From: Xanthomonas sp. DAR 35659
Lineage (GTDB): Bacteria; Pseudomonadota; Gammaproteobacteria; Xanthomonadales; Xanthomonadaceae
Direction of reading: 5' to 3'
Length of the DNA stretch: 64,000 nucleotides
Assembly: GCF_041242975.1 (NCBI RefSeq)
Contig: NZ_CP162488.1
Location: 672,001-736,000 of the forward strand
How positions within the stretch are numbered: the first letter of the stretch is position 1; each line of letters opens with the position of its first letter. The position numbers and the translations under genes are program-made. The notes under the pieces are model-generated. The model was not told the DNA's origin and did no database searches. It worked only from the letters and a program-made list of their open reading frames with translations. Positions 1 to 64,000 of this stretch are shown piece after piece.

Positions 1-204
1 ACCGTCATCACCGCCCCTGCTTGGGGCCGGATTGCAATCCACCGTTCTCTGTCCGAAGCCATGCCTGCGAGGAGCTGTCGTCCACGCGGGGCGTGCCGTG
101 TCCGCGATGCGCGAAATGGCGACATTCTGGACACCGCGGCGTGGCGTGTCGGGATTGGCGGGTGTGTTTTCCGGCTTCTTCAACGAATACAGGATGTTCT
201 GCAC

Positions 205-990
205 ATGTCCAATGACAACAAGCTTGCCGTCGCCAACGAAGCGCCGCCCTATCCGGGCAGCGTGCTGTACCTGATCTACGGGATCGACGGGGACGGCGCG
301 CGCTCCTACGAGATCGACAACGGGGCCGTGGCCAGTTTCTGGTGCGGCCAGCATTTCGATCTCGGCGGCAAGCACTACTACACCGGCTTCGCCTATGCCA
401 CGCCGAACAAGTACGGCAGCGACGACAACGAAACCATCCCGAATCCGGGCGAGGGCGTGTCGATCAGCCAGGCCACCTTCCGGCTGATCGCGCCGGGTAC
501 CGAGCGGCCTTGGATGCTGCTGCACGCGCAACAGTTCGTTGGCTCGTTCGGTGCCTATGAGCGCGCCGACGCGGTGGACGAAACGCGCAAGCCGCAACAG
601 CACGTCCTGGACAACGGCCATCTGCTGCTGGCGGTGCCGACCTCCAGCTTCGACAACGGCGTCACCAGCCTGGGTTTCGCGCTGTTCACCTTCGACCCGG
701 ACAAGCACGACCTGGGCGGCTACCAGGGCTGGGTGTATCGCGGCACGGTCGCCGCTGGCGAGGACAACGAGGCCAGCAGCGACGCCGACGGCGTCGTGCC
801 GCATGTGTCCAGCGTGGGCACGCTGCAGTTCTCCCGGGTGCCGGGCGCGGCCTTGCCGGACGTGCGCGTCGCGCTGCGCGGCACCGCAATCGCCGGCCCC
901 AGCCGCGCGCGCCTGCTCGATGCATCCGACACGGTGGTCTACGCGTACGACCAAGCGAGCGAACAGTACCTGCCCAAGCCCACCGCATGA
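205..990 (+). CDS. Hypothetical protein upstream of T4SS effector
   Basis: A 261-residue protein I do not recognise. The ATG at 205 was preferred over the in-frame ATG at 61, because the extra N-terminus is Arg-rich and unlike a protein; AGGA lies about ten bases upstream of 205. No signal peptide, lipobox or membrane segment is visible from this start. It is rich in aromatic and acidic residues and looks like a globular beta-rich protein. It lies 166 bp upstream of a predicted type IV effector in the same orientation, so a role with that cluster (chaperone-like or immunity) is possible but rests on position only. A periplasmic immunity protein would be expected to carry a signal peptide, which argues against that role. 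Confidence 0.7.
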   Translation: MSNDNKLAVANEAPPYPGSVLYLIYGIDGDGARSYEIDNGAVASFWCGQHFDLGGKHYYTGFAYATPNKYGSDDNETIPNPGEGVSISQATFRLIAPGTERPWMLLHAQQFVGSFGAYERADAVDETRKPQQHVLDNGHLLLAVPTSSFDNGVTSLGFALFTFDPDKHDLGGYQGWVYRGTVAAGEDNEASSDADGVVPHVSSVGTLQFSRVPGAALPDVRVALRGTAIAGPSRARLLDASDTVVYAYDQASEQYLPKPTA

Positions 991-1156
991 CCCGCTGGTG
1001 CGCACCGCTGTACGTGGTACGCGCCGGCAATCGCAACACCGCAGTCCCCGCAGTCCCGAACCGTTTTGTTGACCGCGCACTAACAAGCTCACGGACGAGC
1101 TCGGTTGACCTTGTCGGCGCTCGGCGCCGTATATCAACCTCAAGGAGTAACACGAG

Positions 1157-3112
1157 ATGGCACGCGATTACACGAAAGCCGAAAACCTCGACATCATCGA
1201 GCGAGAGGCCAGGGAACGCCATATTCCGGTCGACGACTTCATGCGTTTCGCCTACATCGAAACCGGCGGCAGGTTCGACGAGCAGGCCAGCCGCGGCCCG
1301 AACAGCGCCAAGGGCCTGTTCCAGTTCACGCCCGGCACCGCGCAGGCCTACGGCATCCGCGGCCGCGAGCTGGATGCGGTCGCCAACACCGACGCGGCGG
1401 CGCGCCTGTACCTGGACAACCAGCGCTCGCTGACCCGGCAGCACGACCGCGACGACCGCCCGTACCTGTCCGGCAAGCCGCAGCCCGACGGGCTGGACAT
1501 GTACATGGCGCACCAGCAGGGCGCCGGCGGCTACCGCTCGATCCAGGCCGCGCTCGCCACCGGCAACTTCGCCCGCGACGATACGCGCGCGAACATCCTC
1601 AACAACGTGCCGCGCGAACGCGATCCGGCCGGCGCCAAGCAGTTCGAGGCCTATACCGGGACGTCGCTGGCCGACTTCAAGAAGATGTCCGACCAGGACA
1701 TGGCCAAGACCTTCCTGAAGTACTGGGACACCAAGTTCGACCATATCGCGATCCCGGAAAAGGGCATCAAGCCGGTGGTCGATGGCCAGGCTCAGCAGGC
1801 GGCCGCGCCCGCGCCCGCGCGTGCGCAGCCGCAGCCGACAGCGCCCTCCACCGCGGCCAAGCAGGAAGGGCATGGCGGCATCCAGCTCACCGCCGCGCAT
1901 GCGATGGGCATCAAGTACGACGACGTGCAGTACGCGATCAACATCAAGGGCCACAAGCTCTATCACCCGGGCGCGGACGGCAAGCACCTGGAGCAGGGCT
2001 ACATCGATTGCTCCGGCTGGGTGTCCGAGTTGCAGAACGCCACGATGCGCGAGATCAACGATAAGGCCGGGCGCACCGTGTTCGGTCGCCAGGACATGCT
2101 CGGGCAAGGCATGAACGGCTCGGGCGAAATCGTCAGGAAGGCGTTCCAGAGCTCGGGCGTGCTGCTGCAGGGCCAGGACGTGTTCAAGCCCGGCGCGCTG
2201 AAGGAAGGCATGGTGATCGGCGTGGATGCCGGCAACACCAAGCATGAGCACTGGAAGGGCATCGACCACATCCTGATGGTGGTGCGTGATCCCAAGAGCG
2301 GCGAGTTGCTGGTCAGCCAGTCCAGCGGCAGCAAGGGCGTCAACACCATGCCGCTGGACGACTACCTGGCCAGCCACAAGAACGCCAAGTTGTTCGTGTC
2401 CGATCCGCTGGCCAAGGCGCGCGACCTGCTGCAGGACAAGCAGCAGACGCAGTCGCAGGAGCAGGGCAAGAGCCACGACGCGCGCGCCGGGCTGAAGCCG
2501 GGCGAGCAGGGGGCGGAGGTCAAGGCGATGCAGCAGCGTCTGATCGAACTGGGCATCAAGGACGGCAGCGGCAAGCTGCTGACCGGCACCGGCTACTACG
2601 GCGACAAGACCAAGGACGCGGTGGCCAACCTGCAGCGCGAGAAGGGCATCGAACCGACCGGCATCGCCGACAAGGCCACGCTCGATGCGTTGAGCAAGGC
2701 GCAGGCCAAGGCGGCGCCGGCCGCGGCGCAGCGTGCCGACGATCCGCTGTTCGTGCAGGCCATGGAGAAACTGCAGAAACACGGGCCGAATGGCGGTTTC
2801 GCCAGCCGCGAGGAAATGCAGCGCGCGGCCGGGCAGGTGGCGTTCGAAGCCAGGGTGGGCGGCATGTCGCGCATCGACGACGTGTTGCCCAGCACCGACG
2901 GCAAGGGCCTGATCGCGGTGGAGCGCAATCCGAACAACCCGCACGACGTGAACCGCGCCTACGTGGACAAGCAGCATGCCGCGACCGTGCCGCTGGAGCA
3001 GAGCCAGCAGCAGTTGGCGGCCGAGAACCAGCGCCAGGCGCAGGAGCGGCAGACGCAGGATCAGCGCACCCAGGCGCAAGCGGCGCAGTCCACGCCACCC
3101 GCGGCGCGTTGA
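1157..3112 (+). CDS. Predicted X-T4SS antibacterial effector (transglycosylase + NlpC/P60-like + PG-binding + XVIPCD)
   Basis: 651 residues with a strong AAGGAG Shine-Dalgarno. Residues about 10-150 look like a lytic transglycosylase/lysozyme fold, with E35 in FAYIETGG as the likely catalytic acid followed by the SLT-like stretch AKGLFQFTPGTAQAYG. Residues about 235-400 resemble an NlpC/P60 or CHAP amidase/endopeptidase: Cys285 in DCSGW and His371 in GIDHILMVV fit a Cys-His pair. Residues about 445-517 are a PG_binding_1 domain. Residues about 528-651 match the XVIPCD signal (GGF, SRID, DGKG, NPNNP motifs and a Gln-rich tail) that targets Xanthomonas effectors to the VirD4 coupling protein. 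Known X-Tfe proteins are delivered into competitor periplasm to degrade murein. Two predicted catalytic domains in one effector is unusual. No T4SS structural genes are in the window. Domain calls are from motif reading only. Confidence 0.85.
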   Translation: MARDYTKAENLDIIEREARERHIPVDDFMRFAYIETGGRFDEQASRGPNSAKGLFQFTPGTAQAYGIRGRELDAVANTDAAARLYLDNQRSLTRQHDRDDRPYLSGKPQPDGLDMYMAHQQGAGGYRSIQAALATGNFARDDTRANILNNVPRERDPAGAKQFEAYTGTSLADFKKMSDQDMAKTFLKYWDTKFDHIAIPEKGIKPVVDGQAQQAAAPAPARAQPQPTAPSTAAKQEGHGGIQLTAAHAMGIKYDDVQYAINIKGHKLYHPGADGKHLEQGYIDCSGWVSELQNATMREINDKAGRTVFGRQDMLGQGMNGSGEIVRKAFQSSGVLLQGQDVFKPGALKEGMVIGVDAGNTKHEHWKGIDHILMVVRDPKSGELLVSQSSGSKGVNTMPLDDYLASHKNAKLFVSDPLAKARDLLQDKQQTQSQEQGKSHDARAGLKPGEQGAEVKAMQQRLIELGIKDGSGKLLTGTGYYGDKTKDAVANLQREKGIEPTGIADKATLDALSKAQAKAAPAAAQRADDPLFVQAMEKLQKHGPNGGFASREEMQRAAGQVAFEARVGGMSRIDDVLPSTDGKGLIAVERNPNNPHDVNRAYVDKQHAATVPLEQSQQQLAAENQRQAQERQTQDQRTQAQAAQSTPPAAR

Positions 3113-3340
3113 TGCGCTGTTCGCTTCGGCCGCCGCCGGCAGCAAGGCCGGCGGAGGCCGAGTGCGGCGCATCGTGCGCCCATGTCCAGCGCCGTGGCCG
3201 CGCGTGTCGCGCCGCATGCGTGTGCATGCGCGCGCCGGCAGTGCGTCGCCAACGCGGCATCGACAACGCGTGGACAGCGCCCGTGCAATCCTTTAGAACT
3301 GCGCTCCCGCGTTCGCCCCACCACAAGGCAACTTCAGACA

Positions 3341-3862
3341 ATGGCCATCGCCAAGGTTCTTCCTGTGTCCTGCCTGCTGGCGCTGTGCGCAGTGACGGCG
3401 GCGTGCAACGGCGGCGCATCCACGCCGGCATCGACCGCCGCCACCACTGCGCCCGCACCGTCCGCCGCTGCGACGGCATCCACCCCGCCTGCACCGCCGC
3501 AAGCCACCCCGGCGCCGGCCACCACCGCGCCATCTCCCACGCCAAGAGCCACTCCCGCCATGCGACCGTCCTATGACGCCTGCATCAGCGCCGCCGCAGG
3601 CGCGACACCCGCCATGCAGGATTGCATGGACAGCGAATACCAATACCAGGACGGCCGCCTGAACGACGCCTACAAGGCCGCCATGGCGAAGCTGGGCGAG
3701 GCGCAGAAGAACGCGCTGCGCGACCAGCAGCGCAAATGGGTCGCCGATCGCGACGAGAAATGTTTCTACGATCCGGACAGCGGACAGGCCGGGCGCCTGG
3801 ATGCGGCCGAGTGCCGCCTGGAGATGACCGCCAAGCGCGCGGACGAACTGGCAGGGCACTGA
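3341..3862 (+). CDS. Lipoprotein with LprI-type domain, candidate T4SS immunity protein
   Basis: 173 residues from the ATG at 3341. The N-terminus is a hydrophobic signal ending in an acceptable lipobox (VTAAC, lipid-bearing Cys22). It is followed by an Ala/Thr/Pro-rich linker to about residue 75 and then a C-terminal domain with paired cysteines (YDACIS, QDCMDSEYQ, KCFYD, ECRLEM) and a QRKWVADRD core, typical of the LprI/DUF1311 lysozyme-inhibitor-like family. In Xanthomonas, immunity proteins for murein-degrading T4SS effectors are periplasmic lipoproteins encoded beside their effectors. This gene sits between two such effectors, 46 bp before the second. Neutralising one or both enzymes at the outer membrane is an inference from family and position. 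The in-frame upstream ATG at 3182 would bury the signal peptide and was not chosen. Confidence 0.85.
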   Translation: MAIAKVLPVSCLLALCAVTAACNGGASTPASTAATTAPAPSAAATASTPPAPPQATPAPATTAPSPTPRATPAMRPSYDACISAAAGATPAMQDCMDSEYQYQDGRLNDAYKAAMAKLGEAQKNALRDQQRKWVADRDEKCFYDPDSGQAGRLDAAECRLEMTAKRADELAGH

Positions 3863-3907
3863 GTCACGCCTTTTTTGCGATACGACATTTAGACAAGGAG
3901 ATGCACG

Positions 3908-5293
3908 ATGAGCGACAAGGATTGGGAACTGGGGCAGACCTCCAAGCATTACGAGACCGGCGGACGCGGCGCCAGCACGGTGTCCTCCGGCATCGACGAT
4001 CCGGGTGGCGTGTCCTACGGCTCCTACCAGATGACCTCGCAGGTCAAGACCAAGGAAGGCACGATCATCGTCGGCGGCACCGTCGCCGCGTTCGTCAAGG
4101 ACAGCAAGTACAGCGACGACTTCGCCGGCCTGAAGCCGGGCTCGCCCGAGTTCAGCGCGAAGTGGAAGGAACTGGCCAGGACCGACGATACCTTCGCGCA
4201 GGAACAGCACGACTACATCAAGCGCACGCATTACGACAAGCTGGTGGACCGGCTCAAGGACAAGGGCATGGACCTGTCCGACCGCGGCCCGGCTGTGCAG
4301 GATGCGCTGTGGAGCACCGCGGTGCAGTACGGCCCTGGCAGCGACAAGAAGCCGGGCGGCTCGGGCGTGTTCCTGAAGGGCATCGAGGCCAAGTTCGGCA
4401 AGGACTACGACCTGTCCAAGCTTTCCGACAAGGACATCGTCGGCGCGGTGCAGGACTACAAGGCCGAGCACGTCAAGGAACTGTTTCCGCGGGTGGAGAA
4501 GCAGAAGACTCTCGATTCGCTGAAGAACCGCGCCGAGAACGAGAAGGCGGACCTGCTGAAGCTGACGGACCGGGACAAGACTGTCAGCCACGACGGCGAG
4601 CAACCGGCCAAGCATGAGCGCAAGCCGCACGCCGACGCGCCCCATCGCGGTGCTGGCGCGCACGCCGAGAACGGCGACGGCGTGCTCAAGCGCAACGAGC
4701 AGGGTGCGGCGGTGAAGGGCATGCAGGAGAAGCTGGCCCAGCTCGGCTACCTGGACGCGAAGGATGCCATCGGCGTTTACGGTCCCAAGACCGAAGCGGC
4801 GGTGGAGAAGTTCCAGCGCGAACAGCAGCTCAAGGGCGTGGACGGCAAGGCCGGCCCGGAGACGCTGGCGGCGATCGACAAGCACCTGCAACAGCAGCAG
4901 GGCGTGGAGCGCTTGCGTCGCGACAACCCGATGTTCGACCAGGCCGTCGCGAAACTGGAAAAGCAGGGCCCGAACGGCGGGTTCGGCAGCCGCGAGGAGA
5001 TGCATCGCGCGGCCGGGCAGGCGGCGTTCGAGGCCAAGCTCAGCGGCATGTCGCGGATCGACGATCTGGTGCCCAGCACCGACGGCAAGGGCATGATCGC
5101 GGTGGAGCGCAACCCGAACAATCCGCTCGACGTGAACCGCGCCTACGTGGACCGGCAGCAGGCCGCGGCCGTGCCGCTGGAGCAGAGCCAGCAGCAGTTC
5201 GCGGCCGAAAGCCAGCGGCAGGTACAGGCGCAGGCGCAGGCGCAGGACCAGCAGCGCGCGCAGACCCAGGCGCAGCCCTCGCACGCGCGCTGA
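3908..5293 (+). CDS. Predicted X-T4SS antibacterial effector (lysozyme-like + PG-binding + XVIPCD)
   Basis: 461 residues with a clear AAGGAG ribosome site seven bases before the ATG. Residues 1-215 resemble phage- and T6SS-associated muramidase-like domains: an early YETGG motif with a likely catalytic Glu, a GGVSYGSYQM stretch, and helical repeats. Residues about 258-322 form a PG_binding_1 domain (LKRNEQGAAVKGMQEKL). Residues about 330-461 are an XVIPCD signal with a Gln-rich end, nearly the same as that of the upstream effector (GPNGGF, SREEM, SRIDD, NPNNP and EQSQQQ are shared). It is predicted to be exported by the type IV system and to cut murein of rival bacteria. No immunity gene is visible in the 567 bp that follow, so the LprI lipoprotein upstream is the only local candidate. 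The exact enzyme type is uncertain. Confidence 0.83.
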   Translation: MSDKDWELGQTSKHYETGGRGASTVSSGIDDPGGVSYGSYQMTSQVKTKEGTIIVGGTVAAFVKDSKYSDDFAGLKPGSPEFSAKWKELARTDDTFAQEQHDYIKRTHYDKLVDRLKDKGMDLSDRGPAVQDALWSTAVQYGPGSDKKPGGSGVFLKGIEAKFGKDYDLSKLSDKDIVGAVQDYKAEHVKELFPRVEKQKTLDSLKNRAENEKADLLKLTDRDKTVSHDGEQPAKHERKPHADAPHRGAGAHAENGDGVLKRNEQGAAVKGMQEKLAQLGYLDAKDAIGVYGPKTEAAVEKFQREQQLKGVDGKAGPETLAAIDKHLQQQQGVERLRRDNPMFDQAVAKLEKQGPNGGFGSREEMHRAAGQAAFEAKLSGMSRIDDLVPSTDGKGMIAVERNPNNPLDVNRAYVDRQQAAAVPLEQSQQQFAAESQRQVQAQAQAQDQQRAQTQAQPSHAR

Positions 5294-5860
5294 CCGCAGC
5301 GGCGCCGCCGGCCGGCGCCATGTGGCCCGGCAGGCGCCGGTCCGGTCCGCCGGGCTGGTGCCTTGTCCTCGCGCATGTAAGAGGTGGTTGCCACGGGCTG
5401 CATTCGCCCTTGGCGCATGCGTCTTTCGATTCCCGCGTGTCTGTCGCGCCGCGCCGGGTGCCGTATCCCGGATGCGAGGCCATTGCCGCCGCGTCGTGCG
5501 GCCAACTGACGAAGGCAGGATGCGTGCAACGCGCCGGCCTTGGAATGCGCCTCGCGCACCGCGGTATCTGCGACCACCGCCGTGCCGCCGGCCGAGTACC
5601 GCGAGGCGCAGCGGCGGATGCGCGGACACGGCGTTCCGCTTTGCGTTGGGCAGCAAGCCCATCGTCGCGATGGCGGTGCTGGTGCGGGTTGCGCACAACC
5701 GCGTAGGTCTGGATGCGCTGATCGCCAAAGCCAGAACTCAGTCGCATCGCGTACCCGGCGCTTGGCCTAGCGAAGGTGCAGTGCAGGCTACGCGCCGCGA
5801 TGGGCGGGCCTGTGGCGCATGCGCGGCCGTCCTGCCGCTGCGATGGCCTATGCTGCACCC
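5294..5860. other. Gene-free stretch after second effector
   Basis: About 570 bp of high-GC sequence with ORFs on both strands, but none has a credible ribosome site, domain or amino-acid composition. No repeat, terminator with a T-run or RNA gene was recognised. Confidence 0.5.
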
Positions 5861-6634
5861 ATGTCACAGGATGCCACCGCCGCTTCGCTCCCCTCCCCGT
5901 GCGGACGTGGGGCATCGCGCACGCGCTGGATCGTGCTCGCGCTGAGTGCCGCCATTGGCGGCCCCGGGAGCGCGCCGTGTGCGGCTGCGGCCACCCCGCT
6001 CCTGTCGTCGGCTACCACGCCTGCGCAAGCCGGGCTGGTCGACGTGCGCACGGTGGCACCGGATATCGCACTGGATATCCGCTATGCCGGCCACGACAAC
6101 TTCACCGGCCGGCCGGTACCCGGCTACGACGCGCCGACGTGCTACCTGCTGGCCCCGGTCGCGCAGGCCTTGGCGCGGGTGCAGCAGGCGCTGCATGCCG
6201 ATGGCTACCGCCTGCAGGTGTTCGATTGCTACCGCCCGCAGCGCGCGGTCCGCGCCTTCGTGGCCTGGGCCGGCGATCTCGACGACCAGGTCGCCAAGGC
6301 ACGCTACTACCCGCATCTGGACAAGCGCGTGCTGCTCGGCGACTACATCGCCGAAACCTCCGGCCACAGCCGCGGCGCCACCGTCGACCTGGGTCTGCTC
6401 GACTGCCGCGGCGGCCAGTGCACGCCGCTGGACATGGGTACCGGCTTCGATTTCTTCGACCCGGCGGCGCATACCGATGCGAAGGACGTCGGCGCCGCGC
6501 AGCGCGCGAACCGCCAGCGCCTGCTACAGGCGATGGCGGCGCAGGGTTTCGTCAACTACCCGCTGGAATGGTGGCACTACACGTTGCACCCCGAGCCTGA
6601 CCCCGGCACCGCCTATGACGTGCCGATCCGCTAG
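5861..6634 (+). CDS. D-alanyl-D-alanine dipeptidase, VanX/DdpX family
   Basis: 257 residues, M15D family zinc dipeptidase that splits D-Ala-D-Ala released from murein turnover. The start at 5861 gives an N-terminus with a hydrophobic stretch (about residues 20-48) consistent with export to the periplasm; the in-frame ATG at 5819 is less likely. Family signatures are visible: LDIRYAGHDNFTGR early in the domain, FDCYRPQRAV, the zinc-binding SGHSRGATVD block (His and Asp ligands), and the EWWHYTL block that supplies the catalytic Glu and third His ligand. The family includes VanX of glycopeptide resistance, but chromosomal copies in Gram-negatives usually recycle D-Ala. There is no vanH/vanA neighbour, so a resistance role is not suggested. 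Confidence 0.9.
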   Translation: MSQDATAASLPSPCGRGASRTRWIVLALSAAIGGPGSAPCAAAATPLLSSATTPAQAGLVDVRTVAPDIALDIRYAGHDNFTGRPVPGYDAPTCYLLAPVAQALARVQQALHADGYRLQVFDCYRPQRAVRAFVAWAGDLDDQVAKARYYPHLDKRVLLGDYIAETSGHSRGATVDLGLLDCRGGQCTPLDMGTGFDFFDPAAHTDAKDVGAAQRANRQRLLQAMAAQGFVNYPLEWWHYTLHPEPDPGTAYDVPIR

Positions 6635-6664
6635 GCTTCACACTTGCATCGACAGGCGCAGACC

Positions 6665-6865
6665 ATGAGCGATATCCACAGCTTTGCTTCCGTGCAGTGT
6701 CCTTACTGCGGCGAGTGGAACGAACTGGCGGTGGATCCGTCGGTGGAGACCCAGCAATACGTGGAGGATTGCCATATCTGCTGCCGCCCCATGCTGTTGA
6801 CGGTGGGGTGGGACGAGGACGATGGGGAGCCGGTCGTGAGCGCCCGCAGCGAGAACGACGGCTGA
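6665..6865 (+). CDS. CPXCG-type cysteine-rich protein
   Basis: 66 residues. It contains CPYCGEWNEL near residue 12 and a second Cys pair (CHICCRP), the two zinc-knuckle halves of the short CPXCG family, followed by an acidic segment. Members are widespread in gammaproteobacteria, are thought to bind zinc, and have no established role. It lies 30 bp downstream of the VanX-like gene on the same strand and could share its transcript. Confidence 0.82.
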   Translation: MSDIHSFASVQCPYCGEWNELAVDPSVETQQYVEDCHICCRPMLLTVGWDEDDGEPVVSARSENDG

Positions 6866-7022
6866 GCCGTTCCCGCGCCGCGCCGGCGGGTCGCGGCCAG
6901 CGCCGGCCGGCAAGCGCGCGCGGGTCCGCACGCCCACACGCCCCACGCGACAGCCCGACACGGCATGCGCGCACAGCGCCCGCACCCCCTAGACTGCACG
7001 CCTCGCCACCAGGACGTACCGA

Positions 7023-7412
7023 ATGAATCTGTCGCTGCACTTCGGCCTGCTGGGCTCGCTCGAAGCCGGGCTGATCGCGCTCGCGGTCGGGTTCCTGATC
7101 TACGCGGTGTGGCACCGGCTGTGTCGCGGATTGCAATGGTCCGACGGCCACGCGCTGGGCTGGGCTTGTCTGATCGCGGTCGCCGTCTCGGCCGGCATCG
7201 ACTGCTGGAACCTGTTCTACACCAGCATCGTGCGTCTGGAGTCGCCGCTGTACGCGCGCCTGGCGCTGGCCAGCATCCACGATCCGAACGAACTGGGGAC
7301 GCGCGTGGTGCTGGAAGTGGCCGGCGCGCTGGCCGGCGTGGCGATAGGTTGGGTGGTGTTCAGTTCGCGTTCAAGTGAAAAATCCGGCGAAGGCGACAGC
7401 GGAATCGGCTGA
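7023..7412 (+). CDS. Small integral membrane protein, unknown function
   Basis: 129 residues that I do not recognise. Three hydrophobic segments are visible (about residues 9-29, 44-66 and 97-116) separated by a short basic loop (WHRLCRGLQW) and a longer polar loop, with a Ser/Gly/Glu-rich C-terminal tail. It probably sits in the inner membrane. No catalytic motif is seen. Confidence 0.68.
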   Translation: MNLSLHFGLLGSLEAGLIALAVGFLIYAVWHRLCRGLQWSDGHALGWACLIAVAVSAGIDCWNLFYTSIVRLESPLYARLALASIHDPNELGTRVVLEVAGALAGVAIGWVVFSSRSSEKSGEGDSGIG

Positions 7413-7637
7413 AACACACGCTTTTTTTCCGAGCTGCGAACATCTCGAACGACTGGCTTACCGCATGCTCACCAAGCGCTAACCAAGCGGGTAGCGCGTC
7501 CTTTCCTCGCCGTGGTTAACGAAGCGTTTTGCGCGATTTTTCGCGGGGGAATGGATTCAGTCTGGAATTGGCACGGTGTAGCCATGCACCGGATCGGACC
7601 GGGCATGCCACAACCGAGAGAGCAAAGGAGACCACCC

Positions 7638-8003
7638 ATGAACATTCGCAACCGCACGCCGCTGATCGGGACCGCCGCCATTCTCGCCGCCGCACTGGCC
7701 ATGCCGGCCTTCGCCCAGGACGCGCAGAGCGACGCGGCCACCCCGGCGCAGTCGCCCACCAGCGCGACCGGCGCGACCGCTTCCCAGCCGGCCAAATCCG
7801 GTGGTGGCCAGACCTGGGCCGATGTCGACACCGATAGCGACGGCGCCATCAGCCAGCAGGAAGCGCAGGTCAACGCCGGCCTGAGCCAGATCTTTTCCCA
7901 GGCCGACGCGGACCACAACGGCAAGCTGACGCCGGACGAGTACAAGGCCTATGTCGCCAAGCAGCAGGGCGGCGCGGCAGGGAGCAGCAGCAACGGGCAG
8001 TAA
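7638..8003 (+). CDS. Secreted EF-hand calcium-binding protein
   Basis: 121 residues. It has a clean signal peptide (basic start, hydrophobic core, AFA cleavage site near residue 26), an Ala/Thr/Ser-rich linker and two EF-hand loops: DVDTDSDGAISQQE and DADHNGKLTPDE. Both loops have acidic residues at the calcium-ligand positions. AAAGGAG lies about eight bases before the ATG. Xanthomonads carry several such small periplasmic EF-hand proteins of unknown role. A second, related gene lies 256 bp downstream. Confidence 0.85.
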   Translation: MNIRNRTPLIGTAAILAAALAMPAFAQDAQSDAATPAQSPTSATGATASQPAKSGGGQTWADVDTDSDGAISQQEAQVNAGLSQIFSQADADHNGKLTPDEYKAYVAKQQGGAAGSSSNGQ

Positions 8004-8151
8004 TGCGATCGCGCCGCATCTCCCCGGCACGCGCGACGTGCGCGTGCCGACACGGCGCCGTCTTTGCTGACGGCCTCCTGCAGGCTTCGCGATGCTCACT
8101 TGCTGTAGCAGTGTGACTCCCAGTAGGGCATGACGCGGAAAAAAGACACGG

Positions 8152-8177
8152 AAGGGCGGCCTTGTGCCGCCCTTTCT
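8152..8177 (+). terminator. Rho-independent terminator-like hairpin
   Basis: AAGGGCGGC (8152-8160) and GCCGCCCTT (8166-8174) form a nine-pair stem with a five-base loop, followed by a short T stretch. It lies downstream of the first EF-hand gene and would end its transcript. Confidence 0.65.
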
Positions 8178-8259
8178 GCGCTCCGAGTTCTACAGGTGTA
8201 TGACGCAGTCCCACCGCGCTACGGTGTAGGGTGGCGATCCGTCGTTCGCAGAGGCTGAC

Positions 8260-8673
8260 ATGGCCCGATCCCAGCGCTTGCATTGTCTGTGGCGCGCGTT
8301 GCCGCTTTGGGTGGGAGTTGCGGTCGCCGGCGTGGCCGCGGCGCAACAGGAGCCGGTCGCACCGGTCCTGCCGCCGCCGGTGACGCCCGCACCGACGCCG
8401 TCCCCCGCGCCGTTGCCGCCGCTGCCCTCACCGCCCGCACCCTCCGCGCCGGTGCCTGCCGCCCCGGCCACCGATGCCGGCGCCAGCGTGGGCGCCCGCA
8501 GTTTCGCGGCGCTGGACCTGGATCGCGATGGGCGCATCGACCGCACCGAGGCCGCCGCCGATCCGGTGTTGCGCGAGGTCTTCGGTACCCTCGATGCCGA
8601 CGCCGACGGCGCCTTGTCGCGCGAGGAGTACGCGCGCTACCAACCCGGCCCGGGCGACCCTGCGCCGCAGTGA
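8260..8673 (+). CDS. Secreted proline-rich EF-hand protein
   Basis: 137 residues. An N-terminal signal peptide (cleavage likely after AAAQ, around residue 29) is followed by a strongly Pro/Ala-rich linker of about 45 residues that may span periplasm or wall. A C-terminal EF-hand pair follows: DLDRDGRIDRTE and DADADGALSREE. The domain plan matches the preceding EF-hand gene with a longer linker, so the two are probably paralogues. The role is unknown. Confidence 0.82.
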   Translation: MARSQRLHCLWRALPLWVGVAVAGVAAAQQEPVAPVLPPPVTPAPTPSPAPLPPLPSPPAPSAPVPAAPATDAGASVGARSFAALDLDRDGRIDRTEAAADPVLREVFGTLDADADGALSREEYARYQPGPGDPAPQ

Positions 8674-8695
8674 AGCGCGCTGCTATGCTTGGGCG

Positions 8696-9448
8696 ATGCC
8701 TACGCCTACTGCCCTGCGTTCCTCCGCCATCGCCCTGGTCGGTTTCGACGGCGACGACACCCTCTGGAAAAGCGAGGACTACTACCGCGACGCCGAGGCC
8801 GCGTTCGAGGCGATCCTCGGCCACTATCTGGATCTGCGCGACGCCGGCACCCTGCAGCATCTGCTGGCGGTGGAACGGCGCAATCTGAAAGTGTTCGGCT
8901 ACGGCGCCAAGGGCATGACCCTGTCGATGATCGAGGCGGCGATCGAACTGACCGAGGCGCGCATCGCCGCGCGCGACCTGCAACGCATCGTCGAGATCGG
9001 CCGCGCGACGCTGCAGCACCCGGTGGAGGTCATCGCCGGCGTGCGCGAGGCTGTGGCCGCCATCGCCGCCGAGTTCGAAGTGGTGCTGATCACCAAGGGC
9101 GACCTGTTCCACCAGGAGGCCAAGATCGCGCAGTCCGGGCTCGACGCGCTGTTCCCGCGCATCGAGATCGTCTCGGAGAAGGATCCGAAGACCTATGCCA
9201 AGGTCCTGAACGAATTCGGCATCGGCGCCGAGCGCTTCGTGATGATCGGCAATTCGCTGCGCTCGGACGTGGAGCCGGTGATCGCGCTCGGCGGCTGGGG
9301 CATCCATACGCCGTACACCACCACCTGGGCGCACGAGGCCGAGCATGGACTGTCCGCCGACGAGCCGCGCCTGCGCGAGGTGGCCGCGGCCGCGGACTGG
9401 CCGCAGGCGGTGGCCGACCTGAACCGCTATGCGGCGGCGCAGACGTGA
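8696..9448 (+). CDS. HAD-superfamily hydrolase
   Basis: 250 residues. HAD motif I is FDGDDTLW near residue 17, with the nucleophile Asp and the general acid/base two residues later. Motif II is the Thr/Lys region LITKGD near residue 127. Motif III/IV is SEKDPKTY and MIGNSLRSDVEP, with the acidic pair of motif IV reduced to N-S-x-x-S-D as in several phosphoglycolate-phosphatase-like subfamilies. A helical cap lies between motifs I and II. It is probably a cytoplasmic phosphatase for a small phosphate ester. It begins 23 bp after the EF-hand gene. Confidence 0.85.
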   Translation: MPTPTALRSSAIALVGFDGDDTLWKSEDYYRDAEAAFEAILGHYLDLRDAGTLQHLLAVERRNLKVFGYGAKGMTLSMIEAAIELTEARIAARDLQRIVEIGRATLQHPVEVIAGVREAVAAIAAEFEVVLITKGDLFHQEAKIAQSGLDALFPRIEIVSEKDPKTYAKVLNEFGIGAERFVMIGNSLRSDVEPVIALGGWGIHTPYTTTWAHEAEHGLSADEPRLREVAAAADWPQAVADLNRYAAAQT

Positions 9449-9748
9449 GTGCCTTCCGCGACTGCGTTTCCGGGTGATGGGGCGTCGCGTCGGCGGCGGT
9501 GTCCGGCATGCCCGGGCGACGCGCTCGCGGTATGAGGATTGGTCGCGATGGCGCCGCATACGCTCGCTGCGGCTTTCGCGCCGCGGAAATGGTGCGAGTC
9601 GCGATCGGCTTCGCCGTCGCAGCGACTGCGCGCGCGTCCGCGCCGGTCGCTTCCCTCGACGCAAAGCCGCGTGGCTCCGGCAACGTCTGGGGCGCCGTGG
9701 CGGAGCCGGCAACCTGACAGTGCCGCCGGCATCCGGCAGAATCGGCGC
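9449..9748. other. Intergenic 300 bp, nothing recognised
   Basis: High-GC sequence between the HAD hydrolase and the next secreted protein. I see no gene, terminator or repeat in it. Confidence 0.4.
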
Positions 9749-10288
9749 ATGCCGCCCTGCCTGCGCTCCGTCTGCCTGATCCTGCCGCTGGCGCTGTGCG
9801 TGGCGGGCGAAGCTGTAGCGCAGGACGCCCCATCGCCAGCCGCCGCCGCGCCTTTGGAAACTCCCGGCAGCGGCGATGCCTGGATCGATCGGCAATTGCT
9901 GGACATCGACCGCTATGCGGCGCGCTATCCGGACAGTTTCCTCGACGAAGTGGCGCGCTATGCGCAAGTACCGCGCGGCTACGCCGAAGCGCTGCTGCGC
10001 GAACGCCGCTGGCCGCCGCGCGACATCTATTTCGCCTGTTTCCTGGCCAAGGCCGCGGGCGTGTCGTACCGCGAGGTGGTGCGCGCGCGCGTGGCGGCCG
10101 GCGCGACGGCGAGTTGGGCCGACGTGGCGACCGCCTTGAACGCCGAGCCAGGCTCGCTGACCTATCGCGCGCTGCGCCACGCCATCGTCGCCAGCTACGA
10201 CCACTGGGACCGACCGATCACGCTGGACGCCCTGTTGCGCCGCCAACTCGGCGATCGCGCGCAGCGCGACCAGGCCGCGGCGCAATAG
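9749..10288 (+). CDS. Secreted hypothetical protein
   Basis: 179 residues from the ATG at 9749. It has a signal peptide (hydrophobic residues about 7-20, AVAQ cleavage near residue 25) and a short Ala/Pro linker, then a helical domain rich in Arg, Ala and Tyr, with motifs such as WIDRQLLDIDRYAARYP and PRGYAEALLRERRWPP. No family was recognised. Upstream in-frame starts encode low-complexity Arg/Ser sequence and were rejected. Confidence 0.72.
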   Translation: MPPCLRSVCLILPLALCVAGEAVAQDAPSPAAAAPLETPGSGDAWIDRQLLDIDRYAARYPDSFLDEVARYAQVPRGYAEALLRERRWPPRDIYFACFLAKAAGVSYREVVRARVAAGATASWADVATALNAEPGSLTYRALRHAIVASYDHWDRPITLDALLRRQLGDRAQRDQAAAQ

Positions 10289-10832
10289 ACCTGGTCGGTG
10301 CACGCTGGTGATGAAGACCAGCCTCGAACCGGACGCCAAGCTAGCCGGTCCCCGCGATGCTCATGTAGGAGCGCCTTCAGTCGCGACGAACGCAGCAGCG
10401 ATGCCTGCGGGTCTGCGATATCGATGTTCCCTCGGCGCATCCGCGGCGAGACCCGCGCGTCTCGATTGATGCGCACCTCCCAAACCCCCGATTTCAAGAG
10501 TTGCGCATCAGGCAGAGCAGCTATATGCCAAAGGCTTGAGTCGATTCCGGGGGGCTGTTAGCGATGTCCTGCAGTCGATCCCAAAGGGGCTGCGGCTAGA
10601 CCACCGCAGCTCGGCTGGCGCCATGGCCCCGATACCGCTTCCGTCCCGACTTGCAGCTCGGCCCATCCATCCGCAGCCATGATGGCCGCGGCCATTGCAT
10701 CCCCATCGCGGCCATCCAGGACGCCTGCCATGGCGACGATCCTCCCACCGACTGGCCGCGCCGCCGCCGCGGCGCGAGAATAGGCGTTCTGCCGGGCCTG
10801 TCGCCCGGCGCCACCGTCGCTCCGGACCACCG
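10289..10832. other. Intergenic region with one REP-like fragment
   Basis: 544 bp without a credible gene. Around 10363-10386 it carries a REP-like motif (TGTAGGAGCGCCTTCAGTCG), the reverse complement of the repeat that flanks the IS110 element at 59265-60781. Nothing else was recognised. Confidence 0.55.
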
Positions 10833-12194
10833 ATGACCACTGCCTTCGTTTCGCCCGATGCCATCCGCAGCCTGTTTGCGCAGGCCATGTCCGACATGTA
10901 CCGCAACGAGGTGCCGCTGTACGGCACGCTGATGGAACTGGTGGCGCAGGTCAACGCGGCGACCCTGGCCGCCGATCCGGCGCTGGAGGCGCAGTTGCAG
11001 CGCAACGACGAACGCGCGCGGCTGGACCAGGAGCGCCATGGCGCGATCCGGGTCGGCAGCGCCGAAGAACTGGCCACGCTGCGCCGGCTGTTCGCGGTGA
11101 TGGGCATGCATCCGGTCGGCTACTACGACCTGTCGGTGGCCGGCGTGCCGGTGCATTCCACCGCGTTCCGTCCGCTCGACGCGGCGGCGCTGGCGCGCAA
11201 TCCGTTCCGCGTGTTCACCTCGCTGCTGCGGCTGGAACTGATCGAGGATCCGGCGCTGCGCGCGCAGGCGGCGCAGATCCTGGCGCAGCGGCGCATCTTC
11301 ACCGACGCGGCGCTGCAACTGATCGAGCGCTGCGAGCGCGACGGCGGCCTGGGCGAGGACGACGCGCAGCGCTTCGTCGCCGAGGCGCTGGAGACCTTCC
11401 GCTGGCACAGCGACGCGACCGTGCCGCTGCCGACCTATCGCGCGTTGAGCGATGCGCACAAGCTGATCGCCGACGTGGTCAGTTTCCATGGCCCGCACAT
11501 CAACCACCTGACCCCGCGCACGCTGGACATCGATGCGGCGCAGGCGGAAATGCTGCGCCGGGGCATCGACGCCAAGGCGGTGATCGAAGGCCCGCCGCGC
11601 CGGCGCTGCCCGATCCTGCTGCGCCAGACCAGCTTCAAGGCGCTGGAGGAAACCGTGCGCTTCCCGGCCGGCGACGGCGCCGCCGAGGCCGGCACCCACA
11701 CCGCGCGCTTCGGCGAGATCGAGCAGCGCGGGCTGGCCCTGACGCCGAAGGGCCGCGCGCTGTACGACGCCTTGCTGGAGCGCGCCCGCGCCGCCGACGG
11801 CAGCGCCGGCGGCGATTACGGTGCACGGCTGCAGGCCGCGTTCGCCGATTTCCCCGACGACTACGCGACGCTGCGTCGCGAAGGCCTGGGGTACTTCCGC
11901 TACGCGCCGACCGAGGCTGGTCGCGCCGCCGGCGCCGCGGCATTGGCGGACAAGCCCGCAGAAGCGCTGATCGCCGATGGCCTGGCCAGCGCCGATCCGA
12001 TCGTCTACGAGGACTTCCTGCCGGTCAGCGCGGCCGGCATCTTCCAGTCGAACCTGGGCGGCGGCGAACAGCGCGCCTATGCCGCGCATGCCAACCGCGC
12101 GGCCTTCGAGCAGGCGCTGGGCGCGACGGTGTACGACGAGTTCGCGATCTACGCCGACATCGAGCGCACCTCGCTGGACGCGCTGAAGGGCTGA
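10833..12194 (+). CDS. hglS: 2-oxoadipate dioxygenase/decarboxylase, HglS/YdcJ (DUF1338) family
   Basis: 453 residues. The DUF1338 family contains an Fe(II)-dependent VOC-fold enzyme that turns 2-oxoadipate into D-2-hydroxyglutarate in lysine catabolism. The characteristic blocks are present: VPLYGTLMELV near residue 27, a His at 69 in ERHGAIRVGS, FHGPHINHLTPRTLDID around 219-235 with His225, and FGEIEQRG with Glu295. These three correspond closely to the metal ligands reported for the Pseudomonas putida enzyme. No other lysine-pathway genes lie nearby. The DUF1338 assignment is strong; substrate specificity is inferred from the family. Confidence 0.85.
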   Translation: MTTAFVSPDAIRSLFAQAMSDMYRNEVPLYGTLMELVAQVNAATLAADPALEAQLQRNDERARLDQERHGAIRVGSAEELATLRRLFAVMGMHPVGYYDLSVAGVPVHSTAFRPLDAAALARNPFRVFTSLLRLELIEDPALRAQAAQILAQRRIFTDAALQLIERCERDGGLGEDDAQRFVAEALETFRWHSDATVPLPTYRALSDAHKLIADVVSFHGPHINHLTPRTLDIDAAQAEMLRRGIDAKAVIEGPPRRRCPILLRQTSFKALEETVRFPAGDGAAEAGTHTARFGEIEQRGLALTPKGRALYDALLERARAADGSAGGDYGARLQAAFADFPDDYATLRREGLGYFRYAPTEAGRAAGAAALADKPAEALIADGLASADPIVYEDFLPVSAAGIFQSNLGGGEQRAYAAHANRAAFEQALGATVYDEFAIYADIERTSLDALKG

Positions 12195-12200
12195 CTGAAA

Positions 12201-12602
12201 GCCCCTCTCCCATCGGGAGAGGGGTGAGGGTCCGGCGCGAAAGCGACTCGCGGAGTTCGGGTGCGCGAGGCTCCGCCCGTACCCTCATCCGCCCCTGCGG
12301 GGCACGTTCTCCCGAGGGGAGAAGGAACCGCGTTAGCCCCTCTCCCATCGGGAGAGGGGTTGGGGTGAGGGTCCGGCGCGAAGCGACTCGCGGAGTTTGG
12401 GTGCACGAGGCTCCGCCCGTACCCTCATCCGCCCCTGCGGGGCACCTTCTCCCGAGGGGAGAAGGAAGAGCCTAGCCCCTCTCCCATCGGGAGAGGGGTT
12501 GGGGTGAGGGTCCGGCGCGAAGCGACTCACGGAGTTGAGTGCACGAGGTTTCGCCCGTCCCCTCATCTGCACTTCGGGGCCACCTTCTCCCTAAACGGAG
12601 TC
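12201..12602. repeat. Three tandem copies of a ~135-bp GC-rich repeat
   Basis: Copies start at about 12201, 12336 and 12475. Each begins with a palindrome (CCCCTCTCCCATCGGGAGAGGGG), continues through GGGTCCGGCGCGAAGCGACT and a CACGAGGCTCCGCCCG block, and ends with an inverted arm (GGGCACCTTCTCCCGAGGGG). The third copy is decayed at its right end. It separates two convergent genes (hglS and mdtC) and may help end transcription from both sides. No gene is visible in it. Confidence 0.8.
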
Positions 12603-12652
12603 ATGGCCCCGATAAGAGAAAGGCGTCGACTTCGGTGAAGCGACTTGGGCGG

Positions 12653-15600
12653 CTACCGCGGCAACGCCGCCGGCCGCTGCGGCGCTCGGCGCGCCTGCCG
12701 TCGCTCGCGCGCCCGTGCCCGGCGCGCGCGCCAGCGCTCGCGCAGGCACGAGAAGATCACATACAGCGCCGGCGTGCTGAGCAGGGTCAGGCTCTGCGAG
12801 ATCAACAGGCCGCCGATCATCGCGATGCCCAGCGGTCGCCGCAGTTCCGAGCCTTCGCCCAAGCCCACCGCCAGCGGCACCGCGGCCAGGATCGCCACCA
12901 TGGTGGTCATCATGATCGGTCTGAAGCGCACCACGCAGGCTTCGCGTACCGCCTCCAGCGGCGACTTGCCGTGTTCGCGCTCGGCGACCACGGCGAAGTC
13001 GATCATCATGATCGCGTTCTTCTTGACGATGCCGATCAGCAACACCAGCGCGATCATCGAGATCACCGACAACTCGGTGTTGGTCACCCACAGCGCCAGC
13101 AGCGCGCCCATGCCGGCGGCCGGCAGCGTGGACAGGATCGTCACCGGATGCACCAGGCTCTCGTAGAGCATGCCCAGCACGATGTACACCACCACGATCG
13201 CCGCCAGCACCAGCACCAGCATCGAGTTCGGCTGCAAGGCCACGCCGAAGCCGCCGCCGTCGGCGATGCGGATGTCGCCGGGCATGCGCAGGCCGTCGAC
13301 GGTGGCCTGGATGATCGCGTCGCCTTCGCCGGTGCTGACTCCCGGCGCCAGGTTGTAGCTCAGATCCATCGTCGTGTACTGGTTCTGGTGGGTGATCTGC
13401 GGCGGCGCCAGGCCCGGGACCTGGCGCGCCACCGCGGTCAGCGGCACCATCGTGCCGCCGCGCGCGGGCACGTAGATGCGGTCCAGCGCCGCCGGCGTGG
13501 CGGTCTGCTCGGGCAGCGCATTGACCACCACGCTGTACTGGTTGAGGTCGGAATAGATCGTGGAGATCTGGCGCTGGCCGAACGCGCCGTACAGCGCGCC
13601 GTCGATGGCGCCGATCGACACGCCCAGGCGCGCGGCCAGGGCGCGGTCGATGACGATGTTCTGGCGCAGGCCGGCGGTGTCCACGTCGGTGCCGACGTCG
13701 CGCAGCTTCGGGTTCTTCTTCAGCGCCGCCTGCAGCTTGGGTAGCCATTCCTGCAGTTGCGCGGTGTCGTTGCCCTGCAGCGAGACGCGGTACTGCGCGC
13801 CCTGGCTGCTGCCGCCGCCGCCGTCGCTGGGCAGGTCCTGGATCGCGCGCAGGCGCAATTGCAGGTCCGGATAGCGGTCGGCCTTGGCGCTGAGCCGCGA
13901 CAGCACTTCCGCGGTGGTCTCGGTGCGGCCTTCGTCGCGGCGCTTGAGTTCGATGTTGAAGCTGGCGCTGGAGCCCTGGCGGCTGCTGCCCAGGCGCGCG
14001 CCGACGATCTTCACCGCGGGATCGGACATCAGCATGTCGGTGATGCGGCGCTGGCGGTTGACCATGTCGGCGAAGGACACGGTGGCGCTGGAACTGGCGC
14101 GGCCCCAGATCAGGCCGGTGTCCTGCGCGGGGAACGAGCCCTTCTTGACCGCGCCGGCCAGGAATACGGTGGCGACAATCAGCAGCAGCGGGGTCAGCGC
14201 CAGCAGCAGCGCGTGGCGCAGCGAGAAGTCCAGCGCCACGGTGTACACGCGCAACATGCGCCCGTGCATGCGCTCCAGCCACGCGCCGAAGCGGCCCGGC
14301 TTCTCCGGTTCGGCGTGCGCGGACAGGAAGCGGCTGCACAGCGCCGGGGTCAGGGTCAGCGAGACCACCGCCGAGACGCAGATCGCCGCGACCAGGGTGA
14401 CCGTGAATTCGCGAAAGAACGCGCCGATCATGCCGCTGGCGAACAGGATCGGAATGAACACCGCGACCAGCGAGGCGGTGATCGAGACGATGGTGAAGCC
14501 GATCTCGCGCGCGCCGGCCAGTGCCGCGTCCAGCCGCGACATGCCTTCGTCGAGGTGGCGCATGATGTTCTCGATGACCACGATCGCATCGTCGACGACG
14601 AAGCCGATCGCGATCACCAGGGCCAGCAGGCTCAGGTTGTTCAGGGTGAAACCCATCACGTACATCGCCAGCGCGGCGCCGGCCAGCGACAGCGGCACGG
14701 TGGCCGCGGCGATCAGCGTCGGCGCCAGGCGGCGCAGGAACAGCGCCATGGTCAGCACCACCATCGCCAGGCTGATCAACAGCGTGGCCTGCACTTCGTT
14801 GAGCGAGGCGCGAATGGTCGGCGTGCGGTCGAAATACGCCGACATGGTGGTGCCCGGCTGCAGGTAGCCGCGCAGCATCGGGATCTGCGCCTTGACCCGG
14901 TCCACGGTCTCCACGATGTTGGCGCCGGCACGGGTGAACACGTACATCACCACTGCCGGCTTGCCGCCGAACCAGGCCGCCTGGTAGGCGTCCTGCTGGC
15001 CGTCGTAGACGTTGGCCACGTCGCGCAGGCGCACGGTGCGGCCCTGCTGCTGGGCGATCACCAACTGGCCGAAATCGGCGGCCTTGGCCACCGAGTCGTT
15101 GGCGACGATGGCGGTGGTGGAGGTGCCGTCGCTGAGGAAGCCGGTGGGCGAAGTGACGTTGGCCGCGCGCACCGCGTTGCGCAGGTCGTCCGGGGTCAGC
15201 CCCATCGCGTTGAGCGCGCGCAGGTTCACGTCCACGCGCACCGCCGGCGTCGAGGCGCCGCCGATGTCGACCGAGGCCACGCCGCTGATCTGGCGCAGGC
15301 GCTGCGCCAGCAGCGAGTCGGCGACGTTGTACAGCTCGTCGGCCGATTGCGTGTCCGAGGTCAGCGCGATGGCGATGACCGGATCGTCGTTGGGATTGGC
15401 CTTCTGGTAGCGCGGCGTGGACAGGCCCGAGGGCAGATCCGCCTGCGCGGCGTTGATCGCGGTCTGCACGTCCTGCGCGGCCGAATCGATGTTGCGATCG
15501 CTCTGGAAGATCATGAACACCTGGCTGTTGCCCTCCGAACTGGAGGACCGCATGGTGTCGATGCCCGGCAACTGGCCCAGGTGCCGCTCCAGCGGCGCGG

Positions 15601-15790
15601 TGACCGTGGCGGCCATGGTCGAGGCGTCGGCGCCGGCCTGGCTGGCCTGCACGAAGATCACCGGAATCGAGATGTTCGGCAGCGCCGCCACGCCCAGGCG
15701 CAGATAGCACATCATGCCGATCACGAACAGGCCGATGGCCAGCAGCGCGGTGCCGATGGGGCGGCGGATGAAGGGCGCGGAGATGTTCAT
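12653..15790 (-). CDS. mdtC: RND multidrug efflux permease, MdtC-like
   Basis: 1045 residues, the usual length of an HAE1 RND pump. It has an N-terminal transmembrane helix after FIRRPIGTALL, a large periplasmic porter domain, then helices with the proton-relay block VIAIGFVVDDAIVVIEN (paired Asp in TM4) and the second half with GIVKKNAIMMIDFAV. It resembles MdtC of the MdtABC pump, which works as an MdtB2-MdtC heterotrimer with the MdtA adaptor and TolC to expel bile salts, novobiocin and similar compounds. It lies downstream of mdtA and mdtB on the same strand, 148 bp after mdtB. No outer-membrane channel gene is present here. Confidence 0.9.
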   Translation of the reverse strand: MNISAPFIRRPIGTALLAIGLFVIGMMCYLRLGVAALPNISIPVIFVQASQAGADASTMAATVTAPLERHLGQLPGIDTMRSSSSEGNSQVFMIFQSDRNIDSAAQDVQTAINAAQADLPSGLSTPRYQKANPNDDPVIAIALTSDTQSADELYNVADSLLAQRLRQISGVASVDIGGASTPAVRVDVNLRALNAMGLTPDDLRNAVRAANVTSPTGFLSDGTSTTAIVANDSVAKAADFGQLVIAQQQGRTVRLRDVANVYDGQQDAYQAAWFGGKPAVVMYVFTRAGANIVETVDRVKAQIPMLRGYLQPGTTMSAYFDRTPTIRASLNEVQATLLISLAMVVLTMALFLRRLAPTLIAAATVPLSLAGAALAMYVMGFTLNNLSLLALVIAIGFVVDDAIVVIENIMRHLDEGMSRLDAALAGAREIGFTIVSITASLVAVFIPILFASGMIGAFFREFTVTLVAAICVSAVVSLTLTPALCSRFLSAHAEPEKPGRFGAWLERMHGRMLRVYTVALDFSLRHALLLALTPLLLIVATVFLAGAVKKGSFPAQDTGLIWGRASSSATVSFADMVNRQRRITDMLMSDPAVKIVGARLGSSRQGSSASFNIELKRRDEGRTETTAEVLSRLSAKADRYPDLQLRLRAIQDLPSDGGGGSSQGAQYRVSLQGNDTAQLQEWLPKLQAALKKNPKLRDVGTDVDTAGLRQNIVIDRALAARLGVSIGAIDGALYGAFGQRQISTIYSDLNQYSVVVNALPEQTATPAALDRIYVPARGGTMVPLTAVARQVPGLAPPQITHQNQYTTMDLSYNLAPGVSTGEGDAIIQATVDGLRMPGDIRIADGGGFGVALQPNSMLVLVLAAIVVVYIVLGMLYESLVHPVTILSTLPAAGMGALLALWVTNTELSVISMIALVLLIGIVKKNAIMMIDFAVVAEREHGKSPLEAVREACVVRFRPIMMTTMVAILAAVPLAVGLGEGSELRRPLGIAMIGGLLISQSLTLLSTPALYVIFSCLRERWRARRARARERRQARRAPQRPAALPR

Positions 15791-15938
15791 GGGGCCGGGA
15801 ATCGGGAATGGGGAATGGGGAATGGGAAAGCGGCCTGTCCGCGCGCCGCCGGTTCATTCACTCCATATGGGATGCCCTGAAACCTGATGCCGCACGCGCA
15901 CCACGATTCCCCATTCCCCATTCCCCGTTCCCGGCCTT
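15791..15938. repeat. Inverted GGGAAT-type repeat between mdtB and mdtC
   Basis: The left arm (about 15792-15830) is a run of GGGAATCGGGAATGGGGAAT units, and the right arm (about 15903-15940) is the complementary CGATTCCCCATTCCCCATTC run. Together they make a long hairpin in the mdtB-mdtC gap. A shorter relative lies at 22148-22303. This kind of short-unit repeat is dispersed in Xanthomonas genomes and may modulate RNA stability or expression of mdtC. Confidence 0.75.
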
Positions 15939-18900
15939 TCATGCCCGCCCCTCCGCCACCGCCGCGTGCCGCGCGGCGCGACGCGCGCGCCATGCGCGCA
16001 CGCGCTCGGAGGCGCGTTCCATGTACAGGTAGATCACCGGCGTCGTGTACAGGGTGACCAGCTGCGACAGCAGCAGGCCGCCGACGATGGCGATGCCCAG
16101 CGGCCGGCGCAGTTCCGAGCCGATGCCGTCGCCCAGCGCCAGCGGCAGCGCGCCCAGCATCGCCGCGGCGGTGGTCATCATGATCGGGCGGAAGCGCAGC
16201 AGGCAGGCGCGGCGGATCGCATCGTGGGCGTTGGCGCCCTCGCGTCGCGCGTCGATCGCGAAGTCGATCATCATGATCGCGTTCTTCTTGACGATGCCGA
16301 TCAGCAGCACGATGCCGACGATGCCGTCCACCGACAGGCTCAGTCCGCACAGCATCAGCGCCAGCAGCGCGCCGACGCCGGCCGGCGGCAGCGTGGAGAT
16401 GATCGTCAGCGGGTGGATGTAGCTCTCGTAGAGCACGCCCAGCACGATGTAGATCAGCACAACCGAGGCCAGCAGCAGCCACACCACGTCGGTCTGGCTG
16501 CCGGTGAACTCGGCGGCCTTGCCGATGAACTCGGCATGCACCTGCGGCGGCAGTTGCAGCTGTTCGCGGGTCTGTTCGATCGCCGCCACCGCCTGCGACA
16601 GCGAATAGCCCGGCGCCAGGTTGAACGACACCGTGATCGCCGGCAGCTGCTGCTGGTGGCTGACCACCAGCGGCGTGGTCGACAGCTTGGCCTCGGCCAC
16701 CGCCGCCAGCGGTACCGTGCCGCCGCTGCCGACGGTGATGCCGGTGTTCTGCGCGCCGATGCCGGTGGCGGTGGAGGAGTTGCTGGACGTGGTCTGGCCG
16801 AAGCTGGTGGCGTTGCTGGCGGTCAGCGCGCCGCTGCCGTTGCTCGCCACCGCCAGCTGGTTCAGCAGCGCGGTGCTGGTGCGGAACTGCGGCGCCACTT
16901 CCAGCACCACGCGGTACTGGTTGAGCTGGGTGAAGATGGTGGAGATCTGGCGCTGGCCGAACGCGTCGTACAGCGTGTCGTCGATGGTCTGCATCGGCAC
17001 GCCGAGCGCGCTGGCCTTGTCGCGGTCCACGCTCAGCTCCAGCGCGCGGCCCTGGTTGGCCAGGTTGTTGTCCACGTCGGCCAGTTCCGGGCGTTTTCTC
17101 AAGGCCTCGGTCAGGCGCGCGGCCTGGGTCGCCAACTCGGCGCTGTCCACGTCCGACAGCGAGTACTGGTATTCGGTCGCGGCCACGCGCGTGTCCAGGG
17201 TCACGTCCTGCACCGGCTTCAGGTACAGCGCCACGCCCGGTAGCCCTGCCACCACCTTCTGCAGCCGCGGCAGCACCTCATCCAGGCCCTCGCGGTCGCC
17301 GCGCGGCTTCAGCACGATGCTGAGCTGGCCCTGGTTGAGGGTGGGGTTCATCGAGCCGGCGCCGATGAAGGCGGCCACGCCGGTCACCGCCGGGTCGCGG
17401 CGCAGCGCCTCGGCCACCGCCTGGGTGCGCTGCTCCATCTGCGGGAACGCCACGTTCTGGTCGGCCTGGACCACGCCGGTGATCAGCCCGGTGTCCTGCT
17501 CGGGCAGCAGGCCCTTGGGAATCACCACGTACAGCAGCACGGTCAGCACCATGGTCGCCAGCGCCACCAGCAAGGTCAGCTTCTGGTGGCCCAGCACCCA
17601 GTCCAGGCTGCGCTCGTACAGCGCCACGGTGCGCGACCACAGCGTGGTCTTGCCGGCCGCCGCCGCGCGCTCGTGCGCGTCCTCGCCCTCGGGCAGGGCG
17701 TCGGGCTTGAGCAGGTAGGCGCACATCATCGGCGTCAGCGTCAGCGACACCAGCATCGAGATCACCACCGCGATGCTCAGCACCCAGGCGAACTCGTGGA
17801 ACAGGCGGCCGGTGACGCCGGGCATCAGGATCAGCGGCAGGAACACCGCCACCAGCGACACGGTCAGCGACAGCACGGTGAAGCCGATCTGGCGCGCGCC
17901 GATCTCCGCCGCCTCGCGCCCGCTCTTGCCCTGCTCGATGTAGCGCACGATGTTCTCGATCATCACGATCGCATCGTCGACCACGAAGCCGGTGGCCACC
18001 ACCAGCGCCATCAGCGACAGGTTGTCCAGCGACATGCCGGCGAAGGCCATCACCGCGAAGGTGCCGGCCAGCGACAGCGGCACCGCCACCGACGGGATCA
18101 CCGTGGCCCACAGCCGGCGCAGGAACACGAAGATCACCGCCACCACCAGGACGATGGTCAGGATCAGGGTGAACTTCACTTCGTGCACGGAGGCGCGGAT
18201 GGTCTCGGTGCGGTCGGAGAACACGTCCAGGTGCACGCCGGTCGGCAGCACGCCCTGCAGTTGCGGCAGGATCGCGCGGATCTGCTCCACCGTCTGCACG
18301 ATGTTGGCGCCGGGCTGGCGGCGGATTTCCAGCAGCACCGCCGGCTTGCCGTCGGCCCAGGCGGCGAGCTGGTCGTTCTCCACCCCGTCCACCACCTGCG
18401 CCACGTCCGACAGCCGCACCGGCGCGCCGTTCTTGTAGCTGATGATGGTGTCGCGGTACTCGGCGGCGCTGGTCAGCTGGTCGTTGGTGCCAATGCTGTA
18501 GGACTGGGTCTTGCCGTTGAGCGAGCCCTTCGGCGCATTGACGTTGGTCTGGGTCAGCGCACTACGCAGCGACTCCATGGTCAGGCTCATGTTCGACAGC
18601 TGCGCCGGGTTGACCTGGATACGCACCGCCGGGCGCACATTGCCGGCGATCGACACCAGGCCCACGCCCGGCACCTGCGACAGGCGCTGCGCCAGGATCG
18701 AGTCGGCGTAGTTGTTGACCTCGCGCAGCGGCAGCGTGTCGGAGCTGAGCTTGAGGGTGAGGATCGCCGCGTCGGCCGGGTTCACCCGGTTGTAGACCGG
18801 CTGGTAGGGCAGCGACGAGGGCAGGGTGGACTGGCGGATCGCCGCCTGCACGTCCTGCGCGGCGATGTCGATGTCGCGGTCCATCGCGAACTGCAGGATG

Positions 18901-19172
18901 ATCGTGGACAGGCCCGCCGACGAGTCGGATGTCATCATCTGCAGGCCGGAGATCTGCCCCAGTTGCCGCTCCAGCGGCGTGGTGACCAGCGAGGCCATGG
19001 TGCTGGCGTTGGCGCCGGGGTACTGGGTGGTCACCACCAGGCTGGGCGCGTCGATCTCCGGCAGCGCCGACACCGGCAGTTGCCGGTAGCCGAGGATGCC
19101 GAGCAGCAGCACGCCGGCCATCAGCAAGGTGGTCGCGATCGGGCGGCGGATGAAGATCGTCGAAAAGCCCAC
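15939..19172 (-). CDS. mdtB: RND multidrug efflux permease, MdtB-like
   Basis: 1077 residues from a GTG at 19172 (VGFSTIFIRRPIATTLL follows). The open frame extends further upstream, but that part is low-complexity. It has typical RND architecture: VVATGFVVDDAIVMIEN with the proton-relay Asp pair, and GIVKKNAIMMIDFAI in the second half. It is the partner of mdtC in an mdtABC-type inner-membrane pump. It is about 35 residues longer than the usual MdtB, because a Ser/Thr/Asn/Gly-rich segment (nucleotides about 16730-16850) interrupts the second porter lobe before GTVPLAAVAEA. The gap to mdtA is 131 bp. Confidence 0.9.
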   Translation of the reverse strand: MGFSTIFIRRPIATTLLMAGVLLLGILGYRQLPVSALPEIDAPSLVVTTQYPGANASTMASLVTTPLERQLGQISGLQMMTSDSSAGLSTIILQFAMDRDIDIAAQDVQAAIRQSTLPSSLPYQPVYNRVNPADAAILTLKLSSDTLPLREVNNYADSILAQRLSQVPGVGLVSIAGNVRPAVRIQVNPAQLSNMSLTMESLRSALTQTNVNAPKGSLNGKTQSYSIGTNDQLTSAAEYRDTIISYKNGAPVRLSDVAQVVDGVENDQLAAWADGKPAVLLEIRRQPGANIVQTVEQIRAILPQLQGVLPTGVHLDVFSDRTETIRASVHEVKFTLILTIVLVVAVIFVFLRRLWATVIPSVAVPLSLAGTFAVMAFAGMSLDNLSLMALVVATGFVVDDAIVMIENIVRYIEQGKSGREAAEIGARQIGFTVLSLTVSLVAVFLPLILMPGVTGRLFHEFAWVLSIAVVISMLVSLTLTPMMCAYLLKPDALPEGEDAHERAAAAGKTTLWSRTVALYERSLDWVLGHQKLTLLVALATMVLTVLLYVVIPKGLLPEQDTGLITGVVQADQNVAFPQMEQRTQAVAEALRRDPAVTGVAAFIGAGSMNPTLNQGQLSIVLKPRGDREGLDEVLPRLQKVVAGLPGVALYLKPVQDVTLDTRVAATEYQYSLSDVDSAELATQAARLTEALRKRPELADVDNNLANQGRALELSVDRDKASALGVPMQTIDDTLYDAFGQRQISTIFTQLNQYRVVLEVAPQFRTSTALLNQLAVASNGSGALTASNATSFGQTTSSNSSTATGIGAQNTGITVGSGGTVPLAAVAEAKLSTTPLVVSHQQQLPAITVSFNLAPGYSLSQAVAAIEQTREQLQLPPQVHAEFIGKAAEFTGSQTDVVWLLLASVVLIYIVLGVLYESYIHPLTIISTLPPAGVGALLALMLCGLSLSVDGIVGIVLLIGIVKKNAIMMIDFAIDARREGANAHDAIRRACLLRFRPIMMTTAAAMLGALPLALGDGIGSELRRPLGIAIVGGLLLSQLVTLYTTPVIYLYMERASERVRAWRARRAARHAAVAEGRA

Positions 19173-19303
19173 GGGGGTGTCCTTGCTCGGAAGTCGGGAG
19201 GAAGCGGGTCGATCGGTGGCCGCGGTGCGCGCGGCCTGTCGCGCGTTGCCGGTCGCGGCGTGCCCGCGCAACGGCGGCGGGGCACCAGGCCCCGCGTCGT
19301 CGC

Positions 19304-20548
19304 TCAGCGCGGTCCGCCGCCGCGACGGCCGCCGCCGCCGTCCTTGCGCTGCTGCTTGTGTTCGGCCGCCTTCAACTCGGCCTCGGTCGGCTGCGGCGGC
19401 GCTTCGCCCGGTTTCAGCGGGGTGACCTTGCTGCCCGGCTTGAGCCGGAACTGGCCTTCGGTGACCACCCGTTCGCCGGCCTTCAGGCCCTGCACCAGCT
19501 GCACCTGGCTGTCGCCCACTTCCACGCCCTGCTGCACCGTCTGCATCTTGACCGTGTTGTCGCCCTGCACCACGTACACGTAGTCGCCGTCGGGGCCGCG
19601 CTGCACGGCCTGGGTCGGCACCACCACGCCGTTGGGCAGGGTGCGCAGGGTCAGCCGCACGTTGACGAACTGGCCCGGCCACAGCGTGCCGTCGGGATTG
19701 GGGAACACGGCGCGGACCTTGAAGGTGCCGCTGTCGGCGCTGATCTGGTTGTCGACCACATCGACCTTGCCGTCGCCGGCGATCACGTGCGCGTCGGTCC
19801 GGTCCAGCGCCGCCACCGTCAGCGGGCCGGCCGCCTGCGCCTCGCGCAGGCCCTGCAGCTCGCGCTCGGCCAGGGGGAAGGTCACGTAGATCGGGTGGAT
19901 CTGGGTGATGGTGACGATGTTGCTGCTGGTGCTGACGATATTGCCCACGTCCACGCCGCGGATGCCGGTGATGCCGTCGATCGGGGCGAGGATGCGGGTG
20001 TACTGTAACTGCACCTGCGCCGCGCGCATCTGCGCGTCGTTGGCGGCCACCGCCGCCTCGTATTGCGCCACCTGGTTGCGCTGGGTGTCCAGGTCGGTCT
20101 TGGCCACGTACTGGCGGTAGGCCGGCGAATCGGAGCGCTGGAAGGTGGAGCGCGCGGTGGCCAGCAGCGCCTGGTTCTGGCGCTTGCTGGCCGCGGCCTG
20201 GTCGTAGCTGGCCTGCAGCGAACGCGGATCGATCTGCGCCAGCAGCTCGCCCTTCTTCACTTCCTGCCCTTCGCGGAAGTTCAGGCTCATCAACTGGCCG
20301 CCCACCTGCGGATTGACGGTGACCGTGTTGAGCGCGGTCACCGTGCCATTGGCGGTGGCGTAGATCGGCACCGCCTGGCTGCTGGCGGCGACCACGGTGA
20401 CCGGGACCGGCGTGGTGTCGTCGGCATCGCCCGCCATGCCGGGGCCGCCGCGGTCATGGCCCTTGCCGCCGCGCAGGAAGTGCGCCCCCACGACCAGCAC
20501 CAGCACCGCTGCGAGGATCAGCAGCGCAATCTTCCAGAAACGCGACAT
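19304..20548 (-). CDS. mdtA: RND periplasmic adaptor (membrane fusion protein), MdtA-like
   Basis: 414 residues. One N-terminal membrane anchor (about residues 7-24) is followed by the HlyD/MFP layout: barrel-sandwich hybrid half (GTVTALNTVTVNPQVGGQL), an alpha-helical hairpin (SYDQAAASKRQNQALL to AQVQLQYTRI), the second lipoyl half (APIDGITGIRGVDVGNIV), and beta-barrel and membrane-proximal domains. The C-terminus is Gly/Arg-rich. It links the MdtBC pump to an outer-membrane channel. It is the first gene of the mdtABC operon and is divergent from the M20 amidohydrolase, with 288 bp of promoter region between them. No regulator gene is adjacent. Confidence 0.9.
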   Translation of the reverse strand: MSRFWKIALLILAAVLVLVVGAHFLRGGKGHDRGGPGMAGDADDTTPVPVTVVAASSQAVPIYATANGTVTALNTVTVNPQVGGQLMSLNFREGQEVKKGELLAQIDPRSLQASYDQAAASKRQNQALLATARSTFQRSDSPAYRQYVAKTDLDTQRNQVAQYEAAVAANDAQMRAAQVQLQYTRILAPIDGITGIRGVDVGNIVSTSSNIVTITQIHPIYVTFPLAERELQGLREAQAAGPLTVAALDRTDAHVIAGDGKVDVVDNQISADSGTFKVRAVFPNPDGTLWPGQFVNVRLTLRTLPNGVVVPTQAVQRGPDGDYVYVVQGDNTVKMQTVQQGVEVGDSQVQLVQGLKAGERVVTEGQFRLKPGSKVTPLKPGEAPPQPTEAELKAAEHKQQRKDGGGGRRGGGPR

Positions 20549-20836
20549 CCGGGGGAACTCCTGTGGCGAAGCGGGGTGGGCGACCCTCCCGCGGTGGCTG
20601 GTGCGACACGCGATGAAGCATATCGCCAGCGCCCTGCGATTGGACCATGACTGACGGGACAGGGCGTGCCTGTCGGTGGCAGCGCGTGGCGGCAACGGCA
20701 ACGCACCGGTGGCGCATCGGTTGACACGGATTCGCAAGGGTTTTTCCGCCGCGGCCGGGGCACGGCCCGGTGCCGGGCTGGCGCGAATGCACTACATTGA
20801 CTGAACGCCCTGCGAGCCACCCACCGGAGATCGTCC

Positions 20837-22147
20837 ATGCCGCGCCTGTCCCGCCTGCTGTCCGCGATGCTGTTCGCCGTCCCCGCCCTGGCTTGGGCGC
20901 AATCCGCCGAACGCCCCGAGGTGACGGCCGCGGCGGCCAAGCTGCAGCCCAAGGTGGTGGAGTGGCGGCGCGACTTCCACCAGCACCCGGAACTGTCCAA
21001 CCGCGAGGCGCGCACCGCCGCCAAGGTCGCCGAGCGGCTGCGCGCGCTGGGCCTGAAGCCGCAGACCGGCATCGCCCACCATGGCGTGGTGGCGATCGTC
21101 AAAGGCGCGCTGCCGGGGCCGAAGATCGCCCTGCGCGCGGACATGGACGCGCTGCCGGTGACCGAGCAGACCGGCCTGCCGTTCGCATCCAAGGCCACCG
21201 CCGAGTACCGCGGCGAGACTGTGGGGGTGATGCACGCCTGCGGCCACGATGCGCACACCGCGATCCTGCTCGGCGTGGCCGAGGCGCTGGTGGCGATGCG
21301 CGCGCAATTGCCGGGCGAGGTGATGCTGGTGTTCCAGCCGTCGGAGGAGGGCGCGCCGGGCAACGAGGAAGGCGGCGCGTCGCTGATGCTCAAGGAAGGC
21401 CTGTTCCGCGACTTCAAGCCCGAGGCGATGTTCGGCCTGCACGTGTTCTCCAGCGTGCAGGCGGGCAAGATCGCGGTGCGTGGCGGCCCGCTGATGGCCG
21501 CCTCCGACCGCTTCAGCATCAAGGTGATCGGCCGCCAGACCCACGGCTCGGCGCCGTGGAACGGCATCGACCCGATCGTCGCCAGCGCCGACCTGATCGG
21601 TGCGGCGCAGACCGTGGTCAGCCGTCGCGCCAACATCTCCCGGCAGCCGGCGGTGCTCAGCTTCGGCGCGATCAAGGGCGGCATCCGCTACAACATCATT
21701 CCCGACGACGTGGAGATGGTCGGCACCATCCGCACCTTCGACGAGGGCATGCGCCAGCAGATCTTCGCCGACCTCAAGACCGTGGCCGAGCACACCGCCG
21801 CCGCGCACGGCGCCAAGGCGGAGGCGCACGTGCCCGACCAGGACGGCAACCCGGCCACGATCAACGACCCGGCGCTGACCGCGAAGATGCTGCCCAGCCT
21901 GCAGGCGGTGGTCGGCGCCGGCAACGTCTACGAACCGCCGCTGCAGATGGGCGCGGAGGACTTCTCGTTCTATGCGCAGCAGGTGCCGTCGCTGTTCTTC
22001 TTCGTCGGCGCCACCGGCCCCGGCATCGACCCGGCGACCGCGCCGAGCAACCACTCGCCGCAGTTCCTGCTCGACGAATCGGCGCTGGACGTCGGCCTGC
22101 GCGCGATGCTGCAGGTGTCCCTGGACTATCTGTCCATGAAGCGGTGA
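20837..22147 (+). CDS. Exported M20 family amidohydrolase
   Basis: 436 residues. A signal peptide (about residues 1-20, ALAWAQ) precedes an M20D metallopeptidase domain: ALRADMDALPV, the metal ligands in MHACGHDAHTA, the catalytic Glu region VFQPSEEGAPG, and a dimerisation lid with TIRTFDEGMR. Near the end, PPLQMGAEDFSFY carries the last metal-ligand Glu region. Relatives hydrolyse N-acyl amino acids, hippurate or similar amides; the export signal suggests a periplasmic substrate. The specificity cannot be read from the sequence. Confidence 0.88.
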   Translation: MPRLSRLLSAMLFAVPALAWAQSAERPEVTAAAAKLQPKVVEWRRDFHQHPELSNREARTAAKVAERLRALGLKPQTGIAHHGVVAIVKGALPGPKIALRADMDALPVTEQTGLPFASKATAEYRGETVGVMHACGHDAHTAILLGVAEALVAMRAQLPGEVMLVFQPSEEGAPGNEEGGASLMLKEGLFRDFKPEAMFGLHVFSSVQAGKIAVRGGPLMAASDRFSIKVIGRQTHGSAPWNGIDPIVASADLIGAAQTVVSRRANISRQPAVLSFGAIKGGIRYNIIPDDVEMVGTIRTFDEGMRQQIFADLKTVAEHTAAAHGAKAEAHVPDQDGNPATINDPALTAKMLPSLQAVVGAGNVYEPPLQMGAEDFSFYAQQVPSLFFFVGATGPGIDPATAPSNHSPQFLLDESALDVGLRAMLQVSLDYLSMKR

Positions 22148-22303
22148 TTGGGGATTCGGGATTGGGGATTCGTCAAAGCGGTTGGCGGGGGCGGAGATAG
22201 CGCCGCACCGCCTGGCGTTTCTGGATCCGGAGGGGTGGGGCAAACCGTCGCGCGCGCGGTATGCCTTTGCCAATCCCGAATCCCAACTCCCCAATCCAGG
22301 CCC
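22148..22303. repeat. Short GGGATT-type inverted repeat
   Basis: The unit GATTGGGGATTCGGGATTGG near 22143-22170 pairs with the complementary CAATCCCGAATCCC block near 22270-22295. It is a smaller relative of the repeat in the mdtB-mdtC gap and fills the space before queF. Confidence 0.6.
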
Positions 22304-22345
22304 CATACACCTGCCAGCCAGACCGCCCCCGCTAAACTGGCCGCC

Positions 22346-23164
22346 ATGAACACCCCCCAGGATTCCAGTCTCGGCCGCGAGGTCGCCTATCCGTCGCAGT
22401 ACGACCCCGCGCTGCTGTTCCCGATTGCCCGCGCCGGCGGCCGCGCCGAGATCGGGCTGGACGCCGCGTCGCTGCCGTTCTTCGGCCTGGACCGCTGGCA
22501 TGCCTACGAACTGGGCTGGCTGGACGCGCACGGCAAGCCCTGCGTCGCCACCGCCACCTTGCAGGTGCCGTGCACCTCGCCGCACCTGATCGAATCCAAG
22601 TCGCTCAAGCTCTACCTCAACTCGCTCAACGCGATGCGCTTCAACAGCGCAGAAGCGCTGCGCGCCTGCATCGTCACCGACCTGTCGGCGCGCGCCGGCG
22701 CCGACGTGAGCATGGAGTTCGGCCTGCCGCCGGTGGACCCGCTCGGCGACGGCGAGTCGCTGGACGCGCTGGACATCGCCATCGACTGCTACGGCCCGCC
22801 GCGCCCGCAGTTCCTGATCGCCGCGGCCGACGACCTCGTCGAGGAAACCCTGAGCAGCGACCTGCTCAAGTCCAACTGCCCGGTCACCGGCCAGCCGGAC
22901 TGGGCGACGTTGAGCGTGCGCTATCGCGGCGGCCGCATCGACCGCGAGGGCCTGCTGCGCTACATCGTCAGCTATCGCGAGCACGCCGGCTTCCACGAAC
23001 AGTGCGTGGAGCAGATCTTCCACGACCTGATGACGCGTTGCCGCCCGCACTCCCTGCAGGTCGAGGCGCGTTACACCCGCCGCGGCGGCCTGGACATCAA
23101 TCCCTGGCGCGCCACGCCCGACGTGGCCACCCCGATCGCCTTCCACCGCGATCCGCGCCAGTAG
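22346..23164 (+). CDS. queF: NADPH-dependent 7-cyano-7-deazaguanine reductase
   Basis: 272 residues, the long (E. coli type) QueF form made of two T-fold halves. It reduces preQ0 to preQ1 in queuosine biosynthesis. Diagnostic blocks: the NADPH-binding [11 protein letters not shown] in the first half, the thioimide-forming Cys in [13 protein letters not shown], and the substrate-binding [10 protein letters not shown] in the second half. The start at 22346 gives the standard N-terminus ([17 protein letters not shown]). No other queuosine genes are adjacent. Confidence 0.95.
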
Positions 23165-23265
23165 CGCCGGCTGAATCGCGGCGGCGTCATTCACGCTTGC
23201 GCGATCCCCTTTTAACAAATCGTGTGCAACCGTGGCAGCGTCATCCACGCATGGAGTCACACGCG

Positions 23266-23559
23266 ATGAACAGCGACAAGCGCGCCGATTTTTCGGCGGT
23301 CACCGCCAAGGTGGACACCACCGCGGAGGTCGTGCCCAAGGCGGATTTTTCCGCCGTGCAGGCGAGCGTGGACACCACCGCCGAGCAGGTGCAGCAGGTC
23401 TACGTGGTCAAGTCGGGCGATTCGTTGTCCAAGATCGCCAAGCTGCACTACGGCGACGGCAACGCCTGGACCCGCATCTTCGAAGCCAACCGCGACGTGC
23501 TCGACGACCCGGACAAGATCTATCCGGGGCAGACGCTCAAGCTGCCCGCACGCGCATAG
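23266..23559 (+). CDS. Small LysM-domain protein
   Basis: 97 residues with no signal peptide. The first 40 residues hold two copies of a short unit (ADFSAVxAxVDTTAE) spaced 19 residues apart. Residues about 45-95 are a LysM domain (VYVVKSGDSLSKIAKLHYG to IYPGQTLKLP), like the C-terminal half of E. coli Kbp/YgaU but without its BON domain. LysM domains bind N-acetylglucosamine polymers; cytoplasmic relatives sense ions. An alternative start at 23251 adds five residues. Confidence 0.85.
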   Translation: MNSDKRADFSAVTAKVDTTAEVVPKADFSAVQASVDTTAEQVQQVYVVKSGDSLSKIAKLHYGDGNAWTRIFEANRDVLDDPDKIYPGQTLKLPARA

Positions 23560-23617
23560 TCAATCCCGCGGCTGGACCTTCTCGCTTTCGATATTCCCTT
23601 CAAGGAGCGCTACCTGC

Positions 23618-24136
23618 ATGAAGACCTATTCCAAGACGTTGACCTCGCCGCTGCTGTTGGCCCTGGTCGGCACGCTGGCATTGGCCGGTTGCAAGAAGCA
23701 GGAACAGAGCCAGACCACCACGCCCGATCCCACCTCGTCCGCACCGACCGAAACGATGCCGGGCCCGGCCGACACCGGCCAGGCCGCGCCCGCCGCGGCC
23801 AATGCGGGTGAGGTGACGGTCGCGTCCGTCGCGGTGGGCAACACCGCCGGCGCGGACAAGACGGTGGCACCACTAACCACGCTGGCCAGCAAGGACACCA
23901 TCATCGTCTCGGTGAAGACCGAGGGCTCCTCCACCAATACCAGCGTGGGCGCCAAGCTGCTGTTCCAGGACGGCCAGACCGCCGGCGAGCAGAGCGCGAC
24001 GCTGACCACCGCCGGCGCGGAAACCACCAATATCTCCTTCACCAACCCCAAGGGCTGGCCGGCCGGCAAGTACAAGGCCGAAGTTACCGTGAACGGCAAG
24101 CCGGCCGGGACGGTGCAGGAATTCGAGGTCAAGTGA
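23618..24136 (+). CDS. Lipoprotein, unknown function
   Basis: 172 residues. A textbook lipoprotein signal ends in LALAGC (Cys25). It is followed by a Gln/Thr/Pro-rich linker to about residue 65 and a C-terminal domain of about 105 residues with alternating hydrophobic strands and many Thr/Gly, which looks like a small beta-sandwich. It has an AAGGAG ribosome site and lies 58 bp after the LysM gene, so the two may be co-transcribed. No family was recognised. Confidence 0.8.
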   Translation: MKTYSKTLTSPLLLALVGTLALAGCKKQEQSQTTTPDPTSSAPTETMPGPADTGQAAPAAANAGEVTVASVAVGNTAGADKTVAPLTTLASKDTIIVSVKTEGSSTNTSVGAKLLFQDGQTAGEQSATLTTAGAETTNISFTNPKGWPAGKYKAEVTVNGKPAGTVQEFEVK

Positions 24137-24214
24137 CGCCTCCGCATCGCCTAGGGCGATGCAACAGTCACGCACCGCGCCTGCCGTCTCTCTCCCGGCC
24201 GGCGCGGTACGCTG

Positions 24215-24243
24215 GGCGCAGCCGTGAGGCTGCGCCTTTTTTT
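24215..24243 (+). terminator. Rho-independent terminator
   Basis: GGCGCAGCC and GGCTGCGCC form a nine-pair perfect stem with a GTGA loop, followed by seven T. It ends the LysM-lipoprotein transcript and lies 84 bp before the distal end of the CRISPR array. Confidence 0.9.
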
Positions 24244-27011
24244 ACGCTGTGGAGGTTGTAGGTCAAGAACGCCACGATTGTGTGGATGCGGCCTCCCCCG
24301 CATAGCGGGATGCCGTAAATCTCCAGATTTCAATCCTCACGCCCTTGAGGGCGCGACCTTGTGCTTTAAACATCCGATATCGTGGGATTCGGTGGTTTCA
24401 ACCCACGCGCCCGTTAGGGCGCGACAGCATCGCCCTAACGGAGCGCCTGACGCAACTGGAGTTGCAATCCACGCGCCCGTGAGAGCGCGACCATCCCCGG
24501 GATGTCGGCGCCATACAGCTCATCGAGGTTTCAATCCACGCGCCCGTGAGGGCGCGACCGTACAGGTCGGCCAGCTTCTCCCCGGCCTTGGTCATGTTTC
24601 AATCCACGCGCCCGTGAGGGCGCGACAACAGGACGAGTTCACCGCCCCCGACCTGGCGTGGTTTCAATCCACGCGCCCGTGAGGGCGCGACATCGGCGGT
24701 TCAGTCATCCGCGAGCGAATCCACGTTTCAATCCACGCGCCCGTGAGGGCGCGACGCCCCCGGCACCACCAGGTTCGGCGCCTGCCTTTCCGGTTTCAAT
24801 CCACGCGCCCGTGAGGGCGCGACCCCCTTGGGGTTGATGTTGATCGTCGCCAACTCGATGTTTCAATCCACGCGCCCGTGAGGGCGCGACTCGACGAGCT
24901 GGAAGGCAAGATCGGCATGGCGCTGTTTCAATCCAAGCGCACGTGAGGGCGCGACGGCCTTCTACCAGGAGGAGCTGGACCGCCAGGAGTGGTTTCAATC
25001 CACGCGCCCGTGAGGGCGCGACCGCGCGCACTGGCATCCAGGACTATCTGGGTAGCGTTTCAATCCACGCGCCCGTGAGGGCGCGACCCCCAGCCGTTAG
25101 GTTACGCCTTGCGGCCGATGCAGTTTCAATCCACGCGCCCGTGAGGGCGCGACACGAACGCATCCACAGCAGCGCCAAGTCGCAGAAGTTTCAATCCACG
25201 CGCCCGTGAGGGCGCGACGTAGGCGGGCAGGTCGGCTGCCTTGCAGGCACGCTTGTTTCAATCCACGCGCCCGTGAGGGCGCGACTCGCCGTTCTTCTTG
25301 CCGACGCCCTCGCGCTGATTGTTTCAATCCACGCGCCCGTGAGGGCGCGACTCAACCAAGCACTGATCGGCACCGGCTGGATCACGTTTCAATCCACGCG
25401 CCCGTGAGGGCGCGACCCGTGTCGATCGCCAACTGGCCGGCCGTCAAGAAGTTTCAATCCACGCGCCCGTGAGGGCGCGACGACATCCGGGTCGTTTCCG
25501 AGGTTGCCGATAAGCTGTTTCAATCCACGCGCCCGTGAGGGCGCGACATGAGGCTGTTGCACTGAGAGTAGTCCTGCGCATGTTTCAATCCACGCGCCCG
25601 TGAGGGCGCGACGCGGCGCTGCATCGCCATGGCGCCGTCGTGATCGTGTTTCAATCCACGCGCCCGTGAGGGCGCGACCATGCGGCGTACATCAAGGCGC
25701 CGTATCCGGCGCTGTTTCAATCCACGCGCCCGTGAGGGCGCGACCACATGCAAATCACCATCGCCCATTCGGAATTGAGTTTCAATCCACGCGCCCGTGA
25801 GGGCGCGACGTAGGACTTCCCCGAGCGCGGCACGCCCTCATTGTTTCAATCCACGCGCCCGTGAGTGCGCGACGTGACTGGCGAGAGCTGCTGGGCCGCA
25901 TGCGCTTGAGTTTCAATCCACGCGCCCGTGAGGGCGCGACCTTCCAGGGTCACCTCGGCCTCCGCTGCCGCGGTGTTTCAATCCACGCGCCCGTGAGGGC
26001 GCGACCGAGGGCGTCAGGTCGTCGGCGCGCTGATTGCCGGTTTCAATCCACGCGCCCGTGAGGGCGCGACGTGGACAGCGGCCAACGTTGGCGCTGCAGG
26101 GTGGTTTCAATCCACGCGCCCGTGAGGGCGCGACCGGGTAGCGCGATGGCATGCGCGTCCCGTTCCTGTTTCAATCCACGCGCCCGTGAGGGCGCGACCA
26201 GTCGTACCTGGATAAACTGGCGGTGGATAGCTGGTTTCAATCCACGCGCCCGTGAGGGCGCGACCGCAAGGCAATTGCTTGCGCCAAGACTTCGCCTGGT
26301 TTCAATCCACGCGCCCGTGAGGGCGCGACAAGCGCATGGCGACGCCGCTGCCCGAGCAGAATGAGTTTCAATCCACGCGCCCGTGAGGGCGCGACCGCTG
26401 TGGAGCGACGTGCAAGCGGAGTGGATGCAGTTTCAATCCACGCGCCCGTGAGGGCGCGACAGGGCGTTCCGGGTTGGGGCCGCGCAATCGTCGAGTTTCA
26501 ATCCACGCGCCCGTGAGGGCGCGACCGGCGCTTGGGCAGCGACAGCGGCGCCGGCAGCGTGTTTCAATCCACGCGCCCGTGAGGGCGCGACAAGGCGTAA
26601 CCGGTGCCGATGGGCCGCCGGGACCGGTTTCAATCCACGCGCCCGTGAGGGCGCGACAAAGCCGCAACAACAGCTTCTAACCACCACTTAGGTTTCAATC
26701 CACGCGCCCGTGAGGGCGCGACTCGCCAACCCATACGTAACGAAACACTTGACCTTGGTTTCAATCCACGCGCCCGTGAGGGCGCGACATGCCACGGATT
26801 TACGTGACGCGGCACGAAATCGGTTTCAATCCACGCGCCCGTGAGGGCGCGACAGCGGTAATCTTCGTGGATCTGACCCGCTGCAACGTTTCAATCCACG
26901 CGCCCGTGAGGGCGCGACTGACCTGTTCCGCCAGTTTTTCGGGGGCGGCGCGTGTTTCAATCCACGCGCCCGTGAGGGCGCGACTGAAAAGACAGATGCG
27001 GCTATGCCTAA

Positions 27012-27878
27012 GAGTCGCTAACAAAACGTAGTTGAACGCAGATTCGCATGTGGCAAAATTAGCGACATGGCCCGTCGCAAAGAAATCCCCGCCGCGCTGT
27101 GGAAGCGCATCGAACCGCTGATCCCATCAGTAAAGCCCTCCCCCAAAGGAGGGCGGCCTCGCGTCAGCGATCAGCAAGCCCTCAACGGCATCGTCTATGT
27201 CCTGCGGACCGGCATTCCATGGGAAGAACTGCCCCTGGAATTGGGCTACGGCAGCGGCATGACCTGTTGGCGCCGGTTGCGCGACTGGCAGGCCGCCGGC
27301 GTCTGGCATCGCCTGCATCAGGTTCTGCTGGCCGAATTGCGGCGAGCCGACAAGCTGGACCTGAGCCGAGCCAGCCTGGACGCGGCCAGTGTGGCCTCCC
27401 CCCGGGGGGCGCGTACACCGGACCGAACCCGACCGATCGCGGCAAACTCGGCAGCAAGCGGCATCTGATCGTCGACCGCAATGGCGTTCCCTTGGCGTTC
27501 TGCGTGACCGGAGCCAACCGGCACGACTCGGCGATCTTCGAGGAACTGGTCGATGCCTTGCCGCCGATCACCGGCAAGCCAGGGCGCCCACGACGTTGGC
27601 CAGGCAAACTGCACGCTGACAAGGCCTACGACATCGATCGTTGCCGCCATCACCTCAAGAAGCGGGGCATCACGCCACGCATCGCTCGCAAGGGGATCGA
27701 GCGCAACGACCGGCTGGGGCGCCATCGCTGGGTCGTGGAACGCACTCACGCGTGGTTCGCAGGCATGGGCAAGCTACGCATCCGATTCGAACGTCGCATC
27801 GATATCCATCTGGCGTGGCTCTCGATTGCCAGTTCGATCATCTGCCTACGGATCCTTCCTTAGTTTTGTTAGCGACTC
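27012..27878 (+). mobile_element. IS5-family insertion sequence inside a CRISPR spacer
   Basis: 867 bp. Perfect 16-bp terminal inverted repeats are visible: GAGTCGCTAACAAAAC at the left end and its reverse complement at the right. The flanks carry the 3-bp direct duplication TAA (27009-27011 and 27879-27881). Size, duplication and the two-frame transposase fit the IS427/IS1031 groups of IS5. It landed within a spacer, not within a repeat. Confidence 0.93.
27067..27863 (+). CDS. IS5-family transposase, two overlapping frames
   Basis: Frame A (27067-27468) encodes the N-terminal DUF4096-like part and the first catalytic Asp (SLDAASV). Frame B continues in the -1 frame to 27863 with GPNPTDRGKLGSKRHLIVD, the second Asp in HADKAYD and the Glu in VVERTHAW. 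Joining them by a -1 slip in the C6G6 run near 27402-27413 restores a continuous protein of about 265 residues (…ASPRG then GAYTG…). IS427-group elements normally make their transposase by such programmed slippage, so the gene may be intact. A simple frameshift mutation is the alternative. Confidence 0.88.
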
Positions 27879-30009
27879 TAAGGGCCAAGTTTCAATCCAC
27901 GCGCCCGTGAGGGCGCGACATCGTGCCCAAGTCCGTCGCGGATCAGCTTGCGGGTTTCAATCCACGCGCCCGTGAGGGCGCGACCTACACCGCCGTCAGG
28001 GTGCGTGTCGTGCGCGAGTTTCAATCCACGCGCCCGTGAGGGCGCGACCCGCGCCATCCGGCAAGAAATTAGGCCAGTCTCGGTTTCAATCCACGCGCCC
28101 GTGAGGGCGCGACTTGCCTACGACGTGGAGTGGCGAAGGGACGATCTGGTTTCAATCCACGCGCCCGTGAGGGCGCGACCATGCGCGATCTGGATAGTTC
28201 AGTTCGTTGGGCGCGTTTCAATCCACGCGCCCGTGAGGGCGCGACAGCAGCATCAACCGCGAAATCTACGGTCCCAAATGGTTTCAATCCACGCGCCCGT
28301 GAGGGCGCGACGGTCCAGGCGGTAATAAATACCCGCTTGCTGAAATGTTTCAATCCACGCGCCCGTGAGGGCGCGACCCGCCGCCCATTCCGTGCTGCAT
28401 GCGGTATGCGCGTTTCAATCCACGCGCCCGTGAGGGCGCGACTCGATGCGTCTGATTCGTCTCGCTTCATCGCCGCGTTTCAATCCACGCGCCCGTGAGG
28501 GCGCGACCAGGTCATTCATGACCCGCGGTTTGATGGCACCGGTTTCAATCCACGCGCCCGTGAGGGCGCGACCATTGCGGCGGGACCGGCGATATGGATG
28601 TGCAGATGTTTCAATCCACGCGCCCGTGAGGGCGCGACGTGTACCAGGATGCGCACACCGCCCCGGCGAACCTGTTTCAATCCACGCGCCCGTGAGGGCG
28701 CGACTCCACTTTCTTGCCGGTCTCGGTCGGACTCCAGCAGTTTCAATCCACGCGCCCGTGAGGGCGCGACGCCACCTGCTGCGCGGGAACGCGGCAAATC
28801 TGGTTTCAATCCACGCGCCCGTGAGGGCGCGACGCGTGCAGATGCCACAGACTTACGTGACGCAGCACGTTTCAATCCACGCGCCCGTGAGGGCGCGACT
28901 TCCGCTTGCGGAGGAACAGACGCTCAGTGCCCTTGTTTCAATCCACGCGCCCGTGAGGGCGCGACTGCCAACCCTGCGAATCACGCGACCCTCGGAACAT
29001 GTTTCAATCCACGCGCCCGTGAGGGCGCGACGCCGCGTAAGACCTTCGTTGAAGTCCTCGTCGTGGTTTCAATCCACGCGCCCGTGAGGGCGCGACGTGT
29101 GGCGCACCTTTCGCGCAGAGCCCGAATACGTGTTTCAATCCACGCGCCCGTGAGGGCGCGACATGTACACCTTCCTGCGGGTGCGATAGAAGCAGGTTTC
29201 AATCCACGCGCCCGTGAGGGCGCGACGGTATCACCAATCATGCGTCCCGAGCCTCATTCGTTTCAATCCACGCGCCCGTGAGGGCGCGACCACGCGACCG
29301 CGAAGATCGGGGATGCGGAATTGCGTTTCAATCCACGCGCCCGTGAGGGCGCGACTGGAAGGCGAACACCACCATCGGCTCGCTGGTGAAGTTTCAATCC
29401 ACGCGCCCGTGAGGGCGCGACATACGGGTCATCGAATATGCAGCGAACGGGCTGGGTTTCAATCCACGCGCCCGTGAGGGCGCGACCGGTCGTCGATTGC
29501 TTCCGGCACATCGCTACGCTGTTTCAATCCACGCGCCCGTGAGGGCGCGACCCATCTGCGCCATACCCTGCGCAATCGAGAGAAAGTTTCAATCCACGCG
29601 CCCGTGAGGGCGCGACCTGCCGATCACAGCAGGGCGTACAGGCAGCGCCGTGTTTCAATCCACGCGCCCGTGAGGGCGCGACCAGGGCACGCCGTTTAGT
29701 TCCGAGACGGGCGGCGTGTTTCAATCCACGCGCCCGTGAGGGCGCGACGTCCTCAGGGTGCAGCTCGTGTCCCTCTGGGGTGTTTCAATCCACGCGCCCG
29801 TGAGGGCGCGACTGCGCATGGCTGAGGCCATCAGCAAGCTGGTAGAGTTTCAATCCACGCGCCCGTGAGGGCGCGACTGGTACGCCGTCTACCGCGACAC
29901 CATGTTCGCGACGTTTCAATCCACGCGCCCGTGAGGGCGCGACCCGAACGCACCGACCATGCCGACGGCGCGGTTGCGGTTTCAATCCACGCGCCCGTGA
30001 GGGCGCGAC

Positions 30010-30198
30010 CTCGTAAGCATAAGTCTTGACGGTCAGTAGAGAAAAAGCCGGATTTGCGCGAAGCCGCCGCGGCTGGTGTCGAGTGGCGTGGGCGACGTTG
30101 GGCTGATCGCCGTTGCGGCGCGAAGATTTATATGGATATCAATAGCTTGCATCGCCCCGGGAACCTCCCGGGATTTACCAGGTCGCTTGTGGTTCGCA
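30010..30198 (-). promoter_or_regulatory. CRISPR leader region
   Basis: 189 bp between the stop of cas2 and the first (newest) repeat, on the side where the intact repeats lie. It should hold the array promoter and the integration signal read by Cas1-Cas2. A CCCGGGA/TCCCGGG hairpin at 30156-30172 lies just after cas2 and may separate the cas transcript from the array transcript. No clear -35/-10 pair was identified. Confidence 0.75.
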
Positions 30199-30489
30199 TC
30201 AGAAGATCAACGGCCCCTTGAGGTCCAGGCTGGGCTTGGCGCCGACATGTTCGACACGGGCTTCCCACTTGGCACCAAGGTGGTAGAAGCGCAGGCTGTC
30301 CATGCTGGGGTCGATCAAGTCGCACAGGCGCTGCCGCAGCTCGGCCCACTGCGCTGGGTCCACTTCGATCTCGAATACCGAGAACTGGACGCGCTGTCCG
30401 CGGTCCCTGCAGGCTTTGGCGATCTTGCGCAGGCGCTTTTCGCCGCCTGGGGAACTGGTACTGACATCGTAGCTGACCAGGATCATCAT
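30199..30489 (-). CDS. cas2: CRISPR-associated endonuclease Cas2 (type I-C)
   Basis: 96 residues, the normal Cas2 length. It starts with the beta strand ILVSYDVST, whose Asp is the conserved metal-site residue of the ferredoxin fold; FSVFEIEVDP is the conserved second strand. Cas2 dimerises between two Cas1 dimers and shapes the spacer-integration complex. It is the last gene of the cas operon, 15 bp after cas1 and next to the leader. Confidence 0.95.
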   Translation of the reverse strand: MMILVSYDVSTSSPGGEKRLRKIAKACRDRGQRVQFSVFEIEVDPAQWAELRQRLCDLIDPSMDSLRFYHLGAKWEARVEHVGAKPSLDLKGPLIF

Positions 30490-30504
30490 GCGGCGCAGGT
30501 CCTG

Positions 30505-31539
30505 CTATTTCCAAAAGAACGCGGGATAGCCGTCCAGGTCGCCGCGCAGGTGCCGCGCCAGTAGTTGGGCCTGGACGAACGGCAGCAAGCCGATGTCGAC
30601 CTTCTCGCCGAGGAAGGCGTGCTGCAGTTGCTCGCGCTTGCGCTCCTGGTAGGCGACCAGCACGGTCTTGCGGGCATCGTCCTTGAGCAGGACGGCGCCG
30701 TTGTCGAAGACCTGGAAGTCGCGTTCATTCAATTGCCGGCGGTTGATCAGCGACAGCGCCAGGCGTTCGCCGAGCAGGGGGCGGAATTCTTCGGCCAGAT
30801 CCAGGGCAAGGCTCGGACGTCCGGGCCGGTCGCGATGAAGAAAACCCACGGCCGGATCCAATCCGACGGACTCCAAGGCGGAGCGGCAGTCGTGGGTGAG
30901 CAGGGTATAGAGGAAGGAAAGTAGGGCGTTGAAGGCGTCGCGGGGCGGACGGCGATTGCGTCCGCCGAAGCGCAGCAGTGGCGCGTCGGCACGCACCAGT
31001 TGGCCGAACACCCCGAAGTAGGATTGCGCCGCCTCGCCTTCGAGGCCGCGCAGGATGTCCACATCGGTCTCGATCAGGATGCGCTGCGGGATGCGCTTAA
31101 GCCGCTTCAATGCGTGCTGGAACGCGGCTACGTCGGTGAGGCGGTCGCCGTGGTCGCGCCAGCCGCGCGCCAGGACCGCGCGTTGGTTGTGGATCTTGCC
31201 GGCCAGCAGGTGGCGGACGATGGAGGCACAACCCAATGGATCGTCGCTGCGCCGGTATTGCGCGCGCCGTAGCAGTACGTTGCCTGACACGGGGCCTTCG
31301 ACCCGTGCCAGGAAGCGACCCTGTGGCGTCAGATAGCAGATGCTGATGCCTTGTTCGCTGCAGAAACCGAGCAGCTGCGGCGATACCGCGACGCGACCGA
31401 TGCAGACCAGGCTTTCGAGCATGTGCACCGGCAGGCGGGCGCGTTCCTGGCGCTCCACCTCCATGACGATGTTCGCGCCGTCCTTGCGCAGCCAGGCGCC
31501 GTCGGTGGTGGCATACAGTGTGTTGAGTTGGCGGCGCAT
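30505..31539 (-). CDS. cas1: CRISPR-associated integrase Cas1 (type I-C)
   Basis: 344 residues. It has an N-terminal beta-sandwich (LNTLYATTDGAWLRKDG) and a helical catalytic lobe with likely metal ligands Glu167 (GLEGEAAQSYF), His235 (VGFLHRDRPG) and Asp247 (LALDLAEEFRP). It integrates new spacers at the leader end together with Cas2. The start at 31539 was chosen because it follows the cas4 stop by two bases; the longer open frame upstream overlaps cas4. Confidence 0.96.
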   Translation of the reverse strand: MRRQLNTLYATTDGAWLRKDGANIVMEVERQERARLPVHMLESLVCIGRVAVSPQLLGFCSEQGISICYLTPQGRFLARVEGPVSGNVLLRRAQYRRSDDPLGCASIVRHLLAGKIHNQRAVLARGWRDHGDRLTDVAAFQHALKRLKRIPQRILIETDVDILRGLEGEAAQSYFGVFGQLVRADAPLLRFGGRNRRPPRDAFNALLSFLYTLLTHDCRSALESVGLDPAVGFLHRDRPGRPSLALDLAEEFRPLLGERLALSLINRRQLNERDFQVFDNGAVLLKDDARKTVLVAYQERKREQLQHAFLGEKVDIGLLPFVQAQLLARHLRGDLDGYPAFFWK

Positions 31540-31541
31540 CC

Positions 31542-32174
31542 TCAGTCCTCGTCGGCGTCGAGTTGGCGGCGCACCCACTGGTCGACGCTGCCGCGATCGA
31601 GCAGGCGCGGCTGGCACAAGTCGATCAGGGAGCAGGCATCGCAGCGCTTGGCCTCGTAGCGCGCGGCGGGTGTGGCGCCGTCGTGCAGCATGGCGCGCGT
31701 GTCGGCGATGGTGTTCAGGGTGAGCGCACGCAATGCCGCATCGAAGGCAACCTCCTTGCGACGGCGGGTCTGTCCGTAGAACAGCGCGCCGGTGGGTACG
31801 GCACGTCTCATCATATGTTCCAGGCATAGCGCCTGCGCGCACAACTGGACCTCGTCGGCACGGTGCGCTTTTGGGCGCCCGCGCTTGTACTCCACCGGGA
31901 AGGCCACCTCGCCGTCGCCATCGCGATGGAACTCCACCACGTCGGCCTTGCCGGTGATGCCCAACTCCAGCGCCAGCAGTGGCATCGCGGTAACGGTACG
32001 CACGCCGCGCCGGCGCTCGGCCTGCGGCGCATCGGCGCGCTGATGCAGCAAGCGCCCTTCGGCGGTCTGTCGGTTCTCCGCCCACTGCTGCTCCACATGG
32101 ATCAGCGCGCACTGGCGCGGGCAATACAGGTAGTGCTGCAGGGCGGAGAGCGGGATCAGGTCGGCGTCGTCCAT
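31542..32174 (-). CDS. cas4: CRISPR-associated exonuclease Cas4 (type I-C)
   Basis: 210 residues. RecB-like nuclease with an iron-sulfur cluster: Cys18 (YLYCPRQC) and the C-terminal trio in KRCDACSLIDLC are the likely cluster ligands. GKADVVEFH and FPVEYKRG hold the catalytic Asp, Glu and Lys. Cas4 trims prespacers and helps choose those next to a correct PAM. It lies between cas7 and cas1, the standard I-C position. Confidence 0.95.
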   Translation of the reverse strand: MDDADLIPLSALQHYLYCPRQCALIHVEQQWAENRQTAEGRLLHQRADAPQAERRRGVRTVTAMPLLALELGITGKADVVEFHRDGDGEVAFPVEYKRGRPKAHRADEVQLCAQALCLEHMMRRAVPTGALFYGQTRRRKEVAFDAALRALTLNTIADTRAMLHDGATPAARYEAKRCDACSLIDLCQPRLLDRGSVDQWVRRQLDADED

Positions 32175-32193
32175 GTCCCGCTCTCCGCATCCT

Positions 32194-33060
32194 TCAGAAC
32201 AGTTCTTCGACGCTGACGCCCGCCGGCAGGGCGCGATCGATCGCGACCCGGTAGTCGGCGAAGCTGCGTGCCGGCCCGGCGTCCGCCTCGGCGACGCGCT
32301 CGACCGTCACCTTGTCGAACAACACGTGCGCCGGGGCATTGCCCATCGGGTGCTCGTGCTTGAACACGATCAGCTTGCGCGCCGACATCTCGCCGCGTGC
32401 GGCGGAACGGTCGTGCTCGAAGAGGTTGGTCAAGGCGCGCCACAGCAGTTGCAGGTCGTCCTCGGAGAAGCCCGTGCGTTCGGCCAGCTTGGCGGAGATG
32501 AAGCCGTGTGCGCGATACAGGCCGTAGGGCAGGATGTGCTTGCGGCCCATGGTGCGCTCTTTCTCAAGGTCCTTCTCGTTGGTGACCGCCACGCGGGTGA
32601 TCGACACTTCCAGCGGCAGTACCGGCTCCACCGAACTGGCGAAGGCCAGTTGCACGGGGCCACGGACCTGGCCGGAGTTGACTTCGGTGGTCATCACCGC
32701 GCCGAAGGTGCGCACGTCGAAGAAGTTCTTGCACATCCACGACGTCAATTCGCGTGCCTTGGCTTCGTCCTTGGGCAGCTTCTTGGCCTCGTGTTCGATG
32801 CCCAGCGCGGCATAGGCCTGCTTGTGCTGGTTGTTCAACACCGACTTCTCCTGCATGTAGATCGCGTAGCCAGGTTGGCCCTCCTGCTCCAGTGCCACGT
32901 AGTTGCGGATCTTGCGCTTGAGCGCCACGTCGGTGACCAGGCCGCGGTTGGTTTCCGGATCCAGGCGCGGCAGGTTGCCGGCGTCGGGGTCGCCGTTGGG
33001 ATTGCCGTTGGTGACGTCGAACAGGTAGACGAACTCGTAGCGGTTGGCGATGGCGCTCAT
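32194..33060 (-). CDS. cas7: Type I-C Cascade backbone subunit Cas7c (Csd2)
   Basis: 288 residues. The RRM-like Cas7 signature is at the N-terminus ([20 protein letters not shown]), followed by [19 protein letters not shown] and the [11 protein letters not shown] strand. Seven copies normally coat the crRNA and set the six-nucleotide periodicity in which every sixth base is flipped out of the guide-target duplex. Its ATG overlaps the cas8c stop by four bases, so the two are translationally coupled. Confidence 0.96.
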
Positions 33061-33464
33061 GCGGTCTCTCCTTCGGAAACGGTGTCGGGGGCGTCCTGGC
33101 CGTCGTTGCGGGCGAAGCGCGCCTGGGTCTGGTGGTAGTAGCCGATCGCGAAGCGGCCTTGCTCCTGGATCGGCAGGCTGCGTGGGAAGCTGGGCGGTAA
33201 GGCATCGACGATCTGGCCGATCTCCTTTTCCAGGTTCACCGCCAGGCCGACCTTCTCTTTACGCAGCTTGCCGAAATGGTTTTGCGCGCTGCGTAGCAGC
33301 ACAGGGAAGATGCTGGCCGGCGTCGCCGAGGCGGCGCCGTAGTAGCGGTCGCGGATGGTGGCGTTGATGCGGTCGCCGAGCGCGGCGCGTTGCAGATTCT
33401 CCAGCGACGCGAACAGCCGTCCCAGCAGATAGCCGGGATCGGTATTGCCTGTATCGAGACTCAT
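33057..33464 (-). CDS. cas11c: Cas11c small subunit from an internal start in cas8c
   Basis: The internal ATG at 33464 is preceded on the minus strand by AAAGGAA eight bases upstream, a ribosome site that has no other purpose inside cas8c. It would yield a 135-residue, mostly helical protein beginning [17 protein letters not shown]. Type I-C systems are known to make their small subunit this way, and it stabilises the R-loop. The sequence evidence is the ribosome site, the position in the last fifth of cas8c, and the size. Confidence 0.8.
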
Positions 33465-34898
33465 GGGTGGTTCCTTTGGGTCGGTGGACAGTCCTTGTTG
33501 CCTGCGCAAGCGCGCGTCGCGTGCCAGGACCGCCCGGCACAGCGCGATGCGTAATGGGGTGAGTTGCCCGTCGGCGCGGAAGCGTATGACGATGCTGCCG
33601 AGCAGGCTTTGTGGATAGCGGATGCCGGTGAGGATCGCCCTTGTCATTTCACCGGCGAGCAAGGGCGAAACGTCTTCGGCCTTGGGCTTGCCATGCTCGC
33701 CGTAGACGTGAGCGGTCTGCAGCGCAAGGTAGGCGGGCGTCGGTGGGCGCTTCCACGCCGGCGGTTCCAACGCGAGGTCGTCGTAGTGATCGGCCAGGCG
33801 TTTGGCGAAGCCAGCCAGCGACTGTGTCTCCCAGAAGCGGATGGACAGGCGCGAGGCGTTCGGCGCTAATCCGAGCACGAAGATGCGGGCGTCGTCGTCC
33901 AGCGAGTCATCCAGATCGCGCAACGGCCGCGCCTGGCGGACCTGCTTCATGACCAGTTCCAGCCGCCGGGTGGCTTGACCGTCGGCGATTGCGGGGTCGT
34001 CGGCGTCGCTGCCGCGCATGAAATCAGCGAAGATGTCCTCGGCATTCTGCGCCTGCATTGCCGTCCCGGCCTGTGCCCAGAACACCACGGTGGTATCGCC
34101 GATCTGCACGCGCTGGCGGTTGTGAGGGTCGCGCCGCAGCAGATGGTTGAGGGCGGTGCTGTAGGCGAATGCCGCTTGTTCGGAAACGGGAGCGTTCTCG
34201 CCTTGCTGCTTGCCGTAGGAGGTGAAGGCATCGAGATTGAAGGAGACGATGGAGGCGCCGGAACTCTGCGCACCGTTCACGCCCTTGATCGCCGGATGCA
34301 GCCGCGCCAGCGGTGCTATCGTGCCGCTGACCAGACACAGGCCGCTGACGCCATCGGCACCCTGGCCTTGTTGCCGGTCCCAGGCCGCGCGTGCAGCGGG
34401 ACGCTCGTGTAGAGGTCCCGGGTCGCTCTCCAGCTTGAAGGCCAGGTTGGTATCCAGTAGCGCCTCACCGTGCGGGGCGAACGCAGGATGAGCGGCGTAT
34501 TGCTCAGGCGACCATGTCGCCAGGAACGCCAGCAGCGCCAGCAGCCCGGGATCGCCGCTGCCGGCCAGGGCCTGCTGGTGCATCGCCTTGAACGCGGCAT
34601 GTTCCTGCTCGCTGCGCTTGCTGCTGGCGCTGACGCCCAGGACGTAGCTGGTCTTGTCCCACAGGAAGTTGGACTTGATACCAGCGGTGCGCTTTTCCGG
34701 CTGCGGGACGCGCATGGCCTTGGCGAGGCGCTTCTTGCCCTCGACGCGATGCTCGTCGTGGACGGAAACGATGCTGCCGTCGGCGGCCAGTACCACGGTG
34801 TAGCCGATGTTCTGCTGGCTGTAGCCTGGTGCGGCGATGCCGGACTCTGGATCGTCCAGCAGCCGTTGGTAATAGTCGGCGAGGGCGGACAGGATCAT
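33057..34898 (-). CDS. cas8c: Type I-C Cascade large subunit Cas8c (Csd1)
   Basis: 613 residues from the ATG at 34898, whose first bases overlap the cas5 stop (ATGA). It begins [14 protein letters not shown], the standard Csd1 start; other familiar blocks are [17 protein letters not shown] and [21 protein letters not shown]. Cas8c recognises the PAM and recruits Cas3. The C-terminal 135 residues also form the separate Cas11c small subunit. The long open frame upstream of 34898 overlaps cas5 and was rejected. Confidence 0.95.
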
Positions 34899-35569
34899 GC
34901 GCGCACCCCGCCGTCCTGCGGCGGCGGCACCTCGACCAGCCCATCGACCATGTGCGCGCGAAAGAAGCGCGGGGTCATGCCGTCGACGAAGTCGATGTCG
35001 TGCATCATCCAGCCCAGGTCGCGTTCGCCGGACAAGGCCGGGTCGCTGGCTGGTGGCGTGTCGTCGTCGCCGAGCAGGGCGAAGCTGGCGGGAAACTCCC
35101 GGGTGCCAAGGCATGGTGCCTGGAAGCACTGCCCGCGCCGTGCGCGGCGGTTGAAGATGTCCAGGTGCTTGCCGACGTTGTCGTCGGGGCCAGCTTTGTC
35201 GGTCAACTCGAAATGCGCGGCGATGACGTAACCGACCTCGCGCAGCACGGTGGCGGCACGCTGTTGCCGATCCTCATCGACATAATTGACCAGTTCGTCG
35301 GTACGTCCGGCCTTGATCGCCTTGCCGATACTGGCGGCAGACAGCTTGCTGCCGACTTCGTTGCGGCGGATCGACTCGAAGCGGATCGGCTTGAGCACCT
35401 GGATGCTGTCCACCACCCAGCGGATCGCCGGCTTCCAGTGGATCGCTTCGAGGATGCCGCGCGCGGCCGATGGCGTGATGATGTCGTAGGACACCCGCTC
35501 CACCTTCATTTCCGGACGCGTGAACAGCGCCCGCTCGCCCCAGATATGGAGCCTGACTCCGTAACTCAT
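34895..35569 (-). CDS. cas5c: Type I-C Cas5c, Cascade subunit and crRNA-processing endoribonuclease
   Basis: 224 residues from the ATG at 35569, which has AGGAACAAGG directly upstream; the longer frame to 35668 has no such site. The N-terminus SYGVRLHIWGERALFTRPEMKVERVSYDIITPSAARGILEAI is standard Cas5d/Cas5c (quoted from position 2 to 43; key residues are the Trp, the Arg-Pro-Glu-Met block and the Thr-Pro-Ser-Ala-Ala-Arg-Gly loop). In type I-C, Cas5 replaces Cas6 and cuts the repeat below its stem, leaving an 11-nucleotide 5' handle. It is the first gene after the regulatory gap behind cas3. Confidence 0.95.
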   Translation of the reverse strand: MSYGVRLHIWGERALFTRPEMKVERVSYDIITPSAARGILEAIHWKPAIRWVVDSIQVLKPIRFESIRRNEVGSKLSAASIGKAIKAGRTDELVNYVDEDRQQRAATVLREVGYVIAAHFELTDKAGPDDNVGKHLDIFNRRARRGQCFQAPCLGTREFPASFALLGDDDTPPASDPALSGERDLGWMMHDIDFVDGMTPRFFRAHMVDGLVEVPPPQDGGVRA

Positions 35570-35643
35570 CCTTGTTCCTCTGTCAGACGCGATTGACTGA
35601 ATCTCTGCTCTCAACGTGTCAATCGATGACACCTGGTTGTAAT

Positions 35644-35741
35644 GCTCCCTTGCCGAATAGACCGGCAAGGGAGCGGCTGCAGAGCCCTGCGGGTTGGTTT
35701 GTCAGTATTTCAATCCACACTTCTTTAATCAGAGAAGCGAC
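35644..35741 (-). ncRNA. CreA/CreR-like guide: degenerate CRISPR repeat plus spacer-like segment
   Basis: On the minus strand, 35741-35707 is a repeat look-alike. It starts GTCGC, has a five-pair stem CTTCT/AGAAG with a changed sequence, and ends GTGTGGATTGAAAT. This keeps both ends of the true repeat (GTCGC and GTGGATTGAAA), including ten of the eleven handle bases. The next 32 bases (35706-35675) act as a spacer beginning ACTGACAAACCAACCC. A perfect 12-pair hairpin follows at 35674-35644 (GCTCCCTTGCCG / CGGCAAGGGAGC), in the place of a second repeat. Stand-alone, diverged repeat-spacer units inside cas operons are known as CreA (antitoxin of CreTA) or CreR (autorepressor). The identity here is inferred; the structure is seen directly. 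Confidence 0.72.
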
Positions 35742-35822
35742 TTTGAGTTGCCGAAACCTGCAACTGTCGTTAGCGTGTTCCGGCACTCGGGGGCGCAAAC
35801 CACCCCGCGAGTGCCAGAACAA

Positions 35823-35858
35823 TCAAGCTCTTCTGATCAAATGGTGGCTAACCATCAT
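35823..35858 (-). CDS. 11-codon mini-ORF with tandem AGA codons
   Basis: Reads M-M-V-S-H-H-L-I-R-R-A-stop, with codons nine and ten both AGA. AGGAGG ends two bases before the first ATG and five before the second. AGA is the rarest arginine codon in such GC-rich genomes. The product is too short to be a normal protein, and the arrangement fits a ribosome- and tRNA-trapping element instead. It could also be a leader peptide for the cas5 transcript. Confidence 0.5.
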   Translation of the reverse strand: MMVSHHLIRRA

Positions 35859-35916
35859 TGCCTCCTGCCGATTCCGGCATTGGGCCTATCCCGCGAAGGA
35901 GAGGTTCTGGTTGCTG

Positions 35917-35956
35917 ACAACGGCCGCCGCTGCTACGGCGGCCGTTGTTTTTTTTT
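35917..35956 (+). terminator. Strong intrinsic terminator on the plus strand in the cas3-cas5 gap
   Basis: ACAACGGCCGCCG (35917-35929) pairs perfectly with CGGCGGCCGTTGT (35936-35948) around a six-base loop, followed by a run of nine T to 35956. It faces opposite to the cas genes, so it must end a plus-strand RNA arising in the gap, or protect the cas3 end from antisense transcription. Read on the minus strand it is a stable hairpin preceded by A9. Confidence 0.8.
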
Positions 35957-35986
35957 ACGCTCCTCTCAGATGGATTGCAAGACATC

Positions 35987-36018
35987 AGAATACCCTTCGG
36001 GTTGGTTTTTCAGTAAAG
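35987..36018 (-). promoter_or_regulatory. Predicted Cascade target and promoter-like segment downstream of cas3
   Basis: On the minus strand 36014-35993 reads ACTGAAAAACCAACCCGAAGGG. It equals the first 22 bases of the spacer-like segment at 35706-35685 except at positions 6 and 18, the flipped-out positions of type I guides. The preceding trinucleotide is TTT, close to the TTC PAM of type I-C. The site overlaps a weak promoter-like pair (TTTACT and TATTCT, 19 bases apart) and starts 37 bases after the cas3 stop. Binding there would block minus-strand transcription toward the mini-ORF and cas5c. Confidence 0.68.
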
Positions 36019-36050
36019 TTAAAATTTCCTGGCATAATTTATGAATGAAT

Positions 36051-38342
36051 TCATGTTACTAGTTCATTGGATGCTATGAACTGCGGATCCTCCCAATGCA
36101 ATCCGAACCGAGCGTCGTACAGCCTCGAGTTGCGCAGACAGACAAACTGCTCGCCATAGCGCTCAGGCGCAATCGGCGCAATCGCGGACGCCTGCCATAG
36201 CGCTCTGTAAGCCTGCTCGGGCACCTGTACCAGCCACGGTTGCAGGTGACGCGCGGCACCTGCTACGCCGACCCGGTCCGCGTGTTCCAGTTGGCGCAGC
36301 ACTTCGTTCACGTCCGCTACTTCCCGCTCCGCACCATTTCGGTCGGTCGCATAGGGCGCATACGGCACGATCAGCGGGCGCATGGTCGTCTGGATCATCC
36401 GGAACTTCTGAGCCAGTGTGTCGAATGGCAGGTCGTCCAGATCGGCGGTGCGCAGTTGCGTCAAGATCGCTTCGTCGTCCAACAGGTTGTCGCCCAAGCG
36501 CCGGTACAGTCTCTGGAAATAGGCGTGGACGGCCTCCATCGCCAGTAGGTCGTCGCCGTGCATGCGCTCGACCTCGCGGAAGACTTCGGTGAAGACTTTC
36601 AGTTCCTGTGGCGGCTGCCAGTTCACGGGGGCGAACACCAGCACGTCGCTGGTATCCGTCGGACGCAGACCTTCGCGATTGCACCGCCCTGCCGCTTGCG
36701 CCACCGAGTCCAGACCGGCTTCCGCGCGCAGGACGGTCGGGAAGTCCACGTCCACGCCGGCTTCAATCAAGCTGGTTGCGACCAGTCGGCATGGCCTGGC
36801 CGCTTTCAGGTCTTCGCGTATCTGCGCCAACGCCGCACCGCGGTGTCGGGCGTGCATCAACGTGGTCAGGTGGCGCGCGCCGGGTTGTTCGGCGATGGCG
36901 TCGAACAGGGCGCGGGCGTGTCGGCGGTTGTTGACGATGCACAGCACTTGTGCGCGCCGCCGCAGTTCCTCCGCCAGCGCGTCGTCCTCCAGCGCGCCGG
37001 CATGGCGCACCCGCACGCGACGCAGTTGCGCATACAGCGCATCCGGCTCCGTCATCAGTTCCTCGACGTGTTCCAGGCCGCCAGGGAAGCCTTGGTCCTG
37101 GCGTAGCGCGGGCTGGGTGGCGGTACACAGCACCGGGCTGACCCGATAGTTGCGCGCCAGTTCGTCCAGCAATGCCACGCAGGGACGCAGCAGCGTCTGC
37201 GGCAGGGTCTGCGCCTCGTCCAGGATCACCACGCTGCCGGCGATGTTGTGCAGCTTTCGGCAGCGCGACGGGCGGTCGGCGAACAGGCTTTCGAAGAACT
37301 GTACCGACGTGGTGACCACGATCGGCGCGTCCCAGTTTTCCATCGCCAGCTTGCGCTTGTCGATCGACTGCGGTGCCTTGGCCGGATCGTCGAAGAACGC
37401 GCTGTGGTGTTCCAGCACGACGTCGTCGCGGTCCTGAATGCGGAGGGCATGGCGGAACACCGCGGCGGTCTGATCGACGATGCTGGTGAACGGGATCACG
37501 TAGATCACCCGCCGCAAGCCGTGCGCGATGGCGTGGTCCAGCGCGAACGCCAGCGAGGCCAGGGTCTTGCCGCCGCCGGTGGGCACGGTGAACGAGAACA
37601 GGCCGGTACGCGCGTGCGCCTTGGCCCGCGCTTGGCGCAGGATGGTCGCGCGGATCGGATTGATGCCGCCATCGCTGGGCAGGCCGGACAGATGGGTGTC
37701 GAGCCGTTCGCGCAGTTCTTCCAATGTCGGCCGTGTGCCGGCCTGCTCCGCGCGTGTCCCGCGTCCTTCCACGCGCCGGTAGAAGTCGTCTGTATCGACG
37801 AAATCCGCATCGACCAGGCAGGAGAACAGCATGCGTGCCAGAACCGTCATCTGGAAGGCCCGGCGCTCGGTGCGCGGGTGGCCGCTGAATCCCGTCGGGA
37901 GTTCCAGCTTGGCGGGCAGCAGGATCTCCCGTTCCCAGGCCGGCAGCAAGGGCGGCAGAACCTGCGCGCGGTAGTCCTCCGACAGCCGCTCCTGCAAAGA
38001 GGAGCGTGATGTCAGATCATCGCGGCGTCCGTCGGCCAGCCCCGCGTGGTGCCCTGCGATGCCATAGGCCAGCAGCGTTCCGCCACTGCCATACAGTTCG
38101 CGGGCTTTCCGCGCACCCCAGGTCGCATGGTCCACCCTGGTCGGGTCGCCATCCAGGCGTGCCTGGAAGTTCTGGGTGTACTTGCCCAGATCGTGCAACT
38201 GCCCAGCCACGCGCGCCATCACCTGGCCGCCGAACGCCTGGGCATGGATCGCGGCCCGTTCGCCGACGCCATTCAGATGCTCGGCCAGCCGCTGCCAATC
38301 GCCACGATCCCGACGTTCGGTCGAGTGCGCGTAGAAGTCCAC
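36051..38342 (-). CDS. cas3: CRISPR-associated helicase-nuclease Cas3 (type I-C)
   Basis: 763 residues from a GTG at 38342 (VDFYAHSTERRDRGDW), preferred because AGGGGGA precedes it; an ATG six codons upstream has its ribosome-like sequence too close. It has an N-terminal HD nuclease with GQLHDLGKYT, then a superfamily 2 helicase with Walker A TVPTGGGKTLAS, the DEAD-like motif VILDEAQ, CTATQPAL, and C-terminal motifs SLIEAGVDVDFP and QAAGRCNREG. Cas3 is recruited by Cas8c at a full R-loop and degrades the target strand. It is the first cas gene, separated from cas5c by the unusual 480-bp RNA-rich gap. Confidence 0.95.
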   Translation of the reverse strand: MDFYAHSTERRDRGDWQRLAEHLNGVGERAAIHAQAFGGQVMARVAGQLHDLGKYTQNFQARLDGDPTRVDHATWGARKARELYGSGGTLLAYGIAGHHAGLADGRRDDLTSRSSLQERLSEDYRAQVLPPLLPAWEREILLPAKLELPTGFSGHPRTERRAFQMTVLARMLFSCLVDADFVDTDDFYRRVEGRGTRAEQAGTRPTLEELRERLDTHLSGLPSDGGINPIRATILRQARAKAHARTGLFSFTVPTGGGKTLASLAFALDHAIAHGLRRVIYVIPFTSIVDQTAAVFRHALRIQDRDDVVLEHHSAFFDDPAKAPQSIDKRKLAMENWDAPIVVTTSVQFFESLFADRPSRCRKLHNIAGSVVILDEAQTLPQTLLRPCVALLDELARNYRVSPVLCTATQPALRQDQGFPGGLEHVEELMTEPDALYAQLRRVRVRHAGALEDDALAEELRRRAQVLCIVNNRRHARALFDAIAEQPGARHLTTLMHARHRGAALAQIREDLKAARPCRLVATSLIEAGVDVDFPTVLRAEAGLDSVAQAAGRCNREGLRPTDTSDVLVFAPVNWQPPQELKVFTEVFREVERMHGDDLLAMEAVHAYFQRLYRRLGDNLLDDEAILTQLRTADLDDLPFDTLAQKFRMIQTTMRPLIVPYAPYATDRNGAEREVADVNEVLRQLEHADRVGVAGAARHLQPWLVQVPEQAYRALWQASAIAPIAPERYGEQFVCLRNSRLYDARFGLHWEDPQFIASNELVT

Positions 38343-38520
38343 GTTGTCCCCCTGTTCCATTCCTTATGGAAAGCGCGCCGGCGCTGCCAGCGGCGCGGCC
38401 GAGCATACGCTGCTCGCGCGCCGGATGTGGAGACAAATCGCGGCAGGCAGCCTGGCGTTGCGTATCGCCGTATTCAAGTCCCTGGCGGCGCTGCCACGAG
38501 CCCGCAGTGATGGCCGGATC

Positions 38521-42638
<4,118 letters not shown>

Positions 42639-42648
42639 TCCGGCGTCG

Positions 42649-42677
42649 GCGGGGCGGGCCGGCATGGCCTGCCCCGC
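42649..42677 (+). terminator. Hairpin between icd and aceK
   Basis: GCGGGGCGGGCC and GGCCTGCCCCGC form a 12-pair stem (one G-T) around GGCAT, without a T-run. It may attenuate transcription from icd into aceK or stabilise the icd mRNA. Confidence 0.4.
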
Positions 42678-42725
42678 TGGCGGCGTCCGCAGGGCGTCGC
42701 CGCACGGGCGGGTAGACTGGGATCC

Positions 42726-44468
42726 ATGACGACCGATCTGGCTCCGCCCGCGCCCATCGAACCCCGCGCCGTCGCCGTGGCGCGGACCATCCGCGACGCG
42801 TTCGAGGACTACCACGCGCGCTTCGCGCAGATCAGCCGCCGCGCCCGCCGCCGCTTCGAGACCCGCGACTGGAACGCTGCGCGCAACGACGCGGTCGAGC
42901 GCATCGCGCTGTACGACCAGTGCATCGGCGAGTGCATGCTGCGCCTGCGCGGGTTGCTGCTCGGCCAGGCCGCCGATCGCGTGCTGTGGGCGCAGGTCCG
43001 CGACGCTTTCGCCGCGCAACTGCACGGGCTGATCGACCAGGAGCTGTACAAGACCTTCTACAACACCCTGACCCGGCGCTTCTTCCGCACCCAGGGCGTG
43101 GATACGCGGATCGAGTTCGTGGCGCTGGACATCGAGCCGACCGACGCGATCACCCATCCGGTGGCGCGGCACAATTACGCGGTCTCCGAGACGCGGCCGG
43201 TGGACGCGTTCATGCGCGTGTTGGGCGACTATCCGTTCGACGTGCCCTACACGCACCGCACGCGCTGCGCCGCGGCCATCGCGGTACGTCTGCAGGACGA
43301 CCTGGCGCACTGGGGCGAGAACCCGGTGCGCGGCATCGAACTGCTGGAGACGGTGTTCTACCGCGAGCGCCGCGCCTACCTGGTCGGCCGCGTGTTCGGC
43401 GAACACCGCTTCTCGCCGTGCGTGATCGCGCTGGTCAACGACGCGCAGGGGCTGCGTGCCGAGGCGGTGCTGACCAAGCGCAACGACGTGGCGCAGTTGT
43501 TCGGCATCTCGCGCAGCTACTTCCAGGCCGACCTGCCCACCGTCGGCGATGCGGTGGTGTTCCTGCGCAGTCTGCTGCCGCATAAGCCGATCGACGAGCT
43601 GTACACCATGCTCGGCCGCGCCAAGCAGGGCAAGACCGAACGCTTCCGCACCTTCTTCCGCCATTTCCAGGCGCAGCCCAACGAGCAGTTGGTGCACGCC
43701 GAGGGCACGCCGGGCATGGTCATGGCGGTGTTCACCCTGCCCAGCTATCCGCTGGTGTTCAAGCTGATCCGCGACCGCTTCGCCTATCCGAAGACGATGA
43801 GCCGCGAGCAGGTCGAGGACAAGTACGCGCTGGTGTTCAACCTGGACCGCGTCGGCCGCCTGCTCGACGCGCAGCCGTACCGGTCGTTGCGCTTCCCGCG
43901 CGCGCGGTTCGCCCCGGCCCTGCTCGACGAACTGTTGCAGGGCTGCGCGCACAGCCTGCGCGTGGATGGCGACGATCTGATCTTCGAGCTGTGCTACGTG
44001 CAGCGGCGGCTGCGCCCGCTGAATTTGTACTTGCGCGAGCAGCCGGCCGAGGCGGCGCGCGAGGCGGCGCTGGACTACGCGCAGGCGATCAAGGACATGG
44101 CGCGCAACAACATCTTCCCCGGCGACATGCTGCTCAAGAACTTCGGCGTGTCGCGACAGGGCCGCGCGGTGTTCTACGACTACGACGAGCTGTGCCTGGT
44201 CACCGACTGCACCTTCCGCGACTGGCCGCAGCCGCGCAACGACGAAGAGGCGATGTCCGCCGAGCCGTGGTTCCATGTCGACGCGCGCGACGTGTTCCCG
44301 GAGCGCTTCGGGATGTTCATGGGCCTGCCCGCCGCCTCGCTGGAGGCGGTCAGGCGTGCCCATGGCGAACTGTTCGATCCGCAGTGGTGGCGCGACCTGC
44401 AGGCGCGGCTGCGCGAGGACGATTATCCGGATGCGCCGCCGTACCCGGAGTCGCTGCGCCTGGCCTGA
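42726..44468 (+). CDS. aceK: Isocitrate dehydrogenase kinase/phosphatase
   Basis: 580 residues. AceK phosphorylates or dephosphorylates isocitrate dehydrogenase to divert isocitrate to the glyoxylate shunt. Visible blocks: the regulatory domain start ([16 protein letters not shown]), the ATP loop [19 protein letters not shown], and the kinase-like [20 protein letters not shown] with the metal-binding VFYDYDELC. No aceA or aceB lies here. It follows a monomeric-type Icd; whether AceK can act on this form is unclear, so this pairing is worth noting. Confidence 0.96.
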
Positions 44469-44527
44469 CTTGCTTGCATCCGCCGGCTGCGCTGTAATCG
44501 GCGCCTCATCACTTGCAAGGAAGCGCG

Positions 44528-45418
44528 ATGCATCGCAGATCAGGGATGTCGCCGTGGGCGTGGTCCGGCCTGTTGCTGTTGTTGCTGGCCGCCAGCGCCT
44601 TCGCCACCGGCACCGGGCCCGGCGCGGTGCGCAAGCAGGCCGAAAGCAGCATGCTGGTGACCGGCAAGATCGATATCGAGCCCGATGGCGCGGTCTCGGC
44701 GCTGGCCATCGATCAGGAGGCCGAGCTGCCCACGGGGGTGGTCGCTTTCGTGCGCAATACGGCGATGCAATGGAAGTTCGAGCCGGCGTTGCGCGAGGGC
44801 AAGGCGGTGCCGGCGCGCACGCCGATGACGCTGCGCATCGTGGCCAAGCGCCTGCAGGACGACGCCTACCAGGTGGAGATCCGCCATGCCAGCTTCACCA
44901 CCTACGATCCCAGCGATCGACACGCGGTGACCTCGCTGCGGCTGTCGCCGCCGCCCTACCCGGAAGCGGCGTATCGCGCCGGCGTCGCAGGCTCTGTGTA
45001 TCTGGTGCTGAAAGTGGCGCGCGACGGTACCGTCGCCGACGCGGCGGTCGAACAGGTCAATCTGCGCATCGTGGCCTCCGAGAGCGAGATGAAGAAGCTG
45101 CGCACCCTGCTCGGCAACAGCGCATTGGCGGCGGCGCGCAAGTGGACGTTCCGTCCGCCGAGCGAAGGCAAGGACGTGGCGGCGCCATTCTGGTCGGTCC
45201 GCGTGCCGGTGAACTTTTCGCTCCGCGGCCAGCCGAACGAAGGCACGCCCGACAGTTACGGCCACTGGATCAGCTACATCCCCGGCCCGCGCGAGCGGGC
45301 GCCGTGGGTCAGCGGCGACGACGCGGCGGGATTTTCGCCCGACGCGTTGCCGGCCAACGGCGTGTACATGGTCGACAACGGCCCGCGCCTGCTGACGCCG
45401 CTGCAGCAGGGCGGCTGA
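44528..45418 (+). CDS. TonB C-terminal-like exported protein
   Basis: 296 residues. It has a signal peptide or anchor (about residues 10-27), no long proline-rich linker, and a TonB_C-like domain around residues 135-215 (PPPYPEAAYRAGVAGSVYLVLKVARDGTVADAAV to AARKWTFRPP; key Tyr-Pro and Gly-x-Val positions). An earlier half-domain (residues 40-105) has a similar pattern. Xanthomonas has many such proteins, usually named energy transducer TonB, though without a true transmembrane-linker arrangement they may not energise receptors. Confidence 0.78.
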   Translation: MHRRSGMSPWAWSGLLLLLLAASAFATGTGPGAVRKQAESSMLVTGKIDIEPDGAVSALAIDQEAELPTGVVAFVRNTAMQWKFEPALREGKAVPARTPMTLRIVAKRLQDDAYQVEIRHASFTTYDPSDRHAVTSLRLSPPPYPEAAYRAGVAGSVYLVLKVARDGTVADAAVEQVNLRIVASESEMKKLRTLLGNSALAAARKWTFRPPSEGKDVAAPFWSVRVPVNFSLRGQPNEGTPDSYGHWISYIPGPRERAPWVSGDDAAGFSPDALPANGVYMVDNGPRLLTPLQQGG

Positions 45419-45497
45419 GCGCCGCTGGGCGCGCCGGTGCCGGTGCCGGTGCCGGCGGCGGTCTGCGTCGTGGCGCGTTGTCCTGCCGCGTCGCGGC

Positions 45498-46295
45498 TCA
45501 GCCGTTCGTCGCGTCGATCGCGCGAGGACGGGTGCTGGCATACAGCACCGCGACCAGGATGCCGGCCAACACCAGCGAGGCGCCGACGGTACCCAGGTCC
45601 AGTCCGCCCTTCGCGGTCGGCTTGGTCAACAGATCGCCGAGCGTGGCACCGAACGGGCGGGTCAGCACGAACGCGGCCCAGAACAGCGCCGTGCGCGAGA
45701 CGCGGGTGAACGCATAGGCGAGGGCGATCGCCGCCAGCAGCGCCGCGATCAGCAGCGCGCCGCCGGCGAAGCCCAGTCCCGAACTGTCGGCCAGGTAGTC
45801 GCCCAGCGCGGTGCCCAGCGTGTTGGAGACCAGGATCGCCAGCCAGTAGAAGGCCTCGGCGCGGCCGCTGCCGATCCGCGCGGCCGACAGGCTGCGTTCG
45901 CATCGCCACCAGGTCGCCAGCACGGCGGCCAGCAGGCTGCCGAGCAGCAGCGCCCCCTGCGCGTAGCCCAGGCCCAGGCTGCGGTCCATGTAGTCCGACA
46001 GTGTGGTGCCGGCGGTGCTGGTGGTCAGGATCACCCACCAGTAGCGCCACGGCTGGAAGTTGCGCGAGCGCAACTGCGCCCACAGCGAGACCACGAACAC
46101 CCCGAGCAGCAGCGCGCTGCTCAGCGCATAGCCGATGTCCAGGGTCATCGACAGCAGGTCGCCGCCGGTTTCGCCCAGGGTGGTGGCGCAGATCTTCATC
46201 ACCCAGAAGCCGAGGGTGATCGGGGCGACCTTGCTGACGGTGGAGCTGACGGTGGCGGACATGGCGGCGGATGCGATGGGGCGAATGGCGCCCAT
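45498..46295 (-). CDS. Multi-pass membrane protein, COG4705 family
   Basis: 265 residues with about eight membrane segments. Repeated internal units (TTLGETGGDLLS, TTLSDYMDRSLGLGY, TALGDYLADSSGLGF, ATLGDLLTKP) mark the COG4705 family: each half-repeat carries a T-x-L-x-D motif before a helix. Function unknown; some relatives have been linked to metal handling. The start at 46295 has GAGGG five bases upstream; ATGs at 46262 and 46358 are alternatives. Confidence 0.82.
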   Translation of the reverse strand: MGAIRPIASAAMSATVSSTVSKVAPITLGFWVMKICATTLGETGGDLLSMTLDIGYALSSALLLGVFVVSLWAQLRSRNFQPWRYWWVILTTSTAGTTLSDYMDRSLGLGYAQGALLLGSLLAAVLATWWRCERSLSAARIGSGRAEAFYWLAILVSNTLGTALGDYLADSSGLGFAGGALLIAALLAAIALAYAFTRVSRTALFWAAFVLTRPFGATLGDLLTKPTAKGGLDLGTVGASLVLAGILVAVLYASTRPRAIDATNG

Positions 46296-46375
46296 CTGAC
46301 CCTCGGCCACGTCGAAAGACCGTCGGACCTTCCGGCGGTACGGCACCGGGCCGCGCAATGCCGCCGCCGCAAACG

Positions 46376-46403
46376 CGAACGCCCCGCCGAAGCGGGGCGT
46401 TCG
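46376..46403 (-). terminator. Hairpin downstream of rho
   Basis: CGAACGCCCCG and CGGGGCGTTCG form an 11-pair perfect stem around a six-base loop, 20 bases after the rho stop on the minus strand. It lacks a strong U-run. Confidence 0.6.
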
Positions 46404-46423
46404 TGGGTCGAGCCGGCGCTGGG

Positions 46424-48262
46424 TCAGCGCTTCATCGAACCGAAGAACTCGTCGTTGGACTTGGTGTTCTTCATCTTGTCCAGCAGGAATTCCATTGCCG
46501 CGATCTCGTCCATCGGATGCAGCAGCTTGCGCAGGATCCAGATCTTCTGCAGCAGTTCCGGCTCGATCAGCAGGTCCTCGCGGCGGGTGCCGGAGCGGTT
46601 GATGTCGATGGCCGGGTACACGCGCTTCTCGGCGATACGGCGGTTCAGGTGCACTTCGCTGTTGCCGGTGCCCTTGAACTCTTCGTAGATCACCTCGTCC
46701 ATCTTGCTGCCGGTCTCCACCAGCGCGGTGGCGATGATGGTCAGCGAGCCGCCTTCCTCGACGTTGCGCGCCGCGCCGAAGAAGCGCTTCGGGCGGTGCA
46801 GGGCGTTGGCGTCGACGCCGCCGCTGAGCACCTTGCCGGAGGACGGCACCACGTTGTTGTAGGCGCGGGCCAGGCGGGTGATCGAGTCGAGCAGGATCAC
46901 CACGTCCTTCTTGTGTTCGACCAGGCGCTTGGCGCGCTCGATCACCATCTCGGCGACCTGCACGTGGCGCGCGGCCGGCTCGTCGAAGGTCGAGGAGATG
47001 ACCTCGCCGCGCACGGTACGCTGCATTTCGGTCACTTCTTCCGGGCGCTCGTCGATCAGCAGCACGATCAGGTGCACGTCCGGATGGTTGGTGGTGATCG
47101 CGGTGGCGACCTGCTGCATCAGCATGGTCTTGCCGGCCTTGGGCGGGGACACGATCAGCGCGCGCTGGCCCTTGCCCTGCGGCGCCATCAGGTCGAGGAT
47201 GCGGCCGGAGATGTCTTCCGAGGAGCCGTTACCGCGCTCCAGGGTGAAGCGCTTGCGCGGGAACAGCGCGGTCAGGTTCTCGAACAGGACCTTGTTCTTG
47301 CTCGCTTCCAGCGGCTCGCCGTTGATGGTGTCGACGATCGACAGCGCGAAGTAGCGCTCGCCGTCCTTCGGGAAGCGGATGCGGCCGGACAGGTGGTCGC
47401 CGGTGCGCAGGTTGAAGCGGCGGATCTGGCTGGGCGAGATGTAGGTGTCGTCCGGGCCGGCCAGATAGCTGGCCTCGGCCGCGCGCAGGAAGCCGAAGCC
47501 GTCCGGCAGGATTTCCAGCACGCCGTCGGCGGCGACGCCTTCGCCGTGGCGGGTCAGCACCTTCAGCAGGGCGAAGATCACGTCCTGCTTGCGCGCGCGG
47601 GCCACGCCGTCCTGGATGTTGAGCTGCTCGGCGATGTCCAGCAGCTTCTGCGCCGGCATCCGCTTCAGGTCGCTCAGCGAGTAGATCGGGAACCCTTCCG
47701 GCACGTTGGCATGCGGGCGCGGCACGAACACTTCGTTGGCGCCGTTGTCGCTGGGCAGGCCGTTGTCCTGGAACCGATCGCGGCCGCCGCCGCCGTTGCC
47801 GCCACCACCACCGCGGTCGCGGTCGCGGCGATTGCGGAAGCGGTCGCGGCGATTGCCCTGCTGGTTGTTCTGGTTCTGGTTGTTCTGGTTTTGCGGATTC
47901 TGGTTGTTGAAGCGCGGATTGCCGCCTTCGCGCGGCTCGCGCGCTTCGCCGCCGTCGTTCTGGTTGCCGCCGCCCTGGCCCTGGGCATCGCCGCCGGAAG
48001 CAGGAGCGGACTGGGGCTGCTGCTGCGACGCGGACGCGGCGGGTTCCTGCGGCGCGGGGCGTTCCTGCTGCGGCGCGGCCCGCGGCGCTTCGGCCTGGGC
48101 GGGGGACGGCGCCGGATTCAGGGGCAGGTTCGGCTGTGCCGGCGCGCCGTGCTCGGCGCCGCCTTCAGCGCCGCTGGCGGCCTTGCTGACGCGCGGCTTG
48201 CGCACGCGCTTCTCGGCGGGGGCGTCGACGCTCCCGGGTTCGATGATGGTGTTATCGGACAA
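46424..48262 (-). CDS. rho: Transcription termination factor Rho, with long N-terminal extension
   Basis: 612 residues from a TTG at 48262 (next residues [10 protein letters not shown]), which has GAGGAA seven bases upstream. Residues about 1-190 are a low-complexity extension: Ala/Pro/Gln first, then Asn/Gln runs and Arg-Asp/Gly-rich stretches. The normal Rho core follows: helix domain, cold-shock RNA-binding domain with DGFGFLR, Walker [18 protein letters not shown], and the Q/R loops. The hexameric helicase ends transcription at C-rich unstructured RNA. Such Asn/Arg-rich insertions are known in other high-GC bacteria and may add RNA binding or phase behaviour. Confidence 0.95.
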
Positions 48263-48468
48263 GTGGTGATTCCTCGCTATGAGTGCGAGCGCCCAGCGTG
48301 GGGGCAAACGGGTTGGGAAGGGGTCTAGAAGAGAATCTTCCAGAGGGGGTGCGGTGCGCGAATGCCACCGGATGCGCCGACACTATCATCGCCGCGCAAC
48401 CACGGCAAGCTGGCGTTACCGGGCGATTCAGCCGGCCGGCGGGGGCGCCGCGGGCCGGTCAAACGCTG

Positions 48469-48489
48469 GCCGCCCCGCGGCGGGGCGGC
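48469..48489 (-). terminator. Palindromic hairpin after trxA
   Basis: The near-perfect palindrome GCCGCCCCGC / GCGGGGCGGC lies directly downstream of the trxA stop on the minus strand. The T-run is short. Confidence 0.5.
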
Positions 48490-48499
48490 GACAGCGGAC

Positions 48500-48841
48500 T
48501 CAGGCGGCCGCGCCGCCCAGGGTCTTGTCGATCATCTGGGTGAGCTGGCCCTTGCCGACCGCGCCGATCTGGGTGGCCTGGACCTGGCCGTCCTTGAACA
48601 GCAGCAGCATCGGGATCGAACGCACGTGGTACTTGATCGCGGTGGCGCGGTTCTCGTCGACGTTGACCTTGGCCACCTTGAGCTTGCCGTCGTAGGTGTC
48701 GGCCAGGTCGTCCAGCACCGGGGCGATCATCTTGCACGGCCCGCACCATTCCGCCCAGAAGTCCACCAGGACCGGCTCGCCGGATTGCAGCACGGCGGTA
48801 TCGAAATCGGCGTCGCCGACGTGTAGGACCTTGTCGCTCAC
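48500..48841 (-). CDS. trxA: Thioredoxin 1
   Basis: 113 residues from a GTG at 48841 with AGGAG about eight bases upstream. It is a cytoplasmic disulfide reductase with the active site [10 protein letters not shown] and the cis-Pro loop [10 protein letters not shown]. It is reduced by thioredoxin reductase (not in the window) and serves ribonucleotide reductase and others. It is divergent from rhlB with 200 bp between them, an arrangement with rho next door that is common in gammaproteobacteria. Confidence 0.97.
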
Positions 48842-49040
48842 TTGGTATCTCCTGGGCCAATGCGACCGGCCGGACCGGGTGGCCGCCGCATTGCGGTAAA
48901 CTGGGGCATTGCGCGGCGAAATCAAGGGATTCCCCCTGTCGCGCGACCCGGCATGGAAGACGCCAGTGTGCGACGCTGCCGGGGCCGATGCAAGCCGCGA
49001 CCTTACGCTTCGGGCGGGGTGGCCTCACGAAGATGGAATG

Positions 49041-50834
49041 ATGAGCGACAAACCGCTGACCGATGTGACTTTTTCCGCGTTCGAACTGCAACCGGCGCTG
49101 CTGGCCGGGCTCGAAGGCGCCGGTTTCACCCGCTGCACCCCGATCCAGGCGCTGACCCTGCCGGTGGCCCTGCCGGGCCGCGACGTGGCCGGCCAGGCCC
49201 AGACCGGCACCGGCAAGACCCTGGCGTTCCTGGTGACGGTGATGAACCGCCTGCTCAGCCGCCCGGCGCTGGCCGACCGCAAGCCGGAGGATCCGCGCGC
49301 GCTGATCCTGGCCCCGACCCGCGAACTGGCGATCCAGATCCACAAGGACGCGGTGAAGTTCGGTGCCGACCTCGGCCTGCGCTTCGCGCTGGTCTACGGC
49401 GGCGTGGACTACGACAAGCAGCGCGAACTGCTGCAGCAGGGCGTGGACGTGATCATCGCCACCCCCGGCCGCCTGATCGACTACGTCAAGCAGCACAAGG
49501 TGGTGTCGCTGCACGCCTGCGAGATCTGCGTGCTCGACGAAGCCGACCGCATGTTCGACCTGGGCTTCATCAAGGACATCCGCTTCCTGCTGCGGCGCAT
49601 GCCCGAGCGCGGCACCCGGCAGACCCTGCTGTTCTCGGCCACCCTCAGCCACCGCGTGCTGGAGCTGGCCTACGAACATATGAACGAGCCGGAAAAGCTC
49701 GTGGTCGAGACCGAGAGCATCACCGCCGCGCGCGTGCGCCAGCGCATCTACTTCCCCTCCGACGAGGAGAAGCTGACCCTGCTGCTGGGCCTGCTGTCGC
49801 GCAGCGAGGGCGCGCGCACCATGGTGTTCGTCAATACCAAGGCGTTCGTCGAGCGCGTGGCGCGCTCGCTGGAGCGCAACGGCTACCGGGTCGGCGTGCT
49901 GTCCGGCGACGTGCCGCAGAAGAAGCGCGAGACCCTGCTCAACCGCTTCCAGAAGGGGCAGCTGGAGATCCTGGTGGCCACCGACGTGGCCGCGCGCGGC
50001 CTGCACATCGACGGGGTCAAGTACGTCTACAACTACGACCTGCCGTTCGACGCCGAGGACTACGTGCACCGTATCGGCCGTACCGCGCGGTTGGGCGAGG
50101 AGGGCGACGCGATCAGCTTCGCCTGCGAGCGCTACGCGATGAGCCTGCCGGACATCGAGGCCTACATCGAACAGAAGATCCCGGTCGAGCCGGTCACCGC
50201 CGAGTTGCTGGTGGCGTTGCCGCGCACCCCGCGTGCGGTGGTCGAAGGCGAGGCGGCCGAGGCCGACGCGGACGGCGACGAGAGCATCGGCGACATCTTC
50301 CGCGAGGCGCGTGCGCAGCGCGAAGCCGACGAGCAGCGCCGCGGCGGCGGCAGCGGTCGCGGCAAGCCCGGTGGCGGCCGCAGCGGGCCTGGCGGCCGCG
50401 GCGAGGCGCGCGGTGCCGACGGCAAGCCGCGGCGTCCGCGCACGCCGCGTCCGGCCGAGGCCGGTGCAACGGCAGGTGCGGTGGCGGAGACGGCGGCGGC
50501 CGGTTCGGTCGCCAACGAGACGGTGGCCGCGGCAGCGGTCGCGGCGCCCAAGCCGAGGCCGCCGCGTCCGGCCGCCGACGGCGCGCCGGCGGTGGAAGGC
50601 GAGCGTCCGCCGCGCAAGCGCCGGCGTCGTCGTGGTGGCCGCCCGCTGGAAGGCGCGGAGGGCGCTGCCGCGTCGGTGCCGACCGAGGCGCCGGCCAAGC
50701 CGGTGCAGGTCGTGGCCACGCCGGTCAAGGCTGCGCGCCAGGGCGACCGCGCCGCGGCACCGGCCGCGGCCGCCAACGATTCGTTCCTGACCCGGCTCGG
50801 CCGCAAGCTGCGCTCGCTGGTCTCCAGCTCCTGA
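49041..50834 (+). CDS. rhlB: ATP-dependent RNA helicase RhlB
   Basis: 597 residues; the in-frame ATG three bases earlier is equally possible. DEAD-box helicase of the RNA degradosome, with the Q-motif ([14 protein letters not shown]), [28 protein letters not shown] and [10 protein letters not shown]. After about residue 415 comes a 180-residue low-complexity tail, first acidic, then Arg/Gly/Pro/Ala-rich ([18 protein letters not shown]), probably for RNA binding. E. coli RhlB lacks most of this, so the long tail is lineage-typical. Confidence 0.94.
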
Positions 50835-50907
50835 TGCGCCGGCGCTCCACCGTTCGCGGCGTGCGCACGGTGGACGAACACCCGGGCCGCTCCGGCATAA
50901 TCGCTGG

Positions 50908-51594
50908 ATGAGCGTCCTGCGGTTCGACAATGTCAGCAAACAGTACGCCGGCGGCCACGCGGCGCTGGTGGATGTCAGCTTCCAGGTGGAGGAGGGCGAG
51001 ATGCTGTTCGTCACCGGCCATTCCGGGGCGGGCAAGAGCACCTTGCTCAAGTTGATCCACCTCAGCGAGCGTCCGTCGCGCGGCGCGGTGCTGTTCGGCG
51101 AGCGCAACCTGCTGAAGGTGCGCGGGCGGCGCGTGCCGCTGCACCGGCGCGAGGTCGGCGCGGTGTACCAGGATCACCGCCTGCTGATGGATCGCAGCAT
51201 CGCCGAGAACGTGGCGCTGCCGCTGATCCTGCGCGGCACCCGCCGCGCCGAGATCGGCAAGCGCGTGCGCTCGGTGCTCGAACGCATGGGCCTGGGCCAT
51301 CGCGAGAAGGCGCTGCCCTCGCAACTGTCGGCCGGCGAGCAGCAGCGCGTCGGCATCGCCCGGGCGATGGTCGCCGAACCGCGGCTGCTGGTCGCCGACG
51401 AGCCGACCGGCAACCTCGACCCGACCCTGGCCGCGGAGATCATGCAACTGTTCGCCGAATTGCCGGCGCGCGGCACCAGCGTGCTGGTGGTCAGCCACGA
51501 CCTGGCGCTGCTCAAGCAGATGCGCAAGCGCGTGCTGATCCTGGACCACGGCCGCCTCATCGACGACATCTCGCCGCAGGACCTGGCCGAATGA
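50908..51594 (+). CDS. ftsE: Cell-division ATPase FtsE
   Basis: 228 residues, ABC ATPase: Walker A GHSGAGKST, Q-loop VYQDHRLL, signature LSAGEQQRVGIARAM, Walker B LLVADEPTGNLD, and the H-loop VVSHD. Together with FtsX it drives septal murein hydrolase activation through EnvC-type factors and links to FtsZ. The stop overlaps the ftsX start by four bases (ATGA). Confidence 0.96.
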   Translation: MSVLRFDNVSKQYAGGHAALVDVSFQVEEGEMLFVTGHSGAGKSTLLKLIHLSERPSRGAVLFGERNLLKVRGRRVPLHRREVGAVYQDHRLLMDRSIAENVALPLILRGTRRAEIGKRVRSVLERMGLGHREKALPSQLSAGEQQRVGIARAMVAEPRLLVADEPTGNLDPTLAAEIMQLFAELPARGTSVLVVSHDLALLKQMRKRVLILDHGRLIDDISPQDLAE

Positions 51595-52532
51595 GCGCAC
51601 GCAATACCGCCGCGGCGCCCTCGCGCCTGGGCGTGTGGTGGGACCACCACCTGCACAGCATCGTCTACAGCCTCGGCCGCGCCATGCGCAAACCGTGGGC
51701 GACGCTGCTGACCATGGCGGTGATGGCGCTGGCCCTGGCCCTGCCGCTGGGGCTGTCGATCGCGCTGGACAACCTCAAGCACTTCGCCGGCAGCGTGCAG
51801 CAGTCGCGCGACATCAACGTGTTCCTCAAGACCGGCGTCGACGCGACCGCGGCGAATGCGCTGGCGACGACGCTGCGCGGGCGCGCCGACGTGGCCGCGG
51901 TGGCGCTGCGCACGCCCGAGCAGGGCATGGCCGAGCTGCGCGACAGCGCGGGGCTGGGCGAGGCGTTGGACGCGCTCGACGACAATCCGTTGCCGACGCT
52001 GCTGATCGTGACCCCGGCGGTGGCCGACGACGCGCCGTTGGCGGCCTCGCTGAGCGCATTGCCGCAGGCCGACCTGGTGCAGCACGACGCGCTGTGGCGC
52101 AAGCGCCTGGACGGCTGGCTGCGGTTCGGCGAGCGCCTGGTGCAGGTCCTGTCGTTGCTGCTCGGCGCCGGCGCGGTGCTGGTGGTCGGCAACACCGTGC
52201 GCCTGGACATCCAGTCGCGGCGCGAGGAGATCGGCGTGCTGCAGCTGCTCGGCGCCAGCGATGGCTTCATCCGCCGCCCATTCCTGTACCTGGGCGCGTG
52301 GTACGGCTTCGGTGCCGGCGCGCTGGCGCTGGGCCTGATCGCCGCCTCCGGGCTGGCGCTGGGGCCGCCGCTGGCGGAGCTGGCCGACAGCTACGGCAGT
52401 CATTTCGCGCTGCACGGCCTGGACGCCTTGCACTCGGGGTTCGTGTTGCTCGGCACCCTGCTGCTGGGCTGGCTCGGCGCGTGGCTGGTGACCGGCCACT
52501 TCCTGCGCCAGACGCGTCCCACCGACACCTGA
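51591..52532 (+). CDS. ftsX: Cell-division permease FtsX
   Basis: 313 residues with four transmembrane helices: one after the cytoplasmic N-terminus (TLLTMAVMALALALPLGL), then a periplasmic loop of about 120 residues (DINVFLKTGVDATAANALA), and three at the C-terminal FtsX domain (LLGAGAVLVVGNTVRLDIQ and following). It relays FtsE ATP hydrolysis to murein hydrolase regulators in the periplasm. Confidence 0.95.
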   Translation: MSARNTAAAPSRLGVWWDHHLHSIVYSLGRAMRKPWATLLTMAVMALALALPLGLSIALDNLKHFAGSVQQSRDINVFLKTGVDATAANALATTLRGRADVAAVALRTPEQGMAELRDSAGLGEALDALDDNPLPTLLIVTPAVADDAPLAASLSALPQADLVQHDALWRKRLDGWLRFGERLVQVLSLLLGAGAVLVVGNTVRLDIQSRREEIGVLQLLGASDGFIRRPFLYLGAWYGFGAGALALGLIAASGLALGPPLAELADSYGSHFALHGLDALHSGFVLLGTLLLGWLGAWLVTGHFLRQTRPTDT

Positions 52533-52539
52533 GGCGCGC

Positions 52540-53382
52540 ATGTCCCGGCACGAGCTCAAGCACCTGATCAGCGACGCCCCGCGGGTGATGGTGGTCGATG
52601 GCTCCAAGCTGGTGCGCAAGTTGATCGCCGATGTGCTGCACCGCGAACTGCCGGACGTGGAAGTGGTCGGCTGCGCCAACATCGCCGAGGCGCGCGCGGC
52701 GCTGGAGGCCGGCCCGGTCGATCTGGTCACCACCTCGCTGGCGCTGCCCGACGGCGACGGCCTGGCCCTGGCGCGCAGCGTGCGCGAGGCGGCGGGGCAG
52801 GCCTACGTGCCGGTGATCGTGGTGTCCGGCGACGCCCAGCAGCACCTGGTCGAGCGCCGCTTCACCGAATACGTCACCGACTATTTCGACAAGGCGCTGG
52901 GCCACGAGGCGCTGGCGACCTTCATCCGCGGCTACGTGCAGCCGCAGCCGGTGGCCGGCGCCACCGTGCTCTACGTCGAGGACAGCCGCGTGGTCGCCGA
53001 GGCGACCAAGCGCATGCTCGAACGCCAGGAACTGCGCGTGGTGCACGTGCTCACCGCCGAAGACGCGTTCGCGCTGCTCACCGCCGAGTCGTTGGGCCGC
53101 ACCACGCGCCGCATCGACCTGGTGCTGACCGACGTCACCCTCAAGGGCGAACTCAACGGCCGCGACGTGGTGCAGCGCATCCGCATCGATTTCGCCTACG
53201 GCAAGCGGCGCATGCCGGTGCTGGTGATGACCGGCGACAGCAATCCGCACAACCAGTCCGAGCTGCTGCGCGCCGGCGCCAACGACCTGGTGCAGAAGCC
53301 GATCGAGGAGCGCCTGCTGGTCACCAAGGTGCTGTTCCAGCTGCGCTTGGCCAAGCTCAACGACACCGCCGTGACCTTCTGA
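52540..53382 (+). CDS. Double-receiver response regulator with a degenerate first receiver
   Basis: 280 residues with two CheY-like domains and no output domain. The first (about 14-135) has [12 protein letters not shown] but Thr-Thr-Ser in place of the phospho-acceptor Asp ([12 protein letters not shown]), so it should not be phosphorylated. The second (about 148-275) has [10 protein letters not shown], an intact acceptor in LVLTDVTL, the conserved Thr in VLVMTGDS, and Lys in LVQKPI. It begins seven bases after ftsX and precedes ung by 22 bp. Partner kinase unknown. Confidence 0.88.
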
Positions 53383-53404
53383 CCGAGCGACCCGCCGAAC
53401 CCGC

Positions 53405-54133
53405 ATGAGCAACGAAGACGACACCCGGATCCAACTGGAACCCTCGTGGAAGGCGCAGGTCGGCGACTGGCTGCTGCGCCCGGAGATGCGCGCGCTGGCC
53501 GACTTCCTGCGCCAGCGCAAGGCGGCCGGCGCGCGGATCTTCCCGCCAGGGCGGCAGATCTTCGCCGCGTTCGAGGCGACCCCGTTCGACAAGGTCGAGG
53601 TGGTGATCCTCGGCCAGGATCCGTACCACGGCTACGGGCAGGCGCACGGGCTGTGCTTCTCGGTGCTGCCCGGGGTGCCGGTGCCGCCGTCGCTGCTGAA
53701 CATCTACAAGGAGATCGAGGACGACCTGGGCATCCGCCGTCCCGACCATGGCTGCCTGCTGCCGTGGGCGCAGCGCGGCGTGCTGCTGCTCAATGCGGTG
53801 CTGACGGTGGAGGAAGGCCGCGCCGGCGCGCACCAGGGCAAGGGCTGGGAGGGTTTTACCGACCACGTCGTGGAGACCCTCAACCGCGAGCGCGAGGGCC
53901 TGGTGTTCCTGCTCTGGGGCAGCTACGCCCAGGCCAAGGGCAAGGTCATCGACACCCGCCGCCACCGCGTGCTGAAGGCCCCGCACCCCTCGCCGCTGTC
54001 GGCGCACCGCGGCTTCCTGGGCTGCAAGCATTTCTCGGCGGCCAACGAGTACCTGCGCCGCCGCGGCGCGCCGCCGATCGACTGGAGCCTGCCGCCGCGC
54101 GCGGCGCTGGACGCGACAGCCGACGGCGGCTGA
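53405..54133 (+). CDS. ung: Uracil-DNA glycosylase, family 1
   Basis: 242 residues. It removes uracil from DNA in base-excision repair. The catalytic Asp is in [17 protein letters not shown], the uracil-recognition Asn region is [13 protein letters not shown], and the catalytic His loop is [14 protein letters not shown]. Co-directional with the ftsEX-regulator cluster, probably co-transcribed. Confidence 0.97.
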
Positions 54134-54353
54134 ACGGCGGTTCGACGGCCGCCTCCGAGCGGCGCCGGATGTACGCAAATTTCGCGGGCCGGGTGCTAGT
54201 TTTGCCCGGGTAATCGGTTACGCACCTCCCGCCGCAGCGTTCCAGTGGTCTCCGTCACAGTCCCATTCCTGATGCGAATGTTCCAGCAGTGGAACGCAGG
54301 AACTTTTTACTGTACCCAGCAGTCCAAATAGTTGACTGCTAAGATGAGCCCCT

Positions 54354-55232
<879 letters not shown>

Positions 55233-55261
55233 GTCGCCTGCGGCGATCGGTTGCAACATGC

Positions 55262-55292
55262 GAAAGGCCCGGCACCGCCGGGCCTTTTCTTT
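55262..55292 (+). terminator. Rho-independent terminator after rpoH
   Basis: AAAGGCCCGGC and GCCGGGCCTTT (loop ACC-like) form a strong stem followed by TCTTTT. It ends rpoH and could also serve the convergent channel gene. Confidence 0.85.
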
Positions 55293-55352
55293 TGTCCTCG
55301 GCGATGCGCCTAGTGCGGTAACTTCGAATGTCGGGCGCCCCGTGCGACTCCG

Positions 55353-55970
55353 TTACGATTCCGGCGGACGCGCCACCGGCAGGTGCCAGCCGTAGCGGAT
55401 CGCCATGAAGCGCAGGCCGAAACACAGCACCGCGCCGACCGCCAGACCCCAGGGCTGCGGCAGGTGCAGCACCTGCGCCGCGGCGACCACGCCGCCGCCG
55501 AGCAGCGCCGCCACCGCGTACAGCTCGGCCTGCAGTACCACCGGCGTGCGCGCCACCAGCAGGTCGCGGACGATGCCGCCGCCGATGCCGCTGAGCATGC
55601 CCAGCAAGGTGGCGCTGAGCGGGCCCAGGCCGAACGCCAGCGCCTTGCTGGTGCCGTACACCGCGAACAGCGCCAGGCCCATCGCATCGAAGATCTGCAC
55701 CGGATTGCGCAGGCGCTCGACCGTGTGGTGGCGGTAGAAGGCCAGCAGCCCGGCCAGGCAGGCGACGCCGAGATAGCGCACGTCGGCCAGCGCTGCCGGC
55801 GGGGTGGCGCCGATCAGCACGTCGCGGGCAATGCCGCCGGACACCGCGGCCGCGCACGACAGCACCAGCACGCCGAACAGGTCCAGGCGATGGCGCACGC
55901 CGACGGTGGCGCCGCTGATCGCGAACACGAAGGTGCCGAGCAGGTCGAGCAGGAACAGGAGGGTCGCCAA
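55353..55970 (-). CDS. TRIC-type (UPF0126) cation channel family protein
   Basis: 205 residues. Two repeats of three helices plus a seventh: each repeat begins with a glycine-rich, kinked helix (GTFVFAISGATVGVRHRLD and GLALFAVYGTSKALAFGL) and contains GGIARDVLIG or GGIVRDLLVAR. These are hallmarks of the bacterial TRIC/YicG family, whose structures show monovalent cation pores. Inner membrane. Physiological role in bacteria is unknown. Confidence 0.9.
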   Translation of the reverse strand: MATLLFLLDLLGTFVFAISGATVGVRHRLDLFGVLVLSCAAAVSGGIARDVLIGATPPAALADVRYLGVACLAGLLAFYRHHTVERLRNPVQIFDAMGLALFAVYGTSKALAFGLGPLSATLLGMLSGIGGGIVRDLLVARTPVVLQAELYAVAALLGGGVVAAAQVLHLPQPWGLAVGAVLCFGLRFMAIRYGWHLPVARPPES

Positions 55971-56027
55971 GACGGGGACTGCGGCGCGGCAAACGGCCGG
56001 CTAGGATCGCAGCCCGGTCGGGCGGTG

Positions 56028-57332
56028 TCACCTCTCCAAGGGTGTCGGGGCCTGCTCCTGCGTTTCCTCCGCCGCCGGCGGATCGCCGAGGATGATGCGC
56101 GCGGCGCGCTGGTAGCTCCAGTACGCCCAGGCCCAGTTGAGCAGCACCACGACGCGGTTGCGGAAGCCGATCAGGAAGAACACGTGCGCGGCCAGCCAGA
56201 ACCACCAGGCCACCACGCCGGAGAACTGCAGTCGGCCCAGGTGCACGATCGCGGCCATGCGCCCGATGGTGGCCAGGTTGCCGTAGTCGGCGTAGCGGAA
56301 CGGCGCGCTGGCGGTGTCGCCGCGCAGCCGCCGGCGCAGGGTGTCGGCGACGTGCCGGCCCATCTGCTTGGCCGCCGGCGCCACGCCGGGCACCGGGCGG
56401 CCGTCGGCCTGTTGCAGCGCGGCCAGATCGCCGGCCACGAACAACTCCGGATGGCCGGGGATGCTCAGGTCCGGCTGCACTTGCACGCGTCCGCTGCGGT
56501 CCAGCGGCGCGTCCAGCGTGCGCGCCAGCGGCGAGGCCGCCACGCCGGCGGCCCAGACCACGGTGCGCGCGGGCACGAAGGTGCTGCCCAGCCGATAGCC
56601 GCTGGCGTCGATGTCGGCCACCGGCACGCCGGTCAGCACTTCCACGCCCAGTTTTTCCAGTTGCTTCTGCGCCTTCGCCGACAGCGGTTCCGGGAACGAG
56701 GACAGCACCCGCGGGCCGGCCTCGATCAGCCGCACCTTGGCTTCGGACGGGTCGATGCGGCGGAACTCGTGCTTGAGGGTGTGCCGCGCGATCTCGGCCA
56801 GGGTGCCGGCCAATTCGACGCCGGTGGGGCCGCCGCCGACGATGGCGAAGCTGAGCCAGGCCGCGCGCGCGGCGGGGTCGGTTTCCGCCTCGGCGCGCTC
56901 GAACGCCAGCAGCAGGTGGCGGCGCAGGTGCAGCGCGTCGTCCAGGGTTTTCAGGCCCGGCGCGTGCGCCGCCCAGGCGTCGTGGCCGAAATAGGCGTGG
57001 GTGGCGCCGGTGGCGACCAGCAGGTAGTCGTAGGCCAACGTCTGGCCATCGCTCAGGCGCACCTGCCGCGCCTGCTTGTCGATGTGCACCACTTCGCCCA
57101 GGCGCACCTCGACGTTGTCCTGGTGGCGCAGGATCTGCCGCAGCGGCGCGGCGATGTCCGGCGCCGACAGCCCGGCGGTGGCGACCTGGTACAGCAGCGG
57201 CTGGAACAGGTGGTGGTTGCGGCGGTCGATCAGGGTGATGCGCAGCGGCGTCTTGGCCAGCGCGCGGGTGGCCCACAGGCCGGCGAAACCGCCGCCGACC
57301 ACGATCAGGTGCGGCACGGGCGCGCTAGACAT
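56028..57332 (-). CDS. ndh: Type II NADH:quinone oxidoreductase
   Basis: 434 residues from the ATG at 57332; the longer frame upstream is antisense to the VanW gene and was rejected. FAD site HLIVVGGGFAGLWATRALA at the N-terminus, NAD site SFAIVGGGPTGVELAGTLAE, and a second FAD contact LFVAGDLAAL. A hydrophobic C-terminal segment (WWFWLAAHVFFLIGF) anchors it to the inner membrane. It passes electrons from NADH to quinone without pumping protons. Confidence 0.94.
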   Translation of the reverse strand: MSSAPVPHLIVVGGGFAGLWATRALAKTPLRITLIDRRNHHLFQPLLYQVATAGLSAPDIAAPLRQILRHQDNVEVRLGEVVHIDKQARQVRLSDGQTLAYDYLLVATGATHAYFGHDAWAAHAPGLKTLDDALHLRRHLLLAFERAEAETDPAARAAWLSFAIVGGGPTGVELAGTLAEIARHTLKHEFRRIDPSEAKVRLIEAGPRVLSSFPEPLSAKAQKQLEKLGVEVLTGVPVADIDASGYRLGSTFVPARTVVWAAGVAASPLARTLDAPLDRSGRVQVQPDLSIPGHPELFVAGDLAALQQADGRPVPGVAPAAKQMGRHVADTLRRRLRGDTASAPFRYADYGNLATIGRMAAIVHLGRLQFSGVVAWWFWLAAHVFFLIGFRNRVVVLLNWAWAYWSYQRAARIILGDPPAAEETQEQAPTPLER

Positions 57333-57546
57333 CGGGCAGTCCAGGCAGGCATGGGGAGAGCCGCTGGCCGCCGTTGCCGAGCCTGCCGCGTTGCGCGGCG
57401 GATGGTCGGCGATCGGCCGCCCGTCGGCGCGGCATGCAAGGACTGGGGGAGTGGAATTGCATGCGCTTATAGTAGCGCGAGGACAGGCGCAGGCAGGGAT
57501 GCGGGGGGAGCGCATGGTGATGCGAACGACGACAACGGAGCGGCCC

Positions 57547-59253
57547 ATGGCATCGCCCGTCGCGACGATGCCGTCGCGCTGGGGCAGCGTGCGGTTCCTG
57601 CTGAAGACCCGGCTGCTGCAGCTGCGCCGCGCGCTGCGCGACGCGCGCGGCGGGCCGCGCCGGCACCGCCGCGACACCGGGCTGCCGGTCGAGGCGGGCA
57701 CGCTGTCCGAATCGGTCACCGCGCTGTGGCCGCTGTCGGAAGAAACCGCGCCGCTGCTGGTCGCCGGCAAGATCCACAACCTGCGCGTGGCCGCGCGCCT
57801 GCTGCACGGCATCGAGGTGCCGGCCGGTGCGACCTTCAGCTTCTGGCGGCAACTCGGTCGGGCCACGCGCCGGCGCGGTTTCGTCGCCGGCCGCGAACTG
57901 CGCGAAGGCTGCCTGGTGCCGTCGATCGGCGGCGGTCTGTGCCAGTTGTCCAACGCGATCTACGACGCCGCGTTGCGGCAGGGGCTGGAGATCGTCGAGC
58001 GGCACCGGCATACGCAGGTGATTCCCGGTTCGCTGGCCGAGCGCGACCGCGACGCGGTGGTGTTCTGGAACTATGTCGACCTGCGCCTGCGCGCGCCATC
58101 GGCATGGCGGCTGGAGGTGTGGCTGGATGGCGAGGCGCTGCACGTGCGCATCGTGGGCGGCGCGCCCGGCGTCGCCGCGTTGCCGCTGCCGTTGTCGCCG
58201 CCGCGCCGCGCCGCGGCGGCGGATGCCGCGGCCAACGATTGCACGCGTTGCGGTCGCGAGAGTTGCCATCGGCATGTGCCGACGGGCATGGACGGCCTCC
58301 GCCGCACCTGGCTGGTCGACGAGGACTGGCCGGAGTTCGCCGCCGACCGCGCGCGCCGGCGGCAGCCCGGCGATCGCGTGCTGGCGCTGCGTCGGGCCAG
58401 CATCGCGGTGTGGCACGCGGCGCTGTTGCAACGCTGGTGGCTGCGTCGCGGCGTGCCGCTGCCGCAGGCGCGGCAACGCGCGCAGCGGATCCGCCTGCGC
58501 GCGCTGCTGCGGCGGTTGGGGCCGCGCGACGTCGACCTGGTGGTGCCGCAGGGCCTGTTGCCGGAATTGTGGCTGGCCGGCGAACTGCAGGGCCGGCGCT
58601 GGGACGTGTGCATGACCGCCTTGCCGATGCAGTTGCTGCAAGCGCGCCTGGACGCCGCCGCGCAGCGGCATCCCGGCAGCCCCACGTTGCGCGACTTCCG
58701 CGCCGATCCGCGGCTGGTCGAGGCCGAGCGCGCGGCGCTGGCGCAGGCGCGGCACTGGATCACGCCGCATCGCCAGTTGCTGGCGTTGGCCGGCGATCGC
58801 GGCATCGCGCTGGCGTGGCAGCGGCCGCCGCTGCCTGATCCCTCGCTGCCGGCCACTGTGCGGTCCGGCGACGGCACGATGGATGTGTTGTTGGCGTCCT
58901 CCGCGCTGGCGCGCAAGGGCGCGCTCGAAGTGCGCGAGGCGCTGCGCGGCCTGCCGGTGCGCTTGTTGTTGCCGCCGGGCGCGCAGGAAACGCCGGGGTT
59001 CTGGAGTGGCGTGGAGGTGTGTCGCGTCGGATCGATGGCGGAGGGCGTGCAGGCCGCCGCGGTGGTGGTGTTGCCGGCGTGGATCGAGCAACAGCCGCGC
59101 GGCCTGTTGCTGGCGTTGGCGCTGGGCAAGCCGGTGATCGCCACCGCCGCTTGTGGTCTGGATGCGGCCGAGGGAGCGTGGCGCTGCGTGGAGGCCGGCG
59201 ACAGTGCGGCGTTGCGGGTGCAGTTGGTCGCCGTGTTGGGGCTGGCGGGCTGA
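57547..59253 (+). CDS. VanW-family protein with C-terminal glycosyltransferase-like region
   Basis: 568 residues from the ATG at 57547 (GGAG six bases upstream); in-frame ATGs at 57499, 57514 and 57520 are alternatives. Residues about 40-215 are a VanW domain (KIHNLRVAARLLHGIEVPAG, FSFWRQLG, GGGLCQLSNAIYDAA, VVFWNYVDLRL). A Cys-rich knot (CTRCGRESCHRH) follows, then a helical middle, and a C-terminal third resembling a GT4-like lobe (QQPRGLLLALALGKPVIATAACGL). VanW proteins have no settled function; some sit in glycopeptide-resistance clusters. The fusion suggests a cell-surface glycan role. That is inference. Confidence 0.8.
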   Translation: MASPVATMPSRWGSVRFLLKTRLLQLRRALRDARGGPRRHRRDTGLPVEAGTLSESVTALWPLSEETAPLLVAGKIHNLRVAARLLHGIEVPAGATFSFWRQLGRATRRRGFVAGRELREGCLVPSIGGGLCQLSNAIYDAALRQGLEIVERHRHTQVIPGSLAERDRDAVVFWNYVDLRLRAPSAWRLEVWLDGEALHVRIVGGAPGVAALPLPLSPPRRAAAADAAANDCTRCGRESCHRHVPTGMDGLRRTWLVDEDWPEFAADRARRRQPGDRVLALRRASIAVWHAALLQRWWLRRGVPLPQARQRAQRIRLRALLRRLGPRDVDLVVPQGLLPELWLAGELQGRRWDVCMTALPMQLLQARLDAAAQRHPGSPTLRDFRADPRLVEAERAALAQARHWITPHRQLLALAGDRGIALAWQRPPLPDPSLPATVRSGDGTMDVLLASSALARKGALEVREALRGLPVRLLLPPGAQETPGFWSGVEVCRVGSMAEGVQAAAVVVLPAWIEQQPRGLLLALALGKPVIATAACGLDAAEGAWRCVEAGDSAALRVQLVAVLGLAG

Positions 59254-59264
59254 GAACACGCGGC

Positions 59265-59384
59265 TTGCTTTGTCCCGGCGAGTGCGTGCAGCGGCTTGCT
59301 GGGTGCGTTGTGAGAGGGATTTCGGCGCCGACCGGGTCCGATGCCGGAGGGTTGGCGGCGTCCTTCGTCGCGGCTGAAGCCGCT
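59265..59384. repeat. REP-type tandem repeat, left part (before IS110)
   Basis: A diverged copy of a ~115-bp unit ending in GTCGCGGCTGAAGCCGCT. It is cut at 59384 by the IS110 element and continues as CCTACAGCAGGGCG at 60534. Confidence 0.78.
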
Positions 59385-59410
59385 TGTGTCAAAAGAGGGT
59401 CTATCGTTGA

Positions 59411-59575
59411 AGGTGAGAGCGGGGTGCGGCAGGCCGTTAAGCCGCAGTGCCAAGCGAGCACGAGTAGGAGTCAGCGCCGCCGCACCCCGGTTCTCCTGCC
59501 TGACAAGCCCGAACAGTTGCCTGAGCCGGGAGCTCGAACATCACAAGCCTGGGCATTGGCAGGAGCGCTCTCGAC
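59411..59575 (+). ncRNA. IS110 bridge RNA with readable guides
   Basis: Two stem-loops lie between the left end and the transposase. The target loop is closed by GGGGTGCGG (59421-59429) with CCGCACCCC (59480-59488). Inside it, AAGCCGC (59439-59445) equals the left target flank and GTAGGAG (59464-59470) is the complement of CTCCTAC on the right. The donor loop is closed by CTCCTGCC (59493-59500) with GGCAGGAG (59558-59565). Inside it, ACAGTTG (59513-59519) equals the right element end and CACAAG (59542-59547) is the complement of CT plus the left element end TGTG. Bridge RNAs are established for IS621-like elements. Exact transcript ends are unknown. Confidence 0.85.
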
Positions 59576-59600
59576 CCTAAGTCTACTGCGGAGAAAGTCT

Positions 59601-60524
59601 ATGCGGCGCTTTGTCGGGATCGATGTTGCCAAGGCCGAACTGGTCATTCATGTGCTGCCGGACGCACTGGCCTGGACCCAGCCCAACACGCCGCAAGGGC
59701 GCGTTGAGCTGGTCCAGCGTCTGGCGAGGCTGGAGTGCGAACGGATCGTGCTGGAAGCCAGCGGTGGCTACGAACATGAGGTGCTGCGGACGTTGCGCCA
59801 GGCCGACTTGCCGGCGGTGCGGATGTGCGCGCAGCGCCCGCGGGCGCTGGCCAAGGCGCTGGGCATCAAGGCCAGGACCGATGCCCTGGACGCGCGCCTG
59901 TTGGCGGTTGCCGCCCAAGCCATTGCGGCCACCCCGACGGACGTGTTGCCCGAGCACCTGCAGCACCTGCGCGAACTGCTGGATCTGCGCAACGCCCTGG
60001 TCGGCCAGCACGACGCCCTCCGGCGGCGTTTGGAGCACATCACCAGCCCGGAGGTGCGGCGCCACTGCCAGGAAGCGATCGACCTGCTGAAGCGGCAGAG
60101 CGATGCGCTGAAGCGAGACCTCCAGCAGCAGGCCGACGCGTGTTCGACCCTGCCCAAAGTGCCGGGGCTGGGGCCGATCCTGCGCGCCACCCTGGCCGCA
60201 GGTCTGCCGGAACTGGGAACGCTGCCGCCGCGCAAGCTGGCTGCCCTGGTCGGGCTGGCACCGTTCAATCACGACAGCGGCCGCTGGCAAGGCCAGCGCC
60301 GCATCAAAGGCGGGCGCAGCGACGTGCGCCGCGCGCTGTACATGGCCACCTGGGCCAGCATCCGCGCCAAATCCCCCTTGGCCCAGACCTATGCGCGCCT
60401 GCAAGCGGCCGGCAAACCGGCCAAGGTCGCCATCGTCGCCTGCATGCACAAGTACCTACGCTGGCTCAACGCCATCGCACGCGATCAGGCCTCTTACGCG
60501 CCTCCCGTCATCGCTGCTGCATGA
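59601..60524 (+). CDS. IS110-family transposase (bridge-RNA-guided recombinase)
   Basis: 307 residues from the ATG at 59601. The RuvC-like domain has the DEDD set Asp8 (VGIDVAK), Glu52 (LEASGGY), Asp94 and Asp97 (RTDALDARL). A coiled-coil linker follows. The C-terminal domain contains LPKVPGLGP, ALVGLAPFNHDSG and the catalytic Ser240 in RIKGGRSDVRRALYMA. Spacing closely matches IS621. All key residues are present, so the element may be active. Confidence 0.93.
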   Translation: MRRFVGIDVAKAELVIHVLPDALAWTQPNTPQGRVELVQRLARLECERIVLEASGGYEHEVLRTLRQADLPAVRMCAQRPRALAKALGIKARTDALDARLLAVAAQAIAATPTDVLPEHLQHLRELLDLRNALVGQHDALRRRLEHITSPEVRRHCQEAIDLLKRQSDALKRDLQQQADACSTLPKVPGLGPILRATLAAGLPELGTLPPRKLAALVGLAPFNHDSGRWQGQRRIKGGRSDVRRALYMATWASIRAKSPLAQTYARLQAAGKPAKVAIVACMHKYLRWLNAIARDQASYAPPVIAAA

Positions 60525-60533
60525 CAGTTGACT

Positions 60534-60781
60534 CCTACAGCAGGGCGTGTGCGGCCGGCTTGCAGCGTGCACTGGGGGCTTCGGTTCCAACTGTGTCCGG
60601 TGTCGGTGGGTTGGGTGGCTTCGTTTGTCGCGGCTGAAGCCGCTCCTACAGCACAGCGTGTGCCGTCGGCTTGCACAGTGCGCTGTGGGAGGGGCTTCAG
60701 TCCCGACTGTGTCCGCTGTCGGATGGTTGGGTGGCTTCGCTCGTCGCCGCTGAAGCCGTTCCTACAGACGAGCGGCTGCGG
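60534..60781. repeat. REP-type tandem repeat, right part
   Basis: Two further units (60534-60644 and 60645-60760) and a fragment to about 60781. Each starts CCTACAG, runs through CGTGTG, CGGCTTGCA, a CTGTGTCCG block and GGTTGGGTGGCTTCG, and ends GTCGCGGCTGAAGCCG. The end-to-start junction (GGCTGAAGCCGCTCCTAC) is the REP-like palindrome that IS110 targets. No gene is visible between the IS and priA. Confidence 0.82.
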
Positions 60782-60832
60782 TCGAGGCGGTGTCGATCCC
60801 TCAGGGCACGCGGCGCGGGCGCCGCGCCCGGG

Positions 60833-63022
60833 TCAGTAGAGGTCCTGCGGATCCACGTCCAGCGACCAGCGTACCCGGCGCGCCTGCGGCAATGCGTAGA
60901 TCGCCGGCATCGCCGCATCCAGCAGCGCATGCAGCGCGCGCCGGGTGTTGGCCGATAGCAGCAACTGGGTGCGCTGGAAGCCCGCCCGGCGCGGCATCGG
61001 GGCCGGCATCGGCCCGAAGCGCTGCACGGCGTCGTCGTCCGGCAGCAGCGCGCGCGCCGCGGCCAGGAAGGCGTTGGCGTGCTCGACCTGCTTGGCCTCG
61101 GCGCGCAGCAGCGCCAGGTGCGCGAACGGCGGGAAGCCGGCGGCCTCGCGCTGCGCCAGTTCGGCCTCGGCGAAGGCGTGGTAGCCGCCGTGTACCAAGG
61201 TCTCCAGCAGCGCATGCCCGGGATGGTGGGTCTGCAGCCACACCTCGCCGGGACGCGCGGCGCGTCCGGCGCGTCCGGCGACCTGGATCAACTGCTGCGC
61301 CAGTTTCTCGCTGGCGCGGAAATCGGCCGAGAACAGGCCTTCGTCGATGCCGACCACCACTACCCGGCTCAGCTGCGGCAGGTCGTGGCCCTTGGCCAGG
61401 ATCTGGGTGCCGACCAGGATGCCGGGCGCGCTGCCGAGCGTGGCCAGTTGCGTCTCCAGCGCGTCGCGGCGCTGGGTGGTGCCGCGGTCGATGCGCACCA
61501 CCGGCACGTCGGGGAAGGCCTGCAGCAGGCGTTCCTCCAGGCGTTCGGTGCCGATGCCCTGCGGCTGCAGCGCCAGGCTGCCGCAATCCGGGCAGGCCAG
61601 CGGCGCCGGCTGGCGCGCGCCGCAGTGATGGCATTGCAGGCGCCGGCCGCCGGCGTGCACGGTCATCGGCGTGGCGTGCAGCGGCGTGCTGCAGCGCTGG
61701 CACGGCGCGGTCCAGCCGCAGTCGTGGCACAGCAGCACCGGCGCGTAGCCGCGGCGGTTCTTGAACACCAGCACCTGGCCGCCCTCGGCCAGCGCGCTGC
61801 CGATCCCGGCCAGCACCTCCGGCGACAGGCCGTCCTGCAGCGGCCGCTTGCGCACGTCGAGCACGCGCACCGTCGGCGGCCGCGCCTCGCCGGCGCGGCG
61901 GGTCAGGCGCAGGTGCGCGTAGCGGCCCGACGCGGCGTTGTGCAGGCTCTCCAGCGATGGCGTGGCGCTGCCCAGCAGCACCGGCACATCCAGCGCCTTG
62001 CCGCGCACCAGGGCGAAGTCGCGGGCCTGGTAGCGGATGCCGTCCTGCTGCTTGTAGCTGCCGTCGTGTTCCTCGTCGACCACGATCAGCCCGGCCTGCG
62101 GCAGCGGCACGAACACCGCCGAGCGGGTGCCGACCACGACCCGCGCCTCGCCGCGCCAGGCGGCGGTCCAGACCCGCGCGCGCTCGTTGTCGGTGAGGCC
62201 GGAATGCAGCGCGTGCACCGGCACGCCCAGGCGCGCGCGGAACCGCGCCAGGGTCTGCGGGGTCAGGCCGATCTCCGGCACCAGCACCAGCGCCTGGCCG
62301 CCGCGCGCCAGGCAGGCGGCGATGGCCTGCAGGTAGACCTCGGTCTTGCCGCTGCCGGTGACGCCGTCGAGCAGGAACGGGGCGAAGCCCGGCGCGGCGA
62401 CGATGGCGTCGATCGCGGCCTGCTGCTCGTCGTTCGGGGTGGGGCCGGGCTGCGGCCGCGGCGCCGCGGCACTGGCCGGCACCGCGATGCGTTCGGCGAA
62501 GCCGCGCTTGGCCAGGCTGCGCGCGGCGCTGCGCCAGTCGTCCATCGCCTGGTCCAGCCGGTCCTCGTCCAGCGGCCCGGCGCGCAGCAACTCGGCGAAG
62601 CGGTGCGGGCGGGTGCCGGCACGGGCGCGGTGGCTGGCGCCGGCTTCGGTCAGGCGCCAGGCCCAGGCGTGGGTGTCCGGCAAGGCCTCGCCGCGGCGCA
62701 GGGTCACCGGCAGCGCGGTCGCCAGCACCTCGCCCAGCGGCGCGTGGCTGTAGCGCGCCAGCCAGTGCAGGGAGTCGGCCAGTTCGCCGTGCAGCAGCGG
62801 CACCGGGTCGAGCCAGGCCAGCGCCGCGCGCAGGCCGTCGCCGTCCTCGACCTGGCCCAGGGCGGCGACCACCCCGCTCAACTCGCGGTTGCCGAAGGGC
62901 ACCTTCAGGCGGCGGCCGAGATCGTCCGCCGCGGCGGCGCTGCCGGGCGGCGGCAGGTAGTCGAACAACTGCGGCAACGGCAGCGGCAGGGCGACGCGAA
63001 GGGTGGCGAGGGGGGGCGGCAT
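60833..63022 (-). CDS. priA: Primosomal replication helicase PriA
   Basis: 729 residues, the normal PriA length, from the ATG at 63022. It restarts stalled replication forks. N-terminal DNA-binding domain (LRVALPLPLPQLFDY), Walker A DGVTGSGKTEVYL, DEEH motif VVDEEHDGSYKQQ, ARDFALVRG, zinc sites formed by CHDCGW, CQRC, CHHCGA and CPDCG, and helicase motifs VGTQILAKGHDLP and QVAGRAGRAARPG. All eight zinc cysteines are visible. Confidence 0.97.
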   Translation of the reverse strand: MPPPLATLRVALPLPLPQLFDYLPPPGSAAAADDLGRRLKVPFGNRELSGVVAALGQVEDGDGLRAALAWLDPVPLLHGELADSLHWLARYSHAPLGEVLATALPVTLRRGEALPDTHAWAWRLTEAGASHRARAGTRPHRFAELLRAGPLDEDRLDQAMDDWRSAARSLAKRGFAERIAVPASAAAPRPQPGPTPNDEQQAAIDAIVAAPGFAPFLLDGVTGSGKTEVYLQAIAACLARGGQALVLVPEIGLTPQTLARFRARLGVPVHALHSGLTDNERARVWTAAWRGEARVVVGTRSAVFVPLPQAGLIVVDEEHDGSYKQQDGIRYQARDFALVRGKALDVPVLLGSATPSLESLHNAASGRYAHLRLTRRAGEARPPTVRVLDVRKRPLQDGLSPEVLAGIGSALAEGGQVLVFKNRRGYAPVLLCHDCGWTAPCQRCSTPLHATPMTVHAGGRRLQCHHCGARQPAPLACPDCGSLALQPQGIGTERLEERLLQAFPDVPVVRIDRGTTQRRDALETQLATLGSAPGILVGTQILAKGHDLPQLSRVVVVGIDEGLFSADFRASEKLAQQLIQVAGRAGRAARPGEVWLQTHHPGHALLETLVHGGYHAFAEAELAQREAAGFPPFAHLALLRAEAKQVEHANAFLAAARALLPDDDAVQRFGPMPAPMPRRAGFQRTQLLLSANTRRALHALLDAAMPAIYALPQARRVRWSLDVDPQDLY

Positions 63023-63485
63023 CGGCCGTAGTCTAGCGGCCGGGCGCGGGTGCCTCGCGCTCGCCGTGCGCGGTGGCGGGACTGAGCCAGTTGCGGGCGA
63101 TTGCTCCCGCCAAAGTGATAAACAAGTCGTAAATCGTTGCCGCGCCTGGGGAATCGAGTTTATCCACACGCGCTGTGGATAAAGCTGTGTACGACGCCCA
63201 TGCTCCACGCCGTGAAGACGGATTCACAAGCCTCTGCCACAAGTTGGACAAAAAAGCGCCAATCGAATATATGTCTTGAATAACAACAACTTGGCCGTGA
63301 AACATGGCTGCAACATGATTTCGCGAGGGGCTTGACAGGGGCGCCCCCAGCCGCTTCGGCGTGCTGTGCACAACCCGCCCCGGCGATGGGCCCGGCTGGC
63401 GCCTGAAGCGGCTGATCGGCAGGCGTTTGTCAAGCGCGCGGCGCGGCGGCGGCCTCGCTATCATCGCGCCGATGATGGAGTTCCG
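63023..63485. other. Gene-free, relatively AT-rich intergenic region beside priA
   Basis: 463 bp between divergent genes. The central part (about 63100-63330) is clearly lower in GC than its surroundings and contains DnaA-box-like motifs; no ORF with a ribosome site or domain was seen. Confidence 0.6.
63159..63183. promoter_or_regulatory. Two consensus DnaA boxes in inverted orientation
   Basis: TTATCCACA at 63160-63168 and its reverse complement TGTGGATAA at 63174-63182 form a perfect inverted repeat (ten bases each arm with the flanking T/A) around CGCGC. Both match the strongest E. coli DnaA box. A weaker TGTGCACAA lies at 63365-63373. The position beside priA suggests a DnaA-controlled promoter or an accessory DnaA-titration site. 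Confidence 0.65.
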
Positions 63486-64000
63486 ATGACCGCCGCGCCC
63501 CCCTCCGATGGCGCGGTCGCCGCGCCCGCCCTGGCCGCCTTCCTGCGTGGCGTCGAACGCCGTGCCGCGGTGCTGGCCGACCTGCAGAGCGGCAGCGCCG
63601 CGCGCGGGATGCCGGCGCTGGCCGCGGCCATGCGCGCCTTCCGCAGCCACGCCGCGGCCCTGCCGATGTCCGACTGGCCATTGCGCTTCTGGAAGCTGTT
63701 CGCCGCGGTGCCGACGCTGCGCCAGGCCGCCCCCGCCGCCGGCAGCGCGTGGCCGGCGCCGCTGGCGCACCTGGGCCAACTGACGGCGGCGGACCGTCTG
63801 GCGCTGCTGCTGCGGATCGTGGCCGGGCTGGACGAGCCGACCGCGGCGCAGGTCCTGGACCAGTCCACCGAGGCGTACCAGCAGGCCTTGGCGCGGGCCT
63901 GCCCGCGCGATGCCGACGGTCGTCCGGACGCGGCCGGCTGGCGCGCGCTCGCCGATGCCGCCCAGCAGCACCTGCGTGCGTTGCCGCCGGCGCGGCTGGA
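63486..64000 (+). CDS. Unrecognised protein, 3' truncated by window end
   Basis: At least 171 codons, open at position 64000. ATGGAG and GGAGTT lie just upstream of the ATG. It begins MTAAPPSDGAVAAPALAAFL and is Ala-rich and helical. The segment TAADRLALLLRIVAGLDEP resembles the sigma region 4 pattern seen after helix-turn-helix starts in ECF-type proteins, but that is weak. Role not assigned. Confidence 0.6.
   Translation, partial: MTAAPPSDGAVAAPALAAFLRGVERRAAVLADLQSGSAARGMPALAAAMRAFRSHAAALPMSDWPLRFWKLFAAVPTLRQAAPAAGSAWPAPLAHLGQLTAADRLALLLRIVAGLDEPTAAQVLDQSTEAYQQALARACPRDADGRPDAAGWRALADAAQQHLRALPPARL

What the first reader, a model, noticed from the sequence alone, without database searches (positions are those of the whole stretch)
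35685..36014. Guide-target pair in the cas3-cas5 gap with mismatches only at positions 6 and 18
Spacer-like bases 1-22 (35706 down to 35685) match 36014-35993 on the same strand at 20 of 22 positions. The two mismatches lie at positions 6 and 18. In type I Cascade every sixth guide base is flipped out and need not pair, so functionally this is a perfect 22-base PAM-proximal match. The PAM-position triplet is TTT, near the I-C TTC. Pairing stops after 22, which should allow binding but not Cas3 cleavage. This pattern is hard to explain as a random direct repeat.
Basis: partly seen in the sequence, partly recalled or inferred. Interest (0 to 1): 0.95.

Follow-up and report, generated by a model that had tools for sequence, protein, structure and literature searches.

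The report
CRISPR-leashed toxin gene guarding CRISPR itself
A stray CRISPR-like guide between two CRISPR genes appears to steer the bacterium's own CRISPR complex onto the switch of a tiny neighbouring toxin gene, so that losing CRISPR would free the toxin; relatives show the same arrangement with matching guide and switch.

Summary
On the - strand a degenerate I-C repeat (35741-35707) is followed by a guide matching 36014-35993 at 20 of 22 positions, mismatched at 6 and 18, with TTT in the PAM slot; no third site exists in the genome within 3 mismatches. Of 123 distinct cas5 loci, 46 have a 200-1000-nt gap; 36 of those carry a repeat handle, and 31 of the 36 guides have a TTC/TTT-flanked target in their own gap, against 47 of 1620 swapped pairings. 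At positions not used for selection, mismatches pile up at 12 and 18 (40 of 60) over 13-17 (37 of 150). AGA is among the rarest codons in the window's ORFs and one tRNA-Arg(UCU) gene was found. Best reading: a CreTA-like addiction module in Cas6-less subtype I-C, which four CreTA papers I searched do not mention. Repression and toxicity are inferred, not measured.

The parts
36051..38360 (-). cas3, upstream neighbour; its stop codon opens the gap
   Evidence: 769 aa; Pfam DEAD, Cas3-like_C_2, HD
36015..36017 (-). TTT in the PAM slot of the target
   Evidence: 22 TTC, 4 TTT and 1 AAA among 27 family pairs scoring at least 12 of 15 without a PAM constraint
35993..36014 (-). target (pseudo-protospacer), 20 of 22 identical to the guide
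35975..35980 (-). candidate -35 box TTGCAA of creT, directly beyond a 34-nt protospacer
   Evidence: 8 of 12 sigma-70-like, spacer 17; the strict scan reports no site; position agrees with TTGACA boxes in relatives L008, L021, L025
35952..35957 (-). candidate -10 box TAAAAA of creT
   Evidence: weak; inference
35917..35948 (-). 5' GC hairpin of the presumed creT transcript
   Evidence: -28.9 kcal/mol, z -6.05; folds of the matching stretch in L008, L021, L025, L093, L096 also hold a GC-rich hairpin
35861..35866 (-). Shine-Dalgarno AGGAGG
35823..35858 (-). creT mini-ORF, ATG ATG GTT AGC CAC CAT TTG ATC AGA AGA GCT TGA
   Evidence: SD-ATG-AGAAGA-NNN-TGA pattern occurs once in the genome; similar mini-ORF in L008 (alignment)
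35829..35834 (-). tandem rare arginine codons AGA AGA
   Evidence: AGA 23 of 16,080 codons in 24 long window ORFs, AGA-AGA 0; one tRNA-Arg(UCU) gene found
35777..35820 (-). very stable stem-loop directly after the mini-ORF
   Evidence: mini-ORF plus stem-loop (35870-35765) -49.4 kcal/mol, z -4.79
35707..35741 (-). degenerate repeat 1 (psiR1); GTCGC start and GTGGATTGAAA 5' handle kept, stem replaced by another stem
   Evidence: its own fold is not better than shuffles (z about -0.9 to -1.1)
35685..35706 (-). guide (matched part of the pseudo-spacer; pseudo-spacer runs to about 35678)
35636..35677 (-). probable degenerate repeat 2 (psiR2) or terminator: 13-bp stem, then GCATTACAAC
   Evidence: -27.0 kcal/mol, z -5.86; 3' part GAGCATTACAAC 8 of 12 like the handle
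34895..35569 (-). cas5 (Cas5d), first gene downstream; expected crRNA/CreA processing enzyme of I-C
   Evidence: Pfam Cas_Cas5d 5.4e-49; crRNA processing by Cas5 in I-C: PMC10651486, figure-legend passage
33057..35129 (-). cas8c (Csd1) ORF; true start probably downstream of the listed GTG
   Evidence: Pfam Cas_Csd1 at residues 83-672
32194..33060 (-). cas7
   Evidence: Pfam Cas_Cas7

Best explanation
A CRISPR-regulated toxin-antitoxin (CreTA-type) addiction module in the cas3-cas5 gap of a type I-C locus. The minus-strand gap encodes (1) creT, a short RNA with a strong Shine-Dalgarno, an 11-codon ORF with two consecutive rare AGA codons and a stable stem-loop, which if made would tie up the scarce tRNA-Arg(UCU) and stop growth; and (2) creA, a crRNA-like RNA from degenerate repeats, expected to be cut by Cas5d. 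Cascade carrying CreA binds the TTT-flanked target just upstream of (or within) the creT promoter through positions 1-5, 7-11, 13-17 (here to 22) and blocks transcription without a full R-loop, so Cas3 should not cut. If Cascade is lost or inhibited, creT is freed. Shown: guide, target, PAM, repeat remnants, mini-ORF, hairpins, covariation, flipped-base mismatch pattern. Inferred: transcription, processing, binding, repression, tRNA sequestration, toxicity.
For: Guide-target pair unique in 5.4 Mb. Family test: 31 of 36 guides find a PAM-flanked cognate target, 47 of 1620 swaps do; at 9 or more of 10 seed positions 25 of 36 against 6 of 1620. Without a PAM constraint, 27 of 36 guides score at least 12 of 15 (36 of 1620 swaps) and 26 of those 27 targets are preceded by TTC or TTT. 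Mismatches at 12+18: 40 of 60, at 13-17: 37 of 150, p=1.9e-8; 31 of 50 against 32 of 125, p=8e-6 after thinning similar guides to 25. Mini-ORF anatomy resembles H. hispanica CreT as described in PMC8501985 (strong SD, efficient start, two consecutive AGA, stem-loop; passage). Similar cargo anatomy in L021 (AGA AGA), L025 (AGG AGA), L008 (AGA ATA) with different guides. AGA is third rarest sense codon in window ORFs; one tRNA-Arg(UCU) gene found. Same slot and geometry (target at the UP element, upstream of -35) in Citrobacter rodentium I-E CreTA (PMC12055562 passages). Type I-C Cascade of Xanthomonas albilineans represses a promoter with a TTC PAM about 700-fold in E. coli (PMC10810201 passage).
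Against: No transcript or toxicity data. The consensus scan finds no sigma-70 promoter in the region; the proposed creT promoter is 8 of 12. In H. hispanica the two AGA codons lie right after the start; here they are codons 9-10 of 11. L093 has only one AGA and L096 none, so the cargo is not uniform. The pseudo-spacer before psiR2 is 29 nt, shorter than the 32-37 nt of the array. L004, in the same genus, matches its TTC-flanked site at positions 1-5 in one register and 7-11, 13-17 in a register one base off (read), and L008 has a similar one-base offset after position 10 (read). In 10 of 46 long gaps no handle was found and 5 of 36 guides lack a cognate target.
Confidence: 0.75

Rival explanations
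1. CreR-type autorepression: the guide RNA leads Cascade to a promoter that drives cas5-cas8c-cas7, so the pair is a thermostat for cas expression and the mini-ORF is a leader or incidental.
For: The target lies in the gap upstream of cas5; the gap promoter could read through into cas5, as a strong gap promoter does in H. hispanica (PMC9458426 passage). Some long gaps with a guide and target show no cargo ORF in my SD-filtered list, for example L028, L040, L069. CreR is described for I-B, I-E and V-A (PMC13131331 passage).
Against: An ORF with SD, tandem AGA and strong stem-loop unique in the genome is unexplained; the AGA-type cargo recurs with other guides; strong hairpins lie between the target and cas5. 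Not exclusive: one promoter could serve both roles.
Confidence: 0.15
2. A decayed module: sequence remnants of a former CreTA that no longer works in this strain.
For: TTT rather than TTC PAM; no consensus promoter; one-base offsets in L004 and L008; in another genome of the genus (L005/L204) insertion sequences cut the end of the small ORF.
Against: The own pair has the fewest mismatches over 22 positions among the 31 pairs (2; next 3 in L033) and 15 of 15 pairing positions, intact SD, ORF and stems; decay would not be expected to spare pairing positions while mismatching 6 and 18.
Confidence: 0.06
3. A mini-array holding an ordinary spacer captured from the chromosome next door (accidental self-targeting).
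For: Guide and target lie 0.3 kb apart; repeat-like flank.
Against: Relatives carry different guides that match their own gap; the repeats are degenerate; the seed is perfect but mismatches sit at 6 and 18.
Confidence: 0.02
4. Chance direct repeat.
For: None found.
Against: No third site within 3 mismatches in 5.4 Mb; family statistics.
Confidence: 0.005

Closest known systems
CreTA of Haloarcula hispanica and H. hubeiense (both worked with the type I-B system of H. hispanica)
   Same: crRNA-like antitoxin from degenerate repeat(s), partial match to the toxin promoter with seed 1-5 and 7-11; 6 and 12 not needed; H. hispanica mini-ORF with strong SD, two AGA codons and a stem-loop (PMC8501985, sections 14, 15, 19 and passages)
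   Different: Bacterial, subtype I-C (Cas5d instead of Cas6), cas3-cas5 gap, longer match (22), TTT instead of the TTC named for H. hubeiense, AGA pair near the stop codon, a 5' hairpin
CreTA of Acinetobacter (type I-F; about 400-bp cas3-csy1 gap)
   Same: Slot directly downstream of cas3, 33-bp mini-ORF with SD, two degenerate repeats, PAM-flanked target (PMC10097628 section 6)
   Different: creT divergent from creA; toxin described as acting otherwise than by AGA sequestration (abstract start); subtype I-F
CreTA of Citrobacter rodentium (type I-E; 495-bp cas3-casA gap)
   Same: Slot after cas3; target overlaps the UP element upstream of the toxin promoter (PMC12055562 passages)
   Different: 96-bp toxin ORF without rare codons; creA on the opposite strand
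CreR autorepressor RNAs (I-B, I-E, V-A)
   Same: crRNA-like RNA with limited match to a promoter inside the cas locus (PMC12737573, PMC13131331 passages)
   Different: Represses cas genes, generally no toxin; I-C not named in the passages seen
CrePA (protein toxin, crRNA-like antitoxin)
   Same: Same logic; resembles the small membrane-like protein cargo of other loci (L003, L006, L007, L009)
   Different: Known CreP typically has a KilA-N domain (PMC12737573 section 10); the own locus encodes no such protein

Membership tests
CreTA (type VIII toxin-antitoxin) | Degenerate CRISPR repeat(s) outside the array, near cas genes | tested here: met
   psiR1 35741-35707: handle 11 of 12, GTCGC start kept, stem replaced
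CreTA (type VIII toxin-antitoxin) | Pseudo-spacer with seed match (1-5, 7-11) to a PAM-flanked site beside creT | tested here: met
   10 of 10 seed positions, TTT
CreTA (type VIII toxin-antitoxin) | Toxin RNA with strong SD, mini-ORF with consecutive rare codons, stem-loop (AGA/AUA class) | tested here: met
   Sequence features met; AGA pair is near the stop, not right after the start
CreTA (type VIII toxin-antitoxin) | Target lies in the creT promoter | tested here: inconclusive
   Candidate TTGCAA-N17-TAAAAA abuts a 34-nt protospacer; strict scan finds none
CreTA (type VIII toxin-antitoxin) | Second degenerate repeat (common, not universal) | tested here: inconclusive
   Stem plus GCATTACAAC at 35677-35636; could equally be a terminator
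CreTA (type VIII toxin-antitoxin) | creT is toxic; CreA plus Cascade represses it | not testable with these tools
   needs experiment
CreTA (type VIII toxin-antitoxin) | CreA is matured by the repeat nuclease (Cas6; Cas5d in I-C) | not testable with these tools
   needs small-RNA sequencing
CreR | Target in the promoter of cas genes, no toxin between | tested here: inconclusive
   cas5 lies downstream, but a CreT-like ORF and strong hairpins intervene
CrePA | Protein toxin under CreA control | tested here: not met
   With an SD filter only the mini-ORF (10 codons from its second ATG, 11 from the first) is found between target and guide in this window
type I-C CRISPR-Cas locus | cas3, cas5d, cas8c, cas7, cas1 and I-C repeats | tested here: met

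The most novel reading that the evidence does not exclude
The cas3-cas5 gap of type I-C is a general docking slot for Cascade-repressed guard genes: the guide/target leash is conserved in logic while its letters and its cargo are swapped (tRNA-draining mini-ORF RNA, several small membrane-like proteins, a HicA/HicB pair). This would extend CRISPR addiction to the Cas6-less subtype I-C, and the guide-target pairs form a natural evolutionary record of which guide bases Cascade reads.
Probability: 0.6. Interest if true: 0.85.

Novelty: new variant of a known kind. Interest (0 to 1): 0.74.

Why it matters
If true, loss or anti-CRISPR inhibition of type I-C unleashes a toxin in a good part of the bacteria that carry it, which bears on why I-C loci persist, on how anti-CRISPRs fare, and on any attempt to delete or borrow I-C systems. 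The 25-30 natural guide-target pairs also give evolutionary evidence, without any experiment, that type I-C Cascade ignores guide bases 6, 12 and 18 and can regulate with about 17 positions engaged.

Tried and rejected
DNA search for the gap: of 60 genomes searched, the own one included, only the own genome matched, and no plasmid record matched, so DNA alignment was useless and loci had to be found through Cas5. Rfam: 0 matches at gathering scores. Strict promoter scan: 0 sites; the promoter given is from a laxer scan. A bracketing promoter TTTACT / TATTCT around the target was considered by eye and ranked below the one in register with the relatives. Array spacers as source of the guide: of 69 spacers examined the best is 15 of 34 identical, and the two seed hits of array spacers in the gap have AAC and GGG in the PAM slot: rejected. 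My first target scan looked at one strand only and missed the minus-strand targets, corrected. Pfam on small gap proteins: nothing above the curated cut-off for the six membrane-like proteins given. The six-base rhythm was tested on positions not used for selection, because positions 1-5 and 7-11 were selected for.

Rows left out: one search kept the best 80 of 572 confirmed relatives; of the genome-search loci 56 with near-full-length Cas5 were used, and 15 loci of partial or weak hits (L103-L105, L118-L125, L147, L152-L154) plus hits without a locus were not. Then 5 loci without an upstream ORF and 8 duplicate gaps of 136 were dropped; L097 as near-copy of L069; 6 of 31 guides by similarity. 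L004's pair (8 of 10) is probably a chance hit. The sample is the nearest Cas5 relatives, so the share of loci with the module is not a survey of all I-C.

Literature limits: 10 searches of an open-licence library. Seen: PMC8501985 (abstract, sections 14, 15, 19, passages), PMC10097628 (section 6, passages), PMC12737573 (sections 8, 10, passages), and passages only of PMC9458426, PMC13131331, PMC10810201, PMC12055562, PMC10651486. The term I-C occurs 0 times in the main text of PMC8501985, PMC9458426, PMC12737573 and PMC10097628. The first CreTA paper (Science 2021) and the CreR paper did not come up as held and were not seen, so a mention of I-C there cannot be excluded.

Full report
Observation. 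The window carries a type I-C CRISPR-Cas locus: a large array (about 24.3-30.0 kb), a Cas1 ORF, cas7, cas8c and cas5 on the minus strand, then a 481-nt gap and cas3. In the gap, minus strand, a 35-nt sequence begins GTCGC and ends GTGGATTGAAAT, like the array repeat read in crRNA sense, but its stem has been replaced by another stem. The next 22 bases match 36014-35993 at 20 positions, missing 6 and 18, with TTT in the PAM slot. With 6 and 18 free and 3 mismatches allowed, only these two sites exist in the 5.4-Mb genome.

Relatives. I collected 136 Cas5 loci: the best 80 of 572 confirmed relatives in one genome-collection scan, and 56 loci with near-full-length Cas5 from the genome search in genus, family, order and class (15 loci of partial or weak hits left out). 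Five had no upstream ORF and 8 were duplicates, leaving 123. Gap length is bimodal: 75 under 200 nt, 46 of 200-1000, 2 longer. A 5'-handle (at least 9 of 12 bases, with GAAA) is present in 36 of 46 long gaps and 5 of 75 short ones. Choosing the guide by its handle alone, 31 of 36 find a TTC/TTT-flanked partner in their own gap at 8 or more of the 10 seed positions, against 47 of 1620 swapped pairings; at 9 or more, 25 of 36 against 6 of 1620. With no PAM requirement, 27 of 36 guides have a partner scoring at least 12 of 15 (36 of 1620 swaps), and 22 of these partners are preceded by TTC, 4 by TTT and 1 by AAA. The guides differ widely, so guide and target change together. L093 carries two TTC-flanked copies of its target in tandem (the second read by eye).

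The six-base rhythm. Over 30 pairs, mismatches at positions 12 to 18 were 21, 10, 5, 10, 4, 8, 19; these positions were not used to select the pairs. Positions 12 and 18 against 13-17: 40 of 60 against 37 of 150, p=1.9e-8; after thinning to 25 dissimilar guides, 31 of 50 against 32 of 125, p=8e-6. Position 6 is mismatched in 25 of 30, no different from the 75% of a free position (p=0.40). Identity is lost beyond about 18 in most pairs; this window's pair, with 2 mismatches in 22, has the fewest of the 31. Relatedness was controlled only by the thinning.

Cargo. Between target and guide the minus strand has, in order, a 5' GC hairpin (35948-35917), AGGAGG (35866-35861), ATG ATG GTT AGC CAC CAT TTG ATC AGA AGA GCT TGA (35858-35823) and a stem-loop (35820-35777); the stretch with mini-ORF and stem-loop folds at -49.4 kcal/mol, 0 of 200 shuffles as low. 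The pattern SD-ATG-AGAAGA-NNN-TGA occurs once in the genome. AGA makes up 23 of 16,080 codons in 24 long window ORFs (some may be in the wrong frame) and AGA-AGA 0. ARAGORN on loci covering all 54 tRNA-like places finds one tRNA-Arg(UCU) gene and one (CCU); the two lowest-scoring neighbours, at 399982-400121, gave a single gene of unclear anticodon. Lysobacter pythonis (L008) has a similar mini-ORF with AGA ATA (alignment), Luteibacter anthropi (L021) AGA AGA GCA TGA, Aquabacterium (L025) AGG AGA, each after an SD. L093 has a single AGA and L096 none. In H. hispanica CreT, a strong SD, efficient start codon, two consecutive AGA codons and a stem-loop are all critical (PMC8501985 passage).

Mechanism. 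By analogy with CreTA, Cascade loaded with the crRNA-like RNA sits on the target and blocks the creT promoter. The best promoter-like pair starts 34 nt from the first protospacer base (43, 44, 40, 42 and 55 in L008, L021, L025, L093 second target, L096), so the complex would lie against the -35 box, as at the UP element in Citrobacter rodentium (PMC12055562 passages). The own promoter is weak by consensus and the strict scan reports none. Repression, toxicity and processing are inferences.

Against. L004 matches its TTC-flanked site at 1-5 in one register and 7-11, 13-17 in a register one base off; L008 has a one-base offset after position 10; 5 of 36 guides have no partner; 10 of 46 long gaps show no handle, although L008, one of the ten, has a pair under a looser handle. 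Some long gaps with a pair show no cargo ORF in an SD-filtered list, so a CreR-like role for those, or for all in addition, is open.

Novelty. CreTA is described for I-B, I-F and I-E in what I read; four of those papers do not contain the term I-C, and one says earlier modules all surround cas6 (PMC10097628), a gene that I-C lacks (recalled; Cas5 does the processing, PMC10651486 passage). The founding Science paper was not available. I therefore call it a new variant of a known kind. The genus of the window is probably Xanthomonas, by inference only; no tool named it.

Noticed in passing
L003, L006, L007, L009 gaps (also L004); L046: The same slot holds small membrane-like proteins (about 53-65 aa, motif like SYSxRLxLxI...KPxxWPW...GSPWL, read by eye) between target and guide; four tested had no Pfam match above cut-off. 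Possible CreP-like protein toxins.
   Followed up: partly
L029 (Kushneria aurantia) gap: A HicA/HicB pair (Pfam 3.7e-23 and 5.9e-14) in the cas3-cas5 gap together with a guide whose target scores 10 of 10.
   Followed up: partly
L005 and L204 (same genus as the window): Two tandem DDE-transposase insertion sequences lie between the small membrane-like ORF, whose end is cut off, and a creA-like repeat end plus guide.
   Followed up: partly
L093 gap: Two tandem TTC-flanked targets for one guide, both inside palindromes around CCCGAAGGG (by eye).
   Followed up: partly
L132 and L139 gaps: Phd/YefM-like antitoxin ORF (Pfam hit tested for L132 only) in the long gap, no guide found.
   Followed up: no
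L010/L094 gap: A 114-codon ORF fills the gap; it looks GIY-YIG-like by eye but has no Pfam hit, and no guide was found.
   Followed up: no
L063 gap: DUF2188 protein (5.4e-22) in a gap with a guide and a 10-of-10 target.
   Followed up: no
window 30505-32190: 561-aa ORF with Cas1 only at residues 225-516; the N-terminal 224 residues may be a fused Cas4 or a misplaced start.
   Followed up: no
30 guide-target pairs, position 21: Position 21 is mismatched in only 9 of 30 while 20 and 22 are mismatched in 22 of 30 each; unexplained.
   Followed up: no
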